The notes under the pieces are model-generated. The model made no database searches, was not told the origin of the DNA, and saw only the letters and a list, made by a program, of their open reading frames with translations. Shown here piece after piece: positions 1 to 34,017 of a stretch of 34,017 nucleotides of DNA. Each line of letters starts with the position of its first letter. Within the stretch, counting starts at the first letter, position 1. Source of the stretch: a virus; IMG/VR virus record IMGVR_UViG_3300000115_000023, positions 15,810 through 49,826 of that record. One strand, 5' to 3'. The position numbers and the translations under genes were made by a program.

Positions 1-3000
1 AGGCAAATGTTTGGTGTCACTGAGTTTGGGAATGACTATGTACAAAGTGTAGCTAGACGCGCCTACCTGATGGACTTGCATAGAATGTTTGTGAGTCACG
101 GACACGGTGAAGTAGATAATAGGATTTTAAGGTACCATGACGGAGGTTCTTTGAATTTCCAACTTGGGGGTAATCTAGAAGCTGATACTTTGTTTACTTC
201 TAACTACAACGTGATGCGTGATGCATTCGAAGCTGTAGAGAATGGGACTGAGGAGAGTGAACTACTAAGAAAGTTCTTGGATAAAGAAGTACAAGCTTTT
301 ACTGCTAGGCTAGAAGGTTACACTCAGGATATAATAGACAGGTTTAATGGTAGTGAGAATTTTGCTACTTGGATGCAGCAGTATGTAGAACCTAAGAATG
401 GGTACATGAAAGGGGATGAGATTAACTTCCTCCGTGACTTTGTAGCTATGTCTGTTATAGGTAGGATGGTAAGTAGGGAGTTCTTAAGAAGTGGTATTAA
501 CTACACTAAAGATGGTGCTGCATATGTTAAGCGTTCAGGTCACAGTAGCACACCTGGATATCTGCTTGCTCTGCGTGGCACACTAAGTGATCCTGAGTAT
601 GGAATGCCTCCTACGTTTAATGAGGTTACTGTTAAAGACCTCATTACTTCTATCAGTCCTACTGAGTTCGATACTCTGAGAAACGCACTGATTAAGCAAC
701 TTGTTCCGTCAGATGCTGCTTTTGGGGAGAAGGGAAATACCTACGAGACTCTTAGTGATGAAAGCAGAGAGATAATAGATAGACTCTTATCCCCGTACGG
801 GGCGAACAATGGTACTGATGCTCAGGCATTTATCACCATTGATATGTACCGTTTCATACAGCAAGGTCTAGGCAAGTGGAATACTTTTGAGGAAAAGGCA
901 TATGAAAAATACATCTCTCAGCCTAAGGGTCAGAGAGTTTGGACTGGTAAGCCTATTAAGCCAATGAAGCCTTCCTATGACTACAGAAATGTAGTTATGA
1001 TTAACGGCAGGAAACACCTTGTTCCGATAGTACACAAGAATTCTTATGTAGTAATGACTGATCAACTTGTTGAGGGTATTCCCAACATGATGAATCTGCT
1101 TAACTACATGGAAACCAACAATGTACAGGTAGCAAATACAGACAGTGCTAAGAAGCTTGGAAGCTTTATGCCTGTGGACATCACTGACCTTGCTAATGCA
1201 AACATTCAAACTTTAGACAGCAGAGGTTTGAAGTTCCCGCAGATACTTCCTTCTAAGAAGAAGCAGGAAATTACCTTCGGTAGACAGCCTCGTAAGAACA
1301 TGGTAGCTAACATAAAAGCAGACCAGAACTACACAGTAGGTGGAGTAAAAATGAGAGGCAGGACAATGCTGAACTTGTACTTTAAGGCCGTTAGTGGTAG
1401 GCTTGTACAAGGACACAACTCTGTTATGTCTAAGCTTGGGCTGGATGCAGTTCAAGCGGCTACAAATAATGCTGAAAGGAAAAGTGCTCTAGCAGAGTCA
1501 GTAGTAAAAATTAGGGAGGCTGTAGCTGAGATGAATATGGAGAAGACATTCACTCAGAATTTTATTGACTCCTTAGAAGTTGCAGCAGATGCGGATGGTA
1601 ACGTAACTAGTTCTTTACCATTCTCATTCCCAACTCTGGGGCCGAAGCTGGAGAATCTTATTATGAGTAAGTTCCGTAATGAGGCATACTTAATGAAGCT
1701 CCCTGGACAAGAGATGGTTCAGTTTGCTGAGTTTGGGGCACATGAAGTTGATGGAACTCTTAAGTTCTATGAGGTAGAAGGAGACAAAGTTAAAGGAGCG
1801 CAGGTAGACATAGGCTACGATGTACTTAAGCGCATGGGCCTAGATCCTGACGCACCTGTTGAAATTATACAAGAAGGACTTGATGAGCTTCTTGGGTATC
1901 GTATACCCCAGCAGTCTAAGGCATCTATGTATGTTCTGAAAATACGTAACGTAATTCAAGGAGAGCACGCAGGAATAATACGAGTGCCTGCAGCTACTAC
2001 AACATTGATGGGATCTGACTTCGACGTTGACAAACTGTTTGTGATATTCCCAGAACTAGAAGTACTACGTAATGAGAAAGGTGAAGCAGTAAAGGTTCAG
2101 AAAGTAAAGCCTGACTATTCCTACTTGATTAGAAACTTGTCTACTGAAGATTTCTCTAAGATTGATCCTAAAGTCCTCAATAATATAGTCTTTGACACTT
2201 TCTACGCTGTTGGTTCAGACGTTAAGCACTTGACTGAGACTACTGCTGTGATGGATTTGCCTGAGAGTGTAGATCCTATCAGTCAGGCAATGGTAATGAT
2301 GGGTAGACCTACTGAGGTATCTGTTGATATTAATAACCCACATGATAGATTGCTAAGTTCAGAGACTGCTATGCTCAGCATTAGGTTACGTGGTATTTAT
2401 GCAAATGCTATAGCTGGACGTAACGTGTTGGAGACGTTGGTAAACGTGTACGGATTATCTCCTAAAGAGAATTCTGTAATATTTCATAGTGGTAATACTT
2501 CTGAAGCTAAGCAGGAGATACTAGTTTCTGAGATAGAGATTGATGGCTTCACTTTTCAAAGTGACCAGATCATGTCTATGTATCTGAGTGCTGCAGTTGA
2601 CTCCGTCAATAAGCCTATACACTCAATTATTAATGACAACGCTGTAACTGCACCTCTCACTGTATTTATGCTGTCGGTAGGCTATACTCCTCAAGAGGCT
2701 ATAACCTTCATGAACATACCTGTTGTTAAATCAATAACAGATGGTGCTAGGTCTAACAATATGACAGTAAAGACCTACATGGATACCATGTATGGAGTCA
2801 TATCATTACCTCTTGACTCGGATATAATTACAAATTCCTCTGATAAGAAAGACACTCCTTCAGGAATTTATCTTCCTGAGGCTGCAGATATGGCGGAAAT
2901 CGTACGAGCTAGCGACAGAGGAGAAGAGCTTCCAGAAAATTATAATGAAGGAGATTATCTCTTTGCTTTACAGCAAATGGCAGGTAAAGCAGCTAGACTT

Positions 3001-6000
3001 CAGAACTATCATAGCTTGCTATCTCCTGACAACATAGATCAAAAGGGAACTATACCTCTGCATCAGGAGATGATGGACAAGGGTATGAATCTCAGAGATG
3101 ACGTGTTTGGAGGTATGGTAGGAGCTGAGGAACTCATAAACAAAGTACTCAACAAAGGAGAGAGGTCCTATGACATTGTCGGAGAGTTCTATGATAGGGG
3201 TAATGTGAGTTTAGACATGATGTCTGCTCTTGGATTTGTATCTAACCAGCCTGGTGTAGAGGAATTCAAGAAGAAGATAAAGTCTATGACTAATAAAAAG
3301 TATCTCAATGAGATGCAGCATAGAGATATAAATAGGATGATTACTCATCACCTATACACTATGCCTGGCTCTCCGATATTTGACAGTGGGTTACTAGACT
3401 TGAGTTTTGTTGAGAGCACCTTCTTTGACGGAGGCTTACAGAACATTGTTCTGGGAATGAGGAATGCAGTAGGAGTAGGGGAGAACATAGTGCTCAATAC
3501 TCTTATGCCTACTACTGATTTTATAGAAGGTAAAGACTTTACCTACCTAAAGTTCAACATGTCTGCACTGGATGATATTGGGAAGAACCAATTCAGTATG
3601 CTGCTTGAGGAGATGATACAGAACCCATCTATGTATGGGTCTGAATATACCAGCATAGTACAGATGTTTACCAAAGCAGTATTGTCTAACTCTGTAATTA
3701 CTAGTGGATTTACAGCTGGACCTACTTCATACTTCAACCTTATACCGCAGTCTTATTGGAACTCACTTACTAATGTAGAAGGCGAAGACTTCAGGACACA
3801 CGCTAACAGGCAGGTGAGAGAGCTAAACAGTCAGAATGAGTTGTCTTCTCAGTTTATGGACAGCTTCCTGATGAACTATGCTACACATAACATAGGTAAG
3901 TCTACACTATTCTCTAGTACAACTTTGTCTGGTGTTGCTGATAGTGACACACTCCCCTTAAAGAAGAAGTCAGAATTTGTAGTTGTAAAGGATGACCTTA
4001 CTGGTTCAAGATACTTGTTCCAAAAGTTTGGAGATGGTATTTACAAGAAGATACGTACGAAGGGTAAGCAGTACAGATTCAATGAGACACACTTAAGGGA
4101 CAGCAATGGTAACCCAACACAAGTATCACTTATTAGAAGTGTGCAGGGTACTACTAGAATACTTCCCCCCAAGCAGTCTAGAGATTTAGATCTAGGTCTT
4201 CGTAAAGAAACTGAGGTAGGATACAAGGCTAAGGTCAGAAGACTTAGTGATGCCTTTGCTAAAGCTGGTATAGACATAACAGTCACTGAAGGCTCACTTC
4301 CTAAAGGAGTTAAAGGTGAGGTTGTAGGAGATACTATTGTCTTAGATCCTTCTCAAATTACTGAGGATACTACATATCACGAGTTTGGGCACATACTTCT
4401 CGATATGCTTCCGGAAGATGAACTCGATAAGTACATACAAGAAATCACTAGGCTACGTCCTGACTTAGTGAAAGCTGTTTCTGGTGCTTATTCTGATCTA
4501 CAAGGTAGAGCTTTGGGTAAGGAGATACTTACCACAGCTATAGGTATAGAAGGTGCTAAGATTGAAAGGAAGAACCCAAGCAAACTTCGCATGCTGATCA
4601 ATAGGATCATTCGTGCTATAGGTAAAGTGTTTGGAGTAAGACCTGACCCTGCAGTTGTACTTGCTGAAGAACTGTTTGCTAAGAACATAAGAAAAGAAGG
4701 GTTAAGCGGTGTGTACAATGATGCTATGCGTCGATCTGTAGATCTTCAGGACAGGGTCAAGCAAGTATTCACGCAAGTCAATAGCTCACTTAAAAGGCAG
4801 AAAGCTAAGCTGCTTGCTCAGAAGGAAACTGAGACTCAGAAGTTAAAGCTTAAGCAGGTACAGGCTCAGCTGAATTCTTTGAATGCTATTAAAGAAAGAG
4901 CTGCAATTAATCAAGAAAGCATTGATGACTTCTTGAACTTCCAGCAGTTTGTGCTAAATACTACTTCTAAGATTGAGAACGTTCTGGAAGACCTTCAGGC
5001 AACTGAGCACAAAGCCCTAACTAAAGAGGAGATATACACCAGGCTGAGAGTCATAGACAGCTTACGAGAAGACATAGACTCTTTGTTCAGTACTAACACT
5101 GAGAACTCTACTATCTTCCAGATGTCTCAGCTTATACAGAATTTGAACTTTGATGAAATTGATTCCTCAGAAGTAAAGCTGATACTAACAGACTTAGACA
5201 ATGCTTCTAGGAGACTAGCGGATTCTCGCGAAGTGTACTTGGACACTATCATACCTATGATGTCTAAGCTTCTTCTTACTTACGCTGATCCTATTCTAGG
5301 AGCTAAAATCCAAAAGCTCAAAGATCATGTGATGCAGACTAAGGACATATCAGGGTATAGACTTTCTTCTACAACTAACAGCACTGAACTCAAGAAGCTT
5401 AAAGCAGATTATAGGAATAGTAAGAAAACTACTGAGCCTATGACTAAGGAGGAGTACAAAGCAAAAGCACTTGAGATAAAGCTTAGGGATTTGGATAACA
5501 AAGTCCCAGGAAAGAAGCAACTTGATGCCGAGCTTAAAAGAGCTCATGTACAAAAGTCAGGGTATGCAGCGACTATTGATCCTATTGTGTACAGCAATGA
5601 AATGAATGTTCAGCTGCTTAGTAATGCACTTCGTTCTGAACTGCAGTCTGCTAATGAAAGCACCGTAGACTATGTGTACGATTTAGAAAAAGTATATGAG
5701 CCATTCAGAACACTTATGGGTGGAGATGTCAGTCCCACTAAGCTGAACGAGAAACTTATTACTACTAAAAGAGTTCCTCTCAGGAATGAAGATGGAAATA
5801 TTTCATCTTACATGAATGTACTTGCTCTTGAAGAACCATTTAAAACTGGAGAGTGGTACAAGGAAAGAAAGCTGGCTCTCGAGGATATGGCTAGAAAAAC
5901 CAATAGACCAGCTAGAGGGGCAGATAGAATTGAATGGCAGAATTGGTACAAGAGTTTTGATGCTGTTACCTATGACAGCTTGTATTCTGAATGGTATGCA

Positions 6001-8178
6001 AATAACTCTCAAGGAATACCTAATGCTGAGAAAATATGGAACGGGTGGAATGCGAAATTGAACAATACTCTGCTGGAAATAAACAGGTTAACCGAGGAAG
6101 GCAATCCTGAGAACAGAGATGCTATAGCAATACTTGAAGTCGAAGAACAGTCTCTCCAAAGACGTATTAAGAATAGCAGGAAAGAAAGCAGATTAGGTGT
6201 AACCTATCTAAATGAGCTGGCTATGCCTAGCAATGGTAGTAATGGTACTAAGGACTATACCAATCCTTTGTACAATGAGATAATGAGCACACCTGAACTT
6301 AAAAATTACTATACTTTCTTAAGAGACAAGTATTTCGAAGCTCAAGGGAGAGTTGGAAAGAGTGACCTTTTTGTAAATGCATGGGATGATTACTCTTATG
6401 TTCTCCCATCTGTACGTAAAAACTTAGTAGAAGACTTTAAAAGAAAAGACTATAAGGAAAAGGAGTCTTGGATAAGTACAGCTAAGGAGATGTTTACGAA
6501 GCCATTTGTTCGTCTTGATACTGACACCGAGTATGGTGTTATGACTGACATTGATGGAGACAGAGTGCGCCACTTGCCTAGATACTTTACTAACCTTGTA
6601 CCTGCATCAGATGTCAGCACAGACATAGCGCAGTCTATGACTATGTTCGAGCACATGTCTCATCAGTTTGAGGCAAAGTCTAAGATGACTGGTCTTGTTA
6701 ATGGAATGCTTGCAGCACACGAGGCTAAAGGTGCTATGGCTACTGCAGGAGGTCTTGGTCTTATAGACAAGTTCAAGTCAAACAGATTTGGTAAAGTTGT
6801 AGCTAAGGAGAAAGTCAACAGAGAGCTTGAGCATATGCGCAGCTGGATTGATACTGTTTATTATGGAGAACTGAAGGAGAGTGCAGAGTTTGGAGGTGTA
6901 GACTTTAACAAAGTTAGCTCCGCTATGCAAAGAGCAACTGCTGCTAACAGCTTGATGCTGAACACTTTGCAGATATTTAACCAGGGGGTTCTTGATAATC
7001 TTATGATAGCTACTGAGTCTGCTGCTGGAGAATACTGGGGTCCGAAAGACCACTTGTGGGCTGTAAAGAAGTACATGACTGAAGGAGCTGCACTTGGAGA
7101 TACAGATATAATTTCTAATAAGTTAGCAGCTCAAACAAAGCTGGCTAAGGTTATGCAGTCAGTTGATGCTATGGTGCATATTGAAGATCAGCTTAGAGAA
7201 GTTAAAGGAAGCAAGCTCCGCAAAATCTTTAATGTAAATACAGGATACGCTCCACAAAGAGGGGTAGAGCATCAGACATCAGCAGTTAGGATGTTGGCTC
7301 TTATGAAATCTACTGTACCACTTGATAAAAACGGTAACAGGATTGAGATTGATGGGCAGGAAGTAGACAATCTGTACGATGCATTCATAGAGAATGACAA
7401 AGGCAGGATGATTCTTGATCCTAGAGTAGCTAACACTGACGTAAGTAAGATTACTGCTAAGCTGAACGGTATATCAAAGAGAACTAACCAAGTCAAAGGT
7501 AAGTTTGACAGCTCGATGGCTGACAGGAACTGGTTCTTTAGCATGCTTATGCTGTTCCGTAACTACATACCAGGTAATGTCAGGAAGATATTTGGTCATC
7601 CTGAAGGGTATCACGTAGACCATGAGCTTGGGCAGGTTACTAGAGGTATGATTCCAAGTCTTATGTCTGCTGTAGCTAACATGGCAGAGGACGGTATTTC
7701 AGACGGATGGGCTACTACCAGTTCAACAGACAAGAAAAACCTTAACAGAATTGCTGTACACCTTCTCTCTTACTTAGGTGCAGGTATGCTGTACGCTAGC
7801 CTAGAAGACGATGACGATGATTATGCAAGTGTATTTGTAGCTTACCAGGCTAGAAGACTGCAGACTGAGCTTGCTGGTTTCTTGAATCCGTTTGACTTCT
7901 TCAGAATGGTACAGCGTCCTCTGGCTACTTCCAACACAGTTCTTAATTGGTTAGAGCTTGGACAACACTTAGCTATGTCTTCAGCATACGCAACTACTGG
8001 AGCATTTGAAGATAGCGTCTTGTACAAAAGACGTCAGGGAAAGTACAAGAAAGGAGACTTGAAGCTGTGGAACAAGTTCAATAAGGTTATCCCAACACTC
8101 AATGGATGGCAGACTGCTTTCTGGACAGACGGATCAACTAAGAATGTTGCTCAGAAGATAAAGTGGTTCAACCTTTAA
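1..8178 (+). CDS. Giant crAss-like virion RNA polymerase with zincin-like domain, C-terminal part (5' partial)
   Basis: The frame is open from base 1, and the ATG at base 7 is only the first Met in view, so the true start is upstream. Numbering from that Met gives at least 2723 residues. Residues 668-676 contain GSDFDVDK, with D671, D673 and D675 matching the metal-binding aspartate loop described for the crAss-like phage phi14:2 virion RNA polymerase; the preceding GYRIPQQ and IIRVPA segments also fit that family. HEFGH at 1458-1462, with Glu1506 in KEILTTAIG as a possible third ligand, suggests a gluzincin-type metalloprotease domain. Helical, probably coiled-coil sequence follows (about 1580-1800). 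A hydrophobic stretch near 2579-2600 is followed by a run of acidic residues, perhaps helping membrane passage at ejection (inference). The polymerase assignment is firm; protease activity is not shown. The gene ends in a bidirectional terminator facing the replication genes. Confidence 0.88.
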   Translation, partial: RQMFGVTEFGNDYVQSVARRAYLMDLHRMFVSHGHGEVDNRILRYHDGGSLNFQLGGNLEADTLFTSNYNVMRDAFEAVENGTEESELLRKFLDKEVQAFTARLEGYTQDIIDRFNGSENFATWMQQYVEPKNGYMKGDEINFLRDFVAMSVIGRMVSREFLRSGINYTKDGAAYVKRSGHSSTPGYLLALRGTLSDPEYGMPPTFNEVTVKDLITSISPTEFDTLRNALIKQLVPSDAAFGEKGNTYETLSDESREIIDRLLSPYGANNGTDAQAFITIDMYRFIQQGLGKWNTFEEKAYEKYISQPKGQRVWTGKPIKPMKPSYDYRNVVMINGRKHLVPIVHKNSYVVMTDQLVEGIPNMMNLLNYMETNNVQVANTDSAKKLGSFMPVDITDLANANIQTLDSRGLKFPQILPSKKKQEITFGRQPRKNMVANIKADQNYTVGGVKMRGRTMLNLYFKAVSGRLVQGHNSVMSKLGLDAVQAATNNAERKSALAESVVKIREAVAEMNMEKTFTQNFIDSLEVAADADGNVTSSLPFSFPTLGPKLENLIMSKFRNEAYLMKLPGQEMVQFAEFGAHEVDGTLKFYEVEGDKVKGAQVDIGYDVLKRMGLDPDAPVEIIQEGLDELLGYRIPQQSKASMYVLKIRNVIQGEHAGIIRVPAATTTLMGSDFDVDKLFVIFPELEVLRNEKGEAVKVQKVKPDYSYLIRNLSTEDFSKIDPKVLNNIVFDTFYAVGSDVKHLTETTAVMDLPESVDPISQAMVMMGRPTEVSVDINNPHDRLLSSETAMLSIRLRGIYANAIAGRNVLETLVNVYGLSPKENSVIFHSGNTSEAKQEILVSEIEIDGFTFQSDQIMSMYLSAAVDSVNKPIHSIINDNAVTAPLTVFMLSVGYTPQEAITFMNIPVVKSITDGARSNNMTVKTYMDTMYGVISLPLDSDIITNSSDKKDTPSGIYLPEAADMAEIVRASDRGEELPENYNEGDYLFALQQMAGKAARLQNYHSLLSPDNIDQKGTIPLHQEMMDKGMNLRDDVFGGMVGAEELINKVLNKGERSYDIVGEFYDRGNVSLDMMSALGFVSNQPGVEEFKKKIKSMTNKKYLNEMQHRDINRMITHHLYTMPGSPIFDSGLLDLSFVESTFFDGGLQNIVLGMRNAVGVGENIVLNTLMPTTDFIEGKDFTYLKFNMSALDDIGKNQFSMLLEEMIQNPSMYGSEYTSIVQMFTKAVLSNSVITSGFTAGPTSYFNLIPQSYWNSLTNVEGEDFRTHANRQVRELNSQNELSSQFMDSFLMNYATHNIGKSTLFSSTTLSGVADSDTLPLKKKSEFVVVKDDLTGSRYLFQKFGDGIYKKIRTKGKQYRFNETHLRDSNGNPTQVSLIRSVQGTTRILPPKQSRDLDLGLRKETEVGYKAKVRRLSDAFAKAGIDITVTEGSLPKGVKGEVVGDTIVLDPSQITEDTTYHEFGHILLDMLPEDELDKYIQEITRLRPDLVKAVSGAYSDLQGRALGKEILTTAIGIEGAKIERKNPSKLRMLINRIIRAIGKVFGVRPDPAVVLAEELFAKNIRKEGLSGVYNDAMRRSVDLQDRVKQVFTQVNSSLKRQKAKLLAQKETETQKLKLKQVQAQLNSLNAIKERAAINQESIDDFLNFQQFVLNTTSKIENVLEDLQATEHKALTKEEIYTRLRVIDSLREDIDSLFSTNTENSTIFQMSQLIQNLNFDEIDSSEVKLILTDLDNASRRLADSREVYLDTIIPMMSKLLLTYADPILGAKIQKLKDHVMQTKDISGYRLSSTTNSTELKKLKADYRNSKKTTEPMTKEEYKAKALEIKLRDLDNKVPGKKQLDAELKRAHVQKSGYAATIDPIVYSNEMNVQLLSNALRSELQSANESTVDYVYDLEKVYEPFRTLMGGDVSPTKLNEKLITTKRVPLRNEDGNISSYMNVLALEEPFKTGEWYKERKLALEDMARKTNRPARGADRIEWQNWYKSFDAVTYDSLYSEWYANNSQGIPNAEKIWNGWNAKLNNTLLEINRLTEEGNPENRDAIAILEVEEQSLQRRIKNSRKESRLGVTYLNELAMPSNGSNGTKDYTNPLYNEIMSTPELKNYYTFLRDKYFEAQGRVGKSDLFVNAWDDYSYVLPSVRKNLVEDFKRKDYKEKESWISTAKEMFTKPFVRLDTDTEYGVMTDIDGDRVRHLPRYFTNLVPASDVSTDIAQSMTMFEHMSHQFEAKSKMTGLVNGMLAAHEAKGAMATAGGLGLIDKFKSNRFGKVVAKEKVNRELEHMRSWIDTVYYGELKESAEFGGVDFNKVSSAMQRATAANSLMLNTLQIFNQGVLDNLMIATESAAGEYWGPKDHLWAVKKYMTEGAALGDTDIISNKLAAQTKLAKVMQSVDAMVHIEDQLREVKGSKLRKIFNVNTGYAPQRGVEHQTSAVRMLALMKSTVPLDKNGNRIEIDGQEVDNLYDAFIENDKGRMILDPRVANTDVSKITAKLNGISKRTNQVKGKFDSSMADRNWFFSMLMLFRNYIPGNVRKIFGHPEGYHVDHELGQVTRGMIPSLMSAVANMAEDGISDGWATTSSTDKKNLNRIAVHLLSYLGAGMLYASLEDDDDDYASVFVAYQARRLQTELAGFLNPFDFFRMVQRPLATSNTVLNWLELGQHLAMSSAYATTGAFEDSVLYKRRQGKYKKGDLKLWNKFNKVIPTLNGWQTAFWTDGSTKNVAQKIKWFNL

Positions 8179-8193
8179 AGAGCCGCGAGTAAA

Positions 8194-8217
8194 AAAGGGG
8201 GGCTACTGCCCCCCTTT
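8194..8217. terminator. Bidirectional intrinsic terminator between converging genes
   Basis: AAAGGGGGG (8194-8202) pairs with CCCCCCTTT (8209-8217) around a 6-base loop. The plus strand continues with TTTCTT and the minus strand with six Ts. It ends the giant polymerase gene on the plus strand and the UDG operon on the minus strand. The minus-strand gene's TAG stop (8203-8205) lies in the loop. Confidence 0.9.
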
Positions 8218-8511
8218 CTTATCCTTAGCTACTTGCAGTAGCACTAGATAGCCAATAAGATCTTGGATTGTATCCTCGACATCGTCGTGAATACCCATGT
8301 TCTGAATTCTGCTTAGCTTATCATCTATTCGAACTTCGAGTGCCAATATAGCATCAGCTCTAGAGAATAATCTAATCGGATTCAATGCTGAATCTCCGTA
8401 TGACGTATTCTTTTCTCTCAGTAACACTTTGATACCGTCGAGAACTAAATACGCTTTACGCAGAGTATCAAGACCATCATCTTCTTTCGGCTTATCCATT
8501 GTACTGCTCAT
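8203..8511 (-). CDS. DUF1599/MazG-like nucleotide-metabolism protein
   Basis: This is a small helical protein of 102 residues from the ATG at 8511. The upstream in-frame ATG at 8544 would extend it further into UDG; 8511 has an A-rich leader and is preferred, and 8499 is also possible. The pattern YGDSA, then LEVRIDDKLSRI, then EDTIQDLIGYLVLL matches the DUF1599 family (nucleotide-modification-associated domain 1), related to the MazG/all-alpha NTP pyrophosphohydrolase fold with clustered acidic metal ligands. A role in cleaning or adjusting the nucleotide pool is inferred. It overlaps the end of UDG by about 20 bases and is last in its operon; its stop codon is inside the terminator loop. 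Confidence 0.7.
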   Translation of the reverse strand: MSSTMDKPKEDDGLDTLRKAYLVLDGIKVLLREKNTSYGDSALNPIRLFSRADAILALEVRIDDKLSRIQNMGIHDDVEDTIQDLIGYLVLLQVAKDKKGGQ

Positions 8512-9271
8512 ATTGTTTTCTTGGAACCATATCCCGTCGCTCATATTCCGGTAAATTAAAGAAGTTTATAGGACGATCAAGGTACTCATTAATCTTCACA
8601 AAGTGATTACAACCGAAGAAACCAGCCTTACCCCCAGAATAAGATTCAGCAGCCGGGTGGGGTGCAGTTAACACCCAATGGCTACCAATCTCTTCAGGGA
8701 ATAAGGTCAGGTGATCTTCAGCAGTCTCACTAGTAACTTGTATCTGCTCTAACAAGGACTGCGCATCTTTACCCCAACCAACAAAAACAATGTTGTTATG
8801 CTTGGCCCGGATACGTTTGAGCACTTCCACAGTAAAGCCTTCCCACAGTTTCTTGTGAGAGTTAGGCTGCTTCTGTCTAACAGTCAAAGACGTGTTGATT
8901 AGAAGTACACCTTGTCTAGCCCAATGCTCAAGACTTGTATCGAACTCAGGGTTCACATCCAGACCATGACTTTCATGTAGTTCTTTTACAATGTTCCTAA
9001 GACTTGGGCTGAGCTTACCGTTGTTAGTAGCAAATGCAAGACCCGTAGCTATACCATTATGGTATGGGTCTTGACCTAGTATGACTACACGGAGATCACG
9101 AAACTGAGTCCAGTCAAAAGCACGAAATACGTTTCCCGCCACAGGAAAGCATCGATTAGATTTGTATTCCGCACTTAATTCTTTCTTCAGTTTCGCAAAC
9201 CTCTGTGAGTCAAAGATCGGCTGAAGGACTGGCCACCAGTCCCCAACCTGTTCTTTGATTTTATCGTTCAT
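8492..9271 (-). CDS. ung: Uracil-DNA glycosylase, family 1
   Basis: The protein is 259 residues, close to the 220-230 usual for family 1 plus a C-terminal tail. It removes uracil from DNA to start base-excision repair. Visible motifs are the water-activating loop GQDPYH (66-71, Asp68 catalytic), LLINTSLTV (123-131, uracil-binding Asn), and HPAAESYSGG (205-214), the DNA-intercalation loop corresponding to the HPSP-type motif; here Ala replaces the usual Ser/Pro pattern. The start overlaps the stop of the upstream gene in an ATGA, so translation is probably coupled. UDG is common in crAss-like phages, and with the polymerase and exonuclease encoded here it could support a phage-directed repair path. 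Confidence 0.95.
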   Translation of the reverse strand: MNDKIKEQVGDWWPVLQPIFDSQRFAKLKKELSAEYKSNRCFPVAGNVFRAFDWTQFRDLRVVILGQDPYHNGIATGLAFATNNGKLSPSLRNIVKELHESHGLDVNPEFDTSLEHWARQGVLLINTSLTVRQKQPNSHKKLWEGFTVEVLKRIRAKHNNIVFVGWGKDAQSLLEQIQVTSETAEDHLTLFPEEIGSHWVLTAPHPAAESYSGGKAGFFGCNHFVKINEYLDRPINFFNLPEYERRDMVPRKQYEQYNG

Positions 9272-10044
9272 ATCACTTTTTTACTGGGAGAATAAAGCTC
9301 AGGTCTAAATACCTCAAGGTCGAGACTAGGCTTACTGTGCAGCTCCGCATCATCTGGGAGGTGTACGTCTAGCTTGTTCTCAATATGAGATTTTAGTCCT
9401 GGGTCTTTAAAGAGAATCTTCCCAGTGTGTCCGTCGAAGTCAAAACCATGAAACTCCAATATTCTTAGCTTCCAATCATCCTCTATTTCTGAATATCTTC
9501 CATCTCTGAATGCCGTATATGAAGTTTTGGCTTCTTCCGGTACCCCGAACACAAATAGTACGTGATAAGGATCTGGATCCTTTCTCACTTTAAAATTCCT
9601 GAACGAACATAAAGCTGATTCAAACTTTGTAAACAAGGTATCGCCTGAGTAGCGATACAGTAATGCGACACATTCAGAGAAGTCAGGCACTTCCATGAAC
9701 GCATTGACAAACAGTGAATCCCACAGCATCAGCTTTCTATTCCCACCCATCATAGGGAACAGGAATATGCTTGAATCTGTAAGTCGTTCAACTGATAAGT
9801 CGTAGCATACTGTACCGTTGTGAGGCCCAAGACATGCAGTGATATGATTAATGCGATAGGGTGACTTAGGCCTTGGCCTGATAGTCGAACCTATCGTAAT
9901 CTCTATCTTGCAGTCATTGAACTCACAGTCAATACCTGTGATTACATTGTCAACCTTCTTAGTTACACACTTAGAGAGATCCCCAGTCAGACGCACAGTT
10001 CTCCCATTAATAGGGGTGAATTGTATGTCCGGACATCTTACCAT
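9268..10044 (-). CDS. Conserved phage protein of unknown function in the repair operon
   Basis: 258 residues; I do not recognise a family. It is a soluble mixed alpha/beta protein with no membrane segment or signal peptide. Features include several Cys (CEFNDCK near 40-46), an aromatic DPDPYHVLFVFGVPEEA segment in the middle, and DWKLRILEFHGFDFDGH towards the C-terminus. It overlaps UDG by 4 bases (ATGA) downstream and the exonuclease by 7 bases upstream, so it is translated with two DNA-repair/replication enzymes. A DNA-metabolism role is inferred only from that position. Confidence 0.85.
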   Translation of the reverse strand: MVRCPDIQFTPINGRTVRLTGDLSKCVTKKVDNVITGIDCEFNDCKIEITIGSTIRPRPKSPYRINHITACLGPHNGTVCYDLSVERLTDSSIFLFPMMGGNRKLMLWDSLFVNAFMEVPDFSECVALLYRYSGDTLFTKFESALCSFRNFKVRKDPDPYHVLFVFGVPEEAKTSYTAFRDGRYSEIEDDWKLRILEFHGFDFDGHTGKILFKDPGLKSHIENKLDVHLPDDAELHSKPSLDLEVFRPELYSPSKKVI

Positions 10045-10805
10045 AGCTCCTCTGTTTGGCCTTCTGACAGCTGTGATACCTCTAAAGGAGGCGGTACTTT
10101 ACCTGTTTCACGCTTCATGTCGTCATCTGTCTTTAACATATAGACGAGCTTGAAGGTTTCGTAAAACTTCATCACACCTTCCACCATACCAAACTTCTCG
10201 ACGAACTTCTTCAAGGCAAATGCCTCGTAGTCTTTCGTTCTATCCTTCAACCAGTTCTCAGAGGTCTTAGCTCCTACTCCTGGTATTCCTGGTATATTGT
10301 CCGTACTGTCACCCATGAGCACTTGTTTCCATAGGAACTTAAGTGCTTCATCAGGTGAAGTATGAAGGAACTCTGCCTTACCATAGTTGTAATGCATTCC
10401 AACACATTGATACAAGACGTCCTTATCTGGTGAGCATATAATCGTGCTACGGTTATCCGTATACGAGTAATAGCTCACAAGGTCATCAGCCTCAAGTTCA
10501 GGCATACTCCACATATTGTAACGCTGCTTGAGATGCTCACGCAGTGCATAGAATACAGGAGGCTTAGCCCTACCCTTGCGGTTACCCTTATAGTCTTGAG
10601 CTACATCATATCTGAAGCATCTCTTCTCTGTAAGGAAACCAACGTATTTAGAAGTATTACACTCTGATAGCATTGATGCGATTCTTTGATCAATACCATC
10701 CATAGCAAGCTCCAAAGAGGGCTTGTCCATTTCATAGTACATCAAGGAATCGGCATCAATGAGACAGATGTTCCCATCTCTGGGTAGTCTCTCGATACTG
10801 TTCAT
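10038..10805 (-). CDS. 5'-3' exonuclease / flap endonuclease (FEN family)
   Basis: 255 residues, like T4 RNase H and phage FENs. It would remove RNA primers and 5' flaps during lagging-strand maturation, a job that the exonuclease domain of the polymerase in this window (3'-5' type) cannot do. Acidic metal ligands are visible in order: DADS (17-20), ELEADDLV (103-110), SPDKDV (125-130) and MGDSTDN (164-170), followed directly by the helix-hairpin-helix GIPGVGAKT (173-181). A YKGNRKGR segment (72-79) fits the helical-arch basic patch. One base separates it from the rIIB-like gene. Confidence 0.93.
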   Translation of the reverse strand: MNSIERLPRDGNICLIDADSLMYYEMDKPSLELAMDGIDQRIASMLSECNTSKYVGFLTEKRCFRYDVAQDYKGNRKGRAKPPVFYALREHLKQRYNMWSMPELEADDLVSYYSYTDNRSTIICSPDKDVLYQCVGMHYNYGKAEFLHTSPDEALKFLWKQVLMGDSTDNIPGIPGVGAKTSENWLKDRTKDYEAFALKKFVEKFGMVEGVMKFYETFKLVYMLKTDDDMKRETGKVPPPLEVSQLSEGQTEELW

Positions 10806-10806
10806 G

Positions 10807-11976
10807 TCACAGTACCTTTATCTCCGCTGTTTCGTCAGCTACTTTGTTGTATTCTGCAATTATCTCTTCCTTCATCTCTTCCCACTGCTCATCAGTTAGA
10901 GCAGCGTAAGCTGAAGAATGATACATACTACCGTTCACCCCAACTAAGCTGGAGTGTACGAAGTATTGCAGACAACGAATGGCACCATCCTCTGAGTTAG
11001 GGATAGCACCAATGTGCATCGGGTCAACGAATACATTGTGAATCTCACCACTGTACCATGCTATGTACTTGAGTCCACCAACGTGCAAACCTTTGACACA
11101 ACTTTGATCATCGTTAGTGTTCACCATATCCCATGATGGGAGTCTGTGTGTACAACCAACTTTAATAAAGTGTGTAGGTTCTGCATATCCGTTAGCACCC
11201 TCACAGTAGAAGGCATCACCTCTGTCACTCATCACTGAAGGCTCGAACAGTCTGTCTTCCACTATATCTGGGAATCCATCACTGTCGATCTCTCCTGTAT
11301 CAGGGTTGAAGGTCCTAGTATAACGAGGGAGTTGTTCCCCAGTTTCTGTATCATACTTGTGCAGTATCTCACGAGACACTTTGAAAGCATTGATAAGACC
11401 TTCTTTGGTGATCTTTACTTGGTACATAGTAGCACGCTCTTCTGCAAGCTCTTCACTCAGTCCGTGGTCATCCATAAGCTCTTGCTTCATGGTTGGGTGC
11501 ACGTACTTCATGTCAACAAACTCAAAGAATCGCTTGGTGAAGTCTTCACCATTTCCGCCCCGCAATTTCTTACGGAGTATAGGGTTGCGGCACCATCTCA
11601 TCCACAGCTTAAACAGAGGGCTGTTATCAATACCCAATGCTTGTGACTCGTAGATTCTTTCTACAAAAGTCTTAGGCATTGCGATATCAATGATACCCCC
11701 ATCTTTAAACTGAATGAAATAGCGACCAGCAGGATCTTTGTAGAGCGAAATAGATCCCGCAAAGGAATCAGTTAGCACTCTATCGTTAAGATCCTCAGCA
11801 GCCAACAAAGAAAACTCAGAAAGTATCTTGTTGTACTCTTCCACAGAATCAGCAGCGTCTGCTTGACTAGCAAGCGAAACCATCTGCTCGTAGATATCCT
11901 TCTCGAATGAACGAGAGTACGGGGTGTTGCCGTAACTACCGGATATCATGTCACCTATCACGTTAATGCTGATCAT
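10807..11976 (-). CDS. rIIB-like protein
   Basis: 389 residues. The C-terminal third carries DQSCVKGLHVGGLKYIAWYS, then VFVDPMHIGAIPNSED and LQYFVHSS, the arrangement seen in T4 rIIB-like proteins (a GLHVG segment followed by a VDP...VP segment). The N-terminal half is helical and family-specific. The start overlaps the rIIA-like stop in an ATGA, the classical rIIA-rIIB adjacency with translational coupling. T4 rIIA/rIIB protect infection from lambda rexAB exclusion; the biochemical role is still unclear and cannot be read here. Confidence 0.82.
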   Translation of the reverse strand: MISINVIGDMISGSYGNTPYSRSFEKDIYEQMVSLASQADAADSVEEYNKILSEFSLLAAEDLNDRVLTDSFAGSISLYKDPAGRYFIQFKDGGIIDIAMPKTFVERIYESQALGIDNSPLFKLWMRWCRNPILRKKLRGGNGEDFTKRFFEFVDMKYVHPTMKQELMDDHGLSEELAEERATMYQVKITKEGLINAFKVSREILHKYDTETGEQLPRYTRTFNPDTGEIDSDGFPDIVEDRLFEPSVMSDRGDAFYCEGANGYAEPTHFIKVGCTHRLPSWDMVNTNDDQSCVKGLHVGGLKYIAWYSGEIHNVFVDPMHIGAIPNSEDGAIRCLQYFVHSSLVGVNGSMYHSSAYAALTDEQWEEMKEEIIAEYNKVADETAEIKVL

Positions 11977-14666
11977 AATGGTGGATTAAAATTGTCTCTG
12001 TTTTTCAAAGTCATATAAGCTTCTATCTCTTTCCATACCTCATTATCCATTGAGAGGCAGAAATTAATAGAATTAAACAATGACCGAAGTGGCTCTAAGA
12101 ACTCCTCCAAATACACACTAAGCTGAAGGATTTCTTCATCAAATATAGTGCAGTTAATGTCAGCTACCTTAAACAGTTCCAACGATTTAGCCCTGATTTG
12201 CTCAGGATCATCTGTTGATAGTAAGAAGGTTTGCATAGTATGCATCTTCTTCATCAAACCTATGATCTGCTTAGCATCTTCAGACTGTGTTGACAGCTGA
12301 TTTTTGTAGTACCTAAACTTACTGTACGCATTCAATTTGTCATAAACCTCTCCAAACTTTGGATTAATATGTCGAAGGTATCCTAACCAATCTGGGATGT
12401 TAGTTAGCATAACACCCGTTAGCCATTGTTTAGCTTTTTCGTGCATAGTCCATTTACCATCTTTAATAACAGAGAAGAACTCACTAATGTGCTTGGCAGA
12501 ACTACCATCAAGCGCTTTAGCTGTTTTCTTTGAAACTCTGAATAATTGTATATCAGTCTGATTTACTGCATCCAGTGGTGATAGTTTATCCGGCCAGCCT
12601 CCATTCCATTTATGGAAGCGATGCGGATTAAACACACTGAAACAAGCCTTACCATGAACTGCAGTATCGTTATGATACGTCATCTCATAGGAATTGGCTA
12701 GAGGATATACATCATCCCAAGCAGGAACTTGTGCAGCACATATAGTCGCAGCCAGCTTGATCAGTATCTCATCTTCCTTAGTACCGTAGTAGGTATCTAT
12801 GGTTGTGTTCTTGATACTGTCAAGAGGTGCTTCTACTTTGTCGAACACCCAGTCTTCTATATCAACTGAGTACTTATTCTCTCCAGAATAAGGCCGACGT
12901 AAGCTGTACAACACATCAGTTCCACTAGCAGCTCTCCGCTCTTGAGCGGACATATTATAGAACGCAATGTTCTGAACTGCTGCTTTCTCGAGCGTTTCAA
13001 TTTGGTCAATGAACTCCGAGGGTACTTCCACCTTATCATAATCCCAATTGATAATATCAGAGTCTTTAATTAATTCCCAGTTTGCCTCCCTAGCCATATC
13101 TATGGCGTCGAATGCAGCTAGCTGGGTCTTATTTACGAACTCTGGTATAGTTGGTTGGTGTTCTGATATGATGGATAATGTTCCATTCTGCAGTAGGAAC
13201 ATGTCTTTCTCCTTGGAGACATTGTTAGTGTAGTACAAGTTATCGAAATTAACTTGACTCCACCCAACTTCTTCTCGGTGTATTGTCATCTTACCTACCT
13301 TAACAGCCTTAGTTACGTTCCTAACCTTGTAACCTTTGAGCAATACACTGGGCCCAGCGTACTTAATATCTCGGTTACCAGGGAAACGTGGCTGTAGCTT
13401 CTCCCTATCAACAATACGGCCTAGGTTGGACAGTACAGAATTGTGGTTATCCCCTTTGTAGAGAACGTCTCTGCACTTTCTGACCCATGTCATAAAGTCC
13501 TTCTCATCTAACGATTCCTCGATCATAGTAGTAGCGTCTTGAGCTGCCCTCTCAATTGCTTCTTGAATGAACTTCTTCGTATGGTCATTCCATATTACTT
13601 TCTCCCTCGAAGGTGTGACATCAACGCCCTCTTGGACGACAATCTCCTCACCTGTTTCGCTGTCTTTGTACACCTGACGAGCCGGACACTTGATAGCGAC
13701 CGAACCCCACAGCTGTTCCATTTCCAGCTCTCTAAAGTCCACATAGCCGTAGTTAATCCCCGTGGTGGCTCCTTGGTTCTTAACTAGCAGTATATGTGGC
13801 TTAGACCATGCATACGATTCACCTAGAATCAGGTTATCAGAGTTGTACAACACCTTGTTACCAAGTGTTTTATTACTCCTATGACCGTCCTCATACGTGT
13901 AGTAAAACTTCACGTTAGGGATGTAGCACAGCTGATCTTGAATTGCATCTACAAACTTTGTACGATTGTGACGCTTGACACCAAATGATATTTTAGTGTA
14001 GTTCAGGACTTCTACATTCTTGTAGAATACCTTAGTACCATCAGAAAGATCTATGCTACCATTTGCATCCCACTTACTGATCAAGAAGTCAGTCTTGTAA
14101 GCATAGCAGTTAAACTTAAACAGCTTGCCGTTATAGACTGTCTCTACAGTATAGAAATCTACACCAGTAGACAGAGGTACTTTAGCACCTAGACCAAACG
14201 CCCCAAAGTTCTCCGAAGTGTTTCTTTTAGTTGAGAAACCCAGCTCGAGATAACCTTCCAGACGTTCTTGTCCGATACCCACACCCCTGTCCAGAACATC
14301 AAACACATCGCAATAGCCAGTACCTTCTCGTTCATAATAGTTTACTTCAACTAAGTTTTCTTGGCTAAGATAATTTGAGTCATAATAACTAGGATTAAAG
14401 TTTGAATCAATGTATTCTTCCTCTGTCCTTGTTATGTAATAGTCCTCTACTTTCTTCTCCCCGTTAATTATTTCTATTGCAATCTCTTTCTCACGTTGTG
14501 AATCGCAGGCATTAGTTACCAGCTCACGTACAGTTGAAGAAATGGGTGTAGAATATTGTGTGGATTGAAGAACATCAAAGACTAGTTTCTCAGCGGCTTT
14601 ATTGATCCGCTTTTTAACCCCTGCGTTATTGCTAACAACAGAGGTACCAATTGTTTTGATACTCAT
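11973..14666 (-). CDS. rIIA-like GHKL-fold ATPase
   Basis: 897 residues. The N-terminal third has the Bergerat-fold signatures of GHKL ATPases (gyrase B, Hsp90, MutL): the N-box VRELVTNACDSQ (46-57, Glu48 and Asn52), DRGVGIG (126-132) and the lid NFGAFGLGAK (153-162). The rest shows no domain I can name. Length, GHKL start and the adjacent rIIB-like gene support an rIIA-like protein rather than a topoisomerase, as there is no Toprim or cleavage domain. The ATG sits just 5-6 bases beyond the U-tract of an intrinsic terminator, so expression probably depends on readthrough or regulated attenuation. Confidence 0.87.
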   Translation of the reverse strand: MSIKTIGTSVVSNNAGVKKRINKAAEKLVFDVLQSTQYSTPISSTVRELVTNACDSQREKEIAIEIINGEKKVEDYYITRTEEEYIDSNFNPSYYDSNYLSQENLVEVNYYEREGTGYCDVFDVLDRGVGIGQERLEGYLELGFSTKRNTSENFGAFGLGAKVPLSTGVDFYTVETVYNGKLFKFNCYAYKTDFLISKWDANGSIDLSDGTKVFYKNVEVLNYTKISFGVKRHNRTKFVDAIQDQLCYIPNVKFYYTYEDGHRSNKTLGNKVLYNSDNLILGESYAWSKPHILLVKNQGATTGINYGYVDFRELEMEQLWGSVAIKCPARQVYKDSETGEEIVVQEGVDVTPSREKVIWNDHTKKFIQEAIERAAQDATTMIEESLDEKDFMTWVRKCRDVLYKGDNHNSVLSNLGRIVDREKLQPRFPGNRDIKYAGPSVLLKGYKVRNVTKAVKVGKMTIHREEVGWSQVNFDNLYYTNNVSKEKDMFLLQNGTLSIISEHQPTIPEFVNKTQLAAFDAIDMAREANWELIKDSDIINWDYDKVEVPSEFIDQIETLEKAAVQNIAFYNMSAQERRAASGTDVLYSLRRPYSGENKYSVDIEDWVFDKVEAPLDSIKNTTIDTYYGTKEDEILIKLAATICAAQVPAWDDVYPLANSYEMTYHNDTAVHGKACFSVFNPHRFHKWNGGWPDKLSPLDAVNQTDIQLFRVSKKTAKALDGSSAKHISEFFSVIKDGKWTMHEKAKQWLTGVMLTNIPDWLGYLRHINPKFGEVYDKLNAYSKFRYYKNQLSTQSEDAKQIIGLMKKMHTMQTFLLSTDDPEQIRAKSLELFKVADINCTIFDEEILQLSVYLEEFLEPLRSLFNSINFCLSMDNEVWKEIEAYMTLKNRDNFNPPL

Positions 14667-14670
14667 AATG

Positions 14671-14695
14671 AAAAACCCCGACTATTTTGTCGGGG
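14671..14695 (-). terminator. Intrinsic terminator/attenuator just before rIIA-like gene
   Basis: On the minus strand a perfect 7-bp GC-rich stem (bases 14689-14695 with 14676-14682, CCCCGAC/GTCGGGG) has a 6-base loop and is followed by TTTTT. The nuclease TAG stop (14682-14684) lies at the edge of loop and stem, and the rIIA ATG starts a few bases after the U-tract. Confidence 0.85.
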
Positions 14696-15155
14696 CTGTT
14701 AGTTCTAGGATTTTATTAATTGTTTCGATGTTCTGCTTCTGATTCCTCGGTACAAATAGTACCGGAGGATTCTCGCGTTCCATCAACAGCTTCTTGAACA
14801 TCTTCCACTTCAGTGGGAAACGTTCGTTTGCGTACCCCTTACACTCTATGACCCACCTACCTTGGGGATCAACGAAGTCAGGGGTGTAAGTGATGTCTCG
14901 GACTTTGTATTTCTGTTTGTCCAAGAATCCAGTTTTACCATTGTCCTCATAAGAAGATGTTCCGTAGTAGAATCCTTCAAGCAGCACAAACTTGTGCTTC
15001 TCGTAGTCAGCTTTGATACCTGCATCTTTGAGCTGCCGATAACAATGTGCTTCTAATAACGAACGGAACTTAATTCCATCTACTTCTTTAGGTTTCGCAT
15101 TGCGAATCTTCCCTCGAGATTTCCTTGCTCCTGTTGCTCTTCCTCGTGATGACAT
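14682..15155 (-). CDS. PD-(D/E)XK family nuclease
   Basis: 157 residues. The basic N-terminus (about 1-25) suits DNA binding. FRSLLEAHCYRQL (30-42, Glu35), YTPDFV (90-95, Asp93) and WVIECKGY (101-108, Glu104-X-Lys106) make up a PD-(D/E)XK active site, as in the DUF1064/endonuclease families of phage replication modules. Likely jobs are branch or recombination-intermediate cutting (inference). The only ATG start overlaps the primase C-terminus by 68 bases in another frame. It is last in the primase-side operon and ends inside a terminator. Confidence 0.85.
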   Translation of the reverse strand: MSSRGRATGARKSRGKIRNAKPKEVDGIKFRSLLEAHCYRQLKDAGIKADYEKHKFVLLEGFYYGTSSYEDNGKTGFLDKQKYKVRDITYTPDFVDPQGRWVIECKGYANERFPLKWKMFKKLLMERENPPVLFVPRNQKQNIETINKILELTAPTK

Positions 15156-16110
15156 CCTTTGCTGTATCTAATCCATGATCTCTAACTAGGTCAGAGATGT
15201 CCTTAGCGCGATAATACGAAGGAATAATTAGATTAGTAAGGTTGTATTCACGACAGATCTTTTCTGCCATCTCCTGCCCTGCATTACGCTTCTTATCGAA
15301 GTCGTTGTCATACAGCACAATTACTTCTTCGAACCTTTCTTTAGTTTCGGAGATAGTTTCCTTTGACGGCATGAGCATCTCCGACTGTAACGCGAAGGAG
15401 GGGAAGCCAAGCACTCTAAGGCACATAACATCCTTGAGGGAACTTGTGATATATACAGTTTTGTATCTCCGAGGAAGTAATCTAAACCCCTGAAGGCACT
15501 GGCTGTCCACATTCGAAGCCCACTTAAACTCTTTTTCAAGAGGACGATAAATCTTATAACCGCAGTCAAACCTGTAGCGATAACTGATACTAGGGCACGA
15601 AAAACGTTGTTCATTAATCCAGTAATGTGTGATGGGTAGCACATCAAATATAATGAGAACCTCTTTCGGTATCCCGAATTGTGACCAGTAATCTAGGTCT
15701 TCTTGTGTCCAGCCTCTTGTTCGGACTTTGATTTTCGCTGGAGTTTTCTCTCGTATTTCCTTCTCCAGCTTTCTAACAGGCTTCCGCATGCTACTGCTAG
15801 CGCTGAGCCCAAGACTAAAGTTGCTATCAATATGTCGTAAGGTATCATAAAAATTTAGATTGTATTTAAAACCAATATAACTGAAGCAATCAAAACTATG
15901 CTCAGGACAACCAAAATCTTTGTACCACAACCTTCCTCGATATTGAGTGATTGAGACTGTAGGACTATTGTCTTCGCGAAGATCGCTCTTGAACTTCTTG
16001 TTAGGCTCTTCGAAATGAGAGCAGAAGTACTGAAAGATCTGATACTCAGAGACTTTCTCTAGTATAGTTTCTTTATTGAGTACATCTTCGCTTTGTCTTG
16101 ACTGAATCAT
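15088..16110 (-). CDS. DnaG-type primase with degenerate zinc domain and Toprim domain
   Basis: 340 residues from the ATG at 16110. Alternative starts at 16152/16149 overlap the SSB-like stop (TAATG) but would translate through a strong hairpin, so 16110 is preferred. The N-terminus resembles the zinc-binding region of DnaG (FKSDLREDNSPT, then WYKDFG and DCFSYI) with the Cys/His ligands largely missing. The Toprim core is visible as VYITSSLKDVMCL and VIVLYDNDFD; the position usually held by Glu in motif 1 (EGxxD) is Ser here, while the DxD aspartates are kept. It lies near the DnaB-type helicase and SSB-like genes, consistent with a primosome. Confidence 0.85.
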   Translation of the reverse strand: MIQSRQSEDVLNKETILEKVSEYQIFQYFCSHFEEPNKKFKSDLREDNSPTVSITQYRGRLWYKDFGCPEHSFDCFSYIGFKYNLNFYDTLRHIDSNFSLGLSASSSMRKPVRKLEKEIREKTPAKIKVRTRGWTQEDLDYWSQFGIPKEVLIIFDVLPITHYWINEQRFSCPSISYRYRFDCGYKIYRPLEKEFKWASNVDSQCLQGFRLLPRRYKTVYITSSLKDVMCLRVLGFPSFALQSEMLMPSKETISETKERFEEVIVLYDNDFDKKRNAGQEMAEKICREYNLTNLIIPSYYRAKDISDLVRDHGLDTAKDVITRKSNRSKEISREDSQCET

Positions 16111-16117
16111 GAGTATT

Positions 16118-16145
16118 GGGGGAGAGCACTTGTCTACTCTCCCCC
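16118..16145. other. Strong hairpin between SSB-like and primase genes
   Basis: GGGGGAGAG (16118-16126) pairs perfectly with CTCTCCCCC (16137-16145) around a 10-base loop. There is no U-tract on either strand, so it is probably not a simple terminator. It lies 8 bases before the preferred primase ATG and could tune primase translation or stabilise the upstream mRNA. Confidence 0.7.
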
Positions 16146-16151
16146 TCATCA

Positions 16152-16907
16152 TTAACTCCAAGGATCGTCTGCCTCTACAGCAGCCGGAGCCTCTTCGTTA
16201 GGTGTTACTACGCCTGGTGTATACCTCTGCAGTTGAAGATCTGAGTTGTACTCAGCATTAAAGGTACCATATTCATCGTTCAGTCTTCTTACGAAGACAT
16301 CGTCACGCTTTGGCTTGAGTCTTCCAAAACACTTGTTGTACACTTGCTGGTACTTACCATCTTTGACGCCGAGCATAACCCTAACCTTGTTCTCTGTGAG
16401 AGAGGTAACAAGCTTCTTGAGCTCTTCAACTTTACCTTGGAAGATATCGTCAATGGTATCGAAAGCACACTCACCATCGTTAGGTATGTTTGCCCATGCC
16501 TTGACGAAGTCAATGAGAATTTCCTCACCTGGATAAGTACGACGTACACCTTCTGACTTGAACCAATCCGGAGCTGCACTAGGTTCTTTAGCCCAAGTAA
16601 CTTGACCGAAATTGTTGGTGATTTGGAACTTACCTGTCTGTGACTCTTTACGATGCTTGTTGCCTGTAAGAATCTCGAGCCTTGTGGTGAAGTTGTGTTC
16701 GTCATTGTGTAGCCAGAATGCAAGCTTACCAGTTTTGTCTCCCATGTCAACAGAGTAGTTAGGTTCTGTCTTCATGTTTACACCGATAGAAGCAAGCTCA
16801 CCTAGAGTAGGATTTACTGCTACAATACGCACAGGTGCGATACCTGTAAACAACGGTATCCCGCCTCCGGATACTTCTACTTCTGATGAATTTGATGCAA
16901 TTGCCAT
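16152..16907 (-). CDS. Probable single-stranded DNA-binding protein
   Basis: 251 residues. It sits between the RecA-like ATPase/HTH genes and primase, the place of the SSB-type protein in crAss-like replication blocks. It has a beta-rich aromatic core and a flexible C-terminus ending in the acidic tail EADDPWS, as SSBs use to bind partners. No canonical OB-fold motif can be proved by eye, so the call rests on context, size and tail. The start meets the stop of the small HTH-like gene (1-base overlap). Confidence 0.65.
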   Translation of the reverse strand: MAIASNSSEVEVSGGGIPLFTGIAPVRIVAVNPTLGELASIGVNMKTEPNYSVDMGDKTGKLAFWLHNDEHNFTTRLEILTGNKHRKESQTGKFQITNNFGQVTWAKEPSAAPDWFKSEGVRRTYPGEEILIDFVKAWANIPNDGECAFDTIDDIFQGKVEELKKLVTSLTENKVRVMLGVKDGKYQQVYNKCFGRLKPKRDDVFVRRLNDEYGTFNAEYNSDLQLQRYTPGVVTPNEEAPAAVEADDPWS

Positions 16908-17194
16908 TAGTCTTGAATTTCAGTTTGATTGTCCTCTGTAGGGTTGTTATCCTGAGTATCGTCAATCAGGGTTACACGTATGCTCTTGTACTTCTTTACA
17001 CGCAAACCTTTAAGCTTAGGGTGAGAGAATATATCCTTCGCCTCTGCTATAGTCAGTCCGTACTTCTTGCGAATATCATCACGGCTCATGCCATCCTCTT
17101 TGAGGTGCTTGATGAGTTGTGAGATAGTCAATTCTTGAGGTGTTTCCTCTTGGGTTGAGTCAGTCTCAACCTCTACTCTTGCGTCAATAGACAT
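16907..17194 (-). CDS. Small helix-turn-helix-like replication protein
   Basis: 95 residues from the ATG at 17194; an upstream ATG at 17242 lies inside the ATPase gene and is less likely. The middle, ISQLIKHLKEDGMSRDDIRK followed by KYGLTIAEAKDIF, reads as two helices and a recognition helix. The N-terminus is Glu/Thr-rich and the C-terminus is acidic (DDTQDNNPTEDNQ). Its place between a RecA-like ATPase and the SSB-like gene suggests a DNA-binding accessory; the exact role is unknown. Confidence 0.72.
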   Translation of the reverse strand: MSIDARVEVETDSTQEETPQELTISQLIKHLKEDGMSRDDIRKKYGLTIAEAKDIFSHPKLKGLRVKKYKSIRVTLIDDTQDNNPTEDNQTEIQD

Positions 17195-17204
17195 TGTTGT
17201 GGGT

Positions 17205-17912
17205 TTAGTCAATAAAGATTTTGCTCCAATCAAGTTCAGCATCTAGGCCACGTAGATGCTCACAGCGAGAGCCTGCTGTGTCGTCGTTTGTTGAGTCAAA
17301 CGAAATTCTGGTTTTACCCTCTCCATGGTATATGTAACCAATGGCATCAGCGTTAGCACAGGCAATTTCACGCAACTTACCGGACAGTGATAAGTCGTTT
17401 GCCTTCACCTCTTTACCATTCTTGGTAAGGTACTTGTCCTTGAGGTGACCAACGAAAATGACATGGTCTGCAAGCTTGGAGAGATTGTAGAACCACTTCA
17501 TAAAAGCCTTACGAAGATACAAGTAACCAGCACCTTGGGGCAGAGTAAGGACAGACAATCCCTTGTTGTCAGGATCGAAGTTCTTACCCATAGGTGTGGC
17601 CTTGTACAGTTTCTTTGCTTCCTCCTCACACCACACTTCTAACTGTGTGATGGTGTCGATAGCAATATACTTGTAAGGCTTTCCTTCTTTTACAATAGAC
17701 TTCCCTACCTGACCGAGTTCGGCGATAGAGTTGACTTTAATCTTGAGGGCATCTACCATATCGCTACCATCCTCGAGGTCGATAATAAGACAGCCATCAA
17801 GCTGTGACAATGATGTGGTCTTACCGATCTTCGGTGGACCATAGATAATCATGTTTTTAGGTGATTTGCGTGATGCTTTAACCACCTTCTTTGGGAGTGC
17901 TAGTTCGCTCAT
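17205..17912 (-). CDS. RecA-like P-loop ATPase (Sak4-type)
   Basis: 235 residues from the ATG at 17912; the longer reading frame begins with a TTG inside the helicase gene. Walker A is GPPKIGKT (25-32). Walker B is the hydrophobic strand YIAIDT near residue 80, followed by LEVWCEEEAKKLY. HVIFVGHLKDKYL and LSLSGKLREIA match the later strands of phage Sak4-like single-strand annealing/RecA-core proteins, which act with a phage SSB in homologous recombination. A DNA-repair ATPase of broader AAA type is the alternative. It overlaps the helicase by 35 bases. Confidence 0.85.
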   Translation of the reverse strand: MSELALPKKVVKASRKSPKNMIIYGPPKIGKTTSLSQLDGCLIIDLEDGSDMVDALKIKVNSIAELGQVGKSIVKEGKPYKYIAIDTITQLEVWCEEEAKKLYKATPMGKNFDPDNKGLSVLTLPQGAGYLYLRKAFMKWFYNLSKLADHVIFVGHLKDKYLTKNGKEVKANDLSLSGKLREIACANADAIGYIYHGEGKTRISFDSTNDDTAGSRCEHLRGLDAELDWSKIFID

Positions 17913-18858
17913 TAATTGTGAATGTAGATAGGTCTGTTTCAAAGGGTATCATACCGAGTAAGCCATCGCGGTTCTTCTCTACGTGGACAGCCATTAAGCC
18001 ACGTGGATCTTCACCGCAATACTGCTCAGTGATACCATACAGGTCATACGGACGCTGCAACATCATAACGACGTGTGCATCCTGACCAATAGAATCGCCA
18101 CCGAACAAGTCGGTCAGCATAGGCTGATATTGATTCTTGGCACGGAACTCTTGCTCAATGTTACGATTGAGCTGAGACAACAGAATAGTGATAGAGTTAT
18201 GTTGCGCTTGCATGTACATGCACGTCTTAGACAACTGATTGAGTTTAAGTAACTCTATGTCTAATGTGCTGGGTACAAGGCGAGAGTGGTCGATCAGATT
18301 GATGATAGTAGGTTTGTGCAACTGTTCTTTCACACTACGCACTGCTTGTTCTATCTCATGTACATCCTTGGGCACGGAACAGAAGTAAATAGGATACTTA
18401 TTGTACTTCTGCACAGACAATACATAGTTAGAATAGCCTTCAGCTGAAAGCTTACCATCCACTGACAACAGCTCTGCAGTTTGAAGCTTGGTATGCTTCG
18501 AACCTGCACGCAGTATCTGCTGCTCACCAGGCATCTCGAAACTCCAGTACAAGACAACGACATCCCTGTCGTGATTTTTGTCTAGAACATCGAATATGAG
18601 CTGGTTAGAAAAGGCTGATTTACCCACACCGGGTCGACCAGCTATAACATACATCTTACCGGGCTGCAAACCACCCATAAGATTACGGTTTAGTCTATTC
18701 CACTGAGTAGAAAAGACTTTCCTGTTACCCTCTCGAGCATCTACCACATTCTCAATAGATTTCTCTACTGATTTAGATATATGCTCAAGCCCTAGAGGTA
18801 ATAACAATCTAGAGTTTACGGGTAATTCTTCGTTCTTGTTCTGTTGTTTTTCCGACAT
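17878..18858 (-). CDS. DnaB-type replicative helicase (RecA-core only)
   Basis: 326 residues from the ATG at 18858. It has the motor domain but no DnaB N-terminal domain. Walker A is GRPGVGKS (74-81), H1a is YWSFEMP (Glu108), H3 is TILLSQLNRN, and the arginine-finger region is HVEKNRDGLLG. It would unwind the fork 5'-3' and recruit the primase encoded downstream. The short N-terminus means hexamer assembly or loading may use another protein, perhaps the upstream 184-residue gene product, which it overlaps by 50 bases. Confidence 0.9.
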   Translation of the reverse strand: MSEKQQNKNEELPVNSRLLLPLGLEHISKSVEKSIENVVDAREGNRKVFSTQWNRLNRNLMGGLQPGKMYVIAGRPGVGKSAFSNQLIFDVLDKNHDRDVVVLYWSFEMPGEQQILRAGSKHTKLQTAELLSVDGKLSAEGYSNYVLSVQKYNKYPIYFCSVPKDVHEIEQAVRSVKEQLHKPTIINLIDHSRLVPSTLDIELLKLNQLSKTCMYMQAQHNSITILLSQLNRNIEQEFRAKNQYQPMLTDLFGGDSIGQDAHVVMMLQRPYDLYGITEQYCGEDPRGLMAVHVEKNRDGLLGMIPFETDLSTFTINERTSTPKEGG

Positions 18859-19363
18859 CGGTGTCTTCGTATTGTTCCCATGTATGCTGATTAACCCATG
18901 TCTGTAGCATCTGCATATAACCAAGACTGTTGTTGCTCTTACGAAACTCTAGTTCGTATTCCAAGCACTTAACAATCTTGTTATGCTTTGCTACATTCTT
19001 CCCAATAACACGATGGTATGCCTTCTTCGCTTTTTGATTATTACGAGCGTCAGCATCCTTAGCGCGTAGAACACGCACGTTACCATTAGTGTATACCTTG
19101 AGAGGAAAATGGGAGAGAAGCTCTGACCACATGCGGTCAAAAGAATCCTCGATTGTCTCGATGAACTTCTGACGTACAATGTCGTCTTCTGGCCTCTCTC
19201 CCAACTTAATCAGTCCCTTCGATTGAAGGTCCTCGGTGTTTGGCTTGATAGATATAATCTTAATTACATCATAAGCTTTGGCATGCAAGAGATACAAATA
19301 TACAAAGTCATCAGCACTTATTCCAAGATCGTTAAGAATATCTGTATCAATTTCTATATGCAT
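18809..19363 (-). CDS. Unknown replication-module protein, possibly helicase-associated
   Basis: 184 residues, not assigned to a family. The N-terminus (ISADDFVYLYLLHAKAYDVI, then LQSKGLIK) has the rhythm of a winged-helix domain. The middle is rich in charged helices (RQKFIETIEDSFDRMWSELL) and the C-terminus ends in a basic tail (ERRITRKL). Lying directly upstream of and overlapping the DnaB-type gene, it could be a helicase loader or replisome adaptor (inference). It starts at an ATG that overlaps the Myb-like gene's stop by one base. Confidence 0.8.
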   Translation of the reverse strand: MHIEIDTDILNDLGISADDFVYLYLLHAKAYDVIKIISIKPNTEDLQSKGLIKLGERPEDDIVRQKFIETIEDSFDRMWSELLSHFPLKVYTNGNVRVLRAKDADARNNQKAKKAYHRVIGKNVAKHNKIVKCLEYELEFRKSNNSLGYMQMLQTWVNQHTWEQYEDTDVGKTTEQERRITRKL

Positions 19364-19749
19364 TACTTGTCTGTAAACATAATTGTAATCTCAATACCCA
19401 CGTTGGGCATCTTGAACGACATCTGTCTAGGAGAATTAGCCTTAGGAACATCTATAACCTTGGTTACTTCTGTCTTAGAGGCTTTGGGCTTCGGGACACT
19501 ACTAGTCTTCACTATATAACCCTCTCTCTCTAGTCTCCTTGTGGCTATCCCTGCACCTTTGCACCTTATCTCGTACTCTTTGTACAGTCTACCTTTTACA
19601 GCCCACACTGTTCTACCGGGAGGAAGCTCAGCTTTCTTGACGTTTGATATATCCATCTTATTCTCACCTGTAGTATACTTGTGATATATCTTCAGACACT
19701 GCTCTTCCTCTTCAGCAGTCCAAGGGCCAGTCTTCATTACGACAGCCAT
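19363..19749 (-). CDS. Myb/SANT-like DNA-binding protein, copy 1
   Basis: 128 residues. GPWTAEEEEQCLKIYHKY near the N-terminus and VWAVKGRLYKEY (about 48-59) resemble the first and third helices of a Myb/SANT-like tryptophan-cluster domain. The C-terminus (MPNVGIEITIMFTDK) resembles the end of the neighbouring gene (LMGKTITVIFKD), so the two look like tandem paralogues. The stop of the upstream gene and this start share a base. It may be a transcription regulator or replication accessory. Confidence 0.75.
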   Translation of the reverse strand: MAVVMKTGPWTAEEEEQCLKIYHKYTTGENKMDISNVKKAELPPGRTVWAVKGRLYKEYEIRCKGAGIATRRLEREGYIVKTSSVPKPKASKTEVTKVIDVPKANSPRQMSFKMPNVGIEITIMFTDK

Positions 19750-20102
19750 CAGTCCTTGAAGATTACAGTTATAGTCTTACCCATGAGATTGAAGGTAGCT
19801 TTCTTAGCACCTTTCTCTCTAAGGTTGACACACATCTGTTCCAAAGATGTTGAGGTTTGCACAGGTACTTCGTACTCTACGTCTACAAGTGACAGAGAGC
19901 ATACCTCTTTATGCATTTCCTTCTTAAGAAGTGACCACTTGTTCTTGACAGAGCTGAGTGTTCTCTTGTTCTTCTTAACTATAGGAAGTCTTGTAGCCAA
20001 AGAGCATGCTTGGTGCACACTTCTACCTTTAGAAAGAGAAGACTTTATTGACTTGAATACTTCTTCCTTCTCTTCTTGTGTCCATGAATTGTAATTAGGC
20101 AT
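19749..20102 (-). CDS. Myb/SANT-like DNA-binding protein, copy 2
   Basis: 117 residues. SWTQEEKEEVFKSIKSSLSK (6-25) and RTLSSVKNKWSLLKKEM fit a Myb/SANT-like trihelical domain with the conserved tryptophans, separated by a Ser/Ala-rich linker. The final strand is similar to that of copy 1. It overlaps the SF2 helicase stop by 8 bases. The likely role is DNA binding, with target unknown. Confidence 0.75.
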   Translation of the reverse strand: MPNYNSWTQEEKEEVFKSIKSSLSKGRSVHQACSLATRLPIVKKNKRTLSSVKNKWSLLKKEMHKEVCSLSLVDVEYEVPVQTSTSLEQMCVNLREKGAKKATFNLMGKTITVIFKD

Positions 20103-21279
20103 TGTTTAAAATTGATGTGAGGTCTTCACGTTTGACATTACTGAGAGTTTTCGTGGCACTCTCTAACCACTTTTCTTCTTGTGAGTTTGGGACATACAGG
20201 ATATAGATTCTACCCCGCTTCCCTTCTTTGAACCTGATAAGTCGACCCACACGCTGTATCATAGACAACGTCTTAGACTCTAGACCTGCGATGATACCGA
20301 CTCCTACGTCAGGTACATCAAAGCCTTGATTCAAAGCTTTAGTAGAGCACAGTACACTTGTAGTAGACTCATTGAACGTTTTAAGAATCTTCTTTCGTTC
20401 TGAAATAGTCTTCTTAGAGTGATACGCCGCGCCTCCAAGCTTGTCAGCCATCAGATTAGTAAACTCGTTAGTACCACCGAAGGTCAATATCTTCTCTTTG
20501 GTGTGATAGTCAGCAATTTGCTTTGCTGCATCAAGTTTATTCTCTGCATGCTGAACGACTTGCTTGCGCTCTCTAATAGCTCTAAAGAACTGAGCTGCTG
20601 CACCTTTGTCACCAGGCGCACCGTTGAGTATAGCTTGAGCCTGTTTGAATGCATCAAACCCACCAAGCTTGTACTTCATCTGCACAAACAAGTTGTTGGC
20701 TTTCTTGTATTCTGCTTTCTCTTCCTCTGTCATCTCCACAGGTATACATATGATATCGTAAGGAGCCACAAGACCTAGTTCCACACATCTATCAAGGGTG
20801 ATAGTGTATGCAGTAGGTGCTAGTACCCTTAGCAATACTTTGTACTCTTCCTCTTCAGGTAAAGTAGCAGTCATACATAAAAGCTTATCGTATTTGTTCT
20901 TGGTGAAGAACTCACGATATACTGGGCTCAATCCTAAATGAACCTCGTCACATACAACGATGTCATAGTGTTGATTCTCAAGCTTGTGAGCTGATTGATA
21001 GCACAGTATCTCTACACGTGGGAGTATGTCATCATATCCCCACTTGATAAACTCTAGCCTAAACTGATCTTGCAGCTGTACAGTAGGGACAAGCACAAGT
21101 GCTTTACCCCCATCTTTTACTGCAAAGTTTACTGCTAGTACCCCACAGCGAGATTTACCAAAGCCAGTACCGGCAATAATAGAGCCAGTACAACCTTTGT
21201 GAAACCATGCATTGAGTGCCTTTCGTTGCTGTTCATCTTTTGTTTTAATCGTTTGGGTTTTCATCTGTAAGTTCTCCAT
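20095..21279 (-). CDS. SF2 DNA helicase (DEAD/DEAH-type, UvsW/RAD25-like)
   Basis: 394 residues. Motif I is AGTGFGKS (36-43), motif II DEVH (111-114), motif III TAT (137-139), and motif VI QRVGRLIRF near residue 340. A region between the two RecA lobes (EEEKAEYKKANN and onwards) is helical. The compact layout resembles UvsW/RAD25-type phage helicases that remodel branched DNA and stalled forks. A second ATG at 21264 is possible. The start overlaps the upstream small gene by 35 bases. Confidence 0.92.
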   Translation of the reverse strand: MENLQMKTQTIKTKDEQQRKALNAWFHKGCTGSIIAGTGFGKSRCGVLAVNFAVKDGGKALVLVPTVQLQDQFRLEFIKWGYDDILPRVEILCYQSAHKLENQHYDIVVCDEVHLGLSPVYREFFTKNKYDKLLCMTATLPEEEEYKVLLRVLAPTAYTITLDRCVELGLVAPYDIICIPVEMTEEEKAEYKKANNLFVQMKYKLGGFDAFKQAQAILNGAPGDKGAAAQFFRAIRERKQVVQHAENKLDAAKQIADYHTKEKILTFGGTNEFTNLMADKLGGAAYHSKKTISERKKILKTFNESTTSVLCSTKALNQGFDVPDVGVGIIAGLESKTLSMIQRVGRLIRFKEGKRGRIYILYVPNSQEEKWLESATKTLSNVKREDLTSILNNA

Positions 21280-21496
21280 CTAATATTTCTTGTTGCAGAT
21301 TTCTAACGAAATCTATGTCAGGCTTCTCTAAATCGTACTCCATCTTGATGATGGTCACACTAGGAGGTGTACCTGGGTTACCACTACCATCAGGGTAATG
21401 GTTTACTCTTGCCTCTCCGGGATCAAATTCATATTCAATCTTCAATGTTCCCGTCCCCAGTTCCGTGTCCAACTGATCTTCCCATCTTTTTGTCAT
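21245..21496 (-). CDS. Small conserved phage protein
   Basis: 83 residues, acidic. EFDPGEARVNHYPDGSGNPG (23-42) followed by TPPSVTIIKMEYDLE is a pattern I associate with small phage proteins of unknown function. The C-terminus is an acidic helix. It overlaps the upstream coiled-coil gene by 62 bases and the downstream helicase by 35 bases, each in a different frame, which supports it as a compact real gene in a crowded operon. Confidence 0.7.
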   Translation of the reverse strand: MTKRWEDQLDTELGTGTLKIEYEFDPGEARVNHYPDGSGNPGTPPSVTIIKMEYDLEKPDIDFVRNLQQEILDGELTDENPND

Positions 21497-21641
21497 ATCT
21501 CATTTCATTTTGAATTACTATTAGTCTAACGACTTGTCGCTTGAGTGAAGACAAGTCTTTGCGTTGGACTGCTATCTGAGCCTCTAACAGTTCTGACTTG
21601 GCTTCTAAGACTCGGAGGGAGTCCTTTGTGTTCGAATCCAT
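21435..21641 (-). CDS. Small coiled-coil protein overlapping the DnaA-like gene
   Basis: 68 residues. LRVLEAKSELLEAQIAVQRK continues into a heptad-patterned helix (about 9-45), then a Gly-rich tail. Its first 116 bases overlap, in another frame, the end of the DnaA-like gene, whose tail there looks low in structure. The coil reads more like a real protein than the overlapping tail does. The function is unknown; coils of this kind often act in oligomerisation. Confidence 0.6.
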   Translation of the reverse strand: MDSNTKDSLRVLEAKSELLEAQIAVQRKDLSSLKRQVVRLIVIQNEMRYDKKMGRSVGHGTGDGNIED

Positions 21642-22020
21642 GTTTAGTTAGTTTAGATTCTGCTTCTTCTAAGCATTTGTGATAAATCTGGTAAAAAGAC
21701 CTGTCCACTTTGAGCAGGTCTTGGGTGGTTTTAACGTGATGTATTACAGTAGAATGATGCCTATTCATGACCTTACCTATAATCTTGAGCCTGTGCCATA
21801 AGAGCTCTCTAGATATAGAGGAGAATATCATTCTAGCTGTTACTATGTCATTTGATTTATGCTTAGAGGAGAACTCTTGCTCAGTAACTTGAGTGTAGTG
21901 AAGTACTACACCTAGTACACAACTGAGCTCACCTTTCTCGTAAGTATTAACCATGACGATTTCTTGCCGCTGCTCGTAACCGAGACCAGCAAATGTTTGA
22001 GGGTGTACTACATGCTTCAT
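21526..22020 (-). CDS. DnaA domain-IV-like DNA-binding protein
   Basis: 164 residues. Residues about 57-110 (VTARMIFSSISRELL, then IGKVMNRHHSTVIHHVK) match the helix-turn-helix and HSTVIH-type signature of DnaA domain IV, which binds DnaA boxes. No AAA+ P-loop is visible, so this is a stand-alone DNA-binding domain and might mark a phage origin or act as a regulator. The last 35 or so residues overlap the coiled-coil gene and may be non-essential. The ATG lies 16 bases after the tRNA(CAU) 3' end. Confidence 0.75.
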   Translation of the reverse strand: MKHVVHPQTFAGLGYEQRQEIVMVNTYEKGELSCVLGVVLHYTQVTEQEFSSKHKSNDIVTARMIFSSISRELLWHRLKIIGKVMNRHHSTVIHHVKTTQDLLKVDRSFYQIYHKCLEEAESKLTKHGFEHKGLPPSLRSQVRTVRGSDSSPTQRLVFTQATSR

Positions 22021-22036
22021 AAATTTTAGGGATGTG

Positions 22037-22109
22037 TGCGCCTGGTAGGACTTGAACCTACGACCTGCCGATTATGAGTCGGATGCTCTAACCACTGAGC
22101 TACAAGCGC
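22037..22109 (-). tRNA. tRNA with CAU anticodon (Met or Ile2)
   Basis: It folds as a 73-base cloverleaf: acceptor GCGCTTG/CAGGCGC, D-stem GCTC/GAGC with loop AGTGGTTA, anticodon loop CTCATAA, T-arm GTAGG TTCAAGT CCTAC and discriminator A. No CCA is encoded. The D-arm and loop resemble bacterial tRNA-Ile2 (lysidine-modified CAU) as much as elongator tRNA-Met; identity cannot be settled by eye. The anticodon stem has a T-C mismatch at 27-43. Confidence 0.93.
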
Positions 22110-22113
22110 ATAG

Positions 22114-22141
22114 AAAAGGCCACTCAACGTTTTGAGCGGCC
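22114..22141 (-). terminator. Hairpin terminator upstream of tRNA(CAU)
   Basis: GGCC-CTCAA and TTGAG-GGCC pair around CGTT with one A/C mismatch (22118-22141). On the minus strand it is followed by TTTT, ending 5 bases before the tRNA 5' end. It could terminate partly and/or help expose the tRNA 5' end. Confidence 0.65.
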
Positions 22142-22157
22142 TTCTAATCGGGTTATG

Positions 22158-22182
22158 AAAAAACTAATTGGCGTAGGTCGCC
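22158..22182 (-). terminator. Weak terminator after small membrane-protein gene
   Basis: On the minus strand GGCG (22179-22182 complement) pairs with CGCC over a 5-base loop. Six bases later comes a TTTTTT run (complement of 22158-22163). The stem is short, so this is tentative. Confidence 0.4.
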
Positions 22183-22187
22183 ACCCT

Positions 22188-22364
22188 TTATTCTTTGGGA
22201 GTCTTAATACGATCTTTGATAATCATATTAAGAAGTGAATCGATGTACCCAAATACTTGGTTATCCTTCTCCGTAGGAGTGAGGTTAACAATCAATTTTG
22301 CGAATGCCATTACTCCGACGATCAACTCGGCAATGTTATTCATGATAAATGCTGAAATGTCCAT
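22188..22364 (-). CDS. Small single-pass membrane protein, holin-like candidate
   Basis: 58 residues from the ATG at 22364. ISAFIMNNIAELIVGVMAFA (3-22) continues into KLIVNLTP and forms one membrane helix, followed by a polar stretch and a basic tail (IIKDRIKTPKE). The LTPTEKDNQVFGYID segment is reminiscent of small phage membrane proteins near lysis genes, but no holin family is certain, and the amidase is far away at 29297. It has its own TATATTTG promoter-like site and lies between two tRNAs. Confidence 0.65.
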   Translation of the reverse strand: MDISAFIMNNIAELIVGVMAFAKLIVNLTPTEKDNQVFGYIDSLLNMIIKDRIKTPKE

Positions 22365-22382
22365 AACAAATTTGTTTAAGTA

Positions 22383-22390
22383 CAAATATA
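22383..22390 (-). promoter_or_regulatory. Candidate Bacteroidota-type -7 element (TATATTTG)
   Basis: The minus strand reads TATATTTG, matching the TAnnTTTG -7 consensus of the Bacteroides primary sigma factor, 18 bases before the ATG at 22364 and just after tRNA-Arg. A clear TTTG at -33 is not seen, so this is inference from position. Confidence 0.4.
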
Positions 22391-22404
22391 TACAAACATT
22401 TTTG

Positions 22405-22478
22405 TACTCCCGGCGGGACTCGAACCCACAACCTACAGCTTAGAAGGCTGTTGCACTATCCGGTTGTGCTACGGGAGC
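22405..22478 (-). tRNA. tRNA-Arg (UCU anticodon)
   Basis: A 74-base cloverleaf: acceptor GCTCCCG/CGGGAGT (G1-T72 wobble), D-stem GCAC/GTGC with GG in the loop, anticodon stem ACAGC/GCTGT with loop CTTCTAA, T-arm GTGGG TTCGAGT CCCGC and discriminator A. No CCA is encoded. It reads AGA (and AGG by wobble), codons that the neighbouring phage genes use freely. Confidence 0.95.
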
Positions 22479-22485
22479 TACCTGA

Positions 22486-22737
22486 TTACTTCTTAGGCTT
22501 CAGCCTTGTCTCGAGCTGAAACTTAGTGTAATCAATCGTAGTGATCTTGGTGATGATATAAATCTTCTTGTTCCCCTCGAACTCAGTCTCCTCAAGCTTC
22601 ATCTCATCCCCAATACGCTTAGTATACGTAGGCTGCTTAAGACCATCACGGATAGTCTCGTACAAACCTGCGTGAGCACCGTCATTGTCTTCAATAGAGA
22701 AGACAGCACCCATAATAGTATCAAATGTTTTCTTCAT
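22486..22737 (-). CDS. Small hypothetical protein after DNA polymerase
   Basis: 83 residues from the ATG at 22737, overlapping the polymerase stop by 4 bases (ATGA). KKTFDTIMGAVFSIEDNDG begins a mixed alpha/beta sequence, and the C-terminal half alternates as beta strands (KKIYIITKITTIDYTKFQLE) and ends in KPKK. No family recognised. Tight coupling to the polymerase suggests co-regulation and perhaps a replication accessory role. Confidence 0.75.
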   Translation of the reverse strand: MKKTFDTIMGAVFSIEDNDGAHAGLYETIRDGLKQPTYTKRIGDEMKLEETEFEGNKKIYIITKITTIDYTKFQLETRLKPKK

Positions 22738-24590
22738 TTTTCCCAAGTTTCTGAAATATTAGTGTCTGCTTTAAGCAAACCATTAGGTATAATCTTAAGA
22801 GCTGCTTTTTCCATCAGCTCTGTCATCTTAATTGCCCAGTCATCTGCTACCTCACTCTTGCAGATAGTATCTATCTGGTCGTGGACAGTCATTACAATCT
22901 TTACATCATTCTTCCAATTAGCTTGTATCTCATCATAGATATATATGAGAGCAAGCTTAGTCATGTCAGCACTAGATCCTTGGATAGGGGTATTCTTACT
23001 TGCTCGTTCAATACTACCGAGCTCAGTCATCATACTCCTGTCATTCCAAATCTTTGGGTACCAAGTATCAAAGTTCCTCCTGCGCTTGAACGGTGGCATC
23101 GTAATGATGTAACCGTGCTGCTTCCCAAAGTCACCAAGCTTCTGTAAGAATGACTTGATGTTAGGGAAGGCATTGAAGTACTTCTCAATCAACTGTTCAG
23201 CTTCTGACTTACTTATATTAAGTGTGTCAGCGAGCTTAAAGGGCCCCATTCCATATGCCAACCCGAAATTGATTGTTTTGATTGTTGTGCGAAGGGTCTT
23301 ACGAAGGTCGTCTCCAGCTTCCCTCCATCTTTGTTCAAATACGAGATCTGCACATACTCCATGCAAATCGGCTCCTTTTCTAAGAGCCTCGAGCCAAACT
23401 GGATCTCTACTTCCATATGCTATGACGTTTAATTCCTGTGAAGCGTAATCTGAGGAGACAAAGACCCATCCGGACGGAGCAACGAAACAGTTTCTAAAGG
23501 TATTATCACTGGGTATCTGCTGCATGTTCGGCTTGGAACTCGACACTCTCCCAGTATCCAAGATCTGTGAGAAATTTGTGTGGACTCTCCCATCGCAATT
23601 AATGTAGTTGAAGAACTTGGTACCGTAAGCTGAGGCAAGCTTTGTCCTTTCTTTATACAATATATATTCATCAATCAATTTGTGTTTGTACCTGTGTTTG
23701 CTGAGCTTCTTGCCGTTGACATCCTCAAGCTTGGGTACGAGTAATCTAAATAACTGTAAGGTTTGCATTGGGGAGCTCCAGTTTATGGAGGTCTTACGCA
23801 ATTCCTCTGCAGGAGTAAACATGTCGGCTTGTATAGGGGTAGCATACTTCACTTTTAGCAAAGGATGTTCCAATACAAGCTTATCTAAGTGTAACTCTTG
23901 CTCTCGTGCCAGCTTGACATTGTTTTCTGCCATAACTGTCCATTTGTCCTCATCAATCATGAGGCCCTCGTACTCTATCTCTGCAAATACCTTGACTACT
24001 TTGTTTTCGAGCTCGCTAACCATCTCAAGCCCAATCTCACGTAGCTGCTCTTTTTGAGCTTTCCATATGTCAATGAGATAGACAACATCCTTAGCACCGT
24101 AGGTAATTTGATCGACAGTAAACGGCGTTCCATGTAAGTTGACGAATTTATTTCTCGTTGTCTTGTCCAGAATGTCACCGCAATACCTCTCAACACAGTT
24201 GAGAAGGGAATAGCCGTAGTCTTGTTTACCACAATGAAGAACTCTCTCGGCCAAGTAAGTATCATATATGTTTTCAACCTCGATTCTTCCCCATCTCTTA
24301 ATAAACTTGTAATCGAACTTTGAGTTGTGGAAGATTTTGACGATGTCTTTATCTTCAAGTATTGCTCTAAGGGGTTCGAGGGAGGTGTCTCTTGCATCTA
24401 TTACGTATTGTCGGTTTTTGTCACCAATCTGAAACATAAGCAATTTCTTGCAGGTGAAGTCAAAGCCCTCGGTCTCAGTATCAACACCGAGGACTGACTT
24501 CCCACTACAATATGACACGCACTCCTCAATCGTCGCCGTCTGGACCTCGTTCAGCAAACTCGTTTGACCTACTAATCTTATCGTTTTCAT
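22734..24590 (-). CDS. DNA polymerase, family A, with 3'-5' exonuclease
   Basis: 618 residues. Exonuclease motifs: DTETEG (37-42), HNSKFDYKF (88-96, Asp93) and YGAKDVVYL (164-172, Asp168). Polymerase motifs: A, DYASQELNV (381-389, with Ala-Ser in place of the usual Ser-Gln spacing but Glu kept); B, the O-helix R434-x3-K438 leading to NFGLAYG (441-447); C, VHDQID (569-574), with Gln where Glu is usual. There is no 5'-nuclease domain; the separate FEN gene supplies that. This is the replicative enzyme of the phage. It overlaps the upstream small gene by 65 bases. Confidence 0.96.
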   Translation of the reverse strand: MKTIRLVGQTSLLNEVQTATIEECVSYCSGKSVLGVDTETEGFDFTCKKLLMFQIGDKNRQYVIDARDTSLEPLRAILEDKDIVKIFHNSKFDYKFIKRWGRIEVENIYDTYLAERVLHCGKQDYGYSLLNCVERYCGDILDKTTRNKFVNLHGTPFTVDQITYGAKDVVYLIDIWKAQKEQLREIGLEMVSELENKVVKVFAEIEYEGLMIDEDKWTVMAENNVKLAREQELHLDKLVLEHPLLKVKYATPIQADMFTPAEELRKTSINWSSPMQTLQLFRLLVPKLEDVNGKKLSKHRYKHKLIDEYILYKERTKLASAYGTKFFNYINCDGRVHTNFSQILDTGRVSSSKPNMQQIPSDNTFRNCFVAPSGWVFVSSDYASQELNVIAYGSRDPVWLEALRKGADLHGVCADLVFEQRWREAGDDLRKTLRTTIKTINFGLAYGMGPFKLADTLNISKSEAEQLIEKYFNAFPNIKSFLQKLGDFGKQHGYIITMPPFKRRRNFDTWYPKIWNDRSMMTELGSIERASKNTPIQGSSADMTKLALIYIYDEIQANWKNDVKIVMTVHDQIDTICKSEVADDWAIKMTELMEKAALKIIPNGLLKADTNISETWEK

Positions 24591-24753
24591 GCTTCATGAA
24601 TATTAGTACCTGTTTAGCATCCATTATCGAATAGATACGGCCACGGAAATTAATACGGTCAGAGTTAAGTCTAACAGCCTTCTTGATGAGAACATCAAGG
24701 TCTTTCATTCCATCATCTTGCATGATGACGAATATTTCTTTCATTCTACCCAT
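24526..24753 (-). CDS. Small hypothetical protein overlapping polymerase start
   Basis: 75 residues (a second ATG at 24744). It contains an alpha/beta core, EIFVIMQDDGMKDLDVLIKK then INFRGRIYSIMDAKQVLIFM, and an acidic tail (GPDGDD). No known family. The last 65 bases lie in the polymerase coding region in another frame, and the start shares a base with the stop of the upstream gene, so these three genes form one translational chain. Confidence 0.65.
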   Translation of the reverse strand: MGRMKEIFVIMQDDGMKDLDVLIKKAVRLNSDRINFRGRIYSIMDAKQVLIFMKHENDKISRSNEFAERGPDGDD

Positions 24754-24992
24754 CAGGTATCATCGTTTACAGATTCCCAAAACTTAGGTGAAGTACCAGA
24801 GATTAAAAACTCTCTGTCTTCACTGCTAAGACTAATAAGACCAGTTTTTTGTATAGGCTGGCCACTCCTCTTCCATTCTTTGTAGTCTACAGTTCTAAAT
24901 GGTGATGTTTTATACTCTGTTTTTGTAAAAACACACTTACCAGTAGCTATAGACTTACCATCACCAATCATTTTTACTTTGTAATGTGGCAT
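24753..24992 (-). CDS. Small hypothetical protein
   Basis: 79 residues, basic in the first half and polar throughout. The repeating Lys/Thr/Tyr pattern (KCVFTKTEYKTSPF) suggests beta strands. No membrane segment or known motif. It overlaps the end of the DUF1287 gene by 19 bases and the next gene by 1 base. Confidence 0.6.
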   Translation of the reverse strand: MPHYKVKMIGDGKSIATGKCVFTKTEYKTSPFRTVDYKEWKRSGQPIQKTGLISLSSEDREFLISGTSPKFWESVNDDT

Positions 24993-25489
24993 TTGTATCT
25001 GTATATTTTGTGAATAGTGAATGTGTGAGGGTACACATTGGCTCTTTGTCCTACACCACAGTTGTGCATGACCTTGCCATTTAGTGTGACCACACCTACA
25101 TGATTTTTGCTATTAGGCATAATCCACCAAATAACATCTCCTGGTTGAGCTTCATCAACTATCTCCCAATCAGGAGAGTCTTTGAAATAAGCACACATGT
25201 TAGGCACTCTCCTGTGATCAATGTTTGTATCAGTTTTTAATCCTTTAGATTTTCTATGATTGTACACCTCAACTTGAAGGTCAATCCCAATCTTACGTAG
25301 AGTACGTATAACTACATCAGTGCATACTCCTCTGCGAGAGTCTACATCTCCATTAGGGAATGGGATGCTAACATATCCTGGGTCGTAGACTACAAACATC
25401 TTTAAAGATTCTGCTGCAACTGCTATGTCTGAGTTGCAAGTAGGACTAACGAATAAAACAGTAGAGATTATAAGAATTGCATGTATCAT
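24974..25489 (-). CDS. DUF1287 family protein (NlpC/P60-like peptidoglycan hydrolase candidate) with signal/anchor
   Basis: 171 residues from the ATG at 25489. Residues 1-18 (MIHAILIISTVLFVSPTC) form a hydrophobic signal or signal-anchor. The rest matches DUF1287: VYDPGY, FPNGDV, then GVCTDVVIRTLRKIGIDLQ (54-72), NIDHRRVPNM (89-98), PGDVIWW (116-122), NHVGVV (129-134) and MHNCGVG (141-147). Cys56 and His130 would be the catalytic pair of a papain-like NlpC/P60 fold (inferred). It may act on the cell wall during lysis, release or superinfection control. It lies behind a large hairpin and so may be set apart from the upstream gene. Confidence 0.82.
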   Translation of the reverse strand: MIHAILIISTVLFVSPTCNSDIAVAAESLKMFVVYDPGYVSIPFPNGDVDSRRGVCTDVVIRTLRKIGIDLQVEVYNHRKSKGLKTDTNIDHRRVPNMCAYFKDSPDWEIVDEAQPGDVIWWIMPNSKNHVGVVTLNGKVMHNCGVGQRANVYPHTFTIHKIYRYKCHITK

Positions 25490-25507
25490 GGTAACAAGTA
25501 TTAAGAT

Positions 25508-25550
25508 GTAAGAGCAGTGCCCCACCTACCAGGGGCACTATAGCTCTTAC
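25508..25550. terminator. Large stable hairpin between the 199-residue gene and DUF1287 gene
   Basis: GTAAGAGC-AGTGCCCC (25508-25523) pairs with GGGGCACT-ata-GCTCTTAC (25532-25550): 16 bp with a 3-base bulge and an 8-base loop. There is no clear U-tract, so it may be a terminator, an RNA-processing site or an mRNA stabiliser for the upstream gene. Confidence 0.6.
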
Positions 25551-25581
25551 TGCATTTTAACATTGGTAGGATTTGTCAGAA

Positions 25582-26181
25582 TCAGCTGTTGATTCCTCCA
25601 GACTGCGCAGCAAACTGCTGGGTCAAGTCTGGCATCGCTGGCTTAGCCTGAGGCTCACCAGCAATAAACTTGTGTTCACAGCTGCCTGCAAGCACAAGAT
25701 CTGTGTGACGATACACAGGCATCTGTGTACCAGTCAATGGGTTAGTCGCAACAACCACTTCTTTGGTTGAAGGATTAACCTTTGGTGTCTGCGTCTTCGA
25801 ACGAGGATTCTTCTCGAAGTTCTCAGTCACCTGAATGGAGAGCTGAGTATCGGCAGGAAGGCCGAGTCTTTGATAGAAATCCTCAGCCATCATTACAGGA
25901 CTACCCATAGTAGCGTCACCTTCACGTGACCCAAGGATAGCCGATGCTTTGTTAGCTTCGAACGAACGCAGAGCGGTAACACGAGTAACATTACCAAGAG
26001 ACTCAGTGCCTTGCTCCAAACTAATCAACACAGAGTTGGCAGCGCTCGCATTTTCCGGACGCTCCACTTCCTGTTGGAATTGGACAGACATTTGATTCTT
26101 GGTGCTGTTCGTATTGAACCACCACTTACGGATGACAACTTTGCCTGTTGTCAAGGCTTGATCATAAGCAGGATTTGCCAT
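25582..26181 (-). CDS. Insulated, probably abundant phage protein of unknown function
   Basis: 199 residues, soluble, no membrane segment. The sequence is rich in Ala, Thr, Gln and Val with beta-strand rhythm (KVVIRKWWFN; QLSIQVTENFEKNP; VYRHTDLVLAG) and a flexible C-terminus (LTQQFAAQSGGINS). No family recognised. A terminator hairpin lies just upstream and a large hairpin just downstream, so it appears to be its own transcription unit, which with its codon choice suggests high expression (inference). A second nucleic-acid-binding or early regulatory protein is possible. Confidence 0.82.
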   Translation of the reverse strand: MANPAYDQALTTGKVVIRKWWFNTNSTKNQMSVQFQQEVERPENASAANSVLISLEQGTESLGNVTRVTALRSFEANKASAILGSREGDATMGSPVMMAEDFYQRLGLPADTQLSIQVTENFEKNPRSKTQTPKVNPSTKEVVVATNPLTGTQMPVYRHTDLVLAGSCEHKFIAGEPQAKPAMPDLTQQFAAQSGGINS

Positions 26182-26188
26182 GATAAAA

Positions 26189-26228
26189 GTAAATAAAAGA
26201 AAAGTGGGGACACTTGATGGTAGTCCCC
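26189..26228 (-). terminator. Terminator in front of the 199-residue gene
   Basis: On the minus strand GGGGAC pairs with GTCCCC around an 11-base loop and is followed by the T-rich run ACTTTTCTTTTATTT. It follows the coiled-coil gene (stop at 26253), and its T-rich tail forms most of the leader of the next gene (ATG 26181). Confidence 0.75.
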
Positions 26229-26252
26229 GACACCAATATCATTTTCGCTGAG

Positions 26253-26537
26253 TCAACCCCAACGAAGTCTCTTAGCCTTACTGCTACGAAGACTAATGTT
26301 TGCTTTCTGCTCTTGCTGCTTCAACTTGATGACCTTGTCTTTGCAGTTATTGAATTTGACAAGAGTCTGACCTTTGTGGCTTGAATTGTGAGCCAGCTGA
26401 TCAACAAGGTTGCTATCACTACCATCTGCAATAAGCTGTCGTGCAATACGACTGATGTTCTTATTGTGCATGTCAATACTGATTGCAAGTGACTCGATTT
26501 GCTTCTCTAAAGATTCTATTTCGTCTCTGTATCTCAT
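26253..26537 (-). CDS. Small coiled-coil protein
   Basis: 94 residues from the ATG at 26537; the frame extends upstream through the tRNA-like element only by non-ATG codons, so the shorter start is chosen. RYRDEIESLEKQIESLAISI (2-21) starts a clear coiled coil. The C-terminal half is basic (VIKLKQQEQKANISLRSSKA, then KRLRWG), fit for nucleic-acid binding. Function unknown. A tRNA-like structure ends about 21 bases upstream. Confidence 0.75.
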   Translation of the reverse strand: MRYRDEIESLEKQIESLAISIDMHNKNISRIARQLIADGSDSNLVDQLAHNSSHKGQTLVKFNNCKDKVIKLKQQEQKANISLRSSKAKRLRWG

Positions 26538-26558
26538 CTTGTAGGTAATTAATAATAG

Positions 26559-26640
26559 AGCACAGTGTGGAATCGAACCACATAAGCATTTTGTAATCCA
26601 TTCTTGACCAAATGAAATGCTTATCAAACCTGACTGTGCA
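26559..26640 (-). ncRNA. tRNA-like element lacking a D-stem
   Basis: On the minus strand GCACAG and CTGTGC form an acceptor-like stem (T-T mismatch at the outer pair). Next to it is a standard T-arm, TGTGG TTCGATT CCACA. There is no D-stem: the joint is a 9-base TCAGGTTTG containing GG. In place of the anticodon arm is a perfect 10-bp stem ATAAGCATTT/AAATGCTTAT closed by a 23-base loop. This resembles the tRNA-like domain of tmRNA or a viral tRNA-like structure more than a working tRNA; a decayed tRNA is the alternative. Confidence 0.55.
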
Positions 26641-26905
26641 GAAGCGAGAGTGTGCACCGTGCCCGTAGGCGCCATCAACGGCTACACACTCCCTAACTAT
26701 GACTATGCAGTGCAAGCTGGCACCGGTACGCTGAATATGAATCATGCTTTAGAACGTACGCTGGGCATGACTATGTCGACGCAGCAATGAGTCGTCACTC
26801 AATGCCACTTCCCATTACTGGGCACGTTTAAGACGCACTCAATACTCTACCGCGTTTTGGGTAAAGCAAGACCTATTCGTCAATAGGTAGGCGACAAAAT
26901 GACTT
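26641..26905 (-). ncRNA. Gene-poor structured stretch, possible non-coding RNA
   Basis: About 265 bases without a convincing gene, more GC-rich than the surroundings. Minus-strand hairpins seen: ACCTATT-GACG-AATAGGT (26871-26888); TGAGT-GACG-ACTCA; CCCA-GTAA-TGGG; GTACG/CGTAC; and a 7-bp closing stem GAGTGTG/CACACTC enclosing GCC-GTTGAT-GGC. It leads straight into the tRNA-like element. A plus-strand 57-codon frame (26617-26790) is the only sizeable small reading frame I noted. Confidence 0.4.
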
Positions 26906-27094
26906 TCACTTCAACAAAGTTGCAGTGAAAATGTACTGACTAAAGTCAGCCAAGCGACACTGAGACTTTGCAATCTCAATAGCCTTGACCTTTGACTTTT
27001 CCAATCTGTTATCGTCAGTAATAACAATTTGGAATGGAGCGGTGTACCCATTAACGTGGGTAGTCTCTACTCGCCACTTACGTAGCTTACTCAT
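26906..27094 (-). CDS. Small basic hypothetical protein
   Basis: 62 residues from the ATG at 27094. SKLRKWRVETTHVNGYTAPF then QIVITDDNRLEKSKVKAIEI reads as a beta-beta-alpha unit with basic ends. No family recognised. The start overlaps the stop of a 6-codon minigene (ATGA), itself coupled to a 9-codon minigene, a chain that looks like translational coupling in a leader. Confidence 0.65.
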   Translation of the reverse strand: MSKLRKWRVETTHVNGYTAPFQIVITDDNRLEKSKVKAIEIAKSQCRLADFSQYIFTATLLK

Positions 27095-27137
27095 GAAGAG
27101 CAAGCAGTCATGGCGAACCTCGTGTCTGTTTATTCAT
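27091..27137 (-). other. Two coupled minigenes (9 and 6 codons) leading into the 62-residue gene
   Basis: Minus strand: ATG at 27137 gives MNKQTRGSP and stops in an ATGA at 27111-27108. That ATG gives MTACSS and stops in another ATGA at 27094-27091, whose ATG starts the 62-residue gene. These may be leader peptides or chance; the double overlap is unusual. Confidence 0.35.
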
Positions 27138-27142
27138 TGTGT

Positions 27143-27217
27143 TTACAAATTTATGACGATGATTACAAGGAGCACAATGGCTCCCTGTATCATCAAGACT
27201 GCTGTTGACCTTCTCAT
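27143..27217 (-). CDS. 24-residue single-pass membrane peptide
   Basis: The minus-strand ATG at 27217 overlaps the TGA of the zinc-ribbon gene as ATGA. It encodes a basic start (MRRST) and a continuous hydrophobic helix (LMIQGAIVLLVIIVINL). The exact 4-base overlap and the clean one-helix sequence argue for a real gene. The function could be membrane disturbance or interaction with a host membrane protein, but this is not known. Confidence 0.6.
   Translation of the reverse strand: MRRSTAVLMIQGAIVLLVIIVINL
27146..27153 (-). promoter_or_regulatory. Candidate -7 element (TAAATTTG)
   Basis: The minus strand reads TAAATTTG, a TAnnTTTG match, at the end of the 24-residue membrane peptide gene and 8 bases before the first minigene ATG. 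No -33 TTTG is evident; support is positional only. Confidence 0.3.
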
Positions 27218-27741
27218 GATTGCTCAAGGTTTTCGTTAGTCTCATGTCCAGCTATATACTCCTCATTAAGACAATTATTACAGTACTCATCTTCATAGTG
27301 AAGTTCACCACACCTACGGCACTCATCTTGCATGCGCTCAGGTATAGTTGCATCCTCATCAGCTGCATCATTGTCTTCATCAAAATAGCCAATGTTCTGC
27401 TCAATAAGGCTCTGAGTGTCACCCCAATTACGGTCGACAGAACTCTTAATGCTACTGACACCATCCATGATGTGTCTCTTTGCACTCAAGTACTTGTCCT
27501 CATCTAAGCCATGCTTATCGACATACTCAAGGAGACAGATATCTTTCTTGATATCTGCAAGGCGTTTAAGAGTATTTCCGAGAATGCTTCTCGTCTTACC
27601 CGCTTTGTCAAATGTGAGTTGGTCAAAGTATGGACATCTTGCCATCAGTTCTCCAAGCTGTTTTTGTCCTTCCTGCATGAGGTCAGTAGAAACCTGCAGG
27701 TCTTTAAGGGATGCATCTATGTGTGGCATACTATTAATCAT
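27214..27741 (-). CDS. Protein with C-terminal zinc ribbon
   Basis: 175 residues (a second ATG at 27729). The first two thirds are helical (LKDLQVSTDLMQEGQKQLGE; NTLKRLADIKKDICLLEYVD). An acidic linker (YFDEDNDAADEDA) follows, then a four-cysteine zinc ribbon CRRCGELHYEDEYCNNC and a short tail. Zinc ribbons with acidic linkers are common in small phage proteins that bind host enzymes or nucleic acid. The start overlaps the next gene's stop by 8 bases; its stop is coupled to a membrane peptide gene. Confidence 0.8.
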   Translation of the reverse strand: MINSMPHIDASLKDLQVSTDLMQEGQKQLGELMARCPYFDQLTFDKAGKTRSILGNTLKRLADIKKDICLLEYVDKHGLDEDKYLSAKRHIMDGVSSIKSSVDRNWGDTQSLIEQNIGYFDEDNDAADEDATIPERMQDECRRCGELHYEDEYCNNCLNEEYIAGHETNENLEQS

Positions 27742-28018
27742 TTGTAATAGGTTCAGTGATATTCATATATACTACTTTCGAACCTGTCATTTCAAGCTGG
27801 TTTGTGACTACTTCCAGTGAGTAATGAGATTCGAACGTGTCTTCATCGTGTTGACTGCTTTTGTTGTAGTTAACTGAAGCTATGCAGTATCCATTACAAA
27901 AGACTTGAACACGAACGTTGTTGTCTATGAAGTACTCATTGACAATAGTTATCTGAGAGTGGTCTTGAACTTTGCTGTATAACAACTCAAGAAGGTTGCA
28001 AAGTATCTGAACTGTCAT
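27734..28018 (-). CDS. Small hypothetical protein
   Basis: 94 residues. The sequence alternates as beta strands (VRVQVFCNGYCIASVNYN) after a first helix (VQILCNLLELLYSK). It is acidic overall, with no membrane segment and no family recognised. The start overlaps the upstream membrane gene's stop as ATGA, indicating coupling. Confidence 0.7.
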   Translation of the reverse strand: MTVQILCNLLELLYSKVQDHSQITIVNEYFIDNNVRVQVFCNGYCIASVNYNKSSQHDEDTFESHYSLEVVTNQLEMTGSKVVYMNITEPITND

Positions 28019-28236
28019 GATTGGTCGGTTTTGTATGAAGAATACTCATGTTCAACATAGAGTGCGAGCCACAATCCTACAACAGTAAACATTCCAATGA
28101 CTCCGATAGTCGCTACTATGTCTTGGTCTAGGTTGTAGTTCTGTGGCTCACTGAGTCCAATGAATAGACCCATGAGAGCTGAGTAACATGCTGTGATGAT
28201 AGCGATGGCTATCGTAGGGAGGAAAGAATTGTTCAT
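28015..28236 (-). CDS. Small two-helix membrane protein
   Basis: 73 residues from the ATG at 28236. Two hydrophobic helices are visible: FLPTIAIAIITACYSALMGL (5-24) and IVATIGVIGMFTVVGLWLAL, with a short polar turn between and a charged C-terminus (YVEHEYSSYKTDQS). Its place among early-type small genes suggests a host-membrane-directed function such as exclusion or a minor holin/antiholin, without direct proof. It is coupled by ATGA to the next gene. Confidence 0.75.
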   Translation of the reverse strand: MNNSFLPTIAIAIITACYSALMGLFIGLSEPQNYNLDQDIVATIGVIGMFTVVGLWLALYVEHEYSSYKTDQS

Positions 28237-28373
28237 CGTTGTGTAATACAATTGAATGTGTAACATGTTGGTTACTTGTGATTTGCTGCTGGTTGAGTGG
28301 TGTGATGGCACCTTGCCATACACACACACTCTTAACCAATAACAAAGCGGCTTCGCCGCCCACAAGGGGTTGC
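28237..28373. other. Intergenic leader with terminator
   Basis: This 137-base gap holds a strong hairpin terminator at 28341-28359 after the upstream gene, and then an A/C-rich minus-strand leader (TTGTATTACACAACG just before the ATG). I see no clear TAnnTTTG promoter in it. Confidence 0.5.
28341..28359 (-). terminator. Terminator after the 117-residue gene
   Basis: On the minus strand GCGGC-GAA-GCCGC is a very stable 5-bp stem with a triloop, followed by TTTGTTATT. It lies 15 bases past the stop at 28374. Confidence 0.75.
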
Positions 28374-28727
28374 TTAGAAAGCAACCTCTTGGGTTTGGAA
28401 GCGTGAGTAGCCGCGGACAAAGGCCCAAGTGGAACGAAAAGGCTTGCCCTTTTTGTCCACGCAGTCTTTGGCGTGGAACTCAAGAGTCTGCTTGAGTTCT
28501 GGATTGAGCTGGATTGCTTCGTAAGAGGCAATACTAAGGTCAAAGGCAGTGGGCAGCGTAGCGCCGGCCTCTGTTGCCATGAGCTGGTATTTCGACAGCT
28601 TGCCTGTCGTGATATCAGTGCATGCGTGACAGCTTGCGACGAGCAAGTTGGGCAGCCGCGTAGCTGCTGTAGCTACCGTAGCTTGCGAAGGTTGCGTAGG
28701 TTGCGGAGTGGGTTGTGCGTATTGCAT
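28374..28727 (-). CDS. First gene of the minus-strand region, unknown function
   Basis: 117 residues from the ATG at 28727. The N-terminal 25 residues are a Pro/Gln/Thr/Ala low-complexity segment (QPTPQPTQPSQATVATAAT). Then a CHAC motif and a globular part with KLSKYQLMATEAGATLPTAF and a basic, aromatic end (STWAFVRGYSRFQ). No known family. Its DNA is noticeably more GC-rich than neighbouring genes, with GTAGCT-type short repeats. As the first gene left of the divergent switch it is likely expressed early (inference). Confidence 0.72.
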   Translation of the reverse strand: MQYAQPTPQPTQPSQATVATAATRLPNLLVASCHACTDITTGKLSKYQLMATEAGATLPTAFDLSIASYEAIQLNPELKQTLEFHAKDCVDKKGKPFRSTWAFVRGYSRFQTQEVAF

Positions 28728-28823
28728 GAGGGGTAGGTTAAAATGCGCAGTAAAGCAGGGGTCGTTGTCTGTGTAGGTTCCCACTCTCAAAAAATTTCAA
28801 AAAAAAATTTCTATTTTAGAAGC
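28728..28823. promoter_or_regulatory. Divergent intergenic region where transcription switches strand
   Basis: 96 bases between divergent starts (minus ATG at 28727 and plus ATG at 28824). The right half is almost pure A/T, with AAATTT repeats and a small TTCTA-TTT-TAGAA hairpin just before the plus ATG. It probably carries promoters in both directions; none matches a consensus I can name. Confidence 0.5.
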
Positions 28824-28952
28824 ATGAAAACCACAGACACATTTCAGCCTAAAGACAAAGTCAATCGTCCAGGCATCCACGCTAAGACAAAGACATCTAA
28901 GAACAAGAAGTCTAAGCTGTACAAGAAAACTTATAAGGGTCAGGGTAGATAA
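28824..28952 (+). CDS. 42-residue very basic conserved phage protein
   Basis: From the ATG at 28824 it encodes KDKVNRPGIHAKTKTSKNKK and ends in KKTYKGQGR. It is strongly Lys-rich with the pattern HAKTKTSK followed by YKKTYKGQGR, which I recall as a recurring tiny protein in Bacteroidota phages, function unknown. A nucleic-acid or ribosome-binding role would fit its charge. It is alone between a divergent leader and a bidirectional terminator, so it is a single-gene unit. Confidence 0.75.
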   Translation: MKTTDTFQPKDKVNRPGIHAKTKTSKNKKSKLYKKTYKGQGR

Positions 28953-28986
28953 AAAAAGAGCTAGCCTTTCAGCTAGCCCCCTTTTT
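28952..28986. terminator. Bidirectional terminator
   Basis: GCTAGC (28960-28965) pairs with GCTAGC (28972-28977) over CTTTCA, with an A7 run to the left and CCCCCTTTTT to the right. It has a U-tract in both directions, which implies a minus-strand gene ending from the right. Confidence 0.8.
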
Positions 28987-29009
28987 CCCATGATAGCGAA
29001 ACTCAGCAC

Positions 29010-29267
29010 TTAGTCCGTGTAACGCATTTCGAATATACGTCTTATATTTGTAATCAGAGACCTCAATGGAGATCGGCCCTGAGGTAAACAAAGTAGGGGC
29101 CTAGACATCGGGTTTGAGTAGGGTATCACCATAGGTATCTGAAAGTCGTCCCCGGTAGTCTCGAAAAGTACGCTGATATAAAACTCGGGTGGGAACAAGG
29201 CTATAGGCTGACAGAAAATGCCCCCACGTAGGCTAAACACGGCGAGTGGAAATTCAGTGTTAGACAA
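29010..29267 (-). CDS. Possible 85-residue gene with TTG start
   Basis: The frame starts at TTG (29267) with no better start and a stop codon shortly upstream. The translation (FPLAVFSLRGGIFCQPIALF, then MVIPYSNP) looks like a folded protein, and a bidirectional terminator lies where its transcript would end. Otherwise this gap of about 340 bases holds nothing on the plus strand. No family known. It could instead be an untranslated leader for the amidase. Confidence 0.4.
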   Translation of the reverse strand: MSNTEFPLAVFSLRGGIFCQPIALFPPEFYISVLFETTGDDFQIPMVIPYSNPMSRPLLCLPQGRSPLRSLITNIRRIFEMRYTD

Positions 29268-29296
29268 GTAAACTCAAGGGGGAAAATTGTATAGTC

Positions 29297-29728
29297 ATGA
29301 GAGAGATTAACCGCATTATCATTCATTGTTCAGCTACCCCAGAAGGTAGACATGTAACTGCTGACACTATTCGTGACTGGCACATGAAAAAGGGATGGAG
29401 CGATATCGGGTATCACTATGTGATAGACCTCGAAGGCTGTATAGAAGCTGGAAGACCGATAGACAGATCTGGGGCTCACGTGCGTGGGCATAACAAAGAC
29501 TCTATCGGGATATGCTACATTGGGGGATTAGCCAAAGAGAAGAACGACAAAGATCAATGGGTTGCTAAAGACACAATGACTGATCAGCAAGAGCACGCTA
29601 CGCGAGAGCTGATATACTCCTTGCGTATGGTGGCAGACAAGCAGTTGACACTGCATGGGCATAACGAGTTCTCAAAGAAAGCATGCCCTAGCTTCAAAGT
29701 ATCAGAGAAATTCAAAGACATACTATAA
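29297..29728 (+). CDS. N-acetylmuramoyl-L-alanine amidase (T7 lysozyme type)
   Basis: 143 residues, Amidase_2 fold. RIIIHCSAT (6-14, zinc His10), GYHYVID (38-44, catalytic Tyr), GICYIGGL (71-78) and LHGHNEFSKKACPSF (119-133, with zinc His122, catalytic Lys128 and zinc Cys130) reproduce the T7 lysozyme active site. It cuts the amide bond between MurNAc and L-Ala in peptidoglycan for lysis; there is no signal peptide, so a holin or other route is needed. In T7 the homologue also inhibits host-type phage polymerase; that is not implied here. It begins the rightward operon region. Confidence 0.95.
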   Translation: MREINRIIIHCSATPEGRHVTADTIRDWHMKKGWSDIGYHYVIDLEGCIEAGRPIDRSGAHVRGHNKDSIGICYIGGLAKEKNDKDQWVAKDTMTDQQEHATRELIYSLRMVADKQLTLHGHNEFSKKACPSFKVSEKFKDIL

Positions 29729-29738
29729 GTATTTCTTT

Positions 29739-29746
29739 TATATTTG
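29739..29746 (+). promoter_or_regulatory. Candidate -7 element (TATATTTG) before groES-like gene
   Basis: Exact TAnnTTTG match 16 bases before the ATG at 29763, in the 34-base gap after the amidase. The same 8-mer precedes the small membrane gene at 22364 at nearly the same distance. No -33 TTTG is seen. Confidence 0.4.
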
Positions 29747-29762
29747 CCGTAAACCAAGCATT

Positions 29763-30044
29763 ATGGCAAAGAATAATTTCCCATTCCTCCCAACGCGCGA
29801 TTGGGTGGTACTCCCTATTCAGAATCAAAACGAAACTGAGTCTGGGATACTCCTTACAGGAGGAGCAGAGCGTGCCTTGCGTAAGAACGTAATGGAAGTA
29901 GTTGCTGTCGGACCTAGCTGTGAGAACATCAAGAAAGGGGACACAGTAATGATACATCCTACAACTGAGGGTCTAGTCATTGACGTACAAGGCAAAGACT
30001 ATGTAATGGTCAATGAATTCCAAATCTGCGGTAAGTTCGTATGA
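29763..30044 (+). CDS. GroES-like co-chaperonin (Cpn10 fold)
   Basis: 93 residues from the ATG at 29763, the size of GroES. FLPTRDWVVLPIQNQNETES (7-26) is the beta-strand and mobile-loop start; GILLTGGAERALRKNVMEVV, AVGPS, IKKGDTVMIHP and DYVMVNEFQICGKFV follow the Cpn10 order (GxVxAVG, GDxVxF, ending in a LxxxDILA-like strand). Phage GroES proteins such as T4 gp31 adapt host GroEL for large capsid proteins. Position before the packaging and head genes agrees. Its stop overlaps the next start (ATGA). Confidence 0.82.
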   Translation: MAKNNFPFLPTRDWVVLPIQNQNETESGILLTGGAERALRKNVMEVVAVGPSCENIKKGDTVMIHPTTEGLVIDVQGKDYVMVNEFQICGKFV

Positions 30045-30286
30045 CTGGGACAGTTACTGTCTCGCTCAAAGACTTTGATGAACTACGTGAGGCCAAGGAT
30101 AAAGCTGATGAAACTCTTACTAGGGTAACCCGCGCTGCTAAGGAGCTCGAGGTATTCCTATCCTTTATTGTTAGCCGGGACAATATTACCGAGTACATAG
30201 AGGAGTTCAACAGACAATCACAGAAATCAAAAATCTCCGTCATAGACGGGAGAGCAAAGATTGCATTCAATGACACGAAGAATTAA
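30041..30286 (+). CDS. Small coiled-coil protein
   Basis: 81 residues. DFDELREAKDKADETLTRVT (11-30) continues into a heptad helix to about residue 62, followed by a short basic strand (KSKISVIDGRAKIAFND). It is coupled by ATGA to the groES-like gene. Unknown; a scaffold or chaperone partner is one idea from position only. Confidence 0.75.
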   Translation: MTGTVTVSLKDFDELREAKDKADETLTRVTRAAKELEVFLSFIVSRDNITEYIEEFNRQSQKSKISVIDGRAKIAFNDTKN

Positions 30287-30584
30287 AATCCAACCTACGA
30301 CTACATATCAGTTCTTGCAGGTCTTCAACGGTATACTGGAGTTGACAGACAAAGAGCTAGAGATATTGTCCCTGTTCATAGACAACAGCGATACAGTCAA
30401 CTTATGCTCATCTGAAACCAAAAAGAAGGTTGCAAAGAAGCTAGACATAGATAACTCCAACACCTTGAACATATACGTCAAGCGTCTTAAGGACAAAAAC
30501 GCTATATTAAAAACAAAGGATGGGTACAAAGTATCTAAGCTCCTAGAACGAAACCAGCAAGTCATCATAGAAATTAATTCGTAA
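30270..30584 (+). CDS. Winged-helix DNA-binding protein
   Basis: 104 residues from the ATG at 30270. ELTDKELEILSLFID, then TKKKVAKKLDIDNSNTLNIY and VKRLKDKNAILKTKDGYKVS make a helix-turn-helix with a wing, like MarR/RepB-type domains. It overlaps the previous gene by 17 bases and the next start by one base. In this spot it may regulate late genes or take part in packaging. Confidence 0.78.
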   Translation: MTRRIKIQPTTTYQFLQVFNGILELTDKELEILSLFIDNSDTVNLCSSETKKKVAKKLDIDNSNTLNIYVKRLKDKNAILKTKDGYKVSKLLERNQQVIIEINS

Positions 30585-30922
30585 TGCCATCTATATACAA
30601 AATGGTGAAAGGCTTCATAGAAGAAGCAGTAGAGTACGCTAAACAAGGTGCCCCCCACGTAACTGCAAAGCAGTACGAGGATAGACTCAAGGCATGTTAC
30701 AGCTGCGAGCACTTTAAAAAAGACGTAGAGAGATGTGGGCTATGCGGATGCTTAATTGAGCATAAAGCAAAGTGGGCTACATCAAACTGTCCAGACGACC
30801 CCAAAAGATGGGAGAAGCTGAGAGTCGGGTCCGGGGGGAAGAAAATCAAGCTGAAGAATGGACCAAAAAATAATACTGCAGAGACTAGCGACGAAGTACG
30901 ATCTCCCGATACAGAAGATTGA
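30584..30922 (+). CDS. Cysteine-rich zinc-binding protein
   Basis: 112 residues. A helical N-terminus (KMVKGFIEEAVEYAKQ) is followed by CYSCEHFKKDVERCGLCGCL and a later Cys in SNCP, a zinc-binding cluster of the kind found in small phage proteins (DUF6171-like). The C-terminus is basic then acidic and overlaps the next gene by 65 bases in another frame. Role unknown; a DNA-packaging accessory is possible by position. Confidence 0.8.
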   Translation: MPSIYKMVKGFIEEAVEYAKQGAPHVTAKQYEDRLKACYSCEHFKKDVERCGLCGCLIEHKAKWATSNCPDDPKRWEKLRVGSGGKKIKLKNGPKNNTAETSDEVRSPDTED

Positions 30923-31073
30923 GGAAGCAGTCTACTACCAATTCAGGTATGTATCTCAAGTAATTAAGAAAGGGGGATTTGAGTCTATTAGACTCCCATA
31001 CTTAGGTAAGTTCCATGTACTCCCTGGAAGACTAAAACACCTTAACGATGCGAGAACTCATAATAGTAAGTAA
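30858..31073 (+). CDS. Short HU/IHF-like protein
   Basis: 71 residues. IEEAVYYQFRYVSQVIKKGG (21-40) then SIRLPYLGKFHVLPGRL follows the HU/IHF layout: a dimer helix, the KG turn, a strand and a GxF-type motif. The DNA-binding arm is shortened. crAss-like phages carry IHF-type proteins near their packaging genes (recalled). The start overlaps the zinc protein by 65 bases and the end overlaps the next gene by 26 bases. Confidence 0.62.
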   Translation: MDQKIILQRLATKYDLPIQKIEEAVYYQFRYVSQVIKKGGFESIRLPYLGKFHVLPGRLKHLNDARTHNSK

Positions 31074-31545
31074 CAACGTAGCAGTCCCGTCTCCATACGC
31101 TCTGACCATCAGTGAATTCAAAGCTCTGAAGGGTCAAGAACTTGGGGCTGTATACTTTTTCGCTGACCACAACTCCCCCTACGCTGCTTACGATATTGAG
31201 GAAAGGGAAGTAAAAATACAGCAAGACCTGAAGATTAAGTTTAGTACTAAGGTGTTTGCAGCTATAGATAAATATAACGAACTCTCTGAGACTCATGCAG
31301 TTAAACTACTCAAAGCAGCTCGTCATTCTATCAACAAACTGGAGGAGTACTTCCGTACTATAGACCTGACTGCGATAGACGATCACGGTAAACCTATATA
31401 CTCAGCAAAAGACCTCATCACTAACCTAGAGAAGATGGGTAAAGTAGTAGAAGGTTTGGATAAGCTAGAGGAGCTGGTTAAAAAGCAGCAGGCTAAGAAT
31501 AACCCTAACCGTGGTGGGGTTGTAACAAACAAGTACTCTAACTGA
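31048..31545 (+). CDS. Candidate small terminase subunit
   Basis: 165 residues directly before the large terminase (1-base overlap). The helical body (KVFAAIDKYNELSETHAVKL, then LKAARHSINKLEEYFRTIDL and EKMGKVVEGLDKLEELVKKQ) ends in a Gly/Asn tail. This gene shape and place recur in Bacteroidota phages upstream of terL. A small terminase recognises the packaging site and regulates the motor; no helix-turn-helix is certain, so the name is from position and architecture. Confidence 0.6.
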   Translation: MRELIIVSNNVAVPSPYALTISEFKALKGQELGAVYFFADHNSPYAAYDIEEREVKIQQDLKIKFSTKVFAAIDKYNELSETHAVKLLKAARHSINKLEEYFRTIDLTAIDDHGKPIYSAKDLITNLEKMGKVVEGLDKLEELVKKQQAKNNPNRGGVVTNKYSN

Positions 31546-33497
31546 TGTTTAAGAATAGTCTAAAGTATTCCCCTGCAGCTGAGCACTACCTGGATAAAGG
31601 TTTCTACACAGATGCTATACCCGGGACTAAAGAATACTACGACTATTGGGATCAGCAAAAGAATAGGTGTCTAACAGGGTACTTGGACATTACTGGGTAT
31701 CACTACTTCTACTTAAACTTCTGCCCTATCGACAGAGTCATAGATGACTTCCTTCCTGACGGTACTAAGATTGCACGTAGGGACCGCACATTCCCTGCAT
31801 TCTATGATGGGGACTATGAGTACTTCCACTCTATAGACAGAGCACGAAAAGAGAACAAGCACATAGTAGTACTAAAAGCTAGACGTAAAGGCTTCTCCTA
31901 CAAAGCAGGGGCTATGCTAGCACGCAACTACTTCCTAATGCGTAACTCTAAGAACTACGTATTCGCATCTCAAAAAGAATACCTCATCGGAGATGGACTT
32001 CTATCCAAAGCATGGGACTTCCTTTCTTTCATAGATGATAACACTGCATGGACACAGCCACGTCTGCGTGACCGTGAGATGCACAAACAGTCAGGATATA
32101 AGAAGAATGTTAACGGTGCTGACGTAGAGCTTGGGATGAAATCCCAGATAATAGGGGTCTCACTTAAAGACAATCCTGATAAAGTACGTGGTAAAGCAGG
32201 GGACCTCATATTCTTTGAGGAAGCAGGCTCTTTTGGGGGATTGCTTAAAGCATGGGAAGTGGCTATGCCTACTATGCGTCAAGGCTCTAAGACTCTGGGA
32301 ACTATGGTAGCATTCGGTACAGGTGGAGAAGAAGGAGTTGGGTTTGACGGTATGGAAGAACTATTCTATCACCCTGACTCTTATGATTGCTTAGCCTTTG
32401 ATAATGAGTGGGATGCAGGAGCTATGGGAACTAAGTGTGGGTACTTTGTTCCTATATATAACAACCTAGATGGGTTTATAGACGACGATGGTAACTCGCA
32501 GGTACAAGAAGCTAGAGAGCACGAAGAAGCACAAAGAGAGAAGAAGAAAGGGGCGAACGACCCTAAGGCTCTTGATCAGTATACAGCTGAGCATCCGTTC
32601 ACTCCTCAAGAAGCTACTCTGCAAGTAACAGCTAACTTGTTTGATGTCACCTCACTCAAAGAGCAGTACAACAAGATTAAAGTTCATGATTTGCAGAACG
32701 AGGGTACAGCGGGGGTATTGTACTACAACAAAGACAAAGCCATAGCCTTTCGCCCATCCCCAGATGTAACCCCAGTATACAAGTTCCCGCACAGGAAAGG
32801 AGATAAAACAGAAGGGGCAGTAGTTATGTACGAGTCTCCGTATACAACCAAAGAAGGGGAAGTACCACACAACTTATACTTCCTGTGTCATGACCCGTAC
32901 GCACAAGAGAAGTCTGGATCTAATGAATCACTCGGGGCAGCTTTTGTAATGAAGCGCCCTAACAATCTATCTAAACCTGACGACATAATAGTAGCAAGCT
33001 ATGTTGGAAGACCCCAAACACAAGACGAGTACAACCGCAATCTATTTATGCTGGCTGAATACTACAACGCCAAGATTGGGTTCGAGAATGACCGTGGAGA
33101 GATCATTGCTTACGCCAAGAGATATCGCAAACTTCATAAACTACAGGAGGAGTTTGAGATGCTGGATAAGAAAGAGCTGAAATCTAAGAACGTTAGACGT
33201 CAGTATGGGATGCATATGACCGAGCAACGTAAGCGTCAAGGTGAGCTATATATAAGAGACTGGTTAATAACACCACGGCATACCGACGAAGACGGGAATA
33301 CAACACTAAATTTGCACAGAATCTACGACCCAGCTCTACTTCAAGAGCTCATAAAGTTTAACCATAAAGGAAACTTTGATAGGGTCATGGCTTTCATGGT
33401 TGGAATGTACCATACCAGAGAGCTATATAATAAAGAGGTCGTTGAAATCCTCCAAGACGGTGCCGGTGATGAGTGGTTTGACCGTATATATCAATAA
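31545..33497 (+). CDS. terL: Large terminase subunit (packaging ATPase-nuclease)
   Basis: 650 residues. The ATPase domain has a variant Walker A VLKARRKGFSYKAG (109-122) and Walker B LIFFEEAG (221-228), with the coupling motif GTMVAFGTG. The nuclease domain has YFLCHDPYA (445-453, Asp450) and GFENDRGE (512-519, Glu514/Asp516) as RNase-H-like metal ligands. It packages DNA into the prohead and cuts concatemers. It lies directly between the candidate small terminase and the portal gene, the standard packaging order. Confidence 0.95.
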   Translation: MFKNSLKYSPAAEHYLDKGFYTDAIPGTKEYYDYWDQQKNRCLTGYLDITGYHYFYLNFCPIDRVIDDFLPDGTKIARRDRTFPAFYDGDYEYFHSIDRARKENKHIVVLKARRKGFSYKAGAMLARNYFLMRNSKNYVFASQKEYLIGDGLLSKAWDFLSFIDDNTAWTQPRLRDREMHKQSGYKKNVNGADVELGMKSQIIGVSLKDNPDKVRGKAGDLIFFEEAGSFGGLLKAWEVAMPTMRQGSKTLGTMVAFGTGGEEGVGFDGMEELFYHPDSYDCLAFDNEWDAGAMGTKCGYFVPIYNNLDGFIDDDGNSQVQEAREHEEAQREKKKGANDPKALDQYTAEHPFTPQEATLQVTANLFDVTSLKEQYNKIKVHDLQNEGTAGVLYYNKDKAIAFRPSPDVTPVYKFPHRKGDKTEGAVVMYESPYTTKEGEVPHNLYFLCHDPYAQEKSGSNESLGAAFVMKRPNNLSKPDDIIVASYVGRPQTQDEYNRNLFMLAEYYNAKIGFENDRGEIIAYAKRYRKLHKLQEEFEMLDKKELKSKNVRRQYGMHMTEQRKRQGELYIRDWLITPRHTDEDGNTTLNLHRIYDPALLQELIKFNHKGNFDRVMAFMVGMYHTRELYNKEVVEILQDGAGDEWFDRIYQ

Positions 33498-33508
33498 TTT
33501 TGCAACAC

Positions 33509-34017
33509 ATGTATGGACAAGCTAATCTCCCTAAACAGCGTATCCCAAAGTCTCAGAAGACTAAGAAATGGAGGGAAGAGTGCGTTGAAGCATATATAGA
33601 CCTGTCTAAGTTCGGGGTCAGTGAGCGCCGATCATACTTGAAGTCGCTGTATGATTACTACAACGGTGTCATCGACGAGCAAGACTACCGGTACGTGCTT
33701 AAGCCATACGGCAAGACAAGGAATAACTTCCCATCTAAGCTACGTAACTACCCTATCATCAAGCCTATCATAGACTTGCTGTTAGGAGAGAAAGCTAAGA
33801 GACCTCTCAACTATACTGTTACAGTAACTAACGCTGACAGTACATCCATCAAAGAGCAGGAAAAGCATGCTATGCTTATGCAGATGGCTAACCAGATGTT
33901 TGAGCAAAAGGTAGCTCCCCAAGAAGGAGTAGAGAAACCACCGATTCCTCAGCAAATAATGGAGGAGTTTGAGCGTACATATGTAGACAGCCGCGCACTG
34001 AAAGGTCAAGCTGCTAT
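33509..34017 (+). CDS. Portal protein, N-terminal part (3' partial)
   Basis: The ATG at 33509, 11 bases after terL, starts a frame that stays open to the right edge (169 codons seen). The N-terminus (MYGQANLPKQR) is followed by LKSLYDYYNGVIDEQDYRYV and NYPIIKPIIDLLLGEKAKRP, the conserved start of crAss-like portal proteins, then a polar helical region (MLMQMANQMFEQK). The portal is the dodecameric ring through which terminase pumps DNA. It is the first visible head gene. Confidence 0.88.
   Translation, partial: MYGQANLPKQRIPKSQKTKKWREECVEAYIDLSKFGVSERRSYLKSLYDYYNGVIDEQDYRYVLKPYGKTRNNFPSKLRNYPIIKPIIDLLLGEKAKRPLNYTVTVTNADSTSIKEQEKHAMLMQMANQMFEQKVAPQEGVEKPPIPQQIMEEFERTYVDSRALKGQAA

Follow-up and report, generated by a model that had tools for sequence, protein, structure and literature searches.

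The stretch of DNA that we analyzed (34,017 nucleotides), referred to here as the window, comes from a virus record of 60,223 bases. The terminase of this virus most resembles those of gut crAss-like phages (43% to cr52_1). crAss-like phages are some of the most abundant viruses of the human gut, yet to our knowledge little is known about how they organize the transcripts of replication genes. The minus strand carries an 82-nt tRNA-like element that lacks an anticodon (26559..26640); the parts of this element and the features around it are as follows:

26634..26640, minus strand: 5′ strand of the acceptor stem, TGCACAG, partner of 26559-26565
26624..26633, minus strand: D-arm remnant TCAGGTTTGA, 3 bp and a loop with GG; pairing support low in the window copy
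26615..26624, minus strand: 5′ strand of the long stem, ATAAGCATTT, standing in place of the anticodon arm
26592..26614, minus strand: apical part, 23 nt, CATTTGGTCAAGAATGGATTACA, carrying the ATTYGGTCA motif
26582..26591, minus strand: 3′ strand of the long stem, AAATGCTTAT, the final base of which is also counted in the T-stem
26566..26582, minus strand: T-arm, TGTGG-TTCGATT-CCACA
26559..26565, minus strand: 3′ strand of the acceptor stem, CTGTGCT; CCA not encoded
26538..26558, minus strand: spacer CTATTATTAATTACCTACAAG, 21 nt, from the element to an ATG
26253..26537, minus strand: 94-aa ORF downstream of the element, its ATG 21 nt past it
25582..26181, minus strand: conserved phage protein of 199 aa, downstream of the element, used as the anchor for synteny
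22734..24590, minus strand: family A DNA polymerase, transcribed the same way as the element
22404..22478, minus strand: canonical tRNA-Arg(TCT)
22036..22109, minus strand: canonical tRNA-Met(CAT), ∼17 nt ahead of the ATG of a 164-aa ORF
21526..22020, minus strand: the 164-aa ORF behind the tRNA-Met slot, conserved among relatives

Read 5′ to 3′, the RNA of the element is TGCACAG-TCAGGTTTG-ATAAGCATTT-[23 nt]-AAATGCTTA-TGTGG-TTCGATT-CCACA-CTGTGCT, and its T-arm sequence occurs only once in the whole window. An odd tRNA-like RNA with a T-arm and an acceptor stem had originally been predicted at this place; it is real, and the sequence confirmed both its coordinates and its pairing. The 7-bp acceptor and 5-bp T-stem with a TTCRANY loop that mark a tRNA are present save for a T·T at pair 1, so the acceptor, which had been said to pair, has six canonical pairs; the seventh is present in some relatives. 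A 10-bp stem with a 23-base loop had also been described. The long stem is there, but its pair 10 borrows the first base of the 5-bp T-stem (giving either 10 + 4 or 9 + 5), and the loop can itself form an inner hairpin, CATT-TGGTCAAG-AATG, in the MFE fold. The D-stem, reported as missing, is better described as reduced: a 3-bp TCA-GGTT-TGA is possible in the window copy, and with a GG-loop mini-hairpin present in most copies, the D-arm appears degenerate rather than cleanly absent. The window copy contains no 5-bp anticodon arm with a 7-nt loop and U33. Its acceptor pair 3 is C-G, so it lacks the G3-U70 alanine pair of tmRNA, and we detected no tag ORF, pseudoknots, or tmRNA model match for it; the likeness to the tRNA-like half of tmRNA suggested in the original prediction is therefore superficial. 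By the defining features of either class, the window element is neither a tRNA nor a tmRNA.

Judged by fold energy alone, the element stands out only moderately (z = −2.4; equally good folds in 5 of 200 shuffles). Its score with an acceptor and T-arm descriptor exceeded those of 1000 out of 1000 shuffles of the surrounding 150-nt region, and scores of at least 17 never arose in 428 kb of shuffled related loci. ARAGORN missed the element and reported tRNA-Met and tRNA-Arg in the window, nothing else; Rfam at gathering cutoffs returned the same two tRNAs and no family (including RF00005) at the element. A permissive Rfam search gave sub-threshold matches to tRNA-Sec (17.7 bits; gathering 47) and to permuted tmRNA RF04321 (14 bits; cutoff 47). 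No DNA similarity to the window region was found in the phage collection. Two other origins were rejected. Coding sequence was considered because ORFs at 26253-26678 (TTG) and 26473-26745 (ATG) cross the element; relatives have indels, and by eye the frames are unconserved. A remnant of attP or of tRNA-targeted integration would have no need of the 5′ acceptor strand, which is present and compensated.

To gather relatives, we used two markers, the DNA polymerase and the downstream 199-aa gene. An element stands at the same place upstream of the 199-aa gene in L020, L006/L010, L005, L009, L042, L043, and L097, and two loci found by pattern (L026 and L027) carry the same kind of element. The acceptor pairs through sequence change (GCACAG/CTGTGC, ACACAG/CTGTGT, and, in L042, L043, and L097, AGTGCG/CGCACT), as does the T-stem (TGTGG/CCACA in the window, TGCGG/CCGCA in L020, CGAGG/CCTCG in L009, and GAAGG/CCTTC in L042); the long stem is altered in L020 (TACATACA/TGTATGTA) with pairing retained. 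The D-arm position reads TCATGGTGA in L026, ACTTTGGTAAGT in L005, CTCACTGGTGTGAG in L009 and L027, and CATTGGCGTG in L042, and a D-arm with a GG loop is clearer in L005, L009, and cr60_1 than in the window. The apical ATTYGGTCA motif is common to the window, L020, and L026. As possibilities, the GG of the D-like loop might make an elbow contact, and YGGT might pair with a CCA end. The middle of the element differs in almost every phage, even though the close ones have 86–96% identical DNA polymerases.

We counted pairs by script, using as controls 3′ strands shuffled among elements (partner shuffle). Upstream of the 199-aa gene, 81 of 84 pairs formed, a count that alone is not above its best partner shuffle. 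The gut polymerase and primase set gave 93 of 96, against a fraction of 0.54 in partner shuffles (maximum 0.88). For 21 distinct further elements the count was 242 of 252 against 0.59 (maximum 0.70), a figure that is partly circular in that the descriptor itself selects pairing, the synteny-anchored sets being the cleaner evidence. Conservation of the pairing in related phages, which had been named as a check on the original prediction, is thus found, and the idea that the RNA mimics a tRNA in a manner suited to RNase P and RNase Z is well supported, the acceptor and T-arm being the conserved, compensated parts. The next ATG follows the element after 21 nt in the window and L010 and after 17 nt in L020 and L026; the ORFs that follow are different and look unrelated, and a search for relatives of the window’s 94-aa ORF found none. 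Upstream of the element, a block at 26646-27210 (minus strand) is 84–95% conserved in pieces in L005, L006, L009, and L020 and is mostly without a convincing ORF. Ahead of the 199-aa gene, a conserved hairpin, GGGGACTACCATCAAGTGTCCCC, followed by a T-rich stretch (window 26181-26250, minus strand; also in L004, L005, L020, and L035) resembles a terminator or a leader.

A scan of 102 loci, extended by gut and flavobacterial phages, yielded ∼40 distinct non-canonical elements (45–123 nt) with scores of at least 17, nearly all of them missed by ARAGORN; a few hits, in L108, L119, L050, and L052 (5262), were dropped as chance matches in coding sequence. Most relatives lack a 7-nt anticodon loop with U33 or lack any anticodon arm. 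Some genomes have two or three elements, and L042 has three, two of them only 4 nt apart. In a set that includes the gut-phage elements, 17 of 41 lie 16–23 nt before an ORF; many environmental elements are not located 15–24 nt ahead of an ORF and are less tied to starts. The elements of two cultured phages, phi14:2 (Cellulophaga baltica) and Panino (Maribacter), show eight compensated pairs, with differences at 17 of 46 helix positions versus 3 of 45 unpaired ones. One stretch that they conserve, GTAAA-TTCAACA-TAAAC, might represent a weak tRNA-Leu(CAA) anticodon arm, in which case this copy may be a deviant tRNA and not an anticodon-less element. A genome scan with the phi14:2 pattern gave no matches, and a scan of viral contigs with a Buchavirus pattern gave one locus, equal in length to cr60_1. 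Among open-licence papers, we found no published description of such elements in crAss-like phages. One 136-kb viral contig (L022) carries a tmRNA and then two non-canonical tRNA-like elements (1697-2093, 2353-2446, and 2744-2853).

Position was compared in 12 gut Suoliviridae records, using the starts of all ORFs of at least 100 aa and elements scoring at least 16.3. A tRNA or tRNA-like element ends 15–22 nt before the start codon of 19 of the 24 DNA polymerase and primase genes and of 1 of 314 other ORFs (Fisher 1.5e-25, nominal since the genomes are related). When the first 11 polymerase and primase regions were tested, nine beat all 1000 shuffles. Several of the other five genes look similar by eye, with altered T-loops (TGCAAGT at the cr10_1 primase; TGCAAAC at the cr7_1 polymerase), and a 13th genome, cr60_1, has the same polymerase element. 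At the polymerase, cr115_1 has a canonical tRNA-Arg(TCT) in the slot, cr1_1 a tRNA-Val(CAC), and cr53_1 a doubtful tRNA-His; the remaining polymerase slots hold non-decoding forms. The form in cr60_1, cr109_1, and cr52_1 is a 57–58-nt RNA that retains the acceptor, D-arm, and T-arm but has a linker of 8 nt where the anticodon arm would be; a comparison of cr60_1 with cr52_1 shows compensation in the acceptor and T-stem. Upstream of its polymerase, L049 carries a normal tRNA-Arg(ACG). In the window’s clade, the corresponding slot lies ∼16–18 nt before a conserved gene that follows the polymerase and holds tRNA-Met in most members; L050 has a tRNA-Arg there, 29 nt before the gene, and in L006/L010 the tRNA-Met is displaced upstream by a tRNA with a short anticodon loop. 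That tRNA (L006 5785-5857; L010 11147-11219) is otherwise canonical, with a loop of 4 to 6 nt (ARAGORN anticodon “ga”). No element was found upstream of polymerase or primase in Steigviridae (cr108_1 and cr111_1) or Fpv3, or upstream of the phi14:2 primase; evidence for the polymerase/primase pattern is confined to Suoliviridae and, in a shifted version, to the window’s clade. The elements are widespread, unannotated tRNA look-alikes without the decoding end, placed ∼20 bases before genes, above all those for DNA polymerase and primase.

From the constant position, the exchange between isoacceptors and non-decoding forms, and the retention of acceptor and T-arm only, we infer a role in cis in RNA processing. 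Our favored reading, of moderate confidence, is that the element acts in cis within a polycistronic phage transcript as a tRNA-like signal for processing, akin to tRNA punctuation or to t-elements. An acceptor stem, T-stem, and T-loop alone form a model substrate that RNase P cuts (PMC11143913), and the window element contains that minimal module. In the proposed scheme of cleavage, enzymes, and effect on expression, host RNase P would recognize the acceptor/T-arm stack and cut on the 5′ side, and RNase Z or exonucleases would cut on the 3′ side. The next mRNA would be left with a short (15–22 nt), unstructured leader suiting host initiation, in related phages that of DNA polymerase, DNA primase, or neighboring replication genes, with ordinary tRNAs occupying such slots in some phages. 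With no need to decode, the anticodon domain would be free to drift or vanish while the acceptor and T-arm stayed under selection. Spacing alone is no proof, because canonical tRNAs in compact operons are spaced similarly. The window element precedes a relative-less ORF that is neither polymerase nor primase, which counts against the processing reading, as do the many environmental elements lying elsewhere than 15–24 nt ahead of an ORF and tandem elements such as the three in L042, which are more than punctuation needs. Conserved unpaired parts (ATTYGGTCA; phi14:2 versus Panino) suggest an added role or, in phi14:2/Panino, a deviant tRNA-Leu.

The closest functional parallel, by analogy, is with the t-elements at plant mitochondrial mRNA ends: these tRNA-like structures, also without an encoded CCA, are cut by RNase P and RNase Z and CCA-tailed and are not aminoacylated (PMC11658184). 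As in t-elements and tRNA punctuation, the phage structures sit at a fixed short distance from a reading frame (21 nt in the window; 19 of 24 gut Suoliviridae polymerase and primase genes), and functional tRNAs are interchangeable at the same place. t-Elements derive from organellar tRNA genes, a descent that is implausible here because of the phage context, and the phage elements, for which cleavage is inferred, lie 15–22 nt before replication-gene starts in the gut phages and often lack the whole anticodon arm. In mitochondria, intergenic tRNAs likewise set mRNA ends by excision; those tRNAs are mostly functional, whereas the phage elements are non-decoding and interchangeable with tRNAs. 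The look-alikes would by this analogy probably mark cut sites that divide a long phage transcript into separate messages. The tRNA-like domain of tmRNA shares the acceptor and T-arm, a reduced D-arm, and a long helix instead of the anticodon arm, but the phage elements (45–123 nt) have no tag frame, pseudoknots, or G3-U70 pair. Phage transcripts have been described as substrates of host RNase P (M3 RNA, C4 antisense RNA, and T4 tRNA precursors; PMC11143913), the role proposed here; the RNAs listed in that paper are not presented as recurrent tRNA-like leaders before polymerase and primase. Canonical tRNAs of crAss-like phages, such as the crAss001 array, share the slots, the acceptor and T-arm, the unencoded CCA, and a similar CTA/CAA trailer and differ in possessing a decoding anticodon arm. 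crAss001 also has an unannotated, apparently canonical tRNA-Tyr(GTA) with a long variable arm that ARAGORN missed (L122 4141-4234).

The same spacing of 15–22 nt and the same polymerase/primase specificity would be expected of a leader that is never cut, a 5′ structure insulating or regulating the next start, to which a tRNA-binding protein of phage or host perhaps attaches. Loop motifs conserved in part of the set would fit such a leader, but apart from these motifs the inside of the element is hypervariable, which a protein operator would not be, and cleavage must occur at least at the tRNA-filled slots because the genuine tRNAs there have to be excised to function. We regard this alternative as unlikely. 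Somewhat less likely again is a decoy acting in trans, in which an excised, stable mimic without an anticodon loop would titrate or resist host tRNA-targeting nucleases or toxins that bind the acceptor or elbow. Conservation of the acceptor, T-arm, and GG-bearing D-like loop beside a hypervariable anticodon domain would suit a decoy, as would several copies per phage, and a role in trans stays conceivable because of the tandem copies and the conserved loops of some members. It does not predict a fixed placement 15–22 nt before polymerase and primase start codons, however, or explain replacement by assorted canonical tRNAs at the same slot.

Canonical tRNAs in the same slots, such as the tRNA-Arg(ACG) of L049, could hint that the elements are functionless remnants of phage tRNA genes that lost the anticodon first; we consider this improbable, since dozens of elements keep the acceptor and T-stem by compensation, where decay would break these equally often, and the elements are present at 19 of 24 polymerase and primase genes across the sampled Suoliviridae genera. 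Still active translation by a deviant tRNA or tmRNA would accord with near-canonical acceptor/T geometry (12 stacked pairs), a D-like loop, and the perhaps odd tRNA-Leu(CAA) of phi14:2/Panino, but it is the least probable reading, given that the window copy and most relatives lack either a U33-bearing anticodon loop of 7 nt or the whole arm, that there is no tag ORF, and that the ARAGORN and Rfam searches were negative.

Returning to processing in cis, we lean, a little less firmly than for the element itself, toward a broader proposal: Suoliviridae and environmental relatives would possess a class of tRNA-like leader RNAs, undescribed and without an anticodon, that stay a fixed distance ahead of polymerase and primase and through which the phage would employ the tRNA maturation enzymes of its host to excise, and perhaps to time, the mRNAs of replication genes. 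A recurrent mark of this kind would amount to a t-element-like system of phages. It would account for the retention, at fixed places, of phage tRNA genes that appear useless, and it would imply that a class of phage RNAs escapes tRNA finders.

Two further features were noted in related phages. A RAGATH-20 RNA (Rfam RF03048, 119.6 bits) adjoins an annotated tmRNA in cr52_1 (L124 32378-32480, minus strand). Upstream of the polymerase operon, ∼2 kb are without annotated genes in cr52_1, cr4_1, cr10_1, and Fpv3 (L124 24703-26813, L137 25882-28030, L138 18886-20963, and L126 36998-39328), with similar gaps in cr53_1, cr114_1, cr1_1, cr6_1, cr273_1, and cr56_1; this stretch is possibly a large non-coding RNA.
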